Part shown: positions 1 through 64,000 of the stretch, one piece after another
Position numbering within the stretch: position 1 is the stretch's first letter
Layout: the number at the start of each line of letters is the position of its first letter
Made by a program: the position numbers and the translations under genes
From: Tessaracoccus palaemonis
GTDB lineage: Bacteria > Actinomycetota > Actinomycetes > Propionibacteriales > Propionibacteriaceae
DNA length: 64,000 bases
Direction of reading: 5' to 3'
Assembly: GCF_019316905.1 (NCBI RefSeq)
Contig: NZ_CP079216.1
Location: 2,046,001 to 2,110,000, forward strand
The notes under the pieces: model-generated
Told to the model about the DNA's origin: nothing
Databases searched by the model: none
The model's input: only the letters and a program-made list of their open reading frames with translations

Positions 1-1160
1 GGCGAGACGGTGTTGAGGTAGATCCGGGTGGCCCCCTCGAAGCCCGCCAGCGTGGAGACGCGCCACTTCAGCAGCACGCGCCACGGCATCGCCGTCGCGA
101 CGCCGGGCGGCTGGTAGTACCACTCCTCGTTGCACGGCACGTCCGCCCCGGTGGCGGCGTGCATGGCGTGCAGCAGGTCGCTGACGGAGTCGAGCTCGGC
201 GCGCGTGTGCTCCCACGGCCGGGTGTGCGGGCTGCGGGAGGCGATCTCGATCGTCGGATACCGGTGCCCGAACCCGGCCCACGCGACGGCGTGCTCCGTG
301 GTGGCGATGATCAGCCCGGCGGCCGCGGCGTGGTCCACCCCGGCGGCGTTGAAGAGGTCGGGCTCCGCCTCGAGCCGCGCCAGCGTCGCCTCCTGCGATG
401 CACCCAGCTCGTCGATGGCGACGAGCTGCTTGTGCAGGTGGTCGAACGACGCGCCCGCGGGGCGCAGCCAGTTCTGGAAGACCGCGACGTAGCGGGCGTA
501 CGGGTTGACTGCGTACAGCCGCCGCGCGGAGTCGGCGGCGAAGCCGACGAACGCGCGGTGCTCGTCGGGGCTCAGCGTGCCCGACGACGCGAGGCCGGAG
601 TCGTCCACTGCGCCGTCGGTGAAGTGGCGGCGGGCGATCACGACGTCGTGGCCGCCCCCGAAGAAGCCGTCGGCCCTGGCGAGCCGCTCGTCCTCGGCCA
701 GCTCACCGGGGTCCTCCCCCGCGGCCCGCAGCTTTGCGTCGATCACGCGCAGGACGTGGGCGCGGCCGGCGGGGTCGGCCAGGTAGTCGGCGCGGCGTCT
801 CGCAATCCTCGGGGCCACCTCGTAGCCGTGGTTGAGGCGCCAGTAGTCGTAGCTCAGGATCTCGAACAGGTTGGGCACCCGGCGGAAGTCGGCGACGGTG
901 TCGAACAGTCGGGCGGCCGGCAGCCAGTCGAACGTCGCCCCCGCCACCATGCGGGCCTTCTCCGGCGGCGTGTCGAGGTAGCGGTCCTGGCAGAAGGCGC
1001 ACTCGCGAGTGCGGCGCTCGTCGGTCAGCGGACGGGGATCAGGATGCGGGAGGCCCAGCGGGCGGTTGCCGCGGCCGGGCACCGTCCACACCTGGGTGCC
1101 GGTGAACGGGTTGACCTGCTTGACGGTGCCGTCGGGCAGCGTCTGGAGGAACCGTGGCAC
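1..1160 (-). CDS. DUF4921 family protein, GalT/HIT-like (partial, C-terminus off the left edge)
   Basis: About 386 residues are visible and the frame stays open to the window edge, so the 3' end is missing. The N-terminus carries the 'TVKQVNPFTGT' and 'VWTVPGRGNRPL' blocks I associate with DUF4921. A CxxC pair (C54, C57) suggests metal binding. HLHKQ at about residues 241-245 resembles the HxHxQ catalytic motif of galactose-1-phosphate uridylyltransferase and HIT nucleotidyltransferases. This makes a nucleotidyl-transfer or hydrolysis role plausible, but the substrate is unknown. The GTG start at 1160 lies 7 nt past the ctaB stop, so the two genes are probably cotranscribed. No strong ribosome binding site is visible. 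Family assignment is fairly confident; function is not. Confidence 0.75.
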   Translation of the reverse strand, partial: MPRFLQTLPDGTVKQVNPFTGTQVWTVPGRGNRPLGLPHPDPRPLTDERRTRECAFCQDRYLDTPPEKARMVAGATFDWLPAARLFDTVADFRRVPNLFEILSYDYWRLNHGYEVAPRIARRRADYLADPAGRAHVLRVIDAKLRAAGEDPGELAEDERLARADGFFGGGHDVVIARRHFTDGAVDDSGLASSGTLSPDEHRAFVGFAADSARRLYAVNPYARYVAVFQNWLRPAGASFDHLHKQLVAIDELGASQEATLARLEAEPDLFNAAGVDHAAAAGLIIATTEHAVAWAGFGHRYPTIEIASRSPHTRPWEHTRAELDSVSDLLHAMHAATGADVPCNEEWYYQPPGVATAMPWRVLLKWRVSTLAGFEGATRIYLNTVS

Positions 1161-1167
1161 ACGGGCC

Positions 1168-2103
1168 TCAGAAGATCAGCGGGTCGATCGCCACCGCGAG
1201 GAACAGCAGCGCGAGATATGTGTTCGACCAGTGGAACAGGCGCATGGCCTTCAGCTGGGCGCCCTCGAGTCCGGCACGGGCCCGCGACCAGAGTGCCCAG
1301 GCCTCCCGCAGCATCACGGCACCGAACACGGCCGCGGCCACGGGGTACAGCCATCCCGTCGGGGCCAGCGGCCACAGCAGCAGCGAAACGGCGACGGTCG
1401 CCACCGAGTACCAGAAGATGCGCTTGGCAACCCGCGGGGCACCCATCACCACGGGCAGCATCGGCACGCCCGCAGCGGCGTAGTCGTCCTTGTAGCGGAA
1501 GCTCAACGCCCAGGTGTGCGGGGGCGTCCAGAGGAAGACCACCGCGAACAGGACCAGCGGGGGCCAGGCCACCGCCCCGGTGACGGCCGTCCAGCCGATC
1601 AGGGGCGGGAAGCAGCCGGCGATGCCGCCCCAGACGATGTTCTGCGACGTGCGGCGCTTCAGCCACATCGTGTAGACGAAGATGTAGAAGGCGTTCGCGG
1701 CCAGCGCCAGGATGGCCGAGAGCCAGTTCGCGCCGAAGCCGAGGATGACCGTCGCGAGGACCGCCAGCACGGCACCGAAGGTCGTCGCGGCCGCGGGAGT
1801 GACCTGGTGCCGCGGCACGGGACGGCGTCGGGTGCGGCGCATTACCTCGTCGATGTCGGCATCCAGCACACAGTTGAACGTGTTCGCGGACGCGGCCGCG
1901 AACAGGCCGCCCACGAACGTCACCAGCATGAGCTGCCACGGCGGCACGCCACCGGCGGCCAGGAACATGGCAGGCAGGGTCGTGACGAGCAGCAACTCGA
2001 TGATGCGCGGTTTCGTCAACGCGACGTATGCCTTCACGACGTCGCCGAGGCGAACCTCCGACACCGCGGCCACTGAGCTGACAGCCACAAACTCCCCATT
2101 CAT
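1168..2103 (-). CDS. ctaB: Protoheme IX farnesyltransferase (heme O synthase)
   Basis: A 311-residue polytopic membrane enzyme of the UbiA prenyltransferase superfamily. It transfers a farnesyl group to heme B, giving heme O for aa3-type cytochrome oxidase. The first Asp-rich motif is N77-xxx-D81-xxx-D85 followed by an Arg-rich patch, and the second conserved block is [13 protein letters not shown] in a later loop. Length and helix distribution are normal for CtaB/CyoE. The start at 2103 opens MNGEFVAV and gives the usual N-terminal extension before the KPR motif. A 12-bp inverted repeat lies immediately upstream and replaces any obvious ribosome binding site. The gene is divergent from zwf. 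Confidence 0.93.
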
Positions 2104-2138
2104 CCGCTACCGGTGAGACGCCCGCACACCGGTAGCGG
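2104..2138. promoter_or_regulatory. 12-bp inverted repeat abutting the ctaB start codon
   Basis: The arms 2104-2115 (CCGCTACCGGTG) and 2127-2138 are perfectly complementary with an 11-nt loop. The inner edge touches the ctaB ATG (2101-2103 on the complementary strand). It could be an operator in DNA, or an mRNA hairpin occluding ctaB translation initiation. No binding protein can be named from sequence. Confidence 0.5.
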
Positions 2139-2246
2139 CGACCGTCCACGGCAGTCTAGCCGGGCTCGGCCGGACACCGAACCCGATTGATGAGACTCGC
2201 GCGATCGCCACTGGCGCACATGAGTCCCGTCGGCGGCCGGTCGGAC

Positions 2247-2252
2247 TAGGGT
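2247..2252 (+). promoter_or_regulatory. Candidate zwf -10 box (TAGGGT)
   Basis: TAGGGT ends 9 nt before the zwf ATG, so transcription would begin within or very near the start codon. No Shine-Dalgarno sequence is seen. The spacing is slightly longer than the 6-7 nt seen at other genes in this window, so this is the least certain member of that set. Confidence 0.35.
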
Positions 2253-2261
2253 GGCCTACTG

Positions 2262-3791
2262 ATGAACGACTACGTGAACCCACTGCGTGACCCGCTCGAC
2301 CGGAGGCTGCCGCGCATCGCGGGCCCCTGCGTGCTGGTGATCTTCGGCGTCACGGGCGACCTGTCCCGCAAGAAGCTCATGCCGGCCGTCTATGACCTGG
2401 CCAACCGCGGGCTCCTGCCGCCGGGCTTCGGGCTCGTCGGTTTCGCCCGCCGGGACTGGGAGGATCAGGACTTCGCCCAGGTGGTCCACGAGGCGGTCAA
2501 GGAACACGCCAGGACACCGTTCCGCGAGGAGGTCTGGCAGCAGCTGCTGGAGGGCATCCGCTTCGTGCCTGGCCAGTTCGACTCGGACGAGTCGTTCGAG
2601 CGGCTCCGCGCGACGCTCGAGGAGCTGGACACCGCGCGTGGCACCGGCGGGAACCACGCGTTCTACCTCTCCATCCCCCCGTCGGGCTTCGAGCAGGTGA
2701 TGAGCCAGCTGTCCAGGCACGGGCTGGCCGAGCGCCGTCCCGGCACCTGGCACCGCGTCGTCATCGAGAAGCCCTTCGGGCACGACCTGGCCTCCGCGCG
2801 CGAGCTGAACGACGTTGTCGAGACGCTGTTCCTCCCGCAGGAGGTCTTCCGCATCGACCACTACCTGGGCAAGGAGACGGTGCAGAACATGCTGGCGCTG
2901 CGCTTCGCGAACCAGATGTTCGAGCCGATCTGGAACAACCACTACGTCAGCCAGGTGCAGGTCACGATGGCCGAGGACATCGGCATCGGCGGCCGCGCAG
3001 GCTACTTCGACGGCATCGGCATCGCCCGCGACGTCATGCAGAACCACCTCCTGCAGCTGCTGGCGCTGACCGCGATGGAGGAGCCGACGAGCTTCGAGGC
3101 CTCGCAGCTGCGCGCGGAGAAGCAGAAGGTCCTGGCCGCGGCACACGTGCCGGACCGCTACGACCTCTCGACGGCGCGCGGCCAGTATGCCGCGGGCTGG
3201 CAGGGCGGGCGGGCCGTGGGCGGGTACCGGCAGGAGGACGGCGTCGCGCCGGACTCGCACACCGAGACCTTCGCCGCGATGCGCGTCGACATCGACAACC
3301 GGCGCTGGGCGGGGGTCCCCTTCTATCTGCGCACCGCGAAGCGGATGCCGCGCCGCGTGACGGAGGTGGCGCTGAGTTTCAAGCGCGCCCCGCATCTGCC
3401 GTTCGCCGCCACCGACACCACCGAGCTCGGCACGAACGCGCTGGTGATGCGCATCCAGCCCGACGAGGGCGTCACCCTGCGGTTCGGGGCCAAGGTGCCC
3501 GGCACCCAGATGGACATCCGCGAGGTCTCGATGGACTTCGGCTACGGCGGCTCCTTCACCGAGACGTCACCCGAGGCCTATGAGCGCCTCATCCTCGATG
3601 TGCTGCTCGGCGACCCCCCGCTGTTCCCGCAGCAGGAGGAGGTGGAGCTGAGCTGGAAGATCCTCGACCCCGTCATCGACTACTGGGCTTCGCTCGACGA
3701 GGAGCCCGAGCAGTATCCTTCCGGCACGTGGGGTCCGAAGGTCGGCGACGACATGCTGGCCCGCGACGGCTTCGCCTGGCGCAGGCCGTGA
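2262..3791 (+). CDS. zwf: Glucose-6-phosphate 1-dehydrogenase
   Basis: A 509-residue enzyme that oxidises glucose 6-phosphate to 6-phosphogluconolactone with NADP+, the entry step of the oxidative pentose phosphate pathway. The nucleotide-binding motif GVTGDLSRKK is at residues 29-38. The signature IDHYLGKE starts at about residue 198 and holds the substrate-binding His-Tyr and the catalytic Lys region. Length matches actinobacterial Zwf. It is first in a zwf-opcA-pgl operon with 13 nt to opcA. In many actinobacteria tkt and tal precede zwf, but here zwf is divergent from ctaB instead. Confidence 0.97.
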   Translation: MNDYVNPLRDPLDRRLPRIAGPCVLVIFGVTGDLSRKKLMPAVYDLANRGLLPPGFGLVGFARRDWEDQDFAQVVHEAVKEHARTPFREEVWQQLLEGIRFVPGQFDSDESFERLRATLEELDTARGTGGNHAFYLSIPPSGFEQVMSQLSRHGLAERRPGTWHRVVIEKPFGHDLASARELNDVVETLFLPQEVFRIDHYLGKETVQNMLALRFANQMFEPIWNNHYVSQVQVTMAEDIGIGGRAGYFDGIGIARDVMQNHLLQLLALTAMEEPTSFEASQLRAEKQKVLAAAHVPDRYDLSTARGQYAAGWQGGRAVGGYRQEDGVAPDSHTETFAAMRVDIDNRRWAGVPFYLRTAKRMPRRVTEVALSFKRAPHLPFAATDTTELGTNALVMRIQPDEGVTLRFGAKVPGTQMDIREVSMDFGYGGSFTETSPEAYERLILDVLLGDPPLFPQQEEVELSWKILDPVIDYWASLDEEPEQYPSGTWGPKVGDDMLARDGFAWRRP

Positions 3792-3804
3792 AAGGAGTGA
3801 GCTG

Positions 3805-4716
3805 ATGATCGTCGAGCTCAAGGACACCTCGGCGCGTGACATCGACGAGGCGCTGCTGAAGGGCCGCCGCTTCGTCGGGACCGCGTCCGGCATGGTGCTG
3901 ACGCTGCTGATCGTGACCGACGACGCCCACTTCGAGGAGGTGCTGCACGCCGCGAAGGAGTCCGCCACGGCGCACCCGTCCCGCGTGATCGTGGTGACCT
4001 TCGTCGACGATGACGACGACGCGCGGCTCGACGCCTCCATCGAGGTCGGCGAGGGCATCCCCGGCGATCTCGTGGTGCTTCGCCTGCACGGGGGGCTCCG
4101 TGCGCACGGCGACTCGGTGTGTCTTCCCCTGCTGCTGCCCGACTCGCCCACCATCGTGTGGTGGCCGAACGAGGCCCCCGACAACCTGTCCGCCGACCCG
4201 ATCGGGTCGCTGGCCGACCGCAGGATCACCGACGCGAGTGGCAGCGCCGATCCTCAGGCCGCGCTGGTGCGCCGTGCGGGCGCGCACGCGGACGGCGACA
4301 CGGACCTGGCGTGGACCCGGCTGACGAGGTGGCGGGCTCTTCTGGCGGCCGCCATGGACCAGACGCAGCTGCCCGTGACGTCCGCACGCGTGGTCTCCGC
4401 CCCCGACAACGCGCCGGCCACGCTGCTGGCCGCCTGGCTGAGCGAACGGCTCGGCCTGCACGTCGAGCGGCTCGACGGCGATATGGTCGGAGTGAACGAG
4501 GTCGTGCTGAGCACCGAGGAGGGAGACATCAGCGTGCGCCGGATCGATGACATCACCGCCGTCTACCAGGTGCCGGGCGAGCCCCGGCGCTCCGTGGCTC
4601 TGCGCCGCCGGTCGCTGCCCGACCTGCTGACCGAGGAGCTCCGTCGCACGGACGCCGACGAGATCTTCGAGGCCGCCACGCAGCGCGTCTGCCGGGACTC
4701 CGACGGCGGATGCTGA
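3805..4716 (+). CDS. opcA: Glucose-6-phosphate dehydrogenase assembly protein OpcA
   Basis: A 303-residue soluble protein matching the actinobacterial OpcA family throughout, including the opening MIVELKDTSARDID and the central segment around TIVWWPNEAP. OpcA is needed for assembly or full activity of Zwf in cyanobacteria and actinobacteria. It sits between zwf and pgl, the standard arrangement. A good ribosome binding site (AAAGGAG) precedes the ATG. Its 3' end overlaps the start of pgl, so translation is probably coupled. No catalytic motif is expected or seen. Confidence 0.93.
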   Translation: MIVELKDTSARDIDEALLKGRRFVGTASGMVLTLLIVTDDAHFEEVLHAAKESATAHPSRVIVVTFVDDDDDARLDASIEVGEGIPGDLVVLRLHGGLRAHGDSVCLPLLLPDSPTIVWWPNEAPDNLSADPIGSLADRRITDASGSADPQAALVRRAGAHADGDTDLAWTRLTRWRALLAAAMDQTQLPVTSARVVSAPDNAPATLLAAWLSERLGLHVERLDGDMVGVNEVVLSTEEGDISVRRIDDITAVYQVPGEPRRSVALRRRSLPDLLTEELRRTDADEIFEAATQRVCRDSDGGC

Positions 4717-5450
4717 TGTTTACGCGGGTGGTGCGCCTCGACGACGAGTGGGATGTTCCGGAGCTCGTCGCCGTCCGGCTGCTCGAGCGCATCATCGACC
4801 TCCAGGCCCGCCAGCACATCGTGCACCTGTGTCTGACCGGGGGCGATGCCGCGAACCACCTGTACGAGAGGTTCGCGGCGCTGGCCGCCGGCGCCGAGGT
4901 CGACGCGTCCCGCCTGCAGCTGTGGTGGGGCGATGAGAGGTTCCTGCCGTCGACGGACCCGGAACGCAACTCGCTGCAGGCCATCACTCGGCTGGCGCGG
5001 ACGGTGTCGATCAGCTCGGCCGACACGCACATGATGGCGGCGAAGGACGGGCGGAAGGACAGCCACGAGGCGGCCGCGGAGTACGCCACGGAGCTGGGTG
5101 ACACCACCTTCGACATCACGCTGCTCGGGCTGGGCGCCGACGGGCACATCGGCTCGATCTTCCCGCGCCACCCGAGCTTCGACCCGAACACGACCCGCCG
5201 CGTGATCGGCGTCGAGGACTCACCCAAGGCCCCTGACGAGCGCATCTCGCTGACGATCCCGATGTTCAACAGGTCCGACGAGGTCTGGTTCATGACCACC
5301 GGGCCCACGAAGGCCACCGCCGTCGCCGGGGCCCTCGACGGCGACCCGGACCTCCCCGCTTCCCACGTGCACGGGCGCCGGTCGACGTGGTGGTTCCTCG
5401 ACGAGGCGGCCGCCTCCGGGCTGCCCCCGCGCTACGTCTGCCCTTTCTGA
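4710..5450 (+). CDS. pgl: 6-phosphogluconolactonase
   Basis: A 246-residue lactonase that hydrolyses 6-phosphogluconolactone to 6-phosphogluconate, completing the zwf-opcA-pgl unit. The family signature GDERF is at residues 74-78 (in WWGDERFLPSTDPERN) and the second signature GLGADGHIGSIFP is near residue 140. The start at 4710 overlaps the opcA stop by 7 nt. An alternative ATG two codons downstream (4716) would give a nearly identical protein. A strong hairpin follows the stop. Confidence 0.95.
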   Translation: MLMFTRVVRLDDEWDVPELVAVRLLERIIDLQARQHIVHLCLTGGDAANHLYERFAALAAGAEVDASRLQLWWGDERFLPSTDPERNSLQAITRLARTVSISSADTHMMAAKDGRKDSHEAAAEYATELGDTTFDITLLGLGADGHIGSIFPRHPSFDPNTTRRVIGVEDSPKAPDERISLTIPMFNRSDEVWFMTTGPTKATAVAGALDGDPDLPASHVHGRRSTWWFLDEAAASGLPPRYVCPF

Positions 5451-5467
5451 GCACACCAGACGACACG

Positions 5468-5503
5468 AGTCCGGGGACCGACCAGCTGGTCGGTCCCCGG
5501 ACT
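5468..5503. terminator. Bidirectional terminator between pgl and rbpA
   Basis: A perfect 17-bp stem (arms 5468-5484 and 5487-5503) with a 2-nt loop lies between the convergent pgl and rbpA genes. The T-run is short (CTTT), as is common in high-G+C actinobacteria. Confidence 0.82.
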
Positions 5504-5530
5504 CTTTAGTCTGTCAGGCCCGTCGCGGGA

Positions 5531-5887
5531 TCAGTAGATGATCTCCCCGGAGGCGCGGCGCGCGCGGAGCGCGGTCACGGCCTCCTCGAGGATCTGGGCC
5601 GCCTCGGCCTCCGTGCGACGCTCCTTCACGTAGGCGAGGTGCGTCTTGTACGGGGTGATCTTCGGGGGCGGCGGGGGGTTCTCCGCGTCCGTGTTGGCAG
5701 GGAGCCCGCAGCGCGGGCAGTCCCACGACTCGGGAACCTGTGCTTCCGCCGCGAACGACGGCCTGGTCACGTGCCCGCTGGCGCAGTAGTAGGACACCTG
5801 GAAGCGGGGCGCGGAATCGCCGCGCTCGGCCTCGCCCATCGGTCCTGCTCCGACCCTGCTGCCGCGAATGGCGTTGCCACCTGCCAC
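5531..5887 (-). CDS. rbpA: RNA polymerase-binding protein RbpA
   Basis: A 118-residue actinobacteria-specific transcription factor that binds the primary sigma factor and stabilises open complexes. The opening block MAGGNAIRGSRVGAGPMGE is the conserved N-terminal tail and basic linker. A central domain follows with C-rich zinc-like elements (YYCASGH and CPRCG). The C-terminal sigma-interaction domain ends in RRASGEIIY. The GTG start at 5887 has a good ribosome binding site (AAGGGAG). It is the last gene before the pgl terminator and lies 57 nt downstream of secG. Confidence 0.96.
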   Translation of the reverse strand: MAGGNAIRGSRVGAGPMGEAERGDSAPRFQVSYYCASGHVTRPSFAAEAQVPESWDCPRCGLPANTDAENPPPPPKITPYKTHLAYVKERRTEAEAAQILEEAVTALRARRASGEIIY

Positions 5888-5944
5888 TTTGCTGTTCTCC
5901 CTTGAGCGTGAAGTTGTGGTGTTCTTGTGACCCGTGTCCGGGCG

Positions 5945-6205
5945 TCAGTTGGCCAGGCGGTACAGGACCAGGAGACCGATGATGGTCACCAGCCACAGCA
6001 GGCCGAGGACCACGGTGATCCGGTCGAGACGACGCTCGGCGGTCGACGCGCCACCCATCGAGGTGGACATGCCACCTCCGAAGAGGTCGGACATGCCTCC
6101 ACCACGACCCTTGTGGAGGAGGACGGTGGCTGCCAGCAGCACACTGAGGATCACCACGATGATCGAGAGCGTGGTGATGGGCCAGGACACGAGGGGGACA
6201 ATCAC
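5945..6205 (-). CDS. secG: Preprotein translocase subunit SecG
   Basis: An 86-residue membrane protein with two hydrophobic helices (about residues 8-27 and 64-84) around the conserved cytoplasmic loop HKGRGGGMSDLFGGG. It is the accessory SecYEG subunit. The GTG start at 6205 was chosen because TAACAT lies exactly 7 nt upstream, as at other leaderless genes here. It also gives a normal SecG length. A longer frame from a GTG at 6262 would add 19 polar residues not expected in SecG. It follows tpiA, the usual gap-pgk-tpiA-secG order. Confidence 0.9.
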   Translation of the reverse strand: MIVPLVSWPITTLSIIVVILSVLLAATVLLHKGRGGGMSDLFGGGMSTSMGGASTAERRLDRITVVLGLLWLVTIIGLLVLYRLAN

Positions 6206-6212
6206 GGGCCCA

Positions 6213-6218
6213 ATGTTA
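6213..6218 (-). promoter_or_regulatory. Candidate secG -10 box (TAACAT), leaderless
   Basis: TAACAT on the minus strand is separated by 7 nt from the GTG at 6205, so the transcript would start at or next to the start codon. Confidence 0.45.
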
Positions 6219-6290
6219 ACGGACCGGTCTGGTTTCTCCACATCGGGGGTGCGACGCGTCACGGGCGCCGGGCGAGGGTCATCGGAACGC

Positions 6291-6330
6291 GAAACGGCGG
6301 GGGCCGATTGGCCCGCGCCGTCGTCGTTTC
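6291..6330 (-). terminator. Candidate terminator after tpiA
   Basis: Arms 6296-6305 and 6310-6319 pair with one mismatch around a GATT loop, flanked by GAAAC/GTTTC repeats. It lies just after the tpiA stop and before the secG promoter. There is no clear T-run, so the call is tentative. Confidence 0.4.
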
Positions 6331-6337
6331 AGGCTTG

Positions 6338-7116
6338 TCAGAGCTGGTAGAAGCGCACGATCGCCGCGAACTCCTCCGGCTTCAGCGACGCGCCACCGAC
6401 GAGCGCGCCGTCGATGTCGGGCTGGCCCATGATCTCCGCGACGTTGCCCGACTTGACCGAGCCGCCGTACTGGATGCGGACGGCCTCAGCGGTGGGCTCG
6501 TCGTACAGCGCGGCGACCTCCTTGCGGATGGCGCCACACACCTCCTGCGCGTCGGCAGCGGTGGCGACCTCGCCGGTGCCGATGGCCCAGATGGGCTCGT
6601 AGGCGATCACCAGCGAGGCGACCTGCTCGGCGGTGAGGCCTGCCAGGGCGCCACGGACCTGCGCCAGGGTGTGCTCGACGTGCTGGCCGGCCTTGCGGAC
6701 GTCCAGGCCCTCGCCGACGCAGATGATCGGGGTCAGGCCGGCGGACAGTGCCTTGGTGGCCTTGGCGTTGACGACCTCGTCGGTCTCGCCGTGGTACTCA
6801 CGACGCTCCGAGTGGCCGACGATGACGTAGCCGACGCCCAGCTTGCTGAGCATGGCGGTCGAGATCTCGCCGGTGTAGGCGCCGTTGTCGTGCGCGGACA
6901 CGTCCTGCGCGCCGAGCCCGAAGTGCAGGCGGTCGCCGTCGATGAGGGTACGGACGGTGCGCAGGTCGGTGAACGGCACGCACAGCACCGCCTCCGACTT
7001 CGCCGGGTCCCATTCCTTGTCGACGAGGGTGTAGTGGAGCTTCTCCACGAGTCCAGTGGCCTCGACGTGGTCGATGTTCATCTTCCAGTTGCCGGCCATG
7101 ATCGGCTTGCGTGCCA

Positions 7117-7117
<1 letters not shown>
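6338..7117 (-). CDS. tpiA: Triosephosphate isomerase
   Basis: A 259-residue glycolytic enzyme interconverting dihydroxyacetone phosphate and glyceraldehyde 3-phosphate. Catalytic residues are visible: K12 in AGNWKMN, H102 in VGHSERR and E174 in [11 protein letters not shown]. The phosphate-binding GGSVK element follows near residue 220. The ATG shares one base with the pgk stop codon (TAATG), so translation is probably coupled to pgk. Length is standard. Confidence 0.98.
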
Positions 7118-8331
<1,214 letters not shown>

Positions 8332-8367
8332 AGGTTCAGCCTTTCTTCGAAAGATGCGTCGGACGAG

Positions 8368-8409
8368 ACGACGGCCCTGCGGACCCCGTCGGGGGCGCAG
8401 GGCCGTCGT
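8368..8409 (-). terminator. Strong hairpin between gap and pgk
   Basis: A perfect 14-bp stem (8368-8381 with 8396-8409) and a 14-nt loop lie in the roughly 100-nt gap after gap. It may be a partial terminator or an RNA-stability element that sets different levels of gap and pgk from one transcript. Confidence 0.65.
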
Positions 8410-8433
8410 TTCAGAGCACTGGAGTGCCGAAGC

Positions 8434-9471
<1,038 letters not shown>

Positions 9472-9486
9472 CTACGGACGAGAATC

Positions 9487-9514
9487 ATCCTATCCCCCGG
9501 GCGCCCACAATCAA
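9487..9514 (-). promoter_or_regulatory. Candidate gap promoter
   Basis: On the minus strand, TTGATT (9509-9514), a 16-nt spacer and TAGGAT (9487-9492) give a plausible housekeeping promoter with a leader of about 50 nt before the gap ATG. Confidence 0.5.
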
Positions 9515-9540
9515 CCGGGGGGGTGCTGAACCCCGCGGCG

Positions 9541-10524
9541 TCATTCGGGGTCGCGCAGGTCGGCCGGCAGCGAGGCCTCCGTGCCCGGCACCCCGGTCGC
9601 TTCCGCGACCCTGTCCGCGGTCGCCAGCAACCGTCGGATCCGGCCCGCGATGGCGTCCTTGGTGAGCGGCGGAGTGTGCAGCTGGCCGAGCTCCTCGAGG
9701 CTGGCCTGGCGGTGCTGGAGGCGCAGCTGGCCCGCCTCGCGCAGGTGCTCGGGCACGTCGTCGCCCAGGATCTCCATGGCGCGCTCGACGCGGGCGCTGG
9801 CGGTGACAGCCGCGCGGGCGGAGCGGCGGAGGTTCGCGTCGTCGAAGTTGGCCAGCCGGTTGACCGACGAACGGACCTCGCGTCGGCGGCGGCGCTCGTC
9901 CCACTCGAGCCGGGTCGCGACGGCCCCGAGCCGGGTGAGCAGGTCGGCGATGGCGTCCCCGTCGCGGATCACGACGCGGTCGACTCCGCGGACCTCGCGC
10001 GACTTGACGGTGATCCCCATCCGGCGGGCCGCGCCCACCAGCGCGAGCGCGGCCTCGGACCCGGGACATGTTATTTCGAGGGACATCGAACGACCGGGTT
10101 CGATCAGCGAGCCCCTCGCAAGGAACGCCCCGCGCCAGGCGCCGACAGCGTCGGCGAGCGAGCCGCCCACCACGACGGGCGGGAGGCCCCGGACGGGCCG
10201 GCGGTGCTGGTCGACGAGGCCGACGAGGCGGGCGAGCTGCTCCCCCTCGCGCACGACGCGCAGCGCGTAGCGGGGTCCCCGTCGGACGCCGGAGCCGTTG
10301 ATGACGAGCAGCTCGGACTCGACGTTGTACTGGTCGGCGATGAAGGCGCGCAGGCGACGGGCCGCCGAGCCCGTGTCGAGCTCCGCCTCCACGACGATGC
10401 GGCCCCCGACCAGGTGCAGTCCGCCGGCGAAACGCAGCATGGCGGCCACCTCCGCGCGCCGCACGGAGGCGTGCGGGGCGGCGACGGTCGCGAGTTCGGA
10501 TTTCACCTTCTGCGTCAGTGCCAC
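9541..10524 (-). CDS. whiA: DNA-binding protein WhiA
   Basis: A 327-residue protein with an N-terminal LAGLIDADG-like fold and a C-terminal helix-turn-helix. In Streptomyces WhiA works with WhiB to activate sporulation-septation genes. In non-sporulating Gram-positives it is linked to division and carbon metabolism. The GTG at 10524 yields [12 protein letters not shown], the canonical WhiA opening, and a normal length. An upstream ATG in the same frame would add an unlikely polar extension. It follows yvcK in the conserved rapZ-yvcK-whiA string. Confidence 0.95.
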
Positions 10525-10579
10525 CCGTGGATTGTGCCATATCGCTCCCCTGCGCTCCGCCGACCGAGGCTGGGAGAGA

Positions 10580-11524
10580 TCAGACGATGACCTCGCTGAG
10601 GACCGAGGCGAGCCGCAGTGGATCATGCGTGGCCGACCCGTCGCGCGCGGCGACGTCCGCCATCACCAGGCGCCCGCCGAGCGACGTGACGAACGGCTCG
10701 AGGTGGCCGTCGGCCGATCCGAAGCGCTCGTCGGCGATCACGACGTCGAGCCTGAGCTCGGGCGTGTGCTCCGCGAGCAGCTCGATGTGCCGCGATGCGC
10801 TGAAGCCGTCGGTCTCCGCCGCGGACGCGACGTTGAGGATCAGCACCCGGCGGGCCCGCGTGGTGAGGATGGCGTCGGCGAGATCGGGCACGAGCAGGTG
10901 CGGGATGACGCTGGTGAACCAGGAACCGGGGCCGAGCACGACGGCATCCGCGTCGCGGATCGCCCGCACGGCCTCGGGACACGCCGGAGGCCTGTCCGGT
11001 ACGAGCCGCACGGACTCGACGGTGGCGCGGGTCTTCGCGACGGTGGCCTGCCCGCTGAGCGTGCAGAGCTCGTCGGGCTCCAGCGGATCGAGGCCCAGCA
11101 CGTCCGCCTCGATCTCGAGCGGAACCGAACTCATCGGCAGGACCCGGCCGCGGGTCCGCAGCAGGTCGCCGACCATGTCGAGGCCGGCGACGGGATCACC
11201 GAGGTGCTGCCACAGACCCGCGATCAGGAGGTTGCCGATCGCGTGCCCCGCCAGCGGCCCGTTCCCGTCGAAGCGCGCCTGCAGCACGTTGGCCCAGGTG
11301 CGCCCCTCGTGGTCGTCGGAGCACAGCGCCGCCAGCGCCATCCTGAGGTCCCCGGGCGGGAGGATGTCGAACTCGTCGCGCAGCCGACCGGACGAGCCGC
11401 CGTCGTCGGCGACGGTGACCACCGCCGTGAGGCGGTCGGTGATGCGCCGGAGCGCCGTCAGGGAGGCCGCGAGGCCGTGACCACCGCCCAGCGCGACGAC
11501 CGCCGGCAGCCGGGCCAGGCTCAT
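10580..11524 (-). CDS. Gluconeogenesis factor YvcK/MgfK family (CofD-like)
   Basis: A 314-residue CofD/YvcK-fold protein. The N-terminal nucleotide-binding element [13 protein letters not shown] is at residues 9-21, followed by [13 protein letters not shown]. Later conserved motifs include [13 protein letters not shown] and the anion-binding segment [17 protein letters not shown]. In Bacillus and mycobacteria homologues bind UDP-sugars and are needed for growth on gluconeogenic carbon, linking metabolism to envelope synthesis. The ATG overlaps the rapZ stop (ATGA), indicating translational coupling. Confidence 0.92.
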
Positions 11525-12381
11525 TCCTTCCCCAGATCCCGGTGCAGCACCGTCGTCGGGAAGCCCTGCCCCCGCAGCCTGACGGCCAGCTCCTCACTCA
11601 TCGACGTGGAGCGGTGTTTGCCGCCCGTGCAGCCGATCGCCACCGTCACCTGGCGCTTGGACTCGGCCAGGTAGCCGGGCGCGACGGTGGCGAGGAGCGC
11701 GAGCATGTGGTCCTGGAAGCGCTGCGCGGCGTCGTGTTTCAGGACGTAGCTCGCCACGTCGCGGCTGAGCCCCGACTTGGGCCGGAGCTCCGGGATCCAG
11801 TACGGGTTGGGCAGGAACCGCACATCGAAGACCATGTCGGCGTCGATCGGGACGCCGTTCTTGAACCCGAAGCTGATGAGCGCGATCTTCAGGCGGTCCG
11901 TGGCCTCGTCGCCGAAGTGGTTGACGATGCGCTGGACCAGCTGCCGGGCCGAGAGCCGGGTGGTGTCGACCACGATGTCGGCCTTGGCGCGCTGGTCGGC
12001 CAGCAACCGGCGCTCGCGGTCGATGCCCTCGATGAGCCTGCCGCCGAACTGCAGCGGCAGCGGGCGGCGGTTGGACTCCTGGCGCTGCACGATCACGTCG
12101 TCGTCCGCCTCCAGGAACACGCTGGTGATGCTGCACCCCATGTCCTTCAGCTCGCGCAGCGCCTGGGGAAGCTGGTCGAACTGCTCGCGGGAGCGCACGT
12201 CGACCACGATGGCGACGCGGTCTGCCCCGAAGCCGGCCGCGGTGCGGGCCAGGCTCGCCATCATCAGCGGAGGCAGGTTGTCGACGACATACCAGCCGAG
12301 GTCCTCCATGGCGTGCGCCGCCGTCCGGCGGCCGGCGCCGGAGAGGCCCGTGATGAGCGCGATCTCGGGGGCATTCGTCAT
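11521..12381 (-). CDS. rapZ: RapZ family nucleotide-binding protein (RNase adapter-like)
   Basis: A 286-residue P-loop protein. Walker A is GLSGAGRR at residues 12-19, with Arg where many P-loops have Lys, as usual in this family. Conserved segments include YVVDNLPP, VDVRSREQF and, near the C-terminus, AIGCTGGKHRS. E. coli RapZ guides RNase E to the GlmZ small RNA. Actinobacteria lack that pathway, so the family name does not fix the role here. The start at 12381 gives MTNAPEIALITG. It is first in the rapZ-yvcK-whiA string, but uvrC, its usual upstream neighbour, is displaced by about 5.8 kb. Confidence 0.93.
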   Translation of the reverse strand: MTNAPEIALITGLSGAGRRTAAHAMEDLGWYVVDNLPPLMMASLARTAAGFGADRVAIVVDVRSREQFDQLPQALRELKDMGCSITSVFLEADDDVIVQRQESNRRPLPLQFGGRLIEGIDRERRLLADQRAKADIVVDTTRLSARQLVQRIVNHFGDEATDRLKIALISFGFKNGVPIDADMVFDVRFLPNPYWIPELRPKSGLSRDVASYVLKHDAAQRFQDHMLALLATVAPGYLAESKRQVTVAIGCTGGKHRSTSMSEELAVRLRGQGFPTTVLHRDLGKE

Positions 12382-12416
12382 GCCCGCCACACTACCGGTC
12401 GCGCCGCGGGGCCGGG

Positions 12417-13043
12417 TCAGGGCAGGGCGTCGCCCGGCAGGCCGCGGGCGTGCAGCGCCTCGCCGGTGCGTTGCGCATAGGCGACGGCGCCCACGACGGC
12501 CGGCGTCAGCAGCAGGGCCGGGTTGCGGTCGACCCCCCTGGCCCGCGCGGCGTCGCGGGCATCGGCGACGGAGCCGGCCAGGAAGGGGATCGAGCGGATC
12601 ATCAGTGCGACGGCCAGCGCGGCGGCGTCCGGGTTCAGCCGGACCAGACGCAGCGGACGGAGCCCGGTCGTCAGGGCGTCGAGCAGCACGGGGGTCGACG
12701 TGGTCAGGGTCAGCATGCGGGCCGCGAGCACGGCGGCGAGCACGGTGCCGGGAGACACGAAGGCCAGCACGAGGCGCGTGGAGATCAGCTGGTAGGCCGC
12801 CAGCGTGCCGAGCAGCACCCACAGGTAGCCGCCCAGCGCGAAGATGCGGCGCCACGCGATCCCCGAGGTCAGCATCGAGGCGACGGCCACGACCAGCGCG
12901 GCCGCTGTGGCCTGCCAGGTCCACAGCGCCATCGGGACGAGCGCGACGGCGAGCATCAGGACGTACTTCCAGCCGACCGGCAGCCGGAACAGCCACCCGT
13001 CTCCCGGCTCGTAGAGCCCCAGCAGGCTGGTGTGGGCGCTCAC
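12417..13043 (-). CDS. bioN: Energy-coupling factor transporter transmembrane protein, biotin (BioN/EcfT)
   Basis: A 208-residue integral membrane protein of the CbiQ/EcfT family, the T component coupling the ATPase to the substrate-binding S component. Hydrophobic helices lie around residues 26-60, 70-110 and 145-165. The two C-terminal Ala-Arg-Gly coupling motifs appear as ARARG (about residue 175) and LHARGL (about 200). It overlaps bioM by 4 nt and ends the bioY-bioM-bioN operon, so the substrate is inferred to be biotin. Confidence 0.9.
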   Translation of the reverse strand: MSAHTSLLGLYEPGDGWLFRLPVGWKYVLMLAVALVPMALWTWQATAAALVVAVASMLTSGIAWRRIFALGGYLWVLLGTLAAYQLISTRLVLAFVSPGTVLAAVLAARMLTLTTSTPVLLDALTTGLRPLRLVRLNPDAAALAVALMIRSIPFLAGSVADARDAARARGVDRNPALLLTPAVVGAVAYAQRTGEALHARGLPGDALP

Positions 13044-13744
13044 CGCAGGGCCTGCATCGCCGATACGTAGCCGTCGATCACGGTGCCGGGGTCGCCGTCC
13101 GCGACGATGCGGCCGCCGTCGACCACCAGGACGCGGTCCATCTCGGCGGCCAGGTCCAGGTCGTGCGTGGACACGATCAGCTGCTGCTCGAGCTCGGCGA
13201 ACGCGCGGCGCAGCAGGATCCGGTTGCGCAGGTCGAGCAACGTGGTCGGCTCGTCGGCCACCACGATCCGCGGGCGGACGGCGAGCACGCTGGTCAGGGC
13301 AACCAGCTGCCGCTCTCCCCCACTCAGGTCGTAGATGCTCTGGTGGGCCACCTCGAGCAGCCCCCGCTCGGCCAGCAGCTCCTCTGCGCGCCGGGTCCGC
13401 TCCCGCCGGTCCCTGATCCGCGCCCGGAGGGAGAGCTCGACGTCCTCCACGGGCGTGGACATGAGCAGCTGGGCGAGCGGGTCGGTGAACACGAAACCGA
13501 CCCTGGCCCGCACCTCGGCGGCCTTGGCCGTGGTGTCCCGTCCGTCGACGGTCACGGTGCCCGCGGTGGGCGTGCGCAGCCCGTTCAGCAGCCTGAGCAG
13601 CGTGGACTTGCCCGACCCGTTCGCCCCGATCAGGGCGATGCGACGCTCGGCCAGGTCCAGCGTGATGTCGTCCAGCAGCACCCTGTCAGCGTCGCCGCGC
13701 CGGGCGGCCGGGACGACGACGGAGACACCGTGCAGGGAGATCAT
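13040..13744 (-). CDS. bioM: Biotin ECF transporter ATP-binding protein BioM
   Basis: A 234-residue ABC-type ATPase that powers the biotin ECF transporter. Walker A is GANGSGKST (residues 40-48), the signature is LSGGERQ (140-146), Walker B ends VVADEP (D164, E165) and the switch His is in VSTHD near residue 192. The ATG at 13744 overlaps the bioY stop (ATGA). All catalytic elements are present. It could in principle serve other S components, but operon context favours biotin. Confidence 0.94.
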   Translation of the reverse strand: MISLHGVSVVVPAARRGDADRVLLDDITLDLAERRIALIGANGSGKSTLLRLLNGLRTPTAGTVTVDGRDTTAKAAEVRARVGFVFTDPLAQLLMSTPVEDVELSLRARIRDRRERTRRAEELLAERGLLEVAHQSIYDLSGGERQLVALTSVLAVRPRIVVADEPTTLLDLRNRILLRRAFAELEQQLIVSTHDLDLAAEMDRVLVVDGGRIVADGDPGTVIDGYVSAMQALR

Positions 13745-14334
13745 CGGCCGAGCAGCCTCGGGAAGGCCTTGTGCACCGCGACGGCGATCAGCACGGCGAC
13801 GACGATCTTGAGGGCGTCGCCGGGCCAGTAGGCCAGGTCGACGGCCCAGACGTCCCCGACGGTGCCGCCGGTGGCGCGGGCGATGCCGGCCACGCCGATC
13901 GGCCAGATGACCGCGAGCCGGACGGCGACGGCGGCGAGCAGCAGCCACAGCCAGGTGAGCCGGTCGACGCCGCGGCGCAGGACCGCCTGGGCGGCCAGAC
14001 CGAGCAGGAACGTCGAGACGATGAACGCGAGCAGGTACCCGCCGGTGGGGCCGAGCAGCACGCCGATGCCCGCGGTGCCGCCGGCGAACACGGGCAGGCC
14101 GGCCGCGCCCACGAGCACATAGAGGGCGACGGCGGCGGTGCCGCGCCAGGCGCCGAGGCACAGGCCGGCCAGCGCGACGCCGAGGGTCTGGAGCGTGATG
14201 GGCACGCCGAAGCCGCCGACGGGGATCGGCGGCACGATCGACAGCGCGGCGATCAGCGCGGCGAAGACGGCGACGTAGGCGAGGTCGGCGGGGGCGATGG
14301 CGCGGGCCGGGGCGGCCGCTGAGGTGGAGGACAT
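13741..14334 (-). CDS. bioY: Biotin transporter BioY (ECF S component)
   Basis: A 197-residue membrane protein with about six helices that binds biotin in the membrane and associates with BioM and BioN. Family blocks include PVGGFGVPITLQTLGVALAG and the glycine-rich GPTGGYLLAF loop. The ATG at 14334 (MSSTSAAAP) has a ribosome binding site (GGAGAG). An upstream ATG at 14388 lies inside the promoter region. A TTGAAC-palindrome 47-61 nt upstream is a probable biotin-responsive operator. No biotin synthesis genes lie nearby, so this looks like a scavenging module. Confidence 0.94.
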   Translation of the reverse strand: MSSTSAAAPARAIAPADLAYVAVFAALIAALSIVPPIPVGGFGVPITLQTLGVALAGLCLGAWRGTAAVALYVLVGAAGLPVFAGGTAGIGVLLGPTGGYLLAFIVSTFLLGLAAQAVLRRGVDRLTWLWLLLAAVAVRLAVIWPIGVAGIARATGGTVGDVWAVDLAYWPGDALKIVVAVLIAVAVHKAFPRLLGR

Positions 14335-14380
14335 CTCGGGGCTCTCCTTCTGTTCGGACAGGCCCATCATGCACCCCGAC

Positions 14381-14395
14381 TTGAACACTGTTCAA
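14381..14395. promoter_or_regulatory. BioQ-like operator upstream of bioYMN
   Basis: TTGAACACTGTTCAA is a perfect 6-bp inverted repeat around 3 nt. It matches the TGAAC-N3-GTTxx pattern I recall for the TetR-family biotin regulator BioQ of corynebacteria and mycobacteria. On the minus strand the TTGAAC at 14390-14395 could also serve as a -35 with CATGAT 18 nt on, so binding would block bioYMN. A further half-site-like TTGAAC lies at about 14408-14413. Confidence 0.6.
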
Positions 14396-14443
14396 ACCCG
14401 CTCAAAGGTTCAACCACCCCTTGAGGGATGGGGAGGGATCCCG

Positions 14444-14473
14444 TTGCCTTCCGTGCCGGGGCGTACGTAGGGT
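14444..14473 (+). promoter_or_regulatory. Candidate promoter for the first CHAP gene
   Basis: TTGCCT (14444-14449), an 18-nt spacer and TAGGGT (14468-14473) leave a leader of about 58 nt before the ATG at 14539. The region just downstream contains an AGGGTGC/GCACCCT stem. I do not recognise it as a known riboswitch. Confidence 0.4.
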
Positions 14474-14538
14474 GCTGACCGTCGAGGCACCCTCGGGGGG
14501 CGGCGTCTCGCAGAGGACCCCGAGCCGACAGGATCCCC

Positions 14539-16281
14539 ATGCGCCGCATCTCCACCGCGACCCGACTGATCGTCAGCCTGCTGGTCGCGCTCGTGCTCAG
14601 CCTCGGCGTGCTGCCCGCGGGCACCGCGGCTGCGCTGACCTGGTACCCGAAGATCTGCACAGGCTTCACGGGCTGCTCCTCGTCTGGCTACGGCAACGCC
14701 GCGTACTCCGGCGTCTACACCACGTCGCACTGGGGCCAGTACAGGGGCCACAACTGCACGAACTACGTGGCCTACCGGATGATCCAGAACGGCATCACCC
14801 AGTTCATCACGCCGGGGTCGGGCAACGCCACCACCTGGGGCGCCCAGGCCAGGAAGAAGGGCGTGCAGGTCGACAAGCTCAACCCGGAGGTCGGCGACGT
14901 GGCCTGGTGGGACAACACCTTGATGGGCTCGTCGGGACACGTCGCCTACGTCGAGTCGGTCAACCGGTCAGCCGGCACCTTCGTCGTCTCCCAGGACAGC
15001 TGGGGCGGCGACTTCTCCTGGCGGACCTACAGGATCTCCGAGGTCTCCGGCTTCATCCACGTCGGCAACAAGACCCCGTTCGGCGAGCTCAACGACCTCA
15101 AGGCCGGCACCGGCCAGGTGACCGTGCGCGGCTGGACCATCGACATGGACAAGCCCACGGGCGCGCTGAAGGTCCGCGTCTACATCGGTGGCCCCGTCGG
15201 CACGGGCGAGCGCCACGACCTGGTAGCCAACCTCAAGCGCTCGGAGATCGGCGCCATCTACACAGGGACGGGGAAGAACCACGGCTTCAAGGCGACCCTC
15301 ACCACGGAACTGAAAGGCAGGCAGAAGGTCTTCGTCTACGCCGTGAACAGCCCGAGCGGCACCAACCCACTGATCGGGTCGGGCACGGTCTCGATCGCCG
15401 ACCCCGACCCCGTCGGCTCCGTCGACACGCTGGAGACGCTCCCCTCCCAGGTCCGGGTCGCGGGCTGGGCCGCGGACCCGAACGCCCCGACGTCGTCGCT
15501 GCAGGTGCAGGTCTACGTGGGCGGGAAGCAGGGTAGCTCGACGGCCGAGGTCGCCACCACGACCACGGGTTCGAAGAGCACCGCCGCGGCGAAGGCCCTC
15601 TCGGGGGCGGGCACGATCTCCGGGTACGACACGACCTTCGTGACCTCGAAGCGCGGTAGGCAGGGCGTCTACGTCTACGCCGTCAACACCGGTCCGGGCG
15701 CCGACGCGCTGATCGGCAAGGGCACGGTCACGATCCCCGACCCGCTGGAGTTCACCGCGTCGGTGGCGATCTCCGGGACCGTCCGGGTGGGGAAGACACT
15801 CTCGGCCGGGCCGTCGTTCTCGCCGGCCGTCGACCTCACCTACCAGTGGTACCGCGACGGGAAGAAGATCTCCGGCGCCACCGCCGCCACCTACACGCTC
15901 ACCCCGACCGACGTCGGCGCCGTGATCAAGGTCAAGGCCAGGGGCGCGATGGTCGGCTACGTCACGAAGACGGTCACGTCTGCCGGCACGTCGAAGGTCG
16001 CGCTGGGCACGTACACGATCCGGTCCAACCCGCGGTTCACCGGCAGCACGTTGGTCGGGAAGAAGCTGACGGTCCACACTGGGAGGTGGCAGGACAACGG
16101 GCGCGCCCTCGGGGTCACCTGGTACCGCGACGGCGTCCGTTTCAAGGCCGGCACCAGCAAGACCTACACCCTGACCTCGAAGGACAAGGGCACCCGGATC
16201 ACGGCCAAGGTGAGCTACAAGCGCACCGGATACAAGACGGTGTTCAAGAGCACTCCGGCGACGGCGAAGATCGCGAGCTGA
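14539..16281 (+). CDS. Secreted CHAP-domain protein with Ig-like repeats, copy 1
   Basis: A 580-residue exported protein. A Sec signal peptide spans about residues 1-32, ending near GTAAA. The CHAP amidase/endopeptidase-like domain (about 33-175) has the nucleophile Cys in HNCTNYVAYR and the His in SGHVAYVES. Two repeats of about 100 residues follow, each with a 'V-x-GW-x-D ... V-x-VY-x-G ... VYAVN' pattern seen in other actinobacterial exoproteins. Two C-terminal Ig-like repeats (about 410-580) each have a YQWYRDG- or VTWYRDG-type core. It probably cleaves or remodels peptidoglycan at the cell surface. No sortase motif or transmembrane anchor is seen. A tandem paralogue follows 90 nt downstream. 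Confidence 0.85.
   Translation: MRRISTATRLIVSLLVALVLSLGVLPAGTAAALTWYPKICTGFTGCSSSGYGNAAYSGVYTTSHWGQYRGHNCTNYVAYRMIQNGITQFITPGSGNATTWGAQARKKGVQVDKLNPEVGDVAWWDNTLMGSSGHVAYVESVNRSAGTFVVSQDSWGGDFSWRTYRISEVSGFIHVGNKTPFGELNDLKAGTGQVTVRGWTIDMDKPTGALKVRVYIGGPVGTGERHDLVANLKRSEIGAIYTGTGKNHGFKATLTTELKGRQKVFVYAVNSPSGTNPLIGSGTVSIADPDPVGSVDTLETLPSQVRVAGWAADPNAPTSSLQVQVYVGGKQGSSTAEVATTTTGSKSTAAAKALSGAGTISGYDTTFVTSKRGRQGVYVYAVNTGPGADALIGKGTVTIPDPLEFTASVAISGTVRVGKTLSAGPSFSPAVDLTYQWYRDGKKISGATAATYTLTPTDVGAVIKVKARGAMVGYVTKTVTSAGTSKVALGTYTIRSNPRFTGSTLVGKKLTVHTGRWQDNGRALGVTWYRDGVRFKAGTSKTYTLTSKDKGTRITAKVSYKRTGYKTVFKSTPATAKIAS
16203..16253 (+). repeat. 51-nt tract identical between CHAP paralogues (copy in gene 1)
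   Basis: Identical base for base to 18059-18109, encoding the AKVSYKRTGYKTVFKST segment near each C-terminus. The surrounding sequence is clearly more diverged, including at synonymous sites. Confidence 0.9.
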
Positions 16282-16299
16282 AAAGCACTAGAGAATCTC

Positions 16300-16329
16300 T
16301 TGTGCCTCAAGTCATCCCCACGATACCCT
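16300..16329 (+). promoter_or_regulatory. Candidate promoter for the second CHAP gene
   Basis: TTGTGC (16300-16305), an 18-nt spacer and TACCCT (16324-16329) lie in the 89-nt gap between the paralogues. The second copy may therefore have its own promoter. A G-rich ribosome binding site (GGGGGATC) precedes the ATG. Confidence 0.45.
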
Positions 16330-16370
16330 CTACCCAGGTTGTGGCCGTTCATTGATGGGGGATCAATATC

Positions 16371-18137
16371 ATGGCAACTTCGCGTACCAGCGCGCACCAA
16401 AGCACCACCAGGCGGAAAGGCTGGGTCGCCAGCCTTATCCTCGCACTGACTCTCTTGACAACTCTTTCGCCCACAGCCCACGCGGTGACTTGGCTCAGTA
16501 AGCTGTGCACCGGATTCTCTGCATGTGCAAGCGCCGGTTACGGGAACGCCGGGTACTCCTCGGTCTACACCACTTCGTTCTGGCGTCAGTACGCCGGACA
16601 CAATTGCACGAACTACGTGGCCTACCGGATGCAGCAGAACGGAATCGGCCAGTTCATCACGCCGGGGGTCGGCAACGCAACATCCTGGGGTTCCCAGGCA
16701 GCCGCCAAGGGCCTGTCTGTGTCCAAGGACAACCCCGCCGTCGGAGATGTTGCATGGTGGTCCTCGGCCGCCATCGGGGGCGAAGGCCATGTCGCCTATG
16801 TCGAATCCGTGAACTCGGCGGCTGGCACGTTCGTCGTCTCCGAGGACAACTACGGAGGCGACTTCGACTGGCGCACCTACAGGATCAGCGAGGTATCCGG
16901 CTTCATCCACGTTGGAAACGCGACACCGTTCGGAGCTCTTGACTCTGCCAAGGGCGGCGCTGGCGAGATCACAGTGAAGGGCTGGGCGATCGACAGATCG
17001 GTACCGACCACTCCGATCCGCGTCCATGCCTACGTCGGCGCACCTGCAGGCAGCGGTGGCGAAGGGCACGACCTGGGCACGGCCTCAGTCGAGAGGAACG
17101 ACGTGGGCCAGGCCTACAGCGGTACCGGCAACAACCACGGCTACTCGACAACCTTCACCACCAACCTGCGCGGCACGCAGACCGTGTACCTGTACGCGAT
17201 CAATCAGCCCACCGGCCACAACCCGCTGATCGGCCAGGCTACTGTGACGATTTCCAGCCCCGATCCCATCGGGAATCTGGACGATCTCGACTCACCCGGC
17301 GGAAAGGTGCACGTCCGCGGGTGGGCAGCCGATGCGAGCAGCGGATCCAGCAGCATCGCGATCCACGTCTACGTGGGCGCACCAGCGGGTAGCGCCGGTA
17401 CCGACAGCAGCTCGGGAACGACTGGCATTTCACGACCCGATGTCGCGAAGCTGTACCCATGGGCAGGAACGAAGGCCGGGTATGACTTCACGTTCAAGAC
17501 AACCAAGCGCGGAGCACAGCCTGTCTATGTCTACGCGATCAATGTGGGGCAAGGCGGGAACAAACTGATTGGGCAGGGAACCGTCACAATTGCCGACGGG
17601 CCATTTACCAAGGCGAGCGCAACGATTTCGGGAACAGCCCGGGTCGGAAAGAAGCTGACCGCCAAGGCAGTCTTCTCGCCGTCCGCGAGCTACACCTACC
17701 GCTGGTATCGCAATGGAACAGCCATCACCAGAGCCACCAAGTCCACCTACACCGTGACGCCCAAGGACTACAACACCAAGATCACCGTGAAGGTCAAGGC
17801 CACGCTGACCGGCTACACCACCACAACCGTCGCTTCCAAGGCCACCGCTAAGGTCGCCCTCGGCACCCAGACGGTCAGCTCGACTCCCCACATCACCGGA
17901 ACCACGAGGGTCGGCAAGAAGCTGACCGTCCACACTGGCACCTGGAGTGGCAGCGGTAAGAGCATTGCCGTCACCTGGTATCGGGATGGCAAGAAGGTCA
18001 AGTCCGGCACGAGCAAGACCTACACCCTGTCGTCGAAGGACAAGGCGGCGAAGATCAAGGCCAAGGTGAGCTACAAGCGCACCGGATACAAGACGGTGTT
18101 CAAGAGCACCGCGGCCACGGCGAAGATCGCGTCCTGA
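16371..18137 (+). CDS. Secreted CHAP-domain protein with Ig-like repeats, copy 2
   Basis: A 588-residue paralogue of the preceding gene with the same domain order. The signal peptide is about residues 1-42, ending at PTAHA. The CHAP domain follows with Cys in HNCTNYVAYR and His in EGHVAYVES. Then come two 'GWA-x-D ... YAIN' repeats and two Ig-like repeats with YRWYRNG and VTWYRDG cores. The 5' two thirds use noticeably more A/T at third codon positions than neighbouring genes, while the last part is typical high-G+C. A 51-nt tract near the 3' end is identical to copy 1. This suggests duplication with gene conversion, or acquisition of a related allele. Confidence 0.85.
   Translation: MATSRTSAHQSTTRRKGWVASLILALTLLTTLSPTAHAVTWLSKLCTGFSACASAGYGNAGYSSVYTTSFWRQYAGHNCTNYVAYRMQQNGIGQFITPGVGNATSWGSQAAAKGLSVSKDNPAVGDVAWWSSAAIGGEGHVAYVESVNSAAGTFVVSEDNYGGDFDWRTYRISEVSGFIHVGNATPFGALDSAKGGAGEITVKGWAIDRSVPTTPIRVHAYVGAPAGSGGEGHDLGTASVERNDVGQAYSGTGNNHGYSTTFTTNLRGTQTVYLYAINQPTGHNPLIGQATVTISSPDPIGNLDDLDSPGGKVHVRGWAADASSGSSSIAIHVYVGAPAGSAGTDSSSGTTGISRPDVAKLYPWAGTKAGYDFTFKTTKRGAQPVYVYAINVGQGGNKLIGQGTVTIADGPFTKASATISGTARVGKKLTAKAVFSPSASYTYRWYRNGTAITRATKSTYTVTPKDYNTKITVKVKATLTGYTTTTVASKATAKVALGTQTVSSTPHITGTTRVGKKLTVHTGTWSGSGKSIAVTWYRDGKKVKSGTSKTYTLSSKDKAAKIKAKVSYKRTGYKTVFKSTAATAKIAS
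18059..18109 (+). repeat. 51-nt tract identical between CHAP paralogues (copy in gene 2)
   Basis: The second copy of the tract at 16203-16253. The exact nucleotide identity, beyond what protein conservation needs, suggests recent gene conversion. Confidence 0.9.
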
Positions 18138-18147
18138 CCCGGTACGC

Positions 18148-20067
18148 CTAGACCTCGGTGACCTCGCCGGTGGTGAGGTTGATCGCCTCGCCACCGGTGT
18201 CGGCGACGGCGGCCTTGACGGCCGCGGCCAGCGTCGGGCCGAAGCCCGGCACCTCCGCGATCTCGGCCTCGCTGGCCTGCCGGAGCTTCCGCAGCGACCC
18301 GAAGTAGGTGAGCAGGGCCTTGCGGCGCAGCTCGCCGAGGCCGGGCACGTCGTCGAGCACCGATTCCACGACGTGCTTGGCGCGTCGGGAGCGGTGGTGC
18401 GTGATGGCGAAGCGGTGGGCCTCGTCGCGCAGCCGCTGCAGCATATAGAGGCCCTCGGAGGCGCGCGGCATGATGACCGGGTACTCCTCCCCCGGCAGCC
18501 ACACCTCCTCCAGCCGCTTCGCCAGGCCGACGAGCGCGATCTCGGAGTCGAGCCCGAACCGCTCCAGTACCGCGTTCGCGGCGTTGACCTGCGGCAGGCC
18601 GCCGTCGACGACGATCAGCGCCGGCGCGTAGGCGAACTTCGCCGCCTCACCCGTCGTCGCGTCGACGTGCACATCCGAGTTCCGCTCGTCGAGGAGTCGG
18701 CGCAGCCGACGCGAGAGCACCTCATCCATGGCCGCGACGTCGTTGCTGCCCTCGAAGGTCTTGATGATGAAGCGCCGGTACTGGCTCTTCTTCGGCATGC
18801 CGTCCTCGAACACCACCATGGAGCCGACGACCTCGGTGCCCATGGTGTGGGAGATGTCGTAGCACTCGATGCGCAGGGGCGGCTCGGTGAGGCCGACCGC
18901 CTCCGCGATCTCGGTCAGCGCCGTGTTGCGCGCGTCCAGGTCCGTCGAGCGCTTCAGCTTGGCCTGCGCGAGGTTCTCCTCCGCGTTGCGCACGGCCGTG
19001 TCGAGCAGCGCCCGTTTGGCGCCGCGCAGCGGCACCGTGATCGCGACGTTGGCGCCCCGCCGGACGGTGAGGAGGGCCTCCAGCTCCGGCTCGGCCTCGA
19101 CCGACGAGTAGATCTTCGGCGGGATCTCCTGGTCCTCGGCGTAGAGCTGGCGGAGGAAGGCCTCGAGCAGTTCCGTGATGGGGGTGTCGTCGGCGCGGTC
19201 GGCGATCCAGCCGCGCTCCCCCAGGATGCGGCCGTCGACGACGTGGAAGACCTGCACGGCGACCTGGCGGCCGTCGTCGGCGAAGCCCACCACGTCGGCA
19301 CGCACGCCCTCCTTGAGCACGACGGAGTTCTTCTCCTGCACCCGCTTGAGGGCGGAGAGCGAGTCGCGCAGCACGGCGGCCTTCTCGAAGTTCAGGTCCG
19401 CGGACGCCTGGTACATCTCGCGCTCGATCCGCCCGATGATCCCGCCGGTGTTGCCGCCCATGAACGAGCAGAAGTCCTCGGCGATCCCGCGGTGCTCCTC
19501 GGGGCTGACCCGCCCCACGCACGGGGCGCTGCACTTGCCGATGTCGCCGAGCAGGCACGCGCGGCCCGAGGAACGGGCGCGGTTGAAGACACCCTGCGTG
19601 CAGGAGCGCATCGGGAAGACGCGCAGCAGCAGGTCGACCGTCTCCCGGATGGCCCAGGCCTGCCCGAAAGGCCCGAAGTAGCGGGTGCCGCGCTTCTTGG
19701 CGCCACGCCCGACGAACACGCGCGGGAACTCGTCGGCCATCGTGACGGCGAGCCACGGGTACGACTTGTCGTCGCGGTACTTCACGTTGAAGCGCGGGTC
19801 GAACTGCTGGATCCACGTGTACTCGAGCTGGAGCGCCTCCAGCTCGTTCGCGACGACGATCCACTCGACCTTCGAGGCGGTCCGCACCATGGTCTGGGTG
19901 CGGAAGTGGAGGCCGGCCGGGTCGGCGAAGTACGAGTTCAGCCGCTGCCGCAGGTTCTTGGCCTTGCCGACGTAGATGACGTTGCCGAAGGCGTCGAAGA
20001 ACCGGTAGACGCCCGGATCGGTCGGGATGGTCCCGGGGGCGGGACGGTACGTCGCGGGGTCGGCCAT
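18148..20067 (-). CDS. uvrC: Excinuclease ABC subunit C
   Basis: A 639-residue dual-incision nuclease of nucleotide excision repair. The N-terminal GIY-YIG domain shows GVYRFFD and [13 protein letters not shown] (about residues 14-40). A cysteine cluster [28 protein letters not shown] follows near 150-180 (shortened here as C-rich). A UVR motif region, the RNase H-like 3' domain with IECYDISH and VVDGGLPQV, and a C-terminal helix-hairpin-helix ([21 protein letters not shown]) complete it. The ATG at 20067 was preferred over 20076 because TACTAT lies exactly 7 nt upstream. In many Gram-positives uvrC directly precedes rapZ, but not here. Confidence 0.96.
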
Positions 20068-20074
20068 GGCGCCC

Positions 20075-20080
20075 ATAGTA
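20075..20080 (-). promoter_or_regulatory. Candidate uvrC -10 box (TACTAT), leaderless
   Basis: TACTAT on the minus strand with 7 nt to the ATG at 20067. It supports the MADPATYR start. Confidence 0.45.
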
Positions 20081-20117
20081 GGCCGCAGCCCGGCGGCGCC
20101 CCGTCCCCTCCCGGGCG

Positions 20118-20123
20118 TAGAAT
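20118..20123 (+). promoter_or_regulatory. Candidate -10 box (TAGAAT), leaderless, for the 20130 membrane protein gene
   Basis: TAGAAT with 6 nt to the ATG at 20130, a good match to TANNNT. Confidence 0.5.
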
Positions 20124-20129
20124 CCGGCC

Positions 20130-20777
20130 ATGGGTATCCTCGACGACCGGGCCCCCGCGGCCGGCGCGCACACCGTCGACTTCCACTTCGACGACGCGGT
20201 GGAGCGCGAGGCGGTGCAGCGCGCCTACCGGGCGGACTTCGCGCGGTTCGCGAAGCGTCGCCGCATCGCGTTCCTGGTCAGGGTCGCCACGACGGTGCTG
20301 GCGGTCGGCCTGATCGCGATGGGCGTCGCGCTGGTGGCGAGCTCGTTCACCACGATCGCCAACGAGTACCTGGCCACCCGGCACGTCCCGGGGGCCGACG
20401 GGTCCATCTCGATCGCCACCGACGGCAGCTACGCGCTGGCCCAGACCGAGGGCGGGGAACTGCCCGCGTGCAGCGTCGTCAGCGCCGACACCGGCCTGCC
20501 GGTCGACCTCGAGGGTTGGACGCTGGACGGCGACCCGCCGCTCAGCACCTGGCGGTTCGACGCTACGGCCGGGCGCTACCAGGTGACCTGCGAGGGCGGC
20601 AACGACGGCATGGTCGCCTACGCGGCCGACTCGGTGCCCATGCTGCAACACGGCTACCTCGGGATCGTGCTGCAGGCGCTCCCGTTCCTGCTCATCGGCG
20701 TCGGCCTCTTCTGGGGCGGAAAGTTCGCCGCTCGGCGCATCTGCCCCGAGTCGATGCGCCCGATGATCCCGAGCTGA
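20130..20777 (+). CDS. Predicted membrane protein of unknown function
   Basis: A 215-residue protein I cannot assign. A polar N-terminus rich in charged residues (about 1-48) is followed by a hydrophobic helix (about 50-72). An extracytoplasmic domain of roughly 110 residues has two cysteines (in LPACSVV and YQVTCEGG) that could form a disulfide. A second helix (about 180-198) and a basic tail close it. This helix-domain-helix topology leaves both termini in the cytoplasm. TAGAAT ends exactly 6 nt before the ATG, the leaderless pattern. It lies between divergent uvrC and convergent uvrA, with no operon partner. Confidence 0.7.
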
Positions 20778-20790
20778 GTCCCTCCCCCGG

Positions 20791-23628
<2,838 letters not shown>

Positions 23629-23635
23629 GCCCGCC

Positions 23636-23656
23636 ATCGTACGTCTTTGCTACGTT
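23636..23656. promoter_or_regulatory. Divergent leaderless promoters, uvrA and the 23663 gene
   Basis: On the minus strand TACGAT (23636-23641) lies 7 nt from the uvrA GTG. On the plus strand TACGTT (23651-23656) lies 6 nt from the ATG at 23663. The two -10 boxes are only 9 nt apart, so polymerases would probably compete. I saw no full LexA (SOS) box here by eye. Confidence 0.45.
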
Positions 23657-23662
23657 TGGCAC

Positions 23663-24346
23663 ATGCCCACCGATCGTGCCACGTTCCCCCAGGTGGTCGA
23701 CTCGGTCCGCGAGCAGACCTCGCTCCTGCTGGGGTCCACCATCGGCTTCACCGACGAGGACTGGGCCCGCCCGACGGCGCTGAGCGGCTGGACCCGCAGC
23801 CACGTGGCGGCGCATCTGGCCGACGGCGCCATGGCCATGATCCGGGTGATCGAGGGCCTCCGGCAGGGCATCGAGCAGCGGCTGTACGAGTCCGATGCGG
23901 CGAAGCGCCGGTCGATCGAACTCGGCGCGCTCGCCAGCGGACTCGACCTGCAGATCCGCCTCGACACCAGCGCGAGCACGCTGCAGGTGGAGCTGCCCGA
24001 GCTGGAGTTCGACGCGCGCCCCGTCGAGCTGCGTGCCGGCTACCGGCTTCCCTTCCGGCGGCTGCCGCTGGCACGCCTGAGCGAGGTGGTCCTGCACCAC
24101 ATGGATCTCGCCCCCAACTTCGAGCCCCGCGACCTGCCCGCCGCCATCGCCGTCGAGCTGCTGCGCTTCCAGGTCGACCGCATCGGCCGCAGCGGCGACT
24201 ACCCGCCCCTGAAGGTCGTCGCGGACGAGGGCTACACGGGCGTGGTCGGCCGCATCGGCGACGGCATCGAGATGCACGGGCCGGCGGGCGACCTGCTCGC
24301 CTGGCTGGCCCGCGGCACCGAGTCCCCCCGCATCTACCGGGCCTGA
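23663..24346 (+). CDS. Maleylpyruvate isomerase-type (MDMPI/DinB-like) mycothiol-dependent family protein
   Basis: A 227-residue protein of the four-helix DinB/MDMPI superfamily. The metal-site His residues appear in the first half: H in [14 protein letters not shown] (about residues 41-54) and HH in VVLHHMDLA (near 145). The family includes mycothiol-dependent maleylpyruvate isomerase and mycothiol S-transferases; mycothiol is the actinobacterial thiol. No aromatic catabolism genes lie nearby, so a general detoxification transferase is as likely as an isomerase. The start has TACGTT 6 nt upstream and no ribosome binding site. Confidence 0.75.
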
Positions 24347-24360
24347 TCCGGGAGGGCTGC

Positions 24361-24366
24361 TAGCGT
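24361..24366 (+). promoter_or_regulatory. Candidate -10 box (TAGCGT), leaderless, for the 24373 gene
   Basis: TAGCGT with 6 nt to the ATG at 24373. Confidence 0.4.
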
Positions 24367-24372
24367 CGCGAC

Positions 24373-24882
24373 ATGACGCAGCCCAGGCTCTCGAGGGTCA
24401 GCATCGCCGCCATCGTGGTGGCAGTGGCGGTGCTGCTCGCGGCGGGGTTCTTCGTCTACCAGCGCCTTGCCCCGGCCGCCGTTCCCTCCGTGGGCGAGTG
24501 CATCACCATCACAGGTGAGGATGAACTCGACCACGAGGTCGTCGACTGCGACGACGCCTCGACGTACTCCTACCTGGTCGCGGAGGTACACGACGGGTCC
24601 GCCGACTGCGCAGAGGGGATCTCCTACGAGCTGCAGTCCACGCGTGGGGACACCACGACGACGGACAAGACCGCGTGCCTCGTCCCGCAATTCGCGGAGG
24701 GGTCGTGCTACACGATCGTCGACGACTCGCTCTCCCTCTACGCGGTGACGACCGACTGCGCGGCGGCCGACTTCGTCGTCGACTCCGTGGTGAACAACAA
24801 CAACGGGTCGTGCGTGTCGCCTGCCGAGCCGTGGAACCTGACGTCCCCCGCCCGCACGTACTGCATCCGCCTGGTGACCTGA
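24373..24882 (+). CDS. Small exported or membrane-anchored protein, LppU/SCO3897-like
   Basis: A 169-residue protein with one N-terminal hydrophobic helix (about residues 10-30) acting as an uncleaved anchor or signal. No lipobox Cys follows it. The extracytoplasmic part has seven cysteines in a pattern like the actinobacterial LppU family: VGECITI, HEVVDCDD, SADCAEG, KTACLVP, GSCYTI, TDCAA, GSCVSP and a final YCIRLV. Several disulfides are likely. Function is unknown. TAGCGT lies exactly 6 nt before the ATG, another leaderless candidate. It is a monocistron between the 23663 gene and uvrB. Confidence 0.65.
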   Translation: MTQPRLSRVSIAAIVVAVAVLLAAGFFVYQRLAPAAVPSVGECITITGEDELDHEVVDCDDASTYSYLVAEVHDGSADCAEGISYELQSTRGDTTTTDKTACLVPQFAEGSCYTIVDDSLSLYAVTTDCAAADFVVDSVVNNNNGSCVSPAEPWNLTSPARTYCIRLVT

Positions 24883-24921
24883 CGGGCTTCGCCCCTCAGC
24901 GAATCTGTCGGTGCGGCGGAC

Positions 24922-24927
24922 TAGGTT
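24922..24927 (+). promoter_or_regulatory. Candidate uvrB -10 box (TAGGTT), leaderless
   Basis: TAGGTT with 6 nt to the ATG at 24934. There is no Shine-Dalgarno sequence. Confidence 0.45.
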
Positions 24928-24933
24928 GGTGGC

Positions 24934-26994
24934 ATGCGACCGATCGAGGAACTGCAGCGCCAGGTGGCGCCGCTGGAAGTCATCTCCCAGTTCTCGCCGT
25001 CCGGGGACCAGCCGAAGGCCATCGACGAGCTGGAGGAGCGCATCGAGGCCGGAGAGAAGGACGTCGTGCTCCTGGGTGCGACGGGCACCGGCAAGACGGC
25101 GACGGTCGCCTGGCTCGCGGAGCGCCTGCAGCGCCCGATCCTCGTGATGCAACCGAACAAGACCCTGGCGGCCCAGTTCGCGAACGAGTTGCGGGACCTG
25201 ATGCCCAACAACGCCGTCGAGTACTTCGTGTCGTACTACGACTACTACCAGCCCGAGGCCTACCTCCCGCAGACGGACACCTACATCGAGAAGGACTCCT
25301 CGTTGAACGAGGAGGTGGAGCGGATGCGGCACGCGGCCACCAGTTCGCTGCTGACCCGGCGCGATGTGATCGTGGTCGCCACGGTGTCGGCCATCTACGG
25401 ACTGGGCACCCCCGAGGAGTACCTGCAGCAGCGCGTCACGCTGCGCGTCGGTGAGGAGTACGACCGCGACCGGCTGCTGCGGCATCTGGTGGACATCCAG
25501 TACGCGCGCAACGACATCGGCGGCGGCCGCGGCACGTTCAAGGTGAAGGGCGACACGCTCGAGATCTACCCGATGTACGAGGAGAACGCCCTTCGGGTGG
25601 AGATGTTCGGCGACGAGGTCGAGCGCATCACCACCATCCACCCCCTGACGGGCAACGTGATCCTCGAGGAGTCCGAGGCCTACGTCTTCCCGGCGACGCA
25701 CTACTCCGCGGGAGCCGAGCGGATGGACCGGGCCATCGGCGGCATCGAGAAGGAGCTGGCCGAGCGGCTCGCCGAGTTCGAGGAGCAGGGCAAGCTGCTG
25801 GAGGCCCAGCGCCTGCGGATGCGCACGAGCTACGACATCGAGATGATGCGGCAGATCGGCACCTGCTCCGGCATCGAGAACTACTCGCGCCACATCGACG
25901 GCCGGACGGCCGGCTCCGCGCCGTCGTGTCTCCTCGACTACTTCCCCGAGGACTTCGTGCTGGTCGTCGACGAGTCGCACGTCACCATCCCGCAGATCGG
26001 CGGCATGTACGAGGGCGACGCGTCACGCAAGCGCACCCTGGTGGAGCACGGCTTCCGGCTGCCGAGCGCCATCGACAACCGGCCGCTGAAGTTCGACGAG
26101 TTCGTCGAGCGGATCGGGCAGACGGTGTACCTCTCCGCCACCCCCGGCCCGTACGAGATGGAGCGCAGCCGCGGCTTCGTCGAGCAGATCATCCGCCCCA
26201 CCGGCCTGGTCGACCCCGAGGTCGTGCTGAAGCCGACGCGCGGCCAGATCGACGACCTGATGGCCGAGGTCACGCTCCGCGTGGAGCGCAACGAGCGCGT
26301 GCTGGTCACCACGCTGACAAAGAAGATGGCCGAGGACCTGACGGACTACCTGATGGACCACGGCATCCGCACCCGGTACCTGCACTCCGACATCGACACC
26401 ATCCGGCGCATCGAGCTGCTGCGCGAGCTGCGGCTCGGCGAGTACGACGTGCTGGTGGGCATCAACCTGCTGCGCGAGGGACTCGACCTTCCCGAGGTGT
26501 CTCTGGTGGCCATCCTCGACGCCGACAAGGAGGGCTTCCTGCGCTCCGAACGCTCGCTGATCCAGACGATCGGCCGCGCCGCCCGTAACGTCGCGGGCCA
26601 GGTCCACATGTACGCGGACAAGATCACGCCGTCGATGGAGGCGGCCATCGACGAGACGAACCGACGCCGCGAGATCCAGGTCGCCTACAACACCGAGCAC
26701 GGCATCGACCCGCAGCCGCTGCGCAAGCGCATCGCCGACGTGACCGAGATGCTGGCCCGCGAGGACGCCGACACCGACGAGCTGCTCGCCACCACGTCGG
26801 GCTCGAAGAAGCCGGGACGCGGCCTCGACGCGTCGTCGATGGCCCAGTCCGAGCTGGCCCAGCTGATCGAGGACCTCACCGCGCAGATGCACCGGGCCGC
26901 CGCCGAGCTGCAGTTCGAGGTGGCAGCCCGCCACCGCGACGAGATCTCCGACCTGAAGAAGGAGCTCCGCGGCATGGTGGAGGCCACCCGCTGA
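24934..26994 (+). CDS. uvrB: Excinuclease ABC subunit B
   Basis: A 686-residue helicase-like damage verification subunit that recruits UvrC. Walker A is GATGTGKT (residues 48-55). The strand-insertion beta-hairpin contains [10 protein letters not shown] near residue 100. Walker B is VVDESH near 348, and later helicase motifs [10 protein letters not shown] and QTIGRAARN are present. The C-terminal UVR domain (about 640-680) contacts UvrC. All three uvr genes fall within 9 kb here, closer than in many actinobacteria, but on separate transcription units. Confidence 0.97.
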
Positions 26995-26995
26995 C

Positions 26996-28345
26996 CTAGA
27001 AGAGCAGCACGCCGATGAGGGCGCCCGCCGCGGTGGTGGTCACGCTGAGGATGAGCATCGGCACGAAGAAGCTGTGATCCACCAGCTTCGTGCCGAGCTT
27101 CGTGGTGCCGGTGAGGTCGAAGTTGGCGACCGCGATCTGCGTGCCGTTGGCCGGCAGCGTGTAGATGCCGCCGAGGCCGCCGACCCACAGCCCCGTGACG
27201 AGGCCCGCGGGCATGCCCGCGGCCAGCCCGATCGGCACGATCGTGCGGGTGGCGGTCGACTGGCTCGTGGTCAGGGCCGCCACGAGGAACACCGCGAGCG
27301 CCAGCATGAACGGCCACTGCGTCACCTGCCCGCCGATGGTGTCGATGATGTAGGCCTCGTGCGCAGAGATGAAGGTCGCCGTCAGCCAGGCGATCCCGAG
27401 CAACGCGATGGCGGAGATCATGCCCGCCTTGAAGACCGACTGGTCCGGCACCGTCGCCACGTCCGGCCTGCCGACCAGGAGGATGAGCACGCCGACCGTG
27501 AACATGACAAGGACGATCGTCGTGGTCATCCCGACGGGTGCCGTGCCGTCACCGGATGCGACGTCCGGCCGGAGCCCGGGGAAGATCCCGAAGAACACCA
27601 CGGCCACGACGCCGAGCAGGAAGACGACTGCCGAGGCGCGCCCGCGGGAGGTGAAGGTGAGCCTGCTCGCGGCGGATTCGCCGTCGTCGGAACTGGGCGG
27701 CGCCAACTCCCCCGACGCGATCCTCGCCTGCACGTCCGGGTCGTCGTCGAGCTCTGGCCACATCCGGTTCACCACCAGGGCCGTCACCACGATCCCGATC
27801 ACGCACGCGGGCACGGTGATCGCGAGGATCTGGCCGAGGCCGAGGTTGTACGGCTCCACGTAGGTAAGCGTGAGCATGGCCGCCATCGCGGCGGAGACCG
27901 GCGAGGCCGCCAGCGCGATGGCCGACTGGACGACGGTCACGCTCAGCGGGCGCGCCGGCCTGATGTTGTTCCGGTAGGAGACGTCGTAGATGACCGGCAG
28001 CAGCGGGTAGATGATGTTGCCCGTCCCGGCCCCGACCGAGAACAGGAACGCGGTAAGGGGGGCGATGAGCGTGATCTGGCGCGGCCGCTTCTCGATCACC
28101 CGGGCCGCGACGGCGACCATCCAGTCGATCCCACCCGCCGCCTGCATCAGCGCAGCCGTGGTGACCACGGCGAGGATGATCGCGACGGCGTCGGTAGGAG
28201 GGCTGCCGGGCGCCTCGCGGAACACGAACACCAGCACGAAGGTCCCGAGCCCGCCCCACAGCCCGACCCCCACGCCACCCGACCGGGTGCCCATGGCTAT
28301 CGCGCCCAGCATGACGAGCGCCTCGAGGATGAGGTTGATGGTCAT
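26996..28345 (-). CDS. Anaerobic C4-dicarboxylate transporter, DcuA/DcuB family
   Basis: A 449-residue polytopic membrane protein with about ten to twelve helices. The family motif around FLFSVGAGTGNIIYPLLPVIYDVSY (residues about 98-122) and PVSAAMAAML match DcuA/DcuB. These carriers exchange fumarate, malate or aspartate for succinate during anaerobic growth. That fits a propionate- or succinate-forming metabolism, though no fumarate reductase or regulator is in the window. Whether it is DcuA-like (aspartate) or DcuB-like cannot be told. A ribosome binding site (GGAGAGG) precedes the ATG. It converges tightly on uvrB, 1 nt apart. Confidence 0.88.
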   Translation of the reverse strand: MTINLILEALVMLGAIAMGTRSGGVGVGLWGGLGTFVLVFVFREAPGSPPTDAVAIILAVVTTAALMQAAGGIDWMVAVAARVIEKRPRQITLIAPLTAFLFSVGAGTGNIIYPLLPVIYDVSYRNNIRPARPLSVTVVQSAIALAASPVSAAMAAMLTLTYVEPYNLGLGQILAITVPACVIGIVVTALVVNRMWPELDDDPDVQARIASGELAPPSSDDGESAASRLTFTSRGRASAVVFLLGVVAVVFFGIFPGLRPDVASGDGTAPVGMTTTIVLVMFTVGVLILLVGRPDVATVPDQSVFKAGMISAIALLGIAWLTATFISAHEAYIIDTIGGQVTQWPFMLALAVFLVAALTTSQSTATRTIVPIGLAAGMPAGLVTGLWVGGLGGIYTLPANGTQIAVANFDLTGTTKLGTKLVDHSFFVPMLILSVTTTAAGALIGVLLF

Positions 28346-28437
28346 CGCAAGCGACCTCTCCGGCGGTGATCCTCGGAGCAGGACCGCTGCGGGGCACCGT
28401 CACGGGGAATCTAGCAGCGGGCCGGTTCCCCGCAGGC

Positions 28438-29034
28438 TCAGGGCAGCGAGGCGATCGGCCCGTTCCAGAGGCCGATGACCTGGCTCGCCGTCTCCTCCAG
28501 CGAGCCAGAGTTGTCGATCACCCACGAGGCCACCGCGAGCCGCTCGTCACGGGCGGCCTGGGCCCGCAGCCGCGCGTACGCCTGCTCGAGCGTGAGTCCG
28601 TTGCGCTCCATCAACCGGGTCAGCTGCTCATCCTCGGGCAGGTCGACGACGACCACATGCCGGAAGCCGCCGACGAGCCCCGACTCCAGCAGCAGGGGGA
28701 TGACATGCAGCACGACGGATCCGACCGGTGCGCCGGCCTCCCGCTCCTGCGAGGCAACCCGCACGCGCGGGTGGATGATCGCGTTGAGGTCCGCCCTGGC
28801 GTCCTCGTCCGCGAAGATCAGCTCCCCCAGCCGGGCGCGGTCGAGAGCCCCGTCGGGTCGGAGCACCATCGGCCCGAAGCGCTCCGCGACCAGGGCCAGT
28901 CCCTCGGTCCCCGGCTCGACGACCTCGCGGGCCAGCACGTCCGAGTCGATGATCACGGCCCCCAACTCGCGGAACAGCTCGGCGACGGTGGACTTGCCGG
29001 AGGCGATCCCCCCGGTCAGCGCGATGCATGGCAT
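28438..29034 (-). CDS. coaE: Dephospho-CoA kinase
   Basis: A 198-residue P-loop kinase for the last step of coenzyme A synthesis. The phosphate-binding loop GGIASGKST is at residues 8-16. The DSDVLAREVVEPGT segment and the LIFADEDARADLNAIIHP block are typical of CoaE. The start at 29034 (MPCIALTGG) has TAGGCT exactly 7 nt upstream. In many actinobacteria coaE neighbours rpsA and polA; here a repeat-laden HNH gene separates coaE from rpsA. Confidence 0.95.
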   Translation of the reverse strand: MPCIALTGGIASGKSTVAELFRELGAVIIDSDVLAREVVEPGTEGLALVAERFGPMVLRPDGALDRARLGELIFADEDARADLNAIIHPRVRVASQEREAGAPVGSVVLHVIPLLLESGLVGGFRHVVVVDLPEDEQLTRLMERNGLTLEQAYARLRAQAARDERLAVASWVIDNSGSLEETASQVIGLWNGPIASLP

Positions 29035-29041
29035 GCGCGTC

Positions 29042-29047
29042 AGCCTA
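29042..29047 (-). promoter_or_regulatory. Candidate coaE -10 box (TAGGCT), leaderless
   Basis: TAGGCT on the minus strand with 7 nt to the ATG at 29034. Confidence 0.45.
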
Positions 29048-29059
29048 GCCGTGCTCGGT

Positions 29060-29270
29060 CGTGAGGTGCCCATCCCGGTTCGCCGAGCCCTTCGACCAGC
29101 TCAGGGAACCGGTTCGTTGAGCACTTCGACCAGCTCAGCACACCTGTCGAGGTGCCCATCCCGGTTCGCCGAGCTTGTCGAGGTACCCATCCCGGTTCGC
29201 CGAGCTTGTCGAGGTACCCATCCCGGTTCGCCGAGCTTGTCGAGGTGCCCTGAGCGCAGCGAAGGGAAGT
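29060..29270. repeat. Repeat cluster with a 31-bp tandem array between coaE and the HNH gene
   Basis: Three head-to-tail 31-bp units lie at 29146-29176, 29177-29207 and 29208-29238, differing by one base (GTGCCC or GTACCC). A partial fourth begins at 29239 and a partial upstream copy is at about 29060-29088. They are flanked by CTTCGACCAGCTCAGGGAACC (29090-29110, palindrome-like) and a CCCTGAGCGCAGCGAAGGG element (29247-29266). No unique spacers separate the units, so this is not CRISPR. Confidence 0.85.
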
Positions 29271-29297
29271 CAGCCGCTCCGTGCTGGACGGAGGCTG

Positions 29298-31313
29298 TCA
29301 GCCGCAGCGTGCGAGGTCTGTGGCGTCGGCGATGGTGTCGCACCAGTCCTGGATGGTCCTCTCGACGGGGCTGAGCTGTGGGCCGAGGTCGGGGGTGCAT
29401 TCCAGCCACGCGCCGCCGCTGGTGACCTCGTACACGTAACCCAGGGGGCTGGTCCACCGGAAGTGGCCCGGCGCGATCTGATTCAGCACCCAGGCGCCCT
29501 TGGTCTTGCCACGGTGGACGCGGCGGCAGAGCTGGGCCAGGTTGTCCAGCCGGGTCTGGCCGGGGCGACCGGGCTGATAGGTGGTGTTGTGGTCGATGTC
29601 CAGGCGGCGGGTGCGGGTGGAGAACGGGAAAGCCTCCGTGGGTCGCAGCAGCCGCAACGCTTTGCGCATCCGCCGAGTCGGCCGGTACCCGTCGGCCGGC
29701 TCCATGTTGTTCAGGTCGATGACGGGCTGGACCTTCAGGATGATCTCCCCGTTGCGGTACCCGTCTCCGAGCAACTCGCCGAGCAGCGCGGTGGTCAGGG
29801 TGTCGGCGCGCTCGACCGATGCGACCAGGTCAAGGGTTCCGTCCGCGTCGGCGGTGATGTGCACGACGATCTCCACCCTCGGCAGCGGGGACGACGGCTC
29901 GCTGAGCCTGTCGAAGCGCCCTGAGCGCAGCGAAGGGTCCCGGCTCCGGTCGAGCGTCTCGTCAACGCTGGCCATATCGGAACGCACTGCGTGGGGCGGT
30001 GGGTCCTCGCCTCGCTCCGCTCGGCGCCCTTCGACGAGCTCAGGGAACCGGTAAGGCGGCTCAGGGGGCTGGGGCGGCTCAGGGAACCGGAGCGGCGGCT
30101 CAGGGAACCGGTCGGGTCGCGACGTGTCCCGTGTCTCGCCTCGCTCCGCTCGGCGCCCTTCGACGAGCTCAGGGAACCGGGTCGGCTCAGGGGGCTGGGT
30201 CGGCTCAGGGAACGGGGGCGGCTCAGGGAACGGGGGCGGCTCAGGGAACCGGTCCGACTCAGGTGAAGTGTCGGGTCGCCGAGCACTTCGACGGGGCTCA
30301 GCACATGCCTGTCGAGGCGCCTTGAGCGAAGCGAAAGGACCACCCCCAACCGAGTGATCCAGCCGTGGATCGTCGGGTGGCTGCCAGTCGGGAGGCTCAT
30401 CGTCAGGGAACGGGGGCTCCTCGTCCTCGTCAGGTGGCTCCACTGCCAGCGGCAGCTCGAGGACTGAGGGCCGTGCGGCCGTGCCGATGTCCGACTCGCT
30501 GCAGGGACTGTCCCAGTCGATGCTGAGGGCGGGCTGGTCGGCGGAGAGGATGGTGAGCAGCAGGTCTGGGTTCATCGCCAGGGACAGGGCCTTCGCCCGC
30601 CGCGCTGAATGATCCAACCCCGGATACCGGTCCCGCAGTCGTTCAGAGATTCGGTGCAGGCGTTCGTCGACGATCCTGCCGTCCAACACATCAAGGCGCC
30701 CGCCGATGCTCGTGACACCCGGCTCCAGATCGCGCAGCCACACCCCACGCCGCGCCCGGGCCTCGGCCTCCCGCTCCCGCGCGGCGGCCGCGTCGACGCG
30801 GATGATCAGCTTCTTCAGTTCCCCCAGCGCGGCGCTGGGGACCAGCCCGTACTGCCTGGGCAGCCAGCGCGCGGTGACGGTCTCGGCCTGCATCGGATCC
30901 AGGTCCCGACACAACCACGCGGCCCTGGCTGCGAGCCACGATTCGACTTCACCGTTGATCACGGCCTCGAACAGCATCGGGTGGCGATACTTCAAGTTCA
31001 GGGCGGAGGCGATCTTCTCGATCGCCGCGGTCTGGGAACACCGCAGCAACGCGGCGACCTCCATCGCCAGGAACTCCGACACACTCGGGGTGCCTTCCCC
31101 GCCGGGGTGGACCAGCTTCTCGGTGAGTTTCGTGTCGCGGTCCCGGTAGATCTCGGTCCCGTAATCCAGCAGGTCCGCCTCGTCCAGGCGGTAGGCCAGG
31201 GCGAGGTCGCAGATGGCCTCCAGTTCCTCGGCCTCGCCACTGCGGCGCAGGGCGACACCTGCGCGGAGGCGGTTGGTCGCCTGCCGGGAGTCGTCGCGTC
31301 GCCTGCTTTCCAT
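29298..31313 (-). CDS. DUF222 / HNH endonuclease domain protein (13E12 type) with repeat-invaded linker
   Basis: A 671-residue protein. Residues about 20-290 are the helical DUF222 (13E12) region. The C-terminal HNH nuclease-like motif is at about 570-605, with IDHNTTY, DNLAQLC and the final HRGKTK. Between them, about residues 320-475 form a low-complexity Pro/Glu/Arg linker built from the DNA repeats described here. It includes two copies of RFPELVEGRRAERGE and many FPEPP units. The frame is intact, so either the insertions were kept in register or the linker is tolerated. The related REP13E12 genes of M. tuberculosis are multicopy and serve as prophage integration sites. TAGCGT lies 7 nt before the ATG. 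Function is unknown. Confidence 0.85.
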   Translation of the reverse strand: MESRRRDDSRQATNRLRAGVALRRSGEAEELEAICDLALAYRLDEADLLDYGTEIYRDRDTKLTEKLVHPGGEGTPSVSEFLAMEVAALLRCSQTAAIEKIASALNLKYRHPMLFEAVINGEVESWLAARAAWLCRDLDPMQAETVTARWLPRQYGLVPSAALGELKKLIIRVDAAAAREREAEARARRGVWLRDLEPGVTSIGGRLDVLDGRIVDERLHRISERLRDRYPGLDHSARRAKALSLAMNPDLLLTILSADQPALSIDWDSPCSESDIGTAARPSVLELPLAVEPPDEDEEPPFPDDEPPDWQPPDDPRLDHSVGGGPFASLKAPRQACAEPRRSARRPDTSPESDRFPEPPPFPEPPPFPEPTQPPEPTRFPELVEGRRAERGETRDTSRPDRFPEPPLRFPEPPQPPEPPYRFPELVEGRRAERGEDPPPHAVRSDMASVDETLDRSRDPSLRSGRFDRLSEPSSPLPRVEIVVHITADADGTLDLVASVERADTLTTALLGELLGDGYRNGEIILKVQPVIDLNNMEPADGYRPTRRMRKALRLLRPTEAFPFSTRTRRLDIDHNTTYQPGRPGQTRLDNLAQLCRRVHRGKTKGAWVLNQIAPGHFRWTSPLGYVYEVTSGGAWLECTPDLGPQLSPVERTIQDWCDTIADATDLARCG
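29902..29937. repeat. Palindrome-rich dispersed repeat inside the HNH gene, copy A
   Basis: It reads CTGAGCCTGTCGAAG then CCCTGAGCGCAGCGAAGGG, the same two-part element found at 29247, 30278 and 31548. It is coding in the HNH gene (PSLRSGRFDRLSEPS on the minus strand). Confidence 0.75.
30006..30051. repeat. 46-bp direct repeat inside the HNH gene, copy 1
   Basis: Identical to 30135-30180. It ends in CTTCGACGAGCTCAGGGAACC. The two copies are 129 bp apart (43 codons), so both are read in the same frame and encode FPELVEGRRAERGE. Confidence 0.9.
30135..30180. repeat. 46-bp direct repeat inside the HNH gene, copy 2
   Basis: The second identical copy. Both copies are followed on the plus strand by runs of GGCTCAGGGAACCGG-like units (30052-30120 and 30181-30255) that encode the FPEPP repeats. 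Confidence 0.9.
30278..30338. repeat. Dispersed two-part repeat inside the HNH gene, copy B
   Basis: It contains GAGCACTTCGACGGGGCTCAG, then CTGTCGAGGCGCCTTGAGCG and AAGCGAAAGG. This is a diverged version of the elements at 29247, 29902 and 31548. Confidence 0.65.
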
Positions 31314-31547
31314 GACACTAACGCTACGACCCGCCACCGACACTTTTCGCACGCCCGTCTGAATTATCCACAAGCCGCGTGGTCGTCGTCGGCTGTCACT
31401 TTCCCCGGGGCCTCCTCGATTCCGTGCACAACGATGCGTATTTCCGGGCCGCTGTTCCCATGTTGCAGCGGTCCCGGTATAGGCATCTTTGTGCCGGAAA
31501 GGGGGACGGGGGTGGGTGGGAACCGGGGTGGGCTCAGGGGACCGGAC
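31314..31547. other. Intergenic stretch upstream of the HNH gene, no gene seen
   Basis: The first bases hold ACGCTA (31321-31326; TAGCGT on the minus strand), 7 nt from the HNH gene start, the leaderless pattern. The rest up to the repeat element at 31548 shows no open frame with coding character, tRNA or terminator that I can support. Confidence 0.5.
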
Positions 31548-31726
31548 TTCCCTTCGCTTCGCTCAGGGCCCTTCGACAAGCTCAGGGAACCGGGCACACT
31601 CAGGGAGCCGGGCAAGCTCAGGAACCGGGCAAGCTCAGGGAGCCGGGCAAGCTCAGGAACCGGGCACACTCAGGGAGCCGGGCAAGCTCAGGAACCGGGG
31701 CTCAGGGAACCGGGGCTCAGGGAACC
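31548..31726. repeat. Dispersed repeat followed by 35-bp and 15-bp tandem arrays
   Basis: A full two-part element (31548-31593) with CCCTTCGCTTCGCTCAGGG and CCCTTCGACAAGCTCAGGG is followed by three 35-bp tandem units at 31592-31626, 31627-31661 and 31662-31696. Each contains two CTCAGGRA(R)CC cores. Two 15-bp units follow (31697-31711, 31712-31726). The array lies between the HNH gene and the rpsA terminator. Confidence 0.85.
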
Positions 31727-31742
31727 GGGGTGGCCGCAAACG

Positions 31743-31780
31743 GCTGAGGCGCCGATCCCCGAAGGGATCGGCGCCTCAGC
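31743..31780 (-). terminator. rpsA terminator
   Basis: A perfect 16-bp stem (31743-31758 with 31765-31780) and a 6-nt loop lie 18 nt after the rpsA stop. Confidence 0.85.
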
Positions 31781-31797
31781 TCTGGTGAGTCAGGAAC

Positions 31798-33234
31798 TCA
31801 GTTGCCGGCGAGCTTCTCGCGGAGAGCCTGCAGCGACTCGTCCGAAGCCAGCGAGCCCTCGGTGGAGGTCTCAGTGGTGTAGCCGGTGCCGGCGTCGACG
31901 GCCGCATCGCGCTCGGCGACCTCGGCGGTCTCGACCTGACGCTTGTGCTGCTCCCACAGGGCGTGGGCCTCGGCGTACTGGGCCTCCCAGGCTGCACGCT
32001 GCTCGTCGTAGCCTTCCTTCCACTCGTTGGTCTCCGGATCGAAGCCCTCGGGGTAGATGTAGTTGCCCTGGTCGTCGTAGGACGCCTGCATGCCGTACAG
32101 CAGCGGGTCGAAGTCGTCGGACTGGACGTCGACGCCCTCGTTGGCCTGCTTGAGCGACAGGGAGACGCGGCGACGCTCGAGGTCGATGTCGATGACCTTG
32201 ACCATGCGCTCGTCACCGACGGAGACGACCTGCTCGGGGATCTCGACGTGACGCTCGGCGAGCTCGGACACGTGGACCAGGCCCTCGATGCCCTCGCCGA
32301 CGCGGACGAACGCGCCGAACGGGACGAGCTTGGTGACCTTGCCGGGCACGATCTGGCCGATCTGGTGCAGACGCGCGAAGGTCTGCCACGGATCCTCCTG
32401 GGTCGCCTTCAGCGACAAGGACACGCGCTCGCGGTCCATGTCCACCTCGAGGACCTCGACCGTGACGGGCATGCCGACCTCGACAACCTCGTTCGGGTGG
32501 TCGATGTGCTTCCAGGACAGCTCGGAGACGTGCACGAGGCCGTCGACGCCGCCAAGGTCGACGAAGGCGCCGAAGTTGACGATCGAGGACACGACACCCT
32601 TGCGGATCTGGCCCTTCTGGAGCTGGGTGAGGAACGTGTGGCGGACCTCGGACTGGGTCTGCTCGAGCCACGCACGACGCGACAGGACCACGTTGTTGCG
32701 GTTCTTGTCGAGCTCGATGATCTTGGCCTCGAGCTCCATGCCCACGTAGGGCTGGAGGTCGCGGACGCGACGCATCTCGACGAGCGAGGCGGGCAGGAAG
32801 CCACGAAGACCGATGTCAACGATGAGGCCACCCTTGACAACCTCGATGACGGAGCCGGTGACGACGCCGTCCTCTTCCTTGATCTTCTCGATCGTGCCCC
32901 AGGCGCGCTCGTACTGAGCACGCTTCTTGGACAGGATCAGGCGACCCTCCTTGTCCTCCTTCTGCTGGACGAGCGCCTCGATCTCGTCGCCGACCTTGAC
33001 GACGTCGAACGGGTCGACGTCGTGCTTGATCGACAGCTCCTTCGAGGGGATGACGCCTTCGGTCTTGTAACCGATGTCGAGCAGGACCTCGTCCCGATCG
33101 ACCTTGACGACGGTGCCGGACACGATGTCCCCGTCGTTGAAGTACTTGATGGTGGCGTCGACCGCGGCCAGGAAAGCCTCGGGAGTGCCAATGTCGTCGA
33201 CTGCGACAGTCGAGGCCTCAGTAGAGGAGGTCAT
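31798..33234 (-). CDS. rpsA: 30S ribosomal protein S1
   Basis: A 478-residue RNA-binding ribosomal protein. Four S1 repeats are visible: beginning near residue 36 (GDIVSGTVVKVDRDEVLLDIG), 121 (GVVTGSVIEVVKGG), 207 (KGVVSSIVNFGAFVDLGGVDGLVHVSE) and 294 (GKVTKLVPFGAFVRVGEGIEGLVHVSE), each shortened or paraphrased here. The Glu-rich C-terminal tail is variable, as usual. Four domains rather than six is normal for actinobacteria. A clear promoter and a strong terminator bracket it as a single-gene unit. Confidence 0.97.
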   Translation of the reverse strand: MTSSTEASTVAVDDIGTPEAFLAAVDATIKYFNDGDIVSGTVVKVDRDEVLLDIGYKTEGVIPSKELSIKHDVDPFDVVKVGDEIEALVQQKEDKEGRLILSKKRAQYERAWGTIEKIKEEDGVVTGSVIEVVKGGLIVDIGLRGFLPASLVEMRRVRDLQPYVGMELEAKIIELDKNRNNVVLSRRAWLEQTQSEVRHTFLTQLQKGQIRKGVVSSIVNFGAFVDLGGVDGLVHVSELSWKHIDHPNEVVEVGMPVTVEVLEVDMDRERVSLSLKATQEDPWQTFARLHQIGQIVPGKVTKLVPFGAFVRVGEGIEGLVHVSELAERHVEIPEQVVSVGDERMVKVIDIDLERRRVSLSLKQANEGVDVQSDDFDPLLYGMQASYDDQGNYIYPEGFDPETNEWKEGYDEQRAAWEAQYAEAHALWEQHKRQVETAEVAERDAAVDAGTGYTTETSTEGSLASDESLQALREKLAGN

Positions 33235-33327
33235 GTAGTAGGGCTCCGAATGAGAAAAGTCTCGCGTTCTGGCCCTTTACAGCACTCCCTGCTCCGTCCG
33301 AGGCAATGCAGGCCAGAGTGCCCCCCT

Positions 33328-33356
33328 AGGATACCCAGGCGTGCCGCGAGGGTCAA
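33328..33356 (-). promoter_or_regulatory. rpsA promoter
   Basis: On the minus strand, TTGACC (33351-33356), a 17-nt spacer and TATCCT (33328-33333) give a near-consensus primary-sigma promoter. The leader before the rpsA ATG is about 85 nt. Confidence 0.75.
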
Positions 33357-33384
33357 CCTGGCTGGCGAGTGCCGGCGCGGGGCC

Positions 33385-33390
33385 TAAGCT
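33385..33390 (+). promoter_or_regulatory. Candidate -10 box (TAAGCT), leaderless, for the sortase-like gene
   Basis: TAAGCT with 6 nt to the GTG at 33397. Confidence 0.4.
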
Positions 33391-33396
33391 GGGGCC

Positions 33397-34104
33397 GTGA
33401 CCCAGCCGCGCCACGGCCCGGACAGCCGGAAGAGTACCTTGCCCCGACTCGTTCTGCTCGTCGTGGGCCTGCTGGTCCTCGCCCTCGCCGTGTGGGGGGT
33501 TGCCTCCGAGGAAACTAAGCACATCGGGCAGGACGCAGGTCCGTCACCCTCTCCCGCCGCGTCGTCGTCCACGCCGGCGCCCGCACCCTCCTCCTCGGCG
33601 CCCCCCGACGGCTGCTCACCCGCAGGCGAGGGCTTCGTGCCGGATCGCTACAGCATCGAGGCGCTGGGCGTGGACGAGCCCGTCGTCGCCCTCGACCTCG
33701 ACGCGTCCGGCAGCATCGCCGCCCCACCGCTCGACGAGCCGCGGATGGCGTCCTGGTGGAGCGGGGGCCCGGAGCCGGGCAGCGGCGAGGGGCAGGTCGT
33801 CCTCACGATCCACACGTACCGCAACGGCGGGGCCGTCGGGAACGAGCTGTTCGCCGACGGGCAGCCGCAGCTCAGCCCCGGCGACGTGCTCCGTCTGACG
33901 GGACCGGACGGCGCCGTGCAGTGCTACGGGTTCACGGCTGCCACCAAGATCGCGGTCGCGGACTACGACCCCGACTCGGACCTGATGGTCGACTTCGACG
34001 GGGAGCCGCGGCTCGCCATCATCATCTGCTGGGACTTCGACGGCACCGACTGGGATTCGCGGGTGTTCTTCCACTTCGACCCGATCGGCGGCGCCGAGGA
34101 CTGA
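33397..34104 (+). CDS. Sortase-like exported protein (class E/F-like)
   Basis: A 235-residue protein with an N-terminal anchor helix (about residues 15-35) and a Pro/Ser-rich linker (about 45-72). The following sortase-like fold contains RYSIEALGVDEPV, then H139 in LTIHTYRNGG, C211 in IIICWDFD and R222 in WDSRVFFHFDP. These match the His-Cys-Arg triad order of sortases, though the usual T-x-T-C strand is replaced by IIIC. No LPXTG-like substrate was noticed in the window. The GTG start has TAAGCT exactly 6 nt upstream. It ends with no gap to convergent polA. Confidence 0.7.
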   Translation: MTQPRHGPDSRKSTLPRLVLLVVGLLVLALAVWGVASEETKHIGQDAGPSPSPAASSSTPAPAPSSSAPPDGCSPAGEGFVPDRYSIEALGVDEPVVALDLDASGSIAAPPLDEPRMASWWSGGPEPGSGEGQVVLTIHTYRNGGAVGNELFADGQPQLSPGDVLRLTGPDGAVQCYGFTAATKIAVADYDPDSDLMVDFDGEPRLAIIICWDFDGTDWDSRVFFHFDPIGGAED

Positions 34105-36780
34105 TCAGTGGGCCGCGGACTCCCAGTCCTGGCCGACGCCGACGGACACGTCGAGCGGCACCAACAGGTCGAAGGCCCCGGTCATCTCGCGCCGCACGAT
34201 GTCGGCGACGGCCTCCTGCTCACCCCGTGCGACCTCGAGCACGAGCTCGTCGTGCACCTGCAGCAGCACGCGGCTGGCCAGTCCCGACTCGGAGATGGCC
34301 CGGTCGAGGTTGATCATCGCGACCTTGATGACGTCGGCCGCCGACCCCTGGATCGGTGAGTTCAGGGCGGCCCGCTCCGCCATCTCGCGGCGCTGCCGGT
34401 TGCTGCTCGTCAGGTCGGGCAGGTAGCGGCGGCGACCGAGCATCGTCTCGGTGTAGCCGGTGCGGCGCGCCTCGTCGACGATGCCCGCGAGGTAGGCGTG
34501 CACGCCCCCGACGCGGGCGAAGTAGTCCTCCATCAGGGCCTTGGCCTCGCCGACGGAGATCTTCAGCTGGTTGCTGAGTCCGAAGGCGCTCAACCCGTAG
34601 GCCAGGCCGTAGTTCATGGCCTTGATGCGGGCGCGCATCTCGCCCGTGACGTCCTCGGGCGCGACGCCGAACACCAGCGACGCCATCTCGCCGTGGAAGT
34701 CGCGGCCTGATGTGAATGCGTCGATGAGGCCGGCGTCGCCGGATGCGTGCGCCATGATGCGCATCTCGATCTGCGAGTAGTCGGCCGACATGAGCGACTC
34801 GAAGCCCTCCCCCGGCACGAACGCCGAGCGGATCCGGCGGCCGACCGCGGTGCGGATCGGGATGTTCTGCAGGTTCGGGTCCGTGGACGACAGGCGGCCG
34901 GTGGCGGCGATCGTCTGCACGTAGGTGGTGTGGATGCGGCCGTCATCGGCGACGGCGGCCAGCAGCCCGTCGACAGTCTGGCGCAGCCGGATCGCGTCGC
35001 GGTGCGCGAGCAGGTGACCGAGGAACGGGTGCGCGGTCTTCGCGAACAGCCCCTCAAGCGCCTCCGCGTCCGTGGTGTACCCGGACTTGGTGCGGCGGGT
35101 CTTCGGCATGTCCAGCTCGTCGAACAGCACGCCTTGGAGCTGCTTGGGCGAGCCGAGGTTCACCTCGTGGCCCAGCACGTCCCAGGCGGCCTGCTGGGCC
35201 GCGGTCACGCTGGCGTCGAACTCGTCGCGCAGCGCCTCGAGCCGGCCGCGGTCGACGGCGACGCCGGTGCGTTCCATGCGCGCGAGGCTCACCTGCACGG
35301 GCAGCTCGACCTGCGTCATCAGGCTGGCGGCGCCCTGCTCCTCGAGCTGGCCCTCCAGCGCTCCTGCGAGGTCGAACACGGCGCGCGAGCGCAGCAGCGC
35401 GGCCTCGGCGTCGCGGTCGGAGTCCTCGTCGAAGTCGAAGGCGGCCTGCGGGTCCTGCGTGGTGTCGGCGGCGAGGCTCAGGTCGCGGTTCAGCAGCCTG
35501 AGCGAGAGGTCGGCCAGGTCGTAGGCGCGCTGGTCGGGGCGCACCAGGTACGCGGCGAGCAGCGTGTCGACGGCGACGCCGCGCAGCTCCCAGCCGCGGG
35601 CCCAGCAGGCCAGCATCGGGCCCTTGGCGCCGTGCACGTACTTCGCGCGCGACGGGTCCGCGAGCCAGGCGGCCAGGGCCGCGTCGTCGGCCGGGGTCAG
35701 CGCCGCGGTGTCGAGCCAGGCACCCTCGCCGTCGCCCGCGGCCAGCGCGATGCCTGTCACGTCGCCGGTGCCGGAGCCCCAGTGGCCGACGAACTCCGCG
35801 GCCGTCGGCCCTGAGGCATGCGCCTCCAGCCAGGCACCGACGGCGCCCGGGGCGAGCGGACCGCCACGCACCTCGAAGGCCTCGGCCTGCGTCTCCTCCG
35901 CGGGCGCGAGCTCCAGCAGCCGCTCGCGCAGGACCCGGAACTCCAGCGCGTCGAACAGCTCGTGCACGCGCGCACGGTCCCAGTCGTGCCGCTCCGTCGC
36001 CGCCACCGTCGTGTCGAGCTGGAGGTCGCGCACCAGCGCGTTGAGCCGCCGGTTCCGCACCACGTCGCCCAGGTGCTCGCGCAGCGAGGCGCCCGCCTTG
36101 CCGGGGATCTGCTCTGCGCGGGCGACGATGTTGTCCAGCCCGTCGTAGGCGGTCAGCCACTTCGCCGCAGTCTTCGGCCCGACGCCGGGCACCCCGGGGA
36201 GGTTGTCGCTGGTCTCCCCCACCAGCGCCGCGAGCTCCGGGTAGCGGGCGGGCGGGACGAGGTACTTCTCCTCCACGGTGGAAGGGGTCATCCGCGCGAG
36301 GTCCGAGACACCCTTGCGCGGGTAGAGAACCGTGACGTGGTCGGTCACGAGCTGCATGGCATCGCGGTCGCCGGTGACGATCGACACGTCGAACCCCTCG
36401 GACTCGGCGCGCGTCGACATCGTCGCGATGATGTCGTCCGCCTCGTAGCCCGGCAGCTCCAGGTGGGCGACGTTGAGCGCGTCGAGGACCTCCTTGATGA
36501 GGGTCACCTGTCCCGTGAACTCCTCGGGTGACTTGGCGCGCGTGCCCTTGTACTCGGGGTACTCCTCGGTGCGGAACGACTGCCTGGCAACGTCGAACGC
36601 GACGGCAAGGTGGGTGGGTCGCTCGTCGCGCAGCACGTTGATCAGCATGGAGGTGAACCCGAACACGGCGTTGGTGTGCTGCCCCGTGCTGGTGGCGAAG
36701 TTCTCCACCGGAAGGGCGTAGAACGCCCGGTAGGCCACGGAGTGGCCGTCGATCAGCAGCAGTCTTGGCGCGTCAGTCAC
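34105..36780 (-). CDS. polA: DNA polymerase I
   Basis: An 891-residue repair and lagging-strand maturation polymerase. The N-terminal 5'-3' exonuclease domain (about 1-290) shows LLLIDGHSVAYRAFYAL and GETSDNLPGVPGVGPKTA. The middle 3'-5' exonuclease-like domain (about 310-500) lacks the DxE proofreading motif, as is common in actinobacteria. The polymerase domain has motif A DYSQIEMR (D667), motif B with KAMNYGLAYG, and motif C QVHDE near residue 845. The GTG start has TAGGCT exactly 6 nt upstream. It ends at the base next to the sortase-like gene's stop. Confidence 0.97.
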   Translation of the reverse strand: MTDAPRLLLIDGHSVAYRAFYALPVENFATSTGQHTNAVFGFTSMLINVLRDERPTHLAVAFDVARQSFRTEEYPEYKGTRAKSPEEFTGQVTLIKEVLDALNVAHLELPGYEADDIIATMSTRAESEGFDVSIVTGDRDAMQLVTDHVTVLYPRKGVSDLARMTPSTVEEKYLVPPARYPELAALVGETSDNLPGVPGVGPKTAAKWLTAYDGLDNIVARAEQIPGKAGASLREHLGDVVRNRRLNALVRDLQLDTTVAATERHDWDRARVHELFDALEFRVLRERLLELAPAEETQAEAFEVRGGPLAPGAVGAWLEAHASGPTAAEFVGHWGSGTGDVTGIALAAGDGEGAWLDTAALTPADDAALAAWLADPSRAKYVHGAKGPMLACWARGWELRGVAVDTLLAAYLVRPDQRAYDLADLSLRLLNRDLSLAADTTQDPQAAFDFDEDSDRDAEAALLRSRAVFDLAGALEGQLEEQGAASLMTQVELPVQVSLARMERTGVAVDRGRLEALRDEFDASVTAAQQAAWDVLGHEVNLGSPKQLQGVLFDELDMPKTRRTKSGYTTDAEALEGLFAKTAHPFLGHLLAHRDAIRLRQTVDGLLAAVADDGRIHTTYVQTIAATGRLSSTDPNLQNIPIRTAVGRRIRSAFVPGEGFESLMSADYSQIEMRIMAHASGDAGLIDAFTSGRDFHGEMASLVFGVAPEDVTGEMRARIKAMNYGLAYGLSAFGLSNQLKISVGEAKALMEDYFARVGGVHAYLAGIVDEARRTGYTETMLGRRRYLPDLTSSNRQRREMAERAALNSPIQGSAADVIKVAMINLDRAISESGLASRVLLQVHDELVLEVARGEQEAVADIVRREMTGAFDLLVPLDVSVGVGQDWESAAH

Positions 36781-36786
36781 ACGCCG

Positions 36787-36792
36787 AGCCTA
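36787..36792 (-). promoter_or_regulatory. Candidate polA -10 box (TAGGCT), leaderless
   Basis: TAGGCT on the minus strand with 6 nt to the GTG at 36780. Confidence 0.45.
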
Positions 36793-36842
36793 CCGAATGG
36801 GCCGTCGGCCGAGGACCGGCCAGATGGCCTACTGTCGTGTCC

Positions 36843-37256
36843 ATGACAGACCTGCCCGCCTGGCTCGACTCCATGGCCTCCCCCCTCGACGCGAAGCTCG
36901 GCCTTGAGCTGACCGAACTCACGCCGTCGCGGGTCGTCGGCTCGATCCCCGTGGAGGGCAACCAGCAGCCATTCGGTCTCCTGCACGGCGGCGCGTCCGG
37001 CGTGCTCGTCGAGACCCTGGCGTCGATGGGCGCGGTGGCCCACGGGATGCCGGACGGGAAGGTGCCGGTCGGCATCGACCTGAATGTGACACACCTGAGG
37101 GGTGTGCGCTCGGGTCGCGTCACCGGCGTCGCCACGGCTCTGCACCTGGGCAGGACGCTGGCCGTCTACCAGGTGGAGATCACCGACGACACCGGGCGGA
37201 GAACCGCCGTCGGCCGGCTGACGTGTCAGCTCATCGCCGCCCCGCCGGGGGCGTAG
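36843..37256 (+). CDS. Hotdog-fold thioesterase, PaaI/YdiI-like
   Basis: A 137-residue acyl-CoA thioesterase of the hotdog superfamily. The conserved block PFGLLHGGASGVLVETLAS (about residues 41-59) carries the HGG core and the Glu or Asp region used in catalysis. The strand pattern GIDLNVTHLRGVRSG matches the family. Menaquinone-pathway DHNA-CoA thioesterase, phenylacetate PaaI or a general salvage enzyme are all possible, and no pathway neighbours decide. TACTGT lies 7 nt before the ATG. Confidence 0.82.
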   Translation: MTDLPAWLDSMASPLDAKLGLELTELTPSRVVGSIPVEGNQQPFGLLHGGASGVLVETLASMGAVAHGMPDGKVPVGIDLNVTHLRGVRSGRVTGVATALHLGRTLAVYQVEITDDTGRRTAVGRLTCQLIAAPPGA

Positions 37257-37259
37257 CGG

Positions 37260-37844
37260 TCAGGCCTTCTTCTTGTGCGAGATGACGCCCTCGGCGACGT
37301 CCCGCATCGACTTGCGCATGTCCATCGCCGTCTTCTGGATCCAGCGGAACGCCTCAGGCTCGGTCAGGCCGAGGTCCTGCTGCAGGATGCCCTTGGCCTG
37401 GTCGATGACCTTGCGGGACTCGAGGCGGTCCTCGAGGTTGGCCAGCTCCTCTTCGATCGCGGTGATCTCCTGGAAGCGGCCCATGGCGATCTCGATCGCC
37501 GGGACGACGTCGGAGGCGCCGAAGGGCTTGACGACGTAGGCCATTGCGCCTGCATCGCGGGCCCGCTCGACGAGGTCGCGCTGCGAGAACGCGGTGAGCA
37601 TGACGATGGGCGCGATGCGCTCCTCGGCGATGATCTCAGCGGCGGTGATGCCGTCCATCTTCGGCATCTTCACGTCCATGATGACCAGGTCGGGCTCGAG
37701 TTCCCTGGCGAGCTTCACGGCCTCCTCGCCGTCTCCCGCCTCGCCGACGACCTCGTAGCCCTCCTCGGTGAGCAGCTCGACCAGGTCCAGTCGGATCAGG
37801 GCCTCGTCCTCGGCAACCAGGACCGCGGGCTTCTTCTTATCCAT
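37260..37844 (-). CDS. ANTAR-domain response regulator (PdtaR-like transcriptional antiterminator)
   Basis: A 194-residue two-domain regulator. The CheY-like receiver (about residues 6-120) has the phospho-acceptor D57 in LVIMDVKMP, T84 and K106 in YVVKPF. The C-terminal ANTAR domain (about 132-188) shows KVIDQAKGILQQDLGLTEPEAF. ANTAR proteins bind paired RNA hairpins and relieve termination. Mycobacterial PdtaR is the closest well-known relative, paired with kinase PdtaS, but no kinase gene is here. The start at 37844 (MDKKKPAVLVAEDE) is preferred over an upstream ATG inside the leader. It is a single-gene unit next to tRNA-Leu. Confidence 0.93.
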   Translation of the reverse strand: MDKKKPAVLVAEDEALIRLDLVELLTEEGYEVVGEAGDGEEAVKLARELEPDLVIMDVKMPKMDGITAAEIIAEERIAPIVMLTAFSQRDLVERARDAGAMAYVVKPFGASDVVPAIEIAMGRFQEITAIEEELANLEDRLESRKVIDQAKGILQQDLGLTEPEAFRWIQKTAMDMRKSMRDVAEGVISHKKKA

Positions 37845-37903
37845 ACTTCGACTCTTCTCCCCTCGCCCTGAGAGGCGAGCTCCTCTGATCAAACCTGCGC
37901 TGA

Positions 37904-37909
37904 ATAGTA
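37904..37909 (-). promoter_or_regulatory. Candidate -10 box (TACTAT) for the ANTAR regulator
   Basis: TACTAT on the minus strand about 60 nt before the ATG. The -35 region is weak. The leader contains short G+C-rich stems (for example CGCCTCTCAGGGCGAGG) whose role is unclear. Confidence 0.4.
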
Positions 37910-37979
37910 CCTTGCGCCTCCGGCGCACGCGAACTCGTGCCGCCTGCCCGCCGCTGGCCGTCGCCCGACGGGCTGTGGC

Positions 37980-37985
37980 TACAAT
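37980..37985 (+). promoter_or_regulatory. Candidate tRNA-Leu -10 box (TACAAT)
   Basis: TACAAT lies 16 nt before the mature tRNA 5' end. No clear -35 element is seen. Confidence 0.45.
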
Positions 37986-38001
37986 GATCCTCGCTGCCCT
38001 C

Positions 38002-38084
38002 GCCCGGGTGGCGGAACGGTATACGCGGACGGCTCAAACCCGTCTGGTCGAGAGACCTTAGGGGTTCGAATCCCCTCCCGGGCA
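38002..38084 (+). tRNA. tRNA-Leu (anticodon CAA)
   Basis: An 83-nt type II tRNA. The acceptor stem GCCCGGG (38002-38008) pairs with CCCGGGC (38077-38083). The anticodon arm GACGG-CTCAAAC-CCGTC gives anticodon CAA, reading UUG. A long variable arm (TGGTCGAGAGACCTTA region) and the T-arm GGGGTTCGAATCCCC are present. The encoded 3' end is A-CC-T, so the CCA tail is not fully encoded. Confidence 0.93.
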
Positions 38085-38095
38085 CCTCCACAACA

Positions 38096-38131
38096 CAAGG
38101 ATCGGGACCCCTTGCGGGGCCCCGATCCTTG
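38096..38131. terminator. Bidirectional terminator between tRNA-Leu and pyk
   Basis: Arms 38096-38111 and 38116-38131 pair over 16 positions with one mismatch and a TTGC loop. It follows the tRNA and also lies just after the pyk stop on the other strand. Confidence 0.8.
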
Positions 38132-38148
38132 TCTACTGCTGCTCAGCC

Positions 38149-39576
38149 TCAGGCCTCGGGCAGGTCCTTGACCTTGTGCACGCGGAGGTTGTTGGTCTTT
38201 CCGGGGACACCCATGGGCGAGCCGGACACGACCACGATGCGCTCGCCGACCTCGATGAGGTTGTTCGTGCGCAGGTACTGGTCGACGGCGTCCACCATCT
38301 CCTCCTGCGCGGTGAACTCCGGCGTGATGTGCGTGTCGACACCCCACGACAGGGTCATGGTCTGGCGGGTCGACTTCTCCGGGGAGAACACCAGCATCGG
38401 GATGGGCGAGCGCAGACGCGACAGGCGGCGCCCGGTGTCACCCGACTTGGTGAACGCGACGAGGTAGCGGGCACCGATACGCTCGGCGACCTCGGCAGCC
38501 ACCTTGGCCAGGATGCCGCCGGTGGTGTGCGGGTCCCAGTCGATGGTGTGGATCTCCGCGTGGCCCTCGCGCTCCGTCTTCTCGACGATGCGAGCCATGG
38601 TGGAGACGGTCTCGACCGGGAAGTCGCCGACCGAGGTCTCTCCGGACAGCATCACGGCGTCGGCGCCGTCGAGGACGGCGTTCGCGACGTCGGAAGCCTC
38701 GGCGCGCGTCGGGCGCGGGTTGCTGATCATGGACTCAAGCATCTGGGTGGCCACGATGACCGGCTTCGCCCACTTGCGCGCGGCGCGCACGATCCGCTTC
38801 TGGACCAGGGGCACCTCCTCCAGCGGCAGCTCGACGCCCAGGTCGCCACGGGCGACCATGAAGGCGTCGAAGGAGTCGATGATCTCCTGCAGGTTGGCGA
38901 TCGCCTGGGGCTTCTCGAGCTTGGCGATGACCGGCAGGCGGCGACCCTCCTCGTCCATGATCTCGTGGACGCGCTTGATGTCGTCGCCGGAGCGGACGAA
39001 GGACAGCGCGATCATGTCGATGTCGGGGTGGGCGAGCGCCCAGCGCAGGTCACGCTCGTCCTTGTCGGACAGGGCGGGGACCGAGACGGCGACGCCGGGC
39101 AGGTTGATGCCCTTGTTGTTGGAGACCGGACCGGGGACGACCGTCTCGCAGACCACGTCGGTGTCGGTGACCTGGATGGCCTTCAGGGCGACCTTGCCGT
39201 CGTCGATCAGGATCTGGTCGCCGACGTTGACGTCGCCGGGCAGGCCCTTGAACGTCGTCGAGCAACGCTCCTTGGTGCCCTGGATGTCGTCGATGGTGAT
39301 GGTGAAGATGTCACCGACGGCCAGGTACGGCTTCTCGTCGTTCAGGAAGCGGCCGAGACGGATCTTGGGGCCCTGGAGGTCGGCGAACACGCCGACGGTC
39401 TTGCCGGTGATGTCAGCGGCGGCACGGACATTCTTGAGCCGGGTGCCGTGCTCGTTGTAGTCGCCGTGACTCATGTTGAGTCGGGCGACATTCATGCCAG
39501 CGTTGATCAGGTCAACGAGGCGGTCAACTGCTTCGGCCGAAGGGCCGAGGGTACAAACGATCTTTGCTCTACGCAC
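38149..39576 (-). CDS. pyk: Pyruvate kinase
   Basis: A 475-residue glycolytic enzyme making pyruvate and ATP from phosphoenolpyruvate. It begins MRRAKIVCTLGPSAE with the conserved substrate-binding Arg of NMSHGD and VARLN blocks. The active-site signature MVARGDLGVELPLEEVP is near residues 237-253, and the metal and K+ site blocks are intact. The C-terminal allosteric domain includes the TKSGDTGRRLSRLR effector loop region. The GTG start has TAGGGT 7 nt upstream. It lies apart from the gap-pgk-tpiA set. Confidence 0.97.
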   Translation of the reverse strand: MRRAKIVCTLGPSAEAVDRLVDLINAGMNVARLNMSHGDYNEHGTRLKNVRAAADITGKTVGVFADLQGPKIRLGRFLNDEKPYLAVGDIFTITIDDIQGTKERCSTTFKGLPGDVNVGDQILIDDGKVALKAIQVTDTDVVCETVVPGPVSNNKGINLPGVAVSVPALSDKDERDLRWALAHPDIDMIALSFVRSGDDIKRVHEIMDEEGRRLPVIAKLEKPQAIANLQEIIDSFDAFMVARGDLGVELPLEEVPLVQKRIVRAARKWAKPVIVATQMLESMISNPRPTRAEASDVANAVLDGADAVMLSGETSVGDFPVETVSTMARIVEKTEREGHAEIHTIDWDPHTTGGILAKVAAEVAERIGARYLVAFTKSGDTGRRLSRLRSPIPMLVFSPEKSTRQTMTLSWGVDTHITPEFTAQEEMVDAVDQYLRTNNLIEVGERIVVVSGSPMGVPGKTNNLRVHKVKDLPEA

Positions 39577-39583
39577 GGCGACA

Positions 39584-39589
39584 ACCCTA
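39584..39589 (-). promoter_or_regulatory. Candidate pyk -10 box (TAGGGT), leaderless
   Basis: TAGGGT on the minus strand with 7 nt to the GTG at 39576. Confidence 0.45.
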
Positions 39590-39630
39590 CCCGACGTCGT
39601 TGCAGGACGACACGGCGCCCTGGCTGGGAA

Positions 39631-40551
39631 TCAGTCGGCCCGCACCAGATCGAGGGCCCGCTGCAGATCCGCAGGGTAGGGGGAGCTGAACTCGACATGG
39701 TCGCCGCGCGTCGGATGCGTGAAACCCAGGCCGACGGCGTGCAGCCACTGGCGGCCCAGCCCCAGCCTTGCCGACAGCACCGGATCGGCGCCGTACAGCG
39801 GGTCCCCGACGCACGGATGGCCGATCGCCGCCATATGCACCCGGATCTGGTGCGTGCGGCCCGTCTCGAGGTGGACCTGCAGCAGCGTCGCCGCCCGATG
39901 CGCCTCCAGCGTCTCGTAGTGCGTGACGGATGCGCGGCCACCTTCGAGGATCGCCATCTTCCAGTCCGCGCCGGGATGGCGGCCGATGGGCGCGTCGATC
40001 GTCCCGACGAACGGGTCGGGGTGCCCCTGCACGAGCGTGTGGTACGTCTTGTCCACCGTCCGGTCGCGGAACGCCTGTTTGAGCACGCTGTAGGCCACCT
40101 CGGATCTGGCGACGACCATCAGTCCGCTGGTGCCGACGTCGAGGCGCGAGACGATGCCCTGCCGCTCGGCGGCCCCCGACGTGGACACAGCGACGCCGGC
40201 GGCGGCCAGGTGCTCCACGACCGACGGGCCGTCCCAGCCGAGGCTGGGGTGTGCCGCGACGCCCACGGGCTTGTCGACGACGACGATGTCGGCGTCCTCG
40301 TGGACGATCCCGACGCCGTCGGCGAGCTGCGGGACCGCCGTCGCGGCGGTGGGCGCGGGATCCTCCAGCAGCTCGAGCAGCTCTCCACCGGCGACCTTCT
40401 GGGAGCTCTTGGTGACGATCGTCCCCGAGAGGCTGACGCTGCCGGCGTCGATCAGCAGCTCGATGCGCGCCCTGCTGTACCCCGACACCCGGGCGGCCAC
40501 CGCGTCGACGCGCTGGCCCGCGAGGCCGTCGGGCACGATGAAGACGCTCAC
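39631..40551 (-). CDS. RluA-family pseudouridine synthase
   Basis: A 306-residue RNA modification enzyme. An N-terminal S4 RNA-binding domain (about residues 12-60) is followed by the RluA catalytic core. The catalytic D138 lies in the RLDVGTSGL motif, and [15 protein letters not shown] and GDPLYG are the later signatures. RluD-type activity on 23S rRNA helix 69 is likely from the S4 plus RluA architecture, but the exact target is inferred. The GTG start overlaps the lspA stop (GTGA), the classic lspA-rluA arrangement. Confidence 0.92.
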
Positions 40552-41051
40552 GAGGCCGCGGCCTTCCTCGCCTTGGCCTCGGCCCGGTCGGCGAACAGCG
40601 ACCAGCCGATCACGATGCCGGCCGCCACCGTGATGCAGATGTCGGCGACGTTGAAGATCGCGAAGCCGCGCAGCGAGAACATGTCGATCACATGCCCGTG
40701 CAGCGCCGCCGGGGGCTGGAAGATCCGGTCGACCAGGTTGCCGGTGATGCCGGCGAGGAACAGGCCGGCCACGACGGCCTGCCACATGCGGTTCACCCGC
40801 GGCAGGACGACGAACAGACAGGCCAGGGTCGCCACCATCGCGAGGATGGTGAAGACGATGGTGGCCGAGGAGCCCATCCCGAAGGCGGCGCCGGGATTGC
40901 GGATCAGCTGCAGCTGCAGCAGGTCCCCGACGATCGGGACCGGCACACCGGGGGTCAGGAACGCGACGGAGGCCAGCTTGACCAGCTGGTCGACGGCGAG
41001 GCCGCCCAACCCGATGCCGCAGGCGACGAGGATCAGTGCGCTGCGGCGCAC
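40548..41051 (-). CDS. lspA: Lipoprotein signal peptidase (signal peptidase II)
   Basis: A 167-residue membrane protease that removes signal peptides from prolipoproteins after lipidation. Four hydrophobic helices are visible. The two catalytic aspartates are D108 in GNLVDRIF and D137 in FNVADICI. The conserved RNPGAAFG loop is at about 51-58. It starts just after the DksA-like gene's stop and overlaps rluA by 4 nt, so the three form one operon. Confidence 0.95.
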
Positions 41052-41052
41052 C

Positions 41053-41478
41053 TCAGCGCCGCTCCTCGCGCTGCTTGCAGGTCACGCACAGCGTGGCTCG
41101 GGGGAAGACCTGCAGACGCCCCTTGCCGATCGGCTGGCCGCACACCTCGCAGTAGCCGTACTCGCCGCTGTCGAAGAGCGCGATGGCCAGGCGCGCCTGC
41201 TCCGCCATCTCGCGGACGTTGGCCGCGAGGGAGACCTCCTGGTCCCGCTCGAAGTTGCTGGAGCCGACGTCCGCGGGGTCGCGGCCGGCTCCGTCGGTGC
41301 CGCCCTTGAGGAGGGACTGCAGCGTCTCCTCCGCGGAGCGGATGCGGCGCTCGAGGCGCTCGAGGTCGTCGGAGAGTTCAGCGCGCTGCTCGGCAATCTC
41401 CTCCGAGGTCCACGGGTCCTCGCCTTCGAGGACCGGGAGCGCCCGAACTTCGTCGGCGGCTTTCTTTGACGTGGGCAT
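41053..41478 (-). CDS. TraR/DksA-family C4 zinc finger protein
   Basis: A 141-residue protein with an N-terminal coiled coil (about residues 25-100) and a C-terminal four-Cys zinc finger: C110-xx-C113 and C131-xx-C134. This is the DksA/TraR layout. E. coli DksA reaches into the RNA polymerase secondary channel, but the acidic tip residues differ and ppGpp synergy is not shown for actinobacterial versions. The start at 41478 (MPTSKKAADE) has an AAAGAG ribosome binding site. It lies between divIVA and lspA, where actinobacteria often carry such a gene. Confidence 0.88.
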   Translation of the reverse strand: MPTSKKAADEVRALPVLEGEDPWTSEEIAEQRAELSDDLERLERRIRSAEETLQSLLKGGTDGAGRDPADVGSSNFERDQEVSLAANVREMAEQARLAIALFDSGEYGYCEVCGQPIGKGRLQVFPRATLCVTCKQREERR

Positions 41479-41539
41479 GTCGTAGCTCTTTCTGGCGGTT
41501 GCTGTCTGCGAAGGGTACACCACTGTGCACCACATGCAG

Positions 41540-41567
41540 GCAGCCGACCCCGCGCGGGGTCGGCTGC
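41540..41567 (-). terminator. Terminator after divIVA
   Basis: A perfect 12-bp G+C-rich stem (41540-41551 with 41556-41567) around GCGC, 18 nt after the divIVA stop. Confidence 0.8.
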
Positions 41568-41585
41568 CCGATGAAGTGGGTGTGA

Positions 41586-42533
41586 CTAGGACTGATCTCC
41601 GCTTGCCAGGGCATCGAGACGCGGGGTCTCCGACGGCCGCTGGGCGAGCTCGGGCACGTCGCCGGGCTCGGGGTGATCGTCGTTGACCGAACCGAGGAAG
41701 CGCTTGAGCGACTCCGTGAGGTTCTGGCGGTAGCTGGACTCGAAGCCTCGCAGCGCGGTGACCTTCCCGGCCAGCTCGCCCTGCTCGCGCTCCAGATCGG
41801 AGAACAGCTCGCGGCGGCGGTCGGCGGCCTGCTGATCGACGGCCGCGGCGCGCGCCTCCGCCTGGTTCGTCAGCTGCTCGGCGTTGACGCGGGCCTCCGA
41901 CTCGACACGGTCGGCCTTGGTGCGGGCGTCCGTCTTGATCTCGGTGGCGCGCTGCTCGGCCTCGGCCAGCTTCCGCTGCGCCTCCGCCTGGGCCTCGTTC
42001 ACGAGCGTGGTGGCCTGGTCGGTGGCCATCTGCAGCAGCCGGGTGACGGCGGGGGCGGCATCCTCGCTGGCCGTGACCGTCAGGTGCTGGGTGCCGGCGA
42101 CATTGGTGACCCGCTCGGAGCGGGCCTTGTCGAACTCGGTGCGGACCTGGTCGAGCTGGTTCTGCAGCTGCTCATTCTGCGCGGTGAGCTCACGGACGCG
42201 ACCCTCGGCCGCGGCCTGCGCGGCCGTCGCGTCGCCGCCGGCGCTGATCGCGGAGTTCAGGCGGTCCACCTCGGCGCGGAGCTGCGCGATGGTGTCGTCC
42301 TTGCCCTTCAGCTCCGACCGGAGATCGGAGTCGTCGCCGGCCGCCGGGGAGACGTTGGTCGCCTGGACGGAGTCGATCTCGCGGCGAAGACGCTCGCGCT
42401 CCTTCTCGAACTCGTCGAAGGTGACCTCGACCTTGTCGATGAACGTGTCGACGTCGCCCACCTGATAACCGACGTCACCGCGTCGCGTCATGCGGAAGCG
42501 GATCTGGCGGACCTCATCAAGGGTCAGGCTCAT
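41586..42533 (-). CDS. DivIVA-domain protein (Wag31-like polar growth factor)
   Basis: A 315-residue coiled-coil protein. The N-terminal DivIVA lipid-binding domain (about residues 1-55) opens MSLTLDEVRQIRFRM with GYQVGDVDTFIDKVE. Long coiled coils occupy roughly 30-65, 85-130 and 160-275, with many E/A/Q heptads. In actinobacteria this protein marks the poles and directs cell wall growth. The start at 42533 is preferred over upstream codons because the DivIVA domain begins there. It is separated from sepF by about 120 nt with two hairpins; yggT, usually here, is absent. Confidence 0.92.
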   Translation of the reverse strand: MSLTLDEVRQIRFRMTRRGDVGYQVGDVDTFIDKVEVTFDEFEKERERLRREIDSVQATNVSPAAGDDSDLRSELKGKDDTIAQLRAEVDRLNSAISAGGDATAAQAAAEGRVRELTAQNEQLQNQLDQVRTEFDKARSERVTNVAGTQHLTVTASEDAAPAVTRLLQMATDQATTLVNEAQAEAQRKLAEAEQRATEIKTDARTKADRVESEARVNAEQLTNQAEARAAAVDQQAADRRRELFSDLEREQGELAGKVTALRGFESSYRQNLTESLKRFLGSVNDDHPEPGDVPELAQRPSETPRLDALASGDQS

Positions 42534-42577
42534 GCTTGCTCCAGTACTCGTCAAAGATGTGACCGGCCGAAGCCGGC

Positions 42578-42618
42578 GCTTTCAGCGTAGCCTAACGCCC
42601 TCGAGGCGCGCTGAAAGC
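42578..42618 (-). terminator. Hairpin between sepF and divIVA
   Basis: A 10-bp perfect stem (42578-42587 with 42609-42618) with an inner CGCC/GGCG stem. It may end sepF transcripts or sit in the divIVA leader. Confidence 0.55.
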
Positions 42619-42628
42619 TGCTAGTCGG

Positions 42629-42658
42629 GTTGAGATTGGCACCTGCTCCAGGCTCAAC
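42629..42658 (-). terminator. Hairpin overlapping the sepF stop codon
   Basis: GTTGAG (42629-42634) pairs with CTCAAC (42653-42658), with an inner partial TTGG/CCAG stem. It overlaps the sepF TGA at 42654-42656. Confidence 0.4.
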
Positions 42659-43136
42659 TCTGATTGAAGAACCCACCGGAGGCGATGCGTTCCTTGTCCT
42701 CCGGGCCGACCACCAGATTGTGGGGGCACAGGAGGAAGACCTTGCTCGAAACCCGCTCGATGTTGCCGCGCAGGCCGAAGATCAGCCCGGCCGCGAAGTC
42801 GACGAGGCGCTTGTCCTCGCCGTCCTCCATGTCCGAGAGGTTCATGATGACGGGGATGCCGTCGCGGAAGTTCTCGCCGATCACGCGCGCCTCGTTGTAC
42901 GAGCGGGGTCGGACGCTGACGATGCGGCTCAGGTCGGCCACCTCCTTGTGCTCGACCGGCGTGAGCTGTGCGGGTCGCCTGATGGGCGCGACCTTGCTGA
43001 TCTCCTGGCTCGGCTCCTCGTCGACGTAGACGTCGTTGGTCGCCTCGCCCTCGGCGTCGTGGTCCACGGGATCGTCGGTGCGGTACCGGCCGTCCTCGAC
43101 GAGGCCCATCCACGCCGCAAGCTTACGAACGCCCAC
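42654..43136 (-). CDS. sepF: Cell division protein SepF
   Basis: A 160-residue FtsZ-binding protein that tethers the Z ring to the membrane. The N-terminal amphipathic helix (GVRKLAAWMGLVEDGRY) and an acidic linker precede the core domain (about residues 70-155). Core blocks are PRSYNEARVIGENFRDGIPV and DFAAGLIFGLRGNIERV. The GTG at 43136 has a near-perfect AAGGAGG ribosome binding site. It lies 87 nt after ftsZ, and the ylmD/ylmE-type genes usually between them are missing. Confidence 0.95.
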   Translation of the reverse strand: MGVRKLAAWMGLVEDGRYRTDDPVDHDAEGEATNDVYVDEEPSQEISKVAPIRRPAQLTPVEHKEVADLSRIVSVRPRSYNEARVIGENFRDGIPVIMNLSDMEDGEDKRLVDFAAGLIFGLRGNIERVSSKVFLLCPHNLVVGPEDKERIASGGFFNQS

Positions 43137-43223
43137 GATTCCCTCCTTGGCAGCTGCTGCGATTGTTCGCAAGGCTAGCGCGGCGCGGCTCCCGCACGGG
43201 GGCGACGCACCGGCGCGCCCCAC

Positions 43224-44357
43224 TCACTTCATGAAGTCGGGGACATCCAGGTCGTCGTCGTCCTCGACCACCGGCGCGGGCCGCGGGGCCGGCGTCGGCT
43301 GCCCGGGCATCGCGGTGGCTACCGGCGCCGGCGCGCCGGGTCCGGGACGCGGCTGCGTCGCCGGCCGGACCTCCGGCTTGCGCACAGCGGCAACCTTCTT
43401 CTGCGGCTGGCCTCCGTCGAACCCGGCGGCGATGACCGTCACCCGGACCTCGTCGCCCAGCGCGTCGTCGATCACGGTGCCGAAGATGATGTTCGCCTCG
43501 TCGTGTGCCGCCTCCTCGATGAGCTGCGCGGCGGCGGAGACCTCGAACAGGCCGAGGTCGGAGCCGCCTGCGATGGACAGCAGCACGCCGTGCGCACCGT
43601 CGATGCTCGCCTCGAGCAGCGGGGAGCTGATCGCCATCTCGGCCGCGGCACGCGCGCGATCCTCGCCGCGGGCCGACCCGATGCCCATCAGTGCGGAACC
43701 GGCCTGGCTCATGATGGACTTCACGTCCGCGAAGTCGAGGTTGATCAGGCCCGGCGTCGTGATGAGGTCGGTGATGCCGGACACGCCCTGCATGAGCACC
43801 TGGTCCGCCTGCTTGAAGGCGTCGAGGATGGCGACCTGGTGGTCGGTCATCTGCAGCAGCTTGTCGTTGGGGATGACGATGAGGGTGTCGACCTCTTCGC
43901 GCAGCGACTCGATGCCGGACTCGGCCTGCGTGGAACGGCGGCGGCCCTCGAAGGAGAACGGCCTGGTCACCACGCCGATGGTCAACGCGCCGAGCGAGCG
44001 GGCGATCTTCGCCACGATGGGCGCCGCGCCCGTTCCGGTGCCGCCTCCCTCGCCCGCGGTCACGAACACCATGTCGGCGCCCTGCAGCGCCTCCTCGATC
44101 TCGTCCGAGTGGTCCTCGGCGGCCTGCCGGCCCTTCGCCGGGTCGGCTCCCGCGCCGAGGCCGCGGGTCAGCTCGCGGCCGATGTCGAGCTTCACGTCGG
44201 CGTCGCTCATCAGGAGCGCCTGCGCGTCGGTGTTGACCGCGATGAACTCGACCCCGCGGAGCCCCGCCTCGATCATGCGGTTGACGGCGTTGACGCCGCC
44301 GCCGCCGACGCCGACGACCTTGATCACGGCGAGGTAGTTCTGAGATGCGCTAGCCAT
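43224..44357 (-). CDS. ftsZ: Cell division protein FtsZ
   Basis: A 377-residue tubulin homologue that forms the division ring. The GTP-binding G-box GEGGGTGTG is at residues 102-110 and the T7 catalytic loop [11 protein letters not shown] is near 206. A Pro-rich linker leads to the conserved C-terminal peptide [10 protein letters not shown] that binds SepF and FtsW. The ATG at 44357 ([13 protein letters not shown]) was chosen because TAGCCT lies exactly 7 nt upstream and it gives the usual opening. In-frame ATGs at about 44390 and 44423 are less likely. It is last in the dcw cluster and may have its own promoter. Confidence 0.97.
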
Positions 44358-44364
44358 GGGGTGA

Positions 44365-44370
44365 AGGCTA
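44365..44370 (-). promoter_or_regulatory. Candidate ftsZ -10 box (TAGCCT), leaderless
   Basis: TAGCCT on the minus strand with 7 nt to the ATG at 44357. It suggests a transcript separate from ftsQ. Confidence 0.45.
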
Positions 44371-44477
44371 TGGGAGTGGTCATGCATGAGTCCAACACCC
44401 CCGCCGATTCGCCTGCGAATCACCTCAAGTGGTACTTCAGGGTTTGACGCCCAGGGCTCGCGACCCGCACCCGGTCG

Positions 44478-45200
44478 TCACTTCGTGGTCGGGTGCAACG
44501 GGGCGGAGACGTCGTAGACGCTGGCGTCGACGGTGAGCAGCGCGGTGAGCACCTGGGCCTTGAGCTCGGACTCGTCCGCGCTCCCCCATACGACGGTGCG
44601 GCCGCCGGAGATGTGGAACTCGATCTGGTCGACCGCGTCCGCCTGGAAGCTGCGCACCTTCGCGGAGACGTCGTCGGGCAGGGCGAGCACGACGGTCGCT
44701 ACATCGGCGAGCAGCCGCTGGTCGTCCGTGTCCGTCTCGACCTGGATGACCCCCGTGGGGTCGTCGGTGTGCCGGAAGACGACTCCGTCTGAGTCCACCC
44801 AGTCGACGCCGCCGTCGCGGGCGCGCTGGTACACCACGGCGCGTTCTGTCACGTCGATGACCACGGTCTCGGGAAACTGTGTGCCGACCGTGACGTCGCG
44901 CACCTCCGGGAGCGCGGCCACGCGGCCGCGGACTGCGGCGAGGTCCTGGCTGAGCAGCGGCACGTCCATCTCCACCTCGGCGGCCTGCACCACCTCGTCG
45001 GGCGTCAGCAGCGACGTGCCGTGCACCTCGACCCGTTGCGCGGTGAGCCACGGCGAGAACCAGCCGGCGTAGACGAGCGCGACGAACAGCAGCAGCAGGC
45101 CACCCCCGACGCTCCACCCGATCACCCTGCGCCGACGGTGCCTGACGCGGCGCTCCTGGAGGGCCTTGGCGAAGACGCCCGGGGGCAGCGGCTGCGTCAC
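44478..45200 (-). CDS. ftsQ: Cell division protein FtsQ
   Basis: A 240-residue bitopic divisome protein. A basic cytoplasmic N-terminus (about residues 1-25) precedes a single helix (about 26-48). The extracytoplasmic POTRA domain (about 50-120) begins AQRVEVHGTSLLTPDEVVQAA, followed by the FtsQ beta domain. It links early and late division proteins. The GTG start overlaps the murC stop (GTGA), so translation is coupled. Sequence identity in this family is low; position and topology support the call. Confidence 0.92.
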   Translation of the reverse strand: MTQPLPPGVFAKALQERRVRHRRRRVIGWSVGGGLLLLFVALVYAGWFSPWLTAQRVEVHGTSLLTPDEVVQAAEVEMDVPLLSQDLAAVRGRVAALPEVRDVTVGTQFPETVVIDVTERAVVYQRARDGGVDWVDSDGVVFRHTDDPTGVIQVETDTDDQRLLADVATVVLALPDDVSAKVRSFQADAVDQIEFHISGGRTVVWGSADESELKAQVLTALLTVDASVYDVSAPLHPTTK

Positions 45201-46648
45201 GGCGCGCTGGCTTCGGGGCGGTCGGCCAGCAGCGTGGCCAGCAGCGGGCCGACGATCGTCACGTCGCCGCAGCCGAGCGTGATGATCAGGTCCCCCGGGC
45301 GCGCGATGTCGTTGAGTGCCTCCGGCAGGTCGTACTTGTCCTTGACGTAGACGAGGTTCTCCTGGCCGTGGCGGCGCGCGGAGTCGACGACCAGTTCGCC
45401 CGTGACGCCGGGGATCGGGTCCTCCCGGGCGCCGCAGATGTCGTTGATGACGGCGATGTCGGGCTCGGTCATCACCTCGCCGAACTCCTCGACGAAATCC
45501 ATCGTGCGGGAGTAGAGGTGCGGCTGGAAGCAGGCGATGAGCCGCCCGTTCAACCCGGTGGCCTCGTTGCCGGCCTCCGTGGCGCGGCGGGCGGCGCTCA
45601 GCGCCGCGTGGATCTCGGTCGGGTGGTGCGCGTAGTCGTCGTAGACGCGGATGCCGGCCGTGTCGGTGATGAGCTGGAAGCGGCGCAGCGTGCCGACGAA
45701 GCGGCCAAGCGCGGCGACCGCGTCGTCGTGCGTGAGGCCGAGGAGGCGACCGACGGCGTAGGCGGCCGAAGCGTTCTTGAGGTTGTGGTTGCCGGGCACC
45801 TGCAGCGTCAGCGGCCCCGACTCCTGCCCGTAGGTGAGGGTGGCTGTCACTCCCCCGCTGGCCAGCGCGCGCACGTCGTCGAAGCGGACGTCCGCGTCGG
45901 CGGCCTCGCCGTAGGTGATGACCTCCCTGCCCTCCGCCCGCAGCCGGTCGGCCAGGGCGCGCGAGCCGGCGTCGTCGACGTTGATGACGACGTGGCGGAC
46001 CGACGGCCCGGTGGCGAACTCGTGGAACCCCTCGGCGTAGGCCTCCGGGGTGCCCCAGTTGACGAGGTGGTCCGCCTCCACGTTGGTGATCACGGCGATC
46101 TCGGTCGGATACTGCAGGAAGGAGGCGTCGGACTCGTCGGCCTCGACGACGAAGGCGTCGCCGGAGCCGAGCTCCGAGCTCACGCCGGACGTGGACAGCG
46201 CCCCGCCGATCACGTAGCTCGGGTCCCGGCCGGCCCCGCTGAGCATGGTCGCGGTCATGGCGGTGGTGGTGGTCTTCCCGTGCGTGCCGGCGATCGCCAC
46301 GCCCCGCCTGCCGAGCATGAGCGCGGCGAGCGCCGCGGAGCGGTGCCACACGCGCAGTCCGCGCCGCCTTGCCTCGGCCAGCTCGACGTTGTCCTCGCGG
46401 ATGGCCGAGGAGATGACGACGGTCTCGGCGTCGCCGAGGTGGCCGACGTCGTGCCCGACCCAGGTGCGCACGCCGACGCGCTCGAGGCTGCGCAGCGCCC
46501 TCGAGTCGGACTGGTCGGAGCCGGTGGTCGGGACGCCGAGCTCCGCGTAGAGGCGCGCGACCCCGCTCATGCCGGAGCCTCCGGCGGCGATGAAGTGCAC
46601 CGGGCCGACGTCACGGGCGTCGACGACCTCGACGGGGCTGAGCAGCAT
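45197..46648 (-). CDS. murC: UDP-N-acetylmuramate--L-alanine ligase
   Basis: A 483-residue Mur ligase adding the first amino acid to UDP-MurNAc. The N-terminal UDP-binding loop FIAAGGSGMSGVARL lies at about residues 19-33. The ATP-binding P-loop GTHGKTTT is at 121-128, and the C-terminal domain shows DDYAHHPTEI near 330. It shares one base with the murG stop (TGATG) and 4 nt with ftsQ, inside a tightly coupled run. Confidence 0.97.
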   Translation of the reverse strand: MLLSPVEVVDARDVGPVHFIAAGGSGMSGVARLYAELGVPTTGSDQSDSRALRSLERVGVRTWVGHDVGHLGDAETVVISSAIREDNVELAEARRRGLRVWHRSAALAALMLGRRGVAIAGTHGKTTTTAMTATMLSGAGRDPSYVIGGALSTSGVSSELGSGDAFVVEADESDASFLQYPTEIAVITNVEADHLVNWGTPEAYAEGFHEFATGPSVRHVVINVDDAGSRALADRLRAEGREVITYGEAADADVRFDDVRALASGGVTATLTYGQESGPLTLQVPGNHNLKNASAAYAVGRLLGLTHDDAVAALGRFVGTLRRFQLITDTAGIRVYDDYAHHPTEIHAALSAARRATEAGNEATGLNGRLIACFQPHLYSRTMDFVEEFGEVMTEPDIAVINDICGAREDPIPGVTGELVVDSARRHGQENLVYVKDKYDLPEALNDIARPGDLIITLGCGDVTIVGPLLATLLADRPEASAP

Positions 46649-47742
46649 CAGTTGCCTTTCTTCCGGGCGATCTCGAGGACGGCCCCCGCGAGGACGTCCG
46701 CGGCGTCGGAGGGATACAGCTCACGACAGGCGGCGGACATGCGCGTCAGGCGTCCGGGGTCGGCAAACGATGACGTCACCAACCCGGCCAGTCTATCCGG
46801 GGTCAGGGAGGAGTCCTCGACCAGCCACCCGGCGTCCGCCGCCACGAGCTCCGCGGCGTTGCGGCCCTGCTCCCCGTTGCCCCACGGCAGCGGCACGAAG
46901 ATCACGGGCAGCCCGCTCACGGCGGTCTCCATCACCGTCCCGGCACCCGCCCGGCCGAGCATCAGGTCCGCGGCGGTGTAGGCGTGCGCCATGTCCGAGA
47001 CATAGGGCACCGGCACGTAGGCGGCGCCGGAGGCGTGCCGCACGACGGTGTCCGCATCCGTGTAGTTCTTCATCCCGAGCACGTGCAGGATCTGGATGCC
47101 GGCGGCCAGGATCTGCTCCCTGGCCCCGTCGACGGCCGCGTTGATGCTGACGGCCCCCTGCGAGCCGCCCGACACGAGCAGCGTCGGCCGCTCGGGGTCG
47201 AGGCCGAACTCCGCGCGGGCCTCGGCCGGGGTCTGCGTCGGGTGCGTGATGGAGCGCTTCATCGGCAGCCCGATCAGGCGCGACCCGCGCATGGTGGTCT
47301 CGGGGAACGTCGTGGCCACGTAGGCGGCGAACCTGGCACCGACCTTGTTGGCGATGCCCGGCAGCTTGTTCGCCTCATGCACGACGACGGGGACGCCAAG
47401 CGTGCGGGCGGCGAGGTAGGCCGGGATGGAGACGTAGCCGCCGAAGCCCACCAGCGCATCGGCGTGTGCCTCCTTGAGCACCCGGCGCGCCTGGCGCACG
47501 GAGCGGGTCAGCGTGTACGGCAGCCGGACGAGGTCGAGGTTGACGGTGCGCGGGAGCGGCACCGGATCCACCAGCCTGAGCGTCAGCCCGGCCTCGGGGA
47601 TGACTCTGGTCTCCAGCCCCTTCGGGGTGCCGATGCAGGTGATAGACGCCTGCGGGTCCCGCTCGACGATGGCCTTGGCCGTGGCGATCAGCGGCGACGT
47701 GTGCCCCGCGGTGCCGCCACCTGCCAGCACGATGCTGGTCAC
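46648..47742 (-). CDS. murG: UDP-N-acetylglucosamine--N-acetylmuramyl-(pentapeptide) pyrophosphoryl-undecaprenol N-acetylglucosamine transferase
   Basis: A 364-residue GT-B glycosyltransferase that converts lipid I to lipid II at the inner membrane face. The N-terminal G-loop LAGGGTAGHTSPLIATA is at about residues 6-22. A second G-loop VSGGSQGAVSINAA and the C-terminal donor-site block LGRAGAGTVMETAVSGLPVIFVP are present. It starts 4 nt after ftsW ends and overlaps murC by one base. Confidence 0.97.
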   Translation of the reverse strand: MTSIVLAGGGTAGHTSPLIATAKAIVERDPQASITCIGTPKGLETRVIPEAGLTLRLVDPVPLPRTVNLDLVRLPYTLTRSVRQARRVLKEAHADALVGFGGYVSIPAYLAARTLGVPVVVHEANKLPGIANKVGARFAAYVATTFPETTMRGSRLIGLPMKRSITHPTQTPAEARAEFGLDPERPTLLVSGGSQGAVSINAAVDGAREQILAAGIQILHVLGMKNYTDADTVVRHASGAAYVPVPYVSDMAHAYTAADLMLGRAGAGTVMETAVSGLPVIFVPLPWGNGEQGRNAAELVAADAGWLVEDSSLTPDRLAGLVTSSFADPGRLTRMSAACRELYPSDAADVLAGAVLEIARKKGN

Positions 47743-47745
47743 GGG

Positions 47746-48981
47746 TCAGTCCTCCTTGGTGGCCGCCATGACCGAGGTCATGCGCGGCCGCGACTTCTTA
47801 CTCGGGCGCGACGCGCGGTAGGTGCGCGCGGCCGGCGTGTCCCGGGCGATCGACAGGAGCACGCCGACGCCCATCAGCGAGGCCATGAGCGCGGACCCAC
47901 CATAGGACATGAACGGAAGCGGGACGCCGAGCACCGGGAGCAGGTGCATCACGACGAAGATGTTGATGACGGCCTGCACGACGAACCAGCCGGTCAGGCC
48001 CGCGGCGACGATGCGGTTGAACATCTTGTCGGAGCGCAGCGCCGTCTCGAGGCCGGCCCAGGCGAGCAGCGCGAACAGCCCGATCACGAGCAGCACGCCG
48101 AACAGGCCGAGCTCCTCGCCGAGCACCGCGAAGATGAAGTCGGTGTGGGCGCCGTCCTTCAGCCCTCCCCACTTCTGCTTGCCGGCCCCGAGCCCGGCGC
48201 CCCACCAGCCGCCGGAGGCGAGCGCGTAGAGGGCGGCGATGGGCTGGCTCGACAGGTCCGCGTCCGAGGACGGGTCGAGGAAGATCGCGATGCGGCTCAT
48301 GCGGTTGGGTGAGCCGTGCACCAGCAGGACCATCGTGACGACCGCGAGCGTGAACGACGGGAGCAGGATCTTCCAGGACGTGCCGACGAACCACAGGATC
48401 AGCACGAGGATCAGGCCGAGGATGATGCCCGTGCCGAGGTCGCGACCCGCGAGCACCAGCACCAGCACGAGCCCGCCGAACGGCACGAACGGGAAGGCGA
48501 GCTGGAGGACCTCGTGCAGCCGGCCGCGCTTGTTGTGGAAGATCGTCCCGCACCACACCACGAGCGCCAGCTTCGCGAACTCGGAGGGCTGGATCTGGAT
48601 GGGACCGAGCACGAGCCAGTTGACGTTGCCGCCCGAGCCGACGCCGAGCGGTGTCAGGACGAGCAGCAGCAGCACGACGGCGATGCCCCAGGCGAGCCAG
48701 CCGAAGCGGCGCAGCACATCCGGGGGCACGAACACGAGGATCGCGGCCGGCACGAGCCCCACCGCCAGCGAGCGGGCCTGCCTGATGAGGTAGAAGTACG
48801 GACTGACGCCGCTGGCCTGCGCCATGGCGGCCGAGGCGGACAGGACCATCAGCAGCCCGAGCCCGACCAGCACCGTCACGGAGCCGAGCACGAGGTAGAA
48901 CGGCGCCATCGGGGAGGCGAGGAGTGCACGGACAGAGCGGAAGGCGGAGGGCCGCGGCCGCGCTACAGCCTGGGTGGCCAT
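47746..48981 (-). CDS. ftsW: Septal peptidoglycan glycosyltransferase FtsW (SEDS family)
   Basis: A 411-residue SEDS polymerase with about ten helices that polymerises lipid II at the septum with FtsI. The conserved Asp lies in the extracellular loop (AGRDLGTGIILGL). The SEDS signature GGSALMASLMGVGVLLSI is near the C-terminus, following LPFMSYGG. The start has an AAGGGAAG ribosome binding site. RodA is the alternative, but position in the dcw cluster favours FtsW. Confidence 0.96.
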   Translation of the reverse strand: MATQAVARPRPSAFRSVRALLASPMAPFYLVLGSVTVLVGLGLLMVLSASAAMAQASGVSPYFYLIRQARSLAVGLVPAAILVFVPPDVLRRFGWLAWGIAVVLLLLVLTPLGVGSGGNVNWLVLGPIQIQPSEFAKLALVVWCGTIFHNKRGRLHEVLQLAFPFVPFGGLVLVLVLAGRDLGTGIILGLILVLILWFVGTSWKILLPSFTLAVVTMVLLVHGSPNRMSRIAIFLDPSSDADLSSQPIAALYALASGGWWGAGLGAGKQKWGGLKDGAHTDFIFAVLGEELGLFGVLLVIGLFALLAWAGLETALRSDKMFNRIVAAGLTGWFVVQAVINIFVVMHLLPVLGVPLPFMSYGGSALMASLMGVGVLLSIARDTPAARTYRASRPSKKSRPRMTSVMAATKED

Positions 48982-48997
48982 CGATCTTCCCTTCTCG

Positions 48998-50449
48998 TCA
49001 GGACAGGTACCGGTTGACCGCCTCCACGAACCGGTCCCCCCGGTCCGCGTAGCCGTCGAACATGTCGAGGCTCGCGCAGCCCGGGGAGAGCAGCACGGTG
49101 TCGCCCGGCCCGGCCATCGCCCCGGCCAACGCGACCACCTCGTCCATCACTGAAGTGTGCGTGTCGTCGAGGACGCGGACGGGGACATCCGGCGCGTGTC
49201 GGGCAAGGACGTCCGCGATCATCTCGCGGTCGACGCCGATCACGACCGCCCCGCGCATGCGGGAGGCGAACCTCTCGACCAACGCGTCGAAGCTGGTGCC
49301 CTTCGCCTGCCCGCCCGCGATCCACACGAACGACTCGTAGGCCTGCATGGCCGAGTCGGCGGCGTGCGGGTTGGTGGCCTTCGAGTCGTCGACCCACGTG
49401 ACGCCGTCACCGACGGCCACCGTGGAGATGCGGTGGCCCGCGAGGTGCAGGTTCCGCAGGCCCTCGGAGACCGAGCGTGGGGCCACGCCGAGGCTGCGGG
49501 TCAGCGCGGCGGCGGCGACGGCGTTGGCGACGTTGTGCGGAGCGAACGGGTGCACGTCGGTGACCTTCGCCAGCTCGAGCGCCGAGGTGCGGCGCTGCGG
49601 GACGAACGCGCGGTCGACGATGAGGTCGTCGACGACGCCGATCATCGAGATGTCCGGGATGCCGGTCGTGAACCCGATGGCGCGGGCGCCCTCGACCACG
49701 TCGGCCCCCTCGACCATCTCCTCCGTCAGGGGCTCGTCGACGTTGTAGACGCACGCGTCGGTGACGCCGTCGTAGATCTTGGCCTTGTCCGCCGCGTAGC
49801 GGGCCATGCCGTCCGGCTCGGAGGCGTACCACTCGAGGTGGTCCTCGTGCAGGTTCAGGACCACGGCGGAGTGCAGGTGGACGTTGTTCATCCAGTGCAG
49901 CTGGAAGCTGGAGAGCTCGACGGCGAACACGTCGTACTCGACGTCGTCGAGGACGGCCTCCACGATGGGGCGGCCGATGTTGCCGACGGCGGCGACCTTC
50001 CTGCCGTCGGCGCGCAGGATCGACTCGACCATCTGCGTGGTGGTGGTCTTGCCGTTGGTGCCGGTGATGCCGAGCCACGGGATGGCGCGGTCGGGCTGCT
50101 GCATGCGCCAGGCGAGCTCGGTCTCCCCCCAGACGGGGATGCCCGCGGCGCGCGCCTGCTGCAGCAGCGGCGCGGTGGGTCGCCAGCCCGGCGAGGTGAC
50201 GACCAGGTCGGTGCCGGGAGGAAGCTCGGCCGTGACCCCCCTGCCCAGCCTGACGGTGACGTCGAGGTGCTCCAGCAGCGTGGCCTTGTCGGCGTGCGCC
50301 TCGGACTCGTCGAGCACCACGACGCGGGCGCCGAGCGACATCAGCCCGTCGGCAGCCGCGAAGCCGGAGACGCCGAGCCCGGCGACGACGACCTGGGCCT
50401 CGGGCCAGGGCGACGTCCGGTCGGCGGTGTTGATCCAGTCGAGAGTCAC
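48998..50449 (-). CDS. murD: UDP-N-acetylmuramoyl-L-alanine--D-glutamate ligase
   Basis: A 483-residue Mur ligase adding D-glutamate. The N-terminal dinucleotide-like fold [17 protein letters not shown] is at about residues 20-36. The P-loop GTNGKTTT is at 130-137, and the C-terminal block [12 protein letters not shown] is near 335. The GTG start overlaps the mraY stop (GTGA). Sixteen nt separate it from ftsW. Confidence 0.97.
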
Positions 50450-51516
50450 TGTCCGACCACCCATTCGGCGTAGAAGATTCCGATGCCGAGCGCCACGCAC
50501 AGCCCACAGATGATCCAGAAGCGGATCACGACCGTGACCTCCTGCCACCCGATGAGCTCGAAGTGGTGGTGGATCGGGCTCATCTTGAAGATGCGCTTGC
50601 CCTTTGTCGCCTTGAAATACGACACCTGCAGCGCGACCGAGCCGACCTCGATCACGAACAGCAGCCCGAGGACGACCAGCAGCAGTTCGGTGCGGGTCAT
50701 GATCGACAGGCCGGCCAGCGCGGCGCCGATGCCCATCGAGCCGGTGTCGCCCATGAAGATCTTCGCCGGCTTGGCGTTCCACCACAGGAACCCGAAGCAG
50801 GCGGCGGTGAAGGCGATGGCGACGACGGCGAGGTCGTTGGGGTCGCGGACCTCGTAGCAGCGGGGGCCTGCGGTCGAGAGCCTGCCGCACCACTGGTTGA
50901 ACTGCCAGATGTTGATGATCGTGTAGGCGGCGAACACGAGCGTCGCGCTGCCGGCCGCGAGCCCGTCCAGCCCGTCGGTGATGTTGACGGCATTGGACCA
51001 GGCGGCGATCAGGAACACGATGAAGACGACCGCCAGCAGGAGTGGCAGCGTCAGCCAGGAGATGTCCCGCAGGAAGGAGATCGACGGGGACGCCGGCGTC
51101 AGCCCGCGCGCGTCGGGGAAGTTGAGCGCGACGACCGCGAAGACGATGCCGATGACGCCCTGGCCGATCAGCTTGCCGCGGGGTGTGAGGCCGAGGCTGC
51201 GTTCCTTGGAGATCTTGGCCCAGTCGTCGAGGAACCCGAGGAAGGCCATGGAGGTGGCCAGCCCGAGCACCAGCAGGCCGGACAGGCTCGGGGCCTGCCA
51301 GCGGATCAGGTGCACGAGCGTGTAGGACAGCAGCACCGAGCCGAGGATGACCAGGCCGCCCATGGTGGGGGTGCCGCGCTTGACGTAGTGCGCCGTGGGG
51401 CCGTCCTCGCGGATGAACTGGCCGTAGTGGCGCTTCGTCAGGAACGAGATGAGCAGGGGGGTGCCGACCAGCGCGAAGAGCATGGACAGTCCGCCCGTGA
51501 GCAGGATGTTGATCAC
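50446..51516 (-). CDS. mraY: Phospho-N-acetylmuramoyl-pentapeptide transferase
   Basis: A 356-residue polytopic enzyme that forms lipid I on undecaprenyl phosphate. The catalytic DD pair is in [17 protein letters not shown] (about residue 95). The nucleotide-binding loop [13 protein letters not shown] is near 180, and the cytoplasmic SPIHHHFE loop is near 320. The GTG start overlaps the murF stop (GTGA), one of several GTGA couplings in this cluster. Confidence 0.97.
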
Positions 51517-52949
51517 GATGCGGCTCCGTCCCGGACGACGAGGTTCGCCGCCACCTTCTCCAGCCCGACCCCGCGGGATGCCTTGATCAGCACGACGTCT
51601 CCGGGCGACAGCGACAACGAGGCCGCCACGTCGTCGCGGAGGCTCTCGCGGGCGGGGACACCGCCCTCGAGTGCGCCGGAGACGATGCGGCCGGCGAACT
51701 CGCCGACGGCGACGACCTCGCTGATGCCCGCGTCTGCGGCCCGCCTGCCGAGCTCCTCGTGCAGGTCGGCCGCGGTGGGGCCGAGTTCGAGCATGTCGCC
51801 GAGCACGGCGACGGCCCGCGCCGTGGGGTGCTCGGCGCGGCTGCCCGCGACCAGCTCGACGGCGGTGCTGAGCGCCACGGCCATGGAGTCGGGGTTGGCG
51901 TTGTAGGCGTCGTTGAGGACGAGCACGCCGTCGGGGCGTGGCCGAAGCTCCATGCGCCACTGCGACCGGGTGGTCGCCGAGGAGAGGGCGGCGCCGACGG
52001 TGGCCAGGTCGAGGCCTGCGGCGAGCGCGGCGGCCGCGGCGGCGAGCGCGTTGGCGACCTGGTGGCGGCCGATGACCCCCAGCTGGACGCCGACGGAGCG
52101 CTCCGCCTGGCCCGCGAAGCGTGCGACGAGCTCGAAGGATGCCTGCGTCAGGGGGTTGAGGGTGACGCCCCGCGCGGTGACCGTCAGGTCCCCGTCCGGG
52201 AGGTCGCCCTCCCCGAACCAGGCGACCCGCGCCGAGGCGAGGGCCGCCATGGCGGTGACGCGCGGGTCGTCGGCGTTGAGCACGGCCCACCCCTCGGCGG
52301 GCAGGTCCGCGACGATCTCGCTCTTGGCGGCGGCGGTGACCTCAAGGCTGCCGAACTCCCCGACGTGCGCCTGACCGACGTTGAGGCAGACACCGATGTC
52401 GAGTCCGACCAGCGACGTGAGCCACGCGATGTGGCCGACGCCGCGCGCGCCCATCTCGGAGACGAGGAAGCGGGTCTCGGAGTCGACTCGGCAGGCGGTG
52501 AGCGGAACGCCGATCTCGTTGTTCTGGCTCCCGAGCGGGGCGACGGTGGGGCCGGCGGCCTCGAGGACCTGCGCGAGAAGGTCCTTCGTGCTGGTCTTGC
52601 CGGAGCTTCCGGTGATGCCGACGCTCACCATGCCGCGGGCCCGCTCGCGTCTGACGACCCCGCGGGCAACCCAGCTGAGCGCCCGCACCGGGTCCTCGGC
52701 CAGGATGTGCGGGACGTCCGCGTCCGTCAGGTGGGTGCCGAGGACCGCGCCGGCGCCGCGCTCGACGGCGGGGCGCGCGAAGTCGTGTCCGTCCACGTGC
52801 TCGCCGGTGATCGCGACGAACAGCGCGCCGTCGGTGGCGGCCCGGCTGTCGATGACGACATCGGGGCCGACGGGTCCGTCATCGCCCACCAGCTCTACCT
52901 CGGCCGGCTGCATCAGCTCGATCAGCTCAGCCACGGTTGTCGCACGCAT
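51513..52949 (-). CDS. murF: UDP-N-acetylmuramoyl-tripeptide--D-alanyl-D-alanine ligase
   Basis: A 478-residue Mur ligase that adds D-Ala-D-Ala to finish the UDP-MurNAc-pentapeptide. The P-loop GSSGKTST is at residues 114-121, followed by NNEIGVPLT. The [10 protein letters not shown] block is near 345. The ATG at 52949 lies 23 nt inside the end of murE, a longer overlap than at the other junctions. Confidence 0.97.
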
Positions 52950-54480
52950 GCGGGGTTCCTTCCTCTCCCAGGCGGCGCCACTGCTCAGCGGCCTCCTCCA
53001 CATCGTCGAAGTCCACTGTCGCGTCGGCCAGGATCTGGCCGCGCTCGTGTCCCTTTCCGAGAATCGCCACCACACTACCGGGGCGGGCCCTGCGCAACGC
53101 TTCCGCGATGGCCGCCCTTCTGCCCGGCACCTCCAGGACGTGGGCGCCCGGCACGGCCCTGGCACCCTCGAGGGTCTGCGCCCGGATGACGGCGGGATCC
53201 TCGGTTCGGGGGTTGTCGTCGGTGATGATGGTCAGGGCGCTGCCGCGGGCCGCCGCGGCACCCATCTCGGGGCGTTTCGCCGCGTCTCGGTCGCCGCCGC
53301 AGCCGATGACGGTGATGACGTCGCCCTCCACCGCCAGCGATTCGACGGCCGCGCCGACGGCCTGCGGGGTGTGCGCGAAGTCGACGACGACGAGCGGCGC
53401 ACCCTCCCCCAGATCGACGCGCTGCATGCGGCCGGGCACCTGTGCCGCGCCGAGGCCCTCGACCGCGGTCGCCGTGGGCACCCCCACGGCCTCGAGCATC
53501 GCGAGCGCCACGGCCGCGTCGATCATGTTGTAGCGGCCCGGCAGCGACAGCCGCAGCTCGAGGGGCTCCCCGTCCCGCGTGACGGTCGCCGCCCCCGCGA
53601 GCGAACCCAGGTCGCGGTAGCCGGTCAGGAGATAGTCGACATCGCCCCCGGAGCCGACCGTCACCAGTCGACTGGCGCCGTGCGCGCGGACGCGGGCGGC
53701 GAGCTCCGCCCCGCGGGGGTCGTCGACCCAGATGACGCTGACCCGGGCGCGGCCCGGCTCGAAGAGCCGCGCCTTCGCCTCGAAGTACTCCTCCAGCGAG
53801 TGGTGGAAGTCGAGGTGGTCGCGGCCGAGGTTCAGGAAGCCCACGGCGTCGAAGACGATGCCGTCGGCCCGCGACAGGGCCAGGGCATGCGAGCTGACCT
53901 CGAGCGCGACCGCGTCCGCTCCGCCCTCGGCCATCACGGCGAGCAGCGCCTGGAGATCCGGGGACTCGGGAGTCGTGACGGTGGAACGCGACGAGCGGAT
54001 CTCGTCGACGCCGAGCCTGAAGCCGATGGTGCCGATGGTGCCGGCCAGCTGCCCTGCGCGGGCCAGTCCCGCCTGCAGCAGGGCGACGGTGGTGGTCTTG
54101 CCGTTCGTGCCGGTGACGCCGAGCATCGTCATCGATTCCGCAGGCTCGCCGAACACGCGCGCAGAAATCACGGCCATGGCGTGGCGCACATCGGCGGCGA
54201 CCAGGACGGGGAGGCCTGCCTCGCGTGCCAACGCCTCGCCGTCGGCGTCGGTGATGATCCCGGCGGCGCCTGCCGCGGCGGCCTGCTCCGCGAAGGAGGC
54301 GCCGTGCACACGGGTGCCGGGGAGCCCGACGTAGAGCCAGCCGGGCCTCACCGAGCGTGAGTCCTGCGTGATGCCTGTGACGTCGGCGGCGGCGGAGGTG
54401 TCGCCCAGCAGACCCAGTCCGTCGGTCAGGCTGCTGAGCGGGGCACGCCGCAGGCTCGTCGGGCGAAGCAGGCTGTCCAT
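52927..54480 (-). CDS. murE: UDP-N-acetylmuramoyl-L-alanyl-D-glutamate--diaminopimelate ligase
   Basis: A 517-residue Mur ligase adding the third peptide residue. The P-loop GTNGKTTT is at 124-131, then TVTTPESPDLQ and EVSSHAL. The C-terminal domain contains DNPRTEDP; the DNPR motif is typical of diaminopimelate-adding enzymes rather than lysine-adding ones. Whether LL- or meso-DAP is used cannot be told. The ATG shares one base with the ftsI stop. Confidence 0.96.
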   Translation of the reverse strand: MDSLLRPTSLRRAPLSSLTDGLGLLGDTSAAADVTGITQDSRSVRPGWLYVGLPGTRVHGASFAEQAAAAGAAGIITDADGEALAREAGLPVLVAADVRHAMAVISARVFGEPAESMTMLGVTGTNGKTTTVALLQAGLARAGQLAGTIGTIGFRLGVDEIRSSRSTVTTPESPDLQALLAVMAEGGADAVALEVSSHALALSRADGIVFDAVGFLNLGRDHLDFHHSLEEYFEAKARLFEPGRARVSVIWVDDPRGAELAARVRAHGASRLVTVGSGGDVDYLLTGYRDLGSLAGAATVTRDGEPLELRLSLPGRYNMIDAAVALAMLEAVGVPTATAVEGLGAAQVPGRMQRVDLGEGAPLVVVDFAHTPQAVGAAVESLAVEGDVITVIGCGGDRDAAKRPEMGAAAARGSALTIITDDNPRTEDPAVIRAQTLEGARAVPGAHVLEVPGRRAAIAEALRRARPGSVVAILGKGHERGQILADATVDFDDVEEAAEQWRRLGEEGTPHACDNRG

Positions 54481-56348
54481 CAGTCGAACGTCAGCGGGGT
54501 GTCGTAGGGGTCGGTCGTGGAGGGGGCGACGTTGTAGCGCGGCAGCGCCATCTTCAGGATGTTGTTGACGACCGGCAGCGCGAGCCGTGAGCCGAGGTTG
54601 CCGTTGGTCGGCTGGTCGAGCACGACATAGACGACGAGCTGCGGATCCTCGACGGGGGCGACGCCGACGTAGGAGGACGTGAAGCCGTTGTAGCACATGC
54701 AGTCGGCATCGAAGCGCTGCGCGGTGCCGGACTTGCCCGCGGTGCGGTAGCCCGGGATCGCACGGTTCTCGTTGAGGGTGACGACGGACTCCATCATCTC
54801 CAGCACCGTCGAGGAGGCCTCCTCGGAGATCACGCGACGCTCCGTCGGCTCGTCGAGGGCGATCTCGGTGCCGTCGGCGGCCGTCGCCGAGGCGATGATG
54901 GTGGGCTGGTGGTAGACGCCGCCGTTGACCACTGCTGCGACAGCGGAGGTCATCTGCACCGCGTTGACGCTGAGGCCCTGCCCGAAGGAGATCTGGTCGC
55001 GGGTGTAGTCGGCCATGTCGTCGGCGGGCAGGCTGCCCGATGTCTCGCCGGGCAGCCCGATGCCGGAGCGGGTCCCGAGCCCGAACTTCTTCAGGTAGCC
55101 CGCGAGCGTGGCCTTGTCCATCTGCCTCGACAGCTGGATCGTGCCGATGTTGGAGGACTGAGCGATGATGCCGGCCGCGGTCAGGTTGAGGGTGCCGTGC
55201 TCGAAGGAGTCCCGCACGTAGCCGTCACCCGAGGCGATGCGGGCGGGGACGACGACCTTCGTGGTGGGGGTCACGAGGCCCTGGTCGGCCAGCGCGGCCA
55301 TGGTCAGCACCTTCTCGACCGATCCGGGCTCGTATGCCTGCGTGACGGCACGGTTGCCGAGGTCCTCGGCGTCGGCGCTCCCCGGGCTCGACGAGTCGAA
55401 ACTCGGGCCGTTGGCCAGCGCGAGGACCTCGCCGGTCCTGGCGTTCATCACTACTGCCGTGCCCGTCTTCGCGCCGGCCTGGTCCATGCCCTCGGCGAGG
55501 AACTGCTCGACCATCCACTGGAGGTCCGAATCGATCGTGAGCCGGTAGCTGGCGCCGTCCACGGCGGGCTCGGAGATGCTCATGCCGAGCGGGATGGTGC
55601 CGTACGTCGACGAGTCGTAGATCATCGAGCCGGCGGTGCCCTCCAGGTCGTCGTCCAGGGCGTACTCGAGGCCCGAGACACCGACACCCTCGGCGTTGAG
55701 GAAGCCGACGATGTTGGAGGCGACCGTCCGGTTCGGGTAGACGCGGATCGGGTCGGAGTCGCCGAACACGCCGTACCAGGGTCGCTTGCCGTCGCCGTCC
55801 ATGCCGAGCTGGAGGTCGGCCTTGAGCGCCGTGAAGGTCGCGGCCGGGACCTTGCGTGCGATGACCTTGTAGCGCGAGTTCTCCGTCGCGATGGCGTCGA
55901 GGTAGTCCTGCTTCCTCCCCCCGAGGTGCTCGACGAGCAGGTCGGCGACGGCCTCGGGGGCCGCGGCCGCCTCCTCCTGCTTGCGCTCGCTCATCGCGTA
56001 GCGCTTGTCGGCCCCGTTGGTGCGCACCATGTCGGGGTCGATCGAGACGATCATGGCGGGCTCGGTGGTGGCCAGCACGACGCCGTTCCGGTCGGTGATG
56101 GACCCACGGGTGGCGGGCAGCGTGCGGGTGGACTTCGTCTTGGCCGCGGCCTGCGCTGCGTAGGCCTGGGAGTCGATGCCCTGCAGCTGCACCGCGCGGC
56201 CCGCGCCGACGGCCAGCACGAGCATCACGACGACGAGGAAGACGCGGATCCGCACGGTCGTGCGGCCCACCGTGAGGCGGACGGACTTGCGGTAGCGGCG
56301 CGGGGCGGACCGCGAGGTCGGCTTCGCGGGGCCTCGTCGCTGGGTCAC
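54480..56348 (-). CDS. ftsI: Peptidoglycan D,D-transpeptidase FtsI (class B penicillin-binding protein)
   Basis: A 622-residue septal transpeptidase. A basic cytoplasmic tail and one helix (about residues 34-52) lead to the pedestal domain. The catalytic domain carries S343-VEK346 (SxxK), S398-S399-N400 (SxN) and K539-SGT (KTG equivalent). All three penicillin-binding motifs are intact. It overlaps the preceding ftsL-like gene by 4 nt and murE by one base. Confidence 0.95.
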   Translation of the reverse strand: MTQRRGPAKPTSRSAPRRYRKSVRLTVGRTTVRIRVFLVVVMLVLAVGAGRAVQLQGIDSQAYAAQAAAKTKSTRTLPATRGSITDRNGVVLATTEPAMIVSIDPDMVRTNGADKRYAMSERKQEEAAAAPEAVADLLVEHLGGRKQDYLDAIATENSRYKVIARKVPAATFTALKADLQLGMDGDGKRPWYGVFGDSDPIRVYPNRTVASNIVGFLNAEGVGVSGLEYALDDDLEGTAGSMIYDSSTYGTIPLGMSISEPAVDGASYRLTIDSDLQWMVEQFLAEGMDQAGAKTGTAVVMNARTGEVLALANGPSFDSSSPGSADAEDLGNRAVTQAYEPGSVEKVLTMAALADQGLVTPTTKVVVPARIASGDGYVRDSFEHGTLNLTAAGIIAQSSNIGTIQLSRQMDKATLAGYLKKFGLGTRSGIGLPGETSGSLPADDMADYTRDQISFGQGLSVNAVQMTSAVAAVVNGGVYHQPTIIASATAADGTEIALDEPTERRVISEEASSTVLEMMESVVTLNENRAIPGYRTAGKSGTAQRFDADCMCYNGFTSSYVGVAPVEDPQLVVYVVLDQPTNGNLGSRLALPVVNNILKMALPRYNVAPSTTDPYDTPLTFD

Positions 56349-56923
56349 TGGTCCTCCTGCGTGGCGTCGTCGGCCGCCGACGTTATCAGGCTCTCCTCGC
56401 TCGTCTCGTCTGCCACGCTGGCGTCCCCGGTGTCCGCCTCTTCGGCCTCCCCGTCGGTCGTCGTGGTCGTCGTCGTGACCGGGACGCTCTCCTCGGCGGC
56501 GGAGCTGGATCCGCGGAGGAAGGGCATCTCCTTACCCGTGACGGGGGTTGGATCGCCGGTGACGGAGCTGTCGCCCAGGTTGATGAACGCCGGGTACGGG
56601 TTGGGCACCATGCCGAGCTCCGTGGCACGCATCGCGAGCGCGCTCGCGCTGGAGAGGCGCTGCAGCTGCGAGGTGAGTGCCGCAGTCTCGTAGCCGAGTT
56701 CCGTCGCCTCCCGGCGCAGGGCGGTCACCTCCCGGGACTGCGCACCCACGGAGGTGCTGACCACCATGACGGCGCCCAGCCCGAGCGTGATGAGGCCGAG
56801 GATGATCCCGACGAAGCCCAGCGTGGAGACGGTCGCGGTGGGCGTCTGGACGACGCTCAGCTTCGGCCTCCTCCTCCCGGCATGTCCCGGGGCGTCGAGA
56901 TGCTCGATCAGCTCCGCACTCAT
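56345..56923 (-). CDS. ftsL: FtsL-like cell division protein
   Basis: A 192-residue bitopic protein in the ftsL position between rsmH and ftsI. One helix (about residues 31-57) is followed by a short leucine-zipper-like coiled coil (about 62-98: [20 protein letters not shown]). The segment [17 protein letters not shown] matches the FtsL/septum-formation-initiator pattern. The C-terminal third is an acidic Thr/Ser/Glu-rich tail that is unusually long. The start overlaps the rsmH stop (ATGA). Gene name rests on topology and position. Confidence 0.82.
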
Positions 56924-57879
56924 GAGGCCTCCCTGATCCGCTCGGCGACGCGCAGCCGCGCCGACGCTGCTCGTGGGTTGGTCGCGGTCTCCTCGGCGCC
57001 CGGCCGCTCGGCTCCCCGCGTGAGGAGGCGCAGCTCGGCCCGCAGGTTCTCCGGCACCACGGGCAGGTCCCGCGGCGCGCGGTCGGCCGCGCCCGCGGCG
57101 AAGGTGCGTTTCACGAGGCGGTCCTCGAGGGAGTGGTAGCTGAGCACCGCGAACCGGCCACCGACGGCGAGCGCGGCCACGGCCGCCGGGAGCACCCCCT
57201 CCAGCGCCGCGAGCTCACGGTTGACCTCGATGCGCAGGGCCTGAAAGGTCCGCTTGGCCGGGTGGCCGCCCGTGTGGCGGGCCGCGGCGGGGATCGCGGA
57301 GGAGATGACGTCGACGAGCCTGCCGGATCGCTCGAACGGCGCGTCCTGGCGCGCCGCGACGACCGCGCGCGCGATGCGGTCCGCGAATCGCTCCTCGCCG
57401 TACCACTTCAGGATGCGGGCCAGCTCGCCGGCGGAGTAGGTGTTGAGCACATCGGCCGCGGTCGGCCCCTGCGTGGGGTTCATCCGCATGTCCAGCGGCG
57501 CGTCGACACGGTAGGCGAAGCCCCGCTCGGTGCGGTCGATCTGCAGAGACGAGAGCCCGAGGTCCAGCAGGATGGCGTCGACGCTGCCGATGCCGAGGTC
57601 GGTGAGCACGTCCGGCAGCTCGTCGTAGACCGCCTGCACGAGCGTCGCCCGGTCCGCGAGGGCCCCCAGCCGCTCCCTGGCCACCTCGTGGGCGTCGGGG
57701 TCCCGGTCGATGCCGACGAGCCTCGCCTCGGGGTTCGCGGCCAGGATGGCGCTGGCGTGGCCCGCCAGGCCGAGGGTGCCGTCCACATAGACCGCCCCGG
57801 GCCGCTGCAGGGCAGGGCTGAGCAGCTCGACGATCCGGTCGATCATGACCGGATCGTGAACGTCGGTGAACCCTGTCAT
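56920..57879 (-). CDS. rsmH: 16S rRNA (cytosine(1402)-N(4))-methyltransferase
   Basis: A 319-residue SAM-dependent methyltransferase acting on C1402 of 16S rRNA. The opening [13 protein letters not shown], the SAM-binding [14 protein letters not shown] (about residues 34-47) and [13 protein letters not shown] (about 105-117) match Rsm[15 protein letters not shown] and [14 protein letters not shown] are later signatures. The ATG at 57879 has GAGGCGG close upstream. It follows mraZ after a 125-nt leader dominated by a long hairpin. Confidence 0.96.
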
Positions 57880-57920
57880 CCGCCTCGATCCTTCGCTCGC
57901 CTTGCTTGTGCGTCTCCTGC

Positions 57921-58003
57921 CGCCCGCTGGTTTCCTTCCGGGCCGGGCCTGACATCGGGGAAGTGACGTCAGGGCCGGGACCGGCCGGAAACCACCGGGC
58001 GGG
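57921..58003 (-). ncRNA. Long hairpin in the mraZ-rsmH leader (mraW RNA motif candidate)
   Basis: The arms CGCCCG/CGGGCG and GGTTTCC/GGAAACC, then a further GTCAGGGCC/GGGCCTGAC stem with one mismatch, fold this 83-nt stretch into one long interrupted hairpin. It begins one nt after the mraZ stop and ends about 40 nt before rsmH. An mraW RNA motif has been described in actinobacterial leaders of this gene, and this is a candidate for it. I cannot run a covariance model. Confidence 0.5.
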
Positions 58004-58004
58004 T

Positions 58005-58439
58005 TCACGTGCCCGTGAAGGCCGTGAACTCTCCGTCCATGTCCGAGAAGTCCGACTCCTGCTCCTCGGCGTACCTGTTCCACGTCTCGGCGTCCCAGAT
58101 CTCGGCGCGGTCACCCGCCCCGATCACCACGACGTCCCGCTCCAGCCCCGCATAGGCACGCAGGTGGGGAGGAATGGTGACCCTGCCCTGGGAGTCGAGC
58201 CTGTCGTCGCTGGCCGCGGCCATCACCATGCGCTGATAGCTGCGGACCTGCCTCAGGGTGTTGGGGGCGGAGGCGAGGTTCGACATCTTGTTCAGAAAGT
58301 CGGCCTGGGGGTACACCGCGAGCGCGTGCTCCTGGGACTTGGTCATGACCAGCCCGTCGGCGAAAGCGTCACGGAACTTGGCGGGCACGATGAGGCGGCC
58401 CTTGTCGTCGAGCTTCGGCGAGTACGTACCGAGAAACAT
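58005..58439 (-). CDS. mraZ: Transcriptional regulator MraZ
   Basis: A 144-residue AbrB-like DNA-binding protein with two tandem MraZ repeats. The first opens [23 protein letters not shown] (about residues 1-23, with the D-x-KGR-x-x-P core) and the second has the parallel [14 protein letters not shown] (about 83-96). In E. coli MraZ forms a ring and represses its own dcw operon through repeated boxes. The start at 58439 has an AAAGGGGG ribosome binding site. Six box-like repeats lie upstream. Confidence 0.95.
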
Positions 58440-58461
58440 CGATCGGGCCCCCTTTCTGCTC

Positions 58462-58514
58462 CCAGCACCGCCCAATCCCCTCCATTTGCCCCCACATTAC
58501 CCCACTTCCCTCCA
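58462..58514 (-). promoter_or_regulatory. Six phased MraZ-box-like repeats upstream of mraZ
   Basis: On the minus strand TGG triplets recur exactly every 10 nt: plus-strand CCA at 58462, 58472, 58482, 58492, 58502 and 58512. Each is followed by purine-rich sequence (TGGAG, TGGGG, TGGGA). E. coli MraZ boxes are TGGGN repeats at 10-nt steps, so this is a probable MraZ operator with twice the number of repeats. Confidence 0.7.
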
Positions 58515-58626
58515 CTCGCCCACCCCTTTCGTCACCGGATCCCAAGTTCACGGAGAAAGCGCGGGGCCGCGCCGAGGCGGCCGCTCGGTAGGCTGGGCGC
58601 GCCGCAGTACTTTCTAAGGAGCCCTG

Positions 58627-59592
58627 GTGGACCAGATCCCGACGCCGTCGCTGCCGGAGGTGGCACTCCTCGCCAACCGCATCACCGACGAGATGGCCCG
58701 CGTGATCGAGGGCAAGCAGGCGCAGCTCAGGATGGCCGTGACGGTTCTCCTCGCGGAGGGCCACCTGCTGATCGAGGACGTGCCGGGCGTCGGGAAGACC
58801 GTCCTGGCGAAGGCGCTGGGACGGTCCATCGCCGGCGACGTGCGGCGCATCCAGTTCACGCCGGACCTGCTGCCCTCCGACGTCACCGGCGTGTCGGTGT
58901 TCAACCAGTCGACGCGGGAGTTCGAGTTCAAGAGGGGCGGGATCTTCGCCAACGTGGTCCTCGGCGACGAGATCAACCGCGCCTCGCCGAAGACCCAGTC
59001 GGCGCTGCTGGAGGCCATGGCCGAGAGCCAGGTCTCCGTCGACGGCACCACCTACCCGCTTACCGGGCCCTTCATGGTGATCGCGACGCAGAACCCCATC
59101 GAGATGGAGGGGACCTATCCCCTGCCCGAGGCGCAGCGCGACCGCTTCATGGCCCGCATCACGATGGGATACCCCGACCGCAGCGCCGAGGTGGCGATGC
59201 TGGCGCACCACGCCGGCGGCGACGAGCTGGCCGCCGTGCAACCCGTGACGAACGTGGCGACGGTGGCCGCGGCCATCCGCGCGGTGCGCGCCGTCTACGT
59301 CGCGCCCGTCATCAACGACTACATCGTCTCGATCGTCGACGCCACGCGGCACCACCCCGACCTGAGGCTCGGCGCCAGCCCGCGCGCAGGCCTGCACCTC
59401 CTGCGCGCCTCGCGGGTGGTGGCCGCCCTCTCCGGCCGCGACTACGTCATCCCCGAGGACGTCTCCGCGCTGGCCGTCGATGTCCTCGCCCACCGCATCC
59501 TCCCCACTGTCGAGGCGCAGGTGGCCCGCAGGCAGCCGGCGGCCATCATCCGGGCCGCCGTCGCCGCCATCCCGCTGCCAGAGCGGCGGTGA
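58627..59592 (+). CDS. MoxR-family AAA+ ATPase
   Basis: A 321-residue ATPase. Walker A is GVGKT at residues 54-58, Walker B is VLGDEINRA (D114, E115), sensor 1 is in VIATQNPIEMEGTYPLPEAQ and a sensor 2 region follows. MoxR ATPases act as chaperones that mature partner proteins, often metal- or VWA-containing. The GTG start has an AAGGAG ribosome binding site. It heads a moxR-DUF58-transglutaminase operon running divergently from mraZ, a common neighbour of the dcw cluster in actinobacteria. Confidence 0.92.
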   Translation: MDQIPTPSLPEVALLANRITDEMARVIEGKQAQLRMAVTVLLAEGHLLIEDVPGVGKTVLAKALGRSIAGDVRRIQFTPDLLPSDVTGVSVFNQSTREFEFKRGGIFANVVLGDEINRASPKTQSALLEAMAESQVSVDGTTYPLTGPFMVIATQNPIEMEGTYPLPEAQRDRFMARITMGYPDRSAEVAMLAHHAGGDELAAVQPVTNVATVAAAIRAVRAVYVAPVINDYIVSIVDATRHHPDLRLGASPRAGLHLLRASRVVAALSGRDYVIPEDVSALAVDVLAHRILPTVEAQVARRQPAAIIRAAVAAIPLPERR

Positions 59593-59596
59593 CCGC

Positions 59597-60817
59597 GTGG
59601 CACGCGGGGCGCGGCTGACCGGCCGCGGCTGGGCCCTGGTGGTCATCGGGCTCGTCGCGACGGTCGGGGCCGCGATCGCCGGGGAGCGCGACCTCATCTG
59701 GGTGACCGCCGTGCCGGTGTTCCTGCCGCTGCTGGGCCTCGCGCACCTGACCCTCGACCCGCCCCGCATCACGCACCGTCGCACCGTCGAGCCCGGGACG
59801 GTCGCGATCGGCGAGTCGGCGCGGGTGGTCGTCGAGATCCGCAGCGCCTCCACGACGCAGGCCGCCGCCCTGCGTTTCACCGACCACGCGCCGGCGGCGC
59901 TGGGCGACGGCGCACGGTTCGGCATCGCCCGCGGCTTCGGCTCGTGGCGGCAGGCCGTCGGCTACACGATCGCCACGACCCAGCGGGGCCGCTACGAGAT
60001 CGGTCCGCTCGCCGCCGAGGCCACCGACGCGCTCGCGCTGGCCCGGATCCGCGTCGCGGCGGACGGGCCCGCCACCTCGCTGCGCGTGACCCCGCACCTG
60101 TGGCGCCTCGGCTCGCTGACGGCCAGCCCCCGCCTCGGCGCCGCCGACGCCACCCCTCAGCGGATCGGCCAGGCGGGCAGCGACGACGTGCTGGTACGCG
60201 AGCACCGCCACGGAGACGACCTGCGACGGGTGCACTGGAAGATGACGGCCCGGCAGGGCGACCTCATGGTTCGGCTCGAGGAGCACCCGTGGGACCCGTC
60301 GAGCACACTGGTCGTCGACACCCGCACGGGCGCGCACTTCGGGCAGGGTCCGGGCTCCTCACTGGAATGGGCCGTCTCGGCCGTCACGTCGGTCGCCGCG
60401 CAGCTCACCGAGGGCCGGCACCGGCTCACGATCGTGTCGCCCGCAGGGTTGGCCTGCGACCCCGGCCATACGCTGGGCGAGGCCGCGCGCCAGCTGGTGC
60501 TCGAGGCCATGACGGACCTCGCCTCCTCCGAGGAGACGTGGCTCGGCGCGGCCGTCGCGGACCCTCAGCTGCTCGGCGCGTCCGCCACCATCGTCGCCGC
60601 GACCGGCAGGCTCACGGCCCGCGACGCAGCGGCCCTTGCCGCGGCCGGGACCAGGGCGCTCAGCAGGGTCGCACTGGCCCCCGACGTCGAGGCCTGGGGC
60701 GGAGAGCCCGGAGAGCACGCGGACGCGCTCCGCCTCCTGCGCAACCACGGGTGGACCGTTGAGCTGTACGGCCCGCACACGGGCGTGGCGGACGCGTGGC
60801 GGAGGGCGACGACATGA
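59597..60817 (+). CDS. DUF58 domain-containing protein
   Basis: A 406-residue protein with two N-terminal helices (about residues 9-28 and 32-50) and a cytoplasmic DUF58 domain. The DUF58 signature appears as VREHRHGDDLRRVHWKMTAR with downstream LMVRLEEH. Function is unknown, but it is nearly always encoded between moxR and a TgpA-type transglutaminase, and may be a MoxR client. The GTG at 59597 was chosen as the first start after moxR that precedes the helices. It overlaps the next gene by 4 nt. Confidence 0.88.
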   Translation: MARGARLTGRGWALVVIGLVATVGAAIAGERDLIWVTAVPVFLPLLGLAHLTLDPPRITHRRTVEPGTVAIGESARVVVEIRSASTTQAAALRFTDHAPAALGDGARFGIARGFGSWRQAVGYTIATTQRGRYEIGPLAAEATDALALARIRVAADGPATSLRVTPHLWRLGSLTASPRLGAADATPQRIGQAGSDDVLVREHRHGDDLRRVHWKMTARQGDLMVRLEEHPWDPSSTLVVDTRTGAHFGQGPGSSLEWAVSAVTSVAAQLTEGRHRLTIVSPAGLACDPGHTLGEAARQLVLEAMTDLASSEETWLGAAVADPQLLGASATIVAATGRLTARDAAALAAAGTRALSRVALAPDVEAWGGEPGEHADALRLLRNHGWTVELYGPHTGVADAWRRATT

Positions 60818-62961
60818 GGCACCGCTGGGTCGGCCACGTCGCGATCGCGGCGGCCGTGTGGCTGTCGCTGGTGCCGCTGGGCGCGATGCTGGACGGGCAG
60901 CGCATCCTGACGGCCGCGGTGCCGCTGATCGTGGCGTCGGCGGCGGTCGGGAGCCTGCTGAGCCTGCTGCGACTGCCGCGCGGTGCGATCTTCGTCGCGC
61001 AGGGGGTCGCCGTCGTCGGGGTGCTCCTGTGGCGCGGGCTGACGCTCGCCGGCCCCGGGACGCCGGTCGAGGCACTCAGGTCGCTCACGCTGGAGGGCGT
61101 CTCGGCGATCCGCACGGGCGCCGCCCCACTCCAGATCACCGACGGGGTCGCGTGGTTGTGCCTGCTGCTGACGGCCGTGCTGCTGCTCATGGTCCAGCTG
61201 CTGGCCGACTCCCTCGAGCAGCCGGGCTGGTCCATCGCCCCGCTTGGCCTGGTGTTCGGCATCGCCGCCCTCATCCTGCTCGGGGACGTGCCGTGGCTCT
61301 ACGCCCTCCCCGTGATCGCCGCCTACATCATCGTCCTGCTGGTCGCCACGCCCATGGGCCGAGACGCCGCAGGCGGGGCCTCTCGGCTGCTGGCCTTCCA
61401 GGCCTCACGGGCCCTGACCGCGTGCGTCGCAGGCCTGACCGCGGCAGCGCTGGCGCTCGGCGTCTCGGCCGTCGTGCCGCTGGGCAATCAGCAGGCCTGG
61501 CAGGAGCCCGGGTCCAGCGGCCCGATCCAGCTCGCCGACCCCACCCTGCAGCTGGATCAGGACCTGCGTCGCCCGATCGACGCCCGGGTGCTGACCTACA
61601 CCTCCGACACGGGTCGGCCCACCTACCTGCGCACCGTCGCGCTCACGCAGCTGACGTCCGACGGCGCGCAGCTGGTGCCGATGACGCTGAGCCGCTTCGG
61701 CCTGGGCAGCGCCTCCCCCTACCCCGGCGAGGACGTCTCCGTCACCGTCGAGATGGCGGTGCCGTCGGACTACCTGCCCGTCCCGTTCGCGCCGCGCTCC
61801 ATCAGCGCCGCCGGCACCTGGGCCTTCGACCCCGAGACGCTCAGCATCGTCGCATCCGGGCCGGAGCGGGCGCAGCAGAGCGTCGGGCTGACCTACACCG
61901 CCACGGCGCGGCAGCCGGACCCGACGCGCGACGAGATCGCTCAGGCCTCCGCTGGCTCCGGCGTCCCCGCCGTCACGACCGAGATCCCCGACGGACTCGA
62001 CGACGGCGTGCAGCAGCTCCTCGACTCCATCCTGGCGACAGCCGACGACACCGACGGGGCGGCCGCGCTGGCCATCCAGGACTTCCTGCGCTCCAACCGC
62101 TTCGAGTACTCGCTGTCCGCCCCCGCCTCCACCGGGCTCGGCACCATCAGCAACTTCCTCCTCACCGATCGCTCCGGCTACTGCGTGCACTTCGCGATGG
62201 GCATGGCAGTACTGGCCAGGATGGCCGGCATCCCGTCGCGCATCGCCGTCGGCTTCGCGCCCGGCGACGAGACCTCCCCGGGCACCTTCGAGGTGACGGC
62301 GCATGACGCGCACGCCTGGCCGGAGCTGTACCTCGAGGGTCTCGGCTGGGTCCCCTTCGAGCCGACCCCCGCCTTCTCAGGACCGGCCGGCACCTCCGGC
62401 ACCACCGGGCCACAGGAGGAACCGAGCGCCGAGCCGACGCCGGAGGAGACGCAGCCCGAGGCCACCCCGGAGCCGGGGCAGCCGACGGCCGAGCCGACGG
62501 CACCGGGAGTCGCGACGGGGGACGAGTCGTCGGGCCGCGGCAACGGTGCCGGGGTCTTCGCGGCGCTTGCCGTGCTGGCGCTGCTGGTGGCGCCGGGCGT
62601 CGCCCGGGTCGTCCAGCGGCGGCGACGGCTCGCCCGCTCTCAGCCCGCCGCCACGGCGGCCGACGGGGCCTGGGACGAGGTGCGTGCCACCTACCTCGAC
62701 CATGGCCTCGACTGGCCGTCCGGGTCTCCCGTGCCGGCGGCGGCCGTCGCTGCCGGGCGGCTCGCACCGGAGGGGGCCGCCGCGCTGCGCTCCCTGGCGG
62801 CCCTGGTCGAGCGGAGCCGCTTCGCCCGCGACGGCGAGTCTCCGCCCCCCGCGGAGCTGGTCTCCACCGTGCTCGGCGCGGTCGCGCACGCGGTGCCGAT
62901 GCGCCGTCGACTGCTGGCCAGGTTCCTGCCTGCCTCCATGCTCACGGGGCGGCGAGGGTAG
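60814..62961 (+). CDS. Transglutaminase-like membrane protein, TgpA family
   Basis: A 715-residue protein. Six or so N-terminal helices (about residues 5-215) are followed by an extracytoplasmic transglutaminase-like domain with C457 in SGYCVHFAMG and H500 in HAWPELY; a conserved FEPTP segment follows. An acidic Pro/Glu/Thr linker (about 520-570), another helix (about 575-595) and a C-terminal DUF4129-like region close it. TgpA is an inner-membrane enzyme with a periplasmic catalytic domain in Pseudomonas; the role in actinobacteria is unknown. The ATG at 60814 overlaps the DUF58 stop (ATGA) with GGAGGG upstream. Confidence 0.9.
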   Translation: MRHRWVGHVAIAAAVWLSLVPLGAMLDGQRILTAAVPLIVASAAVGSLLSLLRLPRGAIFVAQGVAVVGVLLWRGLTLAGPGTPVEALRSLTLEGVSAIRTGAAPLQITDGVAWLCLLLTAVLLLMVQLLADSLEQPGWSIAPLGLVFGIAALILLGDVPWLYALPVIAAYIIVLLVATPMGRDAAGGASRLLAFQASRALTACVAGLTAAALALGVSAVVPLGNQQAWQEPGSSGPIQLADPTLQLDQDLRRPIDARVLTYTSDTGRPTYLRTVALTQLTSDGAQLVPMTLSRFGLGSASPYPGEDVSVTVEMAVPSDYLPVPFAPRSISAAGTWAFDPETLSIVASGPERAQQSVGLTYTATARQPDPTRDEIAQASAGSGVPAVTTEIPDGLDDGVQQLLDSILATADDTDGAAALAIQDFLRSNRFEYSLSAPASTGLGTISNFLLTDRSGYCVHFAMGMAVLARMAGIPSRIAVGFAPGDETSPGTFEVTAHDAHAWPELYLEGLGWVPFEPTPAFSGPAGTSGTTGPQEEPSAEPTPEETQPEATPEPGQPTAEPTAPGVATGDESSGRGNGAGVFAALAVLALLVAPGVARVVQRRRRLARSQPAATAADGAWDEVRATYLDHGLDWPSGSPVPAAAVAAGRLAPEGAAALRSLAALVERSRFARDGESPPPAELVSTVLGAVAHAVPMRRRLLARFLPASMLTGRRG

Positions 62962-63022
62962 GCTTCTCCTGGTTGCGCGGCAACATAGAATCGAATGCAC
63001 CACAACCCGATAGGGGGACCCC

Positions 63023-63421
63023 ATGGCGCTTTCTGAACAGGAACGCAAGCTGCTGGAGCAGCTTGAGGCGTCCCTCATGGCTGAGGACCCGAAGCTCGCG
63101 GACACGCTGAGCGGCAACGCCGAGGTCCGCGTCCACCGCCGCAGGGCCGCCTTCGCCGGCCTGGGGTTCGTGCTCGGCATTCTGGTCCTGCTCGGTGGCG
63201 TCCAGGTGCACTGGACCGTCAGCGTCCTCGGGTTCCTCGTGATGCTGGCGTCCGCCCTCGTCGGGATCGGCTCCTGGCGCCGGGTCGGCGACGACGGCGG
63301 CCAGCCGGCCAGGCCGTCGGCCGGCCCCTCGAAGCCGACGCCGTCACAGGAGCCGACCTCAGACTTCATGGACCGCCTCGAGGAGCGCTGGCGCCGCCGC
63401 CAGGAGGGCGGCGACAACTAG
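63023..63421 (+). CDS. DUF3040 domain-containing membrane protein
   Basis: A 132-residue actinobacteria-specific small membrane protein. The opening ALSEQERKLLEQLEASLMAEDPKLA is the DUF3040 signature helix. Two adjacent transmembrane helices (about residues 42-60 and 64-85) and a polar, coiled tail ending DRLEERWRRRQ follow. Function is unknown; homologues often neighbour the dcw cluster, as here. It has an AGGGGGACC ribosome binding site and overlaps the convergent next gene by 4 nt. Confidence 0.9.
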   Translation: MALSEQERKLLEQLEASLMAEDPKLADTLSGNAEVRVHRRRAAFAGLGFVLGILVLLGGVQVHWTVSVLGFLVMLASALVGIGSWRRVGDDGGQPARPSAGPSKPTPSQEPTSDFMDRLEERWRRRQEGGDN

Positions 63422-64000
63422 GCCCCCTCGCGCACCTGGGCCTCGAGCCACGCGAGCAGCGACGTCAGCTGCGCGGGGTCCGCGCCGGTTGCCTCGGGGT
63501 GCCACTGCACCCCCACCATCGCCCGCGCCGGGTGCTCGATGCCCTCGATCAGCCCGTCGTGGCGCGCCCAGGCGGACGCGCGCAGCCCGTCGCCCAACGT
63601 GCGGACGGCCTGGTGATGTCCACTGCAGACCACGAGGTGCTCCGCGCCGACGGCGTCGGCCAGCCGCGTCCCGGGCAGGACGTCGACGTCGTGCCGGAGC
63701 ATCTCACCCTGACCGTCTGCCACGCGGTGCTCGTCGGCATTGGTCAGATGAGGCTCGAGCGTTCCGCCGAAGGCGACGTTGAGCAGGTGCAGCCCGCGGC
63801 AGATGCCCAGCAGCGGGATGCGGTCGGCGTGGCAGGCCTGGATGACGGCCAGCGACCGGCGGTCCGCCGTCGCAAGGTGGTCCCCCGAGCCGGGGTACTC
63901 GGCGCGTCCTCCGTAGTACCGGGGGTCCACGTCGTGTCCCCCGAGCAGGACGACGGCGTCCGTGTCCGCCAGCGCCGCGTGCCAGTCGTGGTCGCTGCAG
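63418..64000 (-). CDS. Class I glutamine amidotransferase-like protein, peptidase C26 / PuuD-like (partial, N-terminus off the right edge)
   Basis: About 193 residues are visible and the frame is open through the window edge, so the start lies outside. The nucleophile Cys is in LLGICRGLHLLNV, and VQWHPEA carries the His-Glu pair. GGHDVDPRYYGG is the substrate-side block typical of gamma-glutamyl-gamma-aminobutyrate hydrolases. It probably cleaves a gamma-glutamyl amide; putrescine degradation is one possibility, but no partner gene is visible. Confidence 0.85.
   Translation of the reverse strand, partial: CSDHDWHAALADTDAVVLLGGHDVDPRYYGGRAEYPGSGDHLATADRRSLAVIQACHADRIPLLGICRGLHLLNVAFGGTLEPHLTNADEHRVADGQGEMLRHDVDVLPGTRLADAVGAEHLVVCSGHHQAVRTLGDGLRASAWARHDGLIEGIEHPARAMVGVQWHPEATGADPAQLTSLLAWLEAQVREGA

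Follow-up and report, generated by a model that had tools for sequence, protein, structure and literature searches.

In mycobacteria, multicopy DUF222-HNH genes lie in dispersed repeat units, REP13E12, whose copies exchange sequence. PMC13061034 describes the REP13E12 loci of M. tuberculosis as gene-conversion hotspots and their use as a phage attachment site as putative, and a passage of PMC10589994 flags REP13E12 as repetitive. Rickettsia palindromic elements (RPEs), about 150 bp long, are translated in frame within many unrelated genes, according to an excerpt of PMC10969869. In REP/RAYT systems (REPtron), as outlined in part of PMC3733652, short repeats reach high copy numbers and some of them adjoin a gene.

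The locus described here lies in a 64-kb stretch of the genome of Tessaracoccus palaemonis (G000), referred to as the window, and was compared with the sister genome G010. Like REP13E12 it contains a member of a multicopy DUF222-HNH family with signs of exchange between copies; in contrast to REP13E12, the coding linker holds a repeat that occurs genome-wide, and a 69-nt hairpin is located upstream. As in RPEs the repeat is translated in frame, but the unit is shorter, no folding was seen in the tested copies, and those in-gene copies that we looked at lie in linkers of DUF222-HNH genes. From REP/RAYT it differs in that 39 genomes yielded no Y1 transposase, the tested copies form no stem-loop and most repeat clusters lie away from the gene. 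The open-licence literature that we searched contained no description of the repeat or of a link between repeat and nuclease.

The locus is probably, although we hold this with some reserve, a unit of a multicopy 13E12-like DUF222-HNH family whose linker was entered by an independently multiplying interspersed repeat, which was then copied with the gene. Genes of this type occur in several copies both in the genus and in M. tuberculosis, where they form the REP13E12 loci; here a protein linker is built from interspersed DNA repeats with both flanking domains under purifying selection.

The window gene, its repeats and the hairpin

The gene is read without interruption on the minus strand from an ATG at 31313 to 29298 (671 aa; the mechanical ORF, of 691 aa, extends to 31373). 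That it stays open, as the earlier note had stated, is correct but weak evidence, because five of the six frames of the 19-bp repeat core are free of stop codons. A DUF222 domain (PF02720; 34.1 bits against a cut-off of 24.4, E 2.4e-8) occupies residues 101-243 of the 691-aa ORF (30645..31073, minus strand). The HNH-type motif (DH ... N ... H; 29514..29594, minus strand) scored 12.5 bits with Pfam HNH, below the cut-off of 21.4. Its residues are nonetheless conserved: in an alignment of 27 relatives, chosen from the loci at hand and leaving out the broken copies L029, L074 and L084, D574, H575 and H600 show no variation, and conservation of N591 is at least 90%. The protein carries DUF222 and is a putative DNA-cutting enzyme of the HNH type. 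NCBIfam and PADLOC yielded no family for the protein, a profile of the 27 relatives matched no solved structure at E 0.1, and the search among phages gave no match. Among plasmids three records were found, with partial matches to the HNH end. The proline-rich variable linker (214 aa; 29883..30524, minus strand) consists mostly of repeats translated in frame.

The repeat is made up of A sites (TTCGAC-N1/2-GCTCAG) and B sites (GAGCGNAGCGAA). Six A and four B sites are present in the window, compared to 0.02 and 0.08, respectively, expected from 50 first-order random sequences, and all of them fall within 29091-31585. The repeat thus lies where it was first noticed, inside the gene and on both sides of it, and does so far above chance. 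Two identical 46-bp copies on the plus strand (30006..30051 and 30135..30180), spaced by 129 bp, are located in the linker and both translate as RFPELVEGRRAERGE in the frame of the gene, in exact agreement with the initial reading. The linker contains two further plus-strand copies: an A+B copy at 29895..29937 (repeat family D6), 88% identical to the copy at 29224, and one at 30271..30338 (families D4 and D6), which was expected near 30278 and is indeed present, but degenerate. Two arrays lie on the plus strand. The one downstream of the gene (29059..29271) consists of A cores and tandem units of 31 bp and ends in an A+B-like copy; upstream, an A+B copy is accompanied by decayed tandem units of 17-18 bp (31519..31728). 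GTAG, the terminal tag looked for by comparison with REP/RAYT, was seen by eye next to some of the repeat copies, not consistently.

One claim did not hold for the copies tested. The repeats had been called palindromic, yet four copies from the window folded no better than shuffled DNA (z -0.28 to -1.17). The true palindrome, overlooked in the earlier note, is a near-perfect 69-nt hairpin on the minus strand (31426-31494; z -5.75, none of 200 shuffles being as good). It precedes the ATG by about 110 bp and belongs to a dispersed family. In 15 copies, 96.8% of the cells are paired and three pairs are changed on both sides; Rfam gave no match at this position at gathering thresholds. With a model of the 15 copies, and up to 130 candidates scored in each genome, the 39 genomes of the genus contained at least 74 strand-matches in G000, at least 54 in G010 and at least two in G008, besides at least seven weak matches over three further genomes. 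Among the 38 hairpin places listed for G000, seven are near the six units of the family described below and 31 have no subfamily copy; 25 of the 38 have a core of the repeat no more than 2 kb away, compared to 8.0% of random points. A clean empty hairpin site was sought in G010 at 540-580k and gave no match. The hairpin looks like a MITE-like family that shares its islands with the repeat: with MITE-like palindromes it has in common a near-fixed length, inverted ends, dispersal and a size too small for a gene of its own.

Other structured elements were seen in the window. A perfect inverted repeat of 17 bp, its arms separated by a 4-base loop (31743-31780), lies between the unit and an rpsA-like gene and is terminator-like. 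Elsewhere, Rfam identified an mraW cis-regulatory RNA (57908-58010) and a tRNA (38002-38084).

Copies of the family in two sister genomes

The G000 genome has 24 DUF222 matches and six close 13E12-like DUF222-HNH copies including the window gene, so that the multicopy nature of these genes was borne out. Over their N-terminal parts, the other five copies share 84-88% identity with the window protein. About five subfamily copies, whole or in pieces, are present in G010, and 33 of the 39 genus genomes have some match to the window protein, at lower identity in those other than G000 and G010. The frame is intact across both domains in five of the six G000 copies and shifted in the 879k copy.

All six copies have A/B sites within the gene and downstream of it, the bounds of the broken L029 being approximate; four of them also have such sites upstream, and L028 and L025 do not. 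When 10-kb stretches were compared, similarity to the window took in the gene and both arrays for the 2127k and 879k copies (with the 2127k paralogue the common array-gene-array block covers 29143..31714, minus strand; with 879k almost as much); for the other three it took in the gene and a smaller part of the arrays. The proposal that the repeat spreads with the gene is supported in part: repeats accompany all six copies, inside and downstream, and two paralogues share the whole block.

The gene is enclosed by inverted arms (29222-29271 and 31545-31594) that are 90% complementary, and these 50-bp repeat copies could be the ends of a composite transposon moved by an unlinked transposase. However, the ends of homology vary among the six copies, and two of these have no upstream A/B site. 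A composite transposon with fixed ends was rejected for want of common ends, and we regard this origin in general as very improbable.

Four loci are common to G000 and G010: 623k, 1448k, 2127k and 879k, the last by its left flank only; its right flank has a single 26-bp match in G010. The 1760k copy is situated in a variable region and adjoins a tRNA-Val. A search for a rearrangement involving both the 879k and the 1760k copy found none. In G010 the 1448k copy is internally deleted and the 2127k copy is broken. The locus of the window itself is represented there by a gene remnant with eight copies of the linker unit, 158-182 bp apart (L085 10926-12130). At another place a unit and a further open frame in G010 face some 200 bp of different sequence in G000, and the two genomes cease to be homologous at the end of a hairpin that both contain. 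Next to this unit, which only G010 has, lies a stretch that by eye resembles a small secreted protein and is missing at the G000 place (L083 10960-11830). With copies that are intact, broken, present or absent in two close genomes, the question of spread and homogenisation becomes testable.

Both domains are under purifying selection: in 11 pairs each, dN/dS was 0.075-0.125 in the DUF222 part and 0-0.34 in the HNH part. The flanks at the shared loci are 93-96% identical between the two genomes. At three of the four loci the copies have diverged more than their own flanks: same-locus identity of the DUF222 part was 0.877 (1448k) and 0.889 (879k), and that of the HNH part 0.919 (1448k), 0.903 (879k) and 0.927 (2127k). 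This suggests gene conversion between copies. In the DUF222 tree the G000 copies L028 and L029 (support 0.98) and the G010 copies L081 and L084 (0.88) group together instead of by locus, and in the HNH tree the three G010 copies form a group (0.79); supports span 0.07 to 1.0 and the other branches are weak. Exchange is not general, because the 623k pair are plain orthologues (0.942 for DUF222, 0.978 for HNH) and because L025 from G000 and L083 from G010, which occupy different loci, group across the genomes in the HNH tree (0.889). We read these patterns as partial concerted evolution similar to that reported for REP13E12 of M. tuberculosis.

A possible interpretation is that the protein is a homing-like nuclease. 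It would cut sister copies or sites without a copy, and repair would copy the unit in, with the repeats and the hairpin serving as shared homology or landing sites. The conserved active-site residues, a multicopy gene under purifying selection, the signs of exchange (in line with the hotspots described for M. tuberculosis, PMC13061034) and the copy that G010 has and G000 lacks, with the break at the hairpin end, are consistent with this. Yet gene conversion works without a dedicated nuclease. Moreover, 31 of the 38 listed hairpins and 55 of the 61 clusters have no subfamily copy, and the G000 place is not a clean empty site because of its 200 bp or so of other sequence and the extra open frame in the G010 insertion. 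The nuclease may act in a homing-like way; as the explanation of the locus we consider this unlikely. To the fuller version we give a small chance: here DUF222-HNH proteins would drive both the exchange and the spread of their own gene among repeat islands, with landing sites marked by the repeat or by the 69-nt hairpin, and the recurrent linker entries would be a by-product.

Abundance of the repeat in relation to the nuclease genes

The earlier note had proposed that the HNH protein may act on the repeat, spread with it or be targeted by it, much as RAYTs relate to REPs. In a partnership of this kind the protein would mobilise or maintain the repeat. Association within G000 speaks for such a partnership: all six units are packed with the repeat and near a core, compared to 9.9% of 20,000 random intervals. 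Because of their common ancestor, however, the six units count as one event in this test. Two of 11 other DUF222 genes in G000 were near a core, the bounds of several of these genes being approximate. Four weak DUF222 matches (L019, L020, L021, L023) did not enter the test; their frames are 403-423 aa long (three of 403 aa), show a weak DUF222-like stretch of 21-24 bits and perhaps represent an insertion sequence.

Seen from the side of the repeat, the association is much looser. The 14-bp core occurs in 164 exact copies in G000 and its reversed control in none. Among the 154 cores listed, which form 61 clusters genome-wide, 24 cores and six clusters are found at the six units, at a distance of no more than 1.5 kb.

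Across the 39 genomes of the genus, five contain 214, 164, 148, 81 and 31 cores and the remaining 34 contain 0-3. By comparison, 11 genomes with at least eight DUF222-HNH matches (about two per gene) have no more than three cores, as for example G017, G021, G024 and G027 with 23, 14, 18 and 13 matches and 0, 0, 2 and 0 cores, respectively. Conversely, G006 has 31 cores and none of its six located DUF222-HNH genes is near one, and G007 has 148 cores and neither of the two genes read, each with 10 kb around it, has one within 3 kb. In G002 one of three located genes has cores, 0.2 kb downstream. Cores and DUF222-HNH matches were weakly correlated across the genus (Spearman 0.32, p 0.044), but not when G000 and G010 were left out (0.20, p 0.24).

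The search for a Y1 (IS200/IS605-type) or RAYT-type transposase gave no hit in the 39 genus genomes, with a control search that detects 5 of 14 known genomes. This leaves the role of a mobiliser vacant, which together with the packed units, the G002 gene and a distant DUF222-HNH gene whose linker also holds the repeat (see below) would suit the partnership. Against it stand the counts in G006 and G007, the gene-rich genomes with 0-2 cores, the 55 of 61 clusters apart from the units and the lack of a REP-type hairpin in the folded copies. A partnership between element and nuclease is not supported, and the repeat seems independent of the enzyme. As the main reading it was dropped on the genus-wide counts, and we judge it improbable.

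In a sample of 298 genomes of the phylum, the core exceeds 10 copies only in G000 and G241. In the latter, from another family, it occurs 22 times with different flanks (L145-L147), a patchy distribution. A 51-bp stretch of the repeat had no match among plasmids.

Entry of the repeat into linkers

In eight aligned close copies the linker measures 98-214 aa, and all of them carry repeats, with one to six sites in the gene. In 19 other proteins of the genus it measures 0-345 aa and none contains the repeat. The linker is hypervariable with or without the repeat, as these ranges indicate. The suggestions that it is variable or absent among relatives and that repeat insertions are tolerated there are both in agreement with this. 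One relative (L043 412-2745) has a repetitive-looking linker of 345 aa with no copy of the window repeat.

A second case was found at 1254k, in one of the two other DUF222 genes near a core. It is a distant DUF222-HNH gene that is 39-49% identical to the window protein over matched parts. A core and tandem 18-bp-like units lie exactly in its linker. The G000 gene (L032 3999-5509) is frameshifted and read in two frames; the orthologue in G010 (L151 1204-2690) has a single uninterrupted frame of 495 aa and carries the repeat at the corresponding position. Where the two could be aligned, their identity is about 90%. The G010 counterparts of the 1081k and 926k genes have no repeat. At 1254k the repeat came in separately from the six-copy family, and linkers have thus been entered at least twice. 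By simple arithmetic (61 clusters, 3.2 Mb, 11 linkers of about 150 bp) approximately 0.03 linker entries are expected by chance. Therefore some affinity of the repeat for DUF222-HNH linkers beyond tolerance is possible. Tolerance of in-frame inserts in the linker, with removal elsewhere in genes, explains the 1254k gene, and targeting is the alternative. On account of this gene we rate our preferred explanation slightly lower, and the partnership slightly higher, than we would have otherwise.

According to the preferred explanation, that of a repeat multiplying on its own, the linker would be the target because in-frame inserts are tolerated there, and not because the nuclease multiplies the repeat. 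The repeat would have entered the disordered-looking linker of the family ancestor and, separately, that of the distant gene. It would then have been copied along with the gene when blocks were duplicated, possibly aided by repeat homology, and the copies would keep exchanging sequence through gene conversion. Points that weigh against this account are the two separate linker entries, the closeness of most listed hairpins to cores, the 623k pair and the L025-L083 grouping, and the weak correlation over the genus. Within the linker the arrays may have grown by slippage or unequal recombination. Growth in place is seen in the 1254k array, which in G000 exceeds that of the G010 orthologue by 27 bp, and in the eight-unit remnant in G010.
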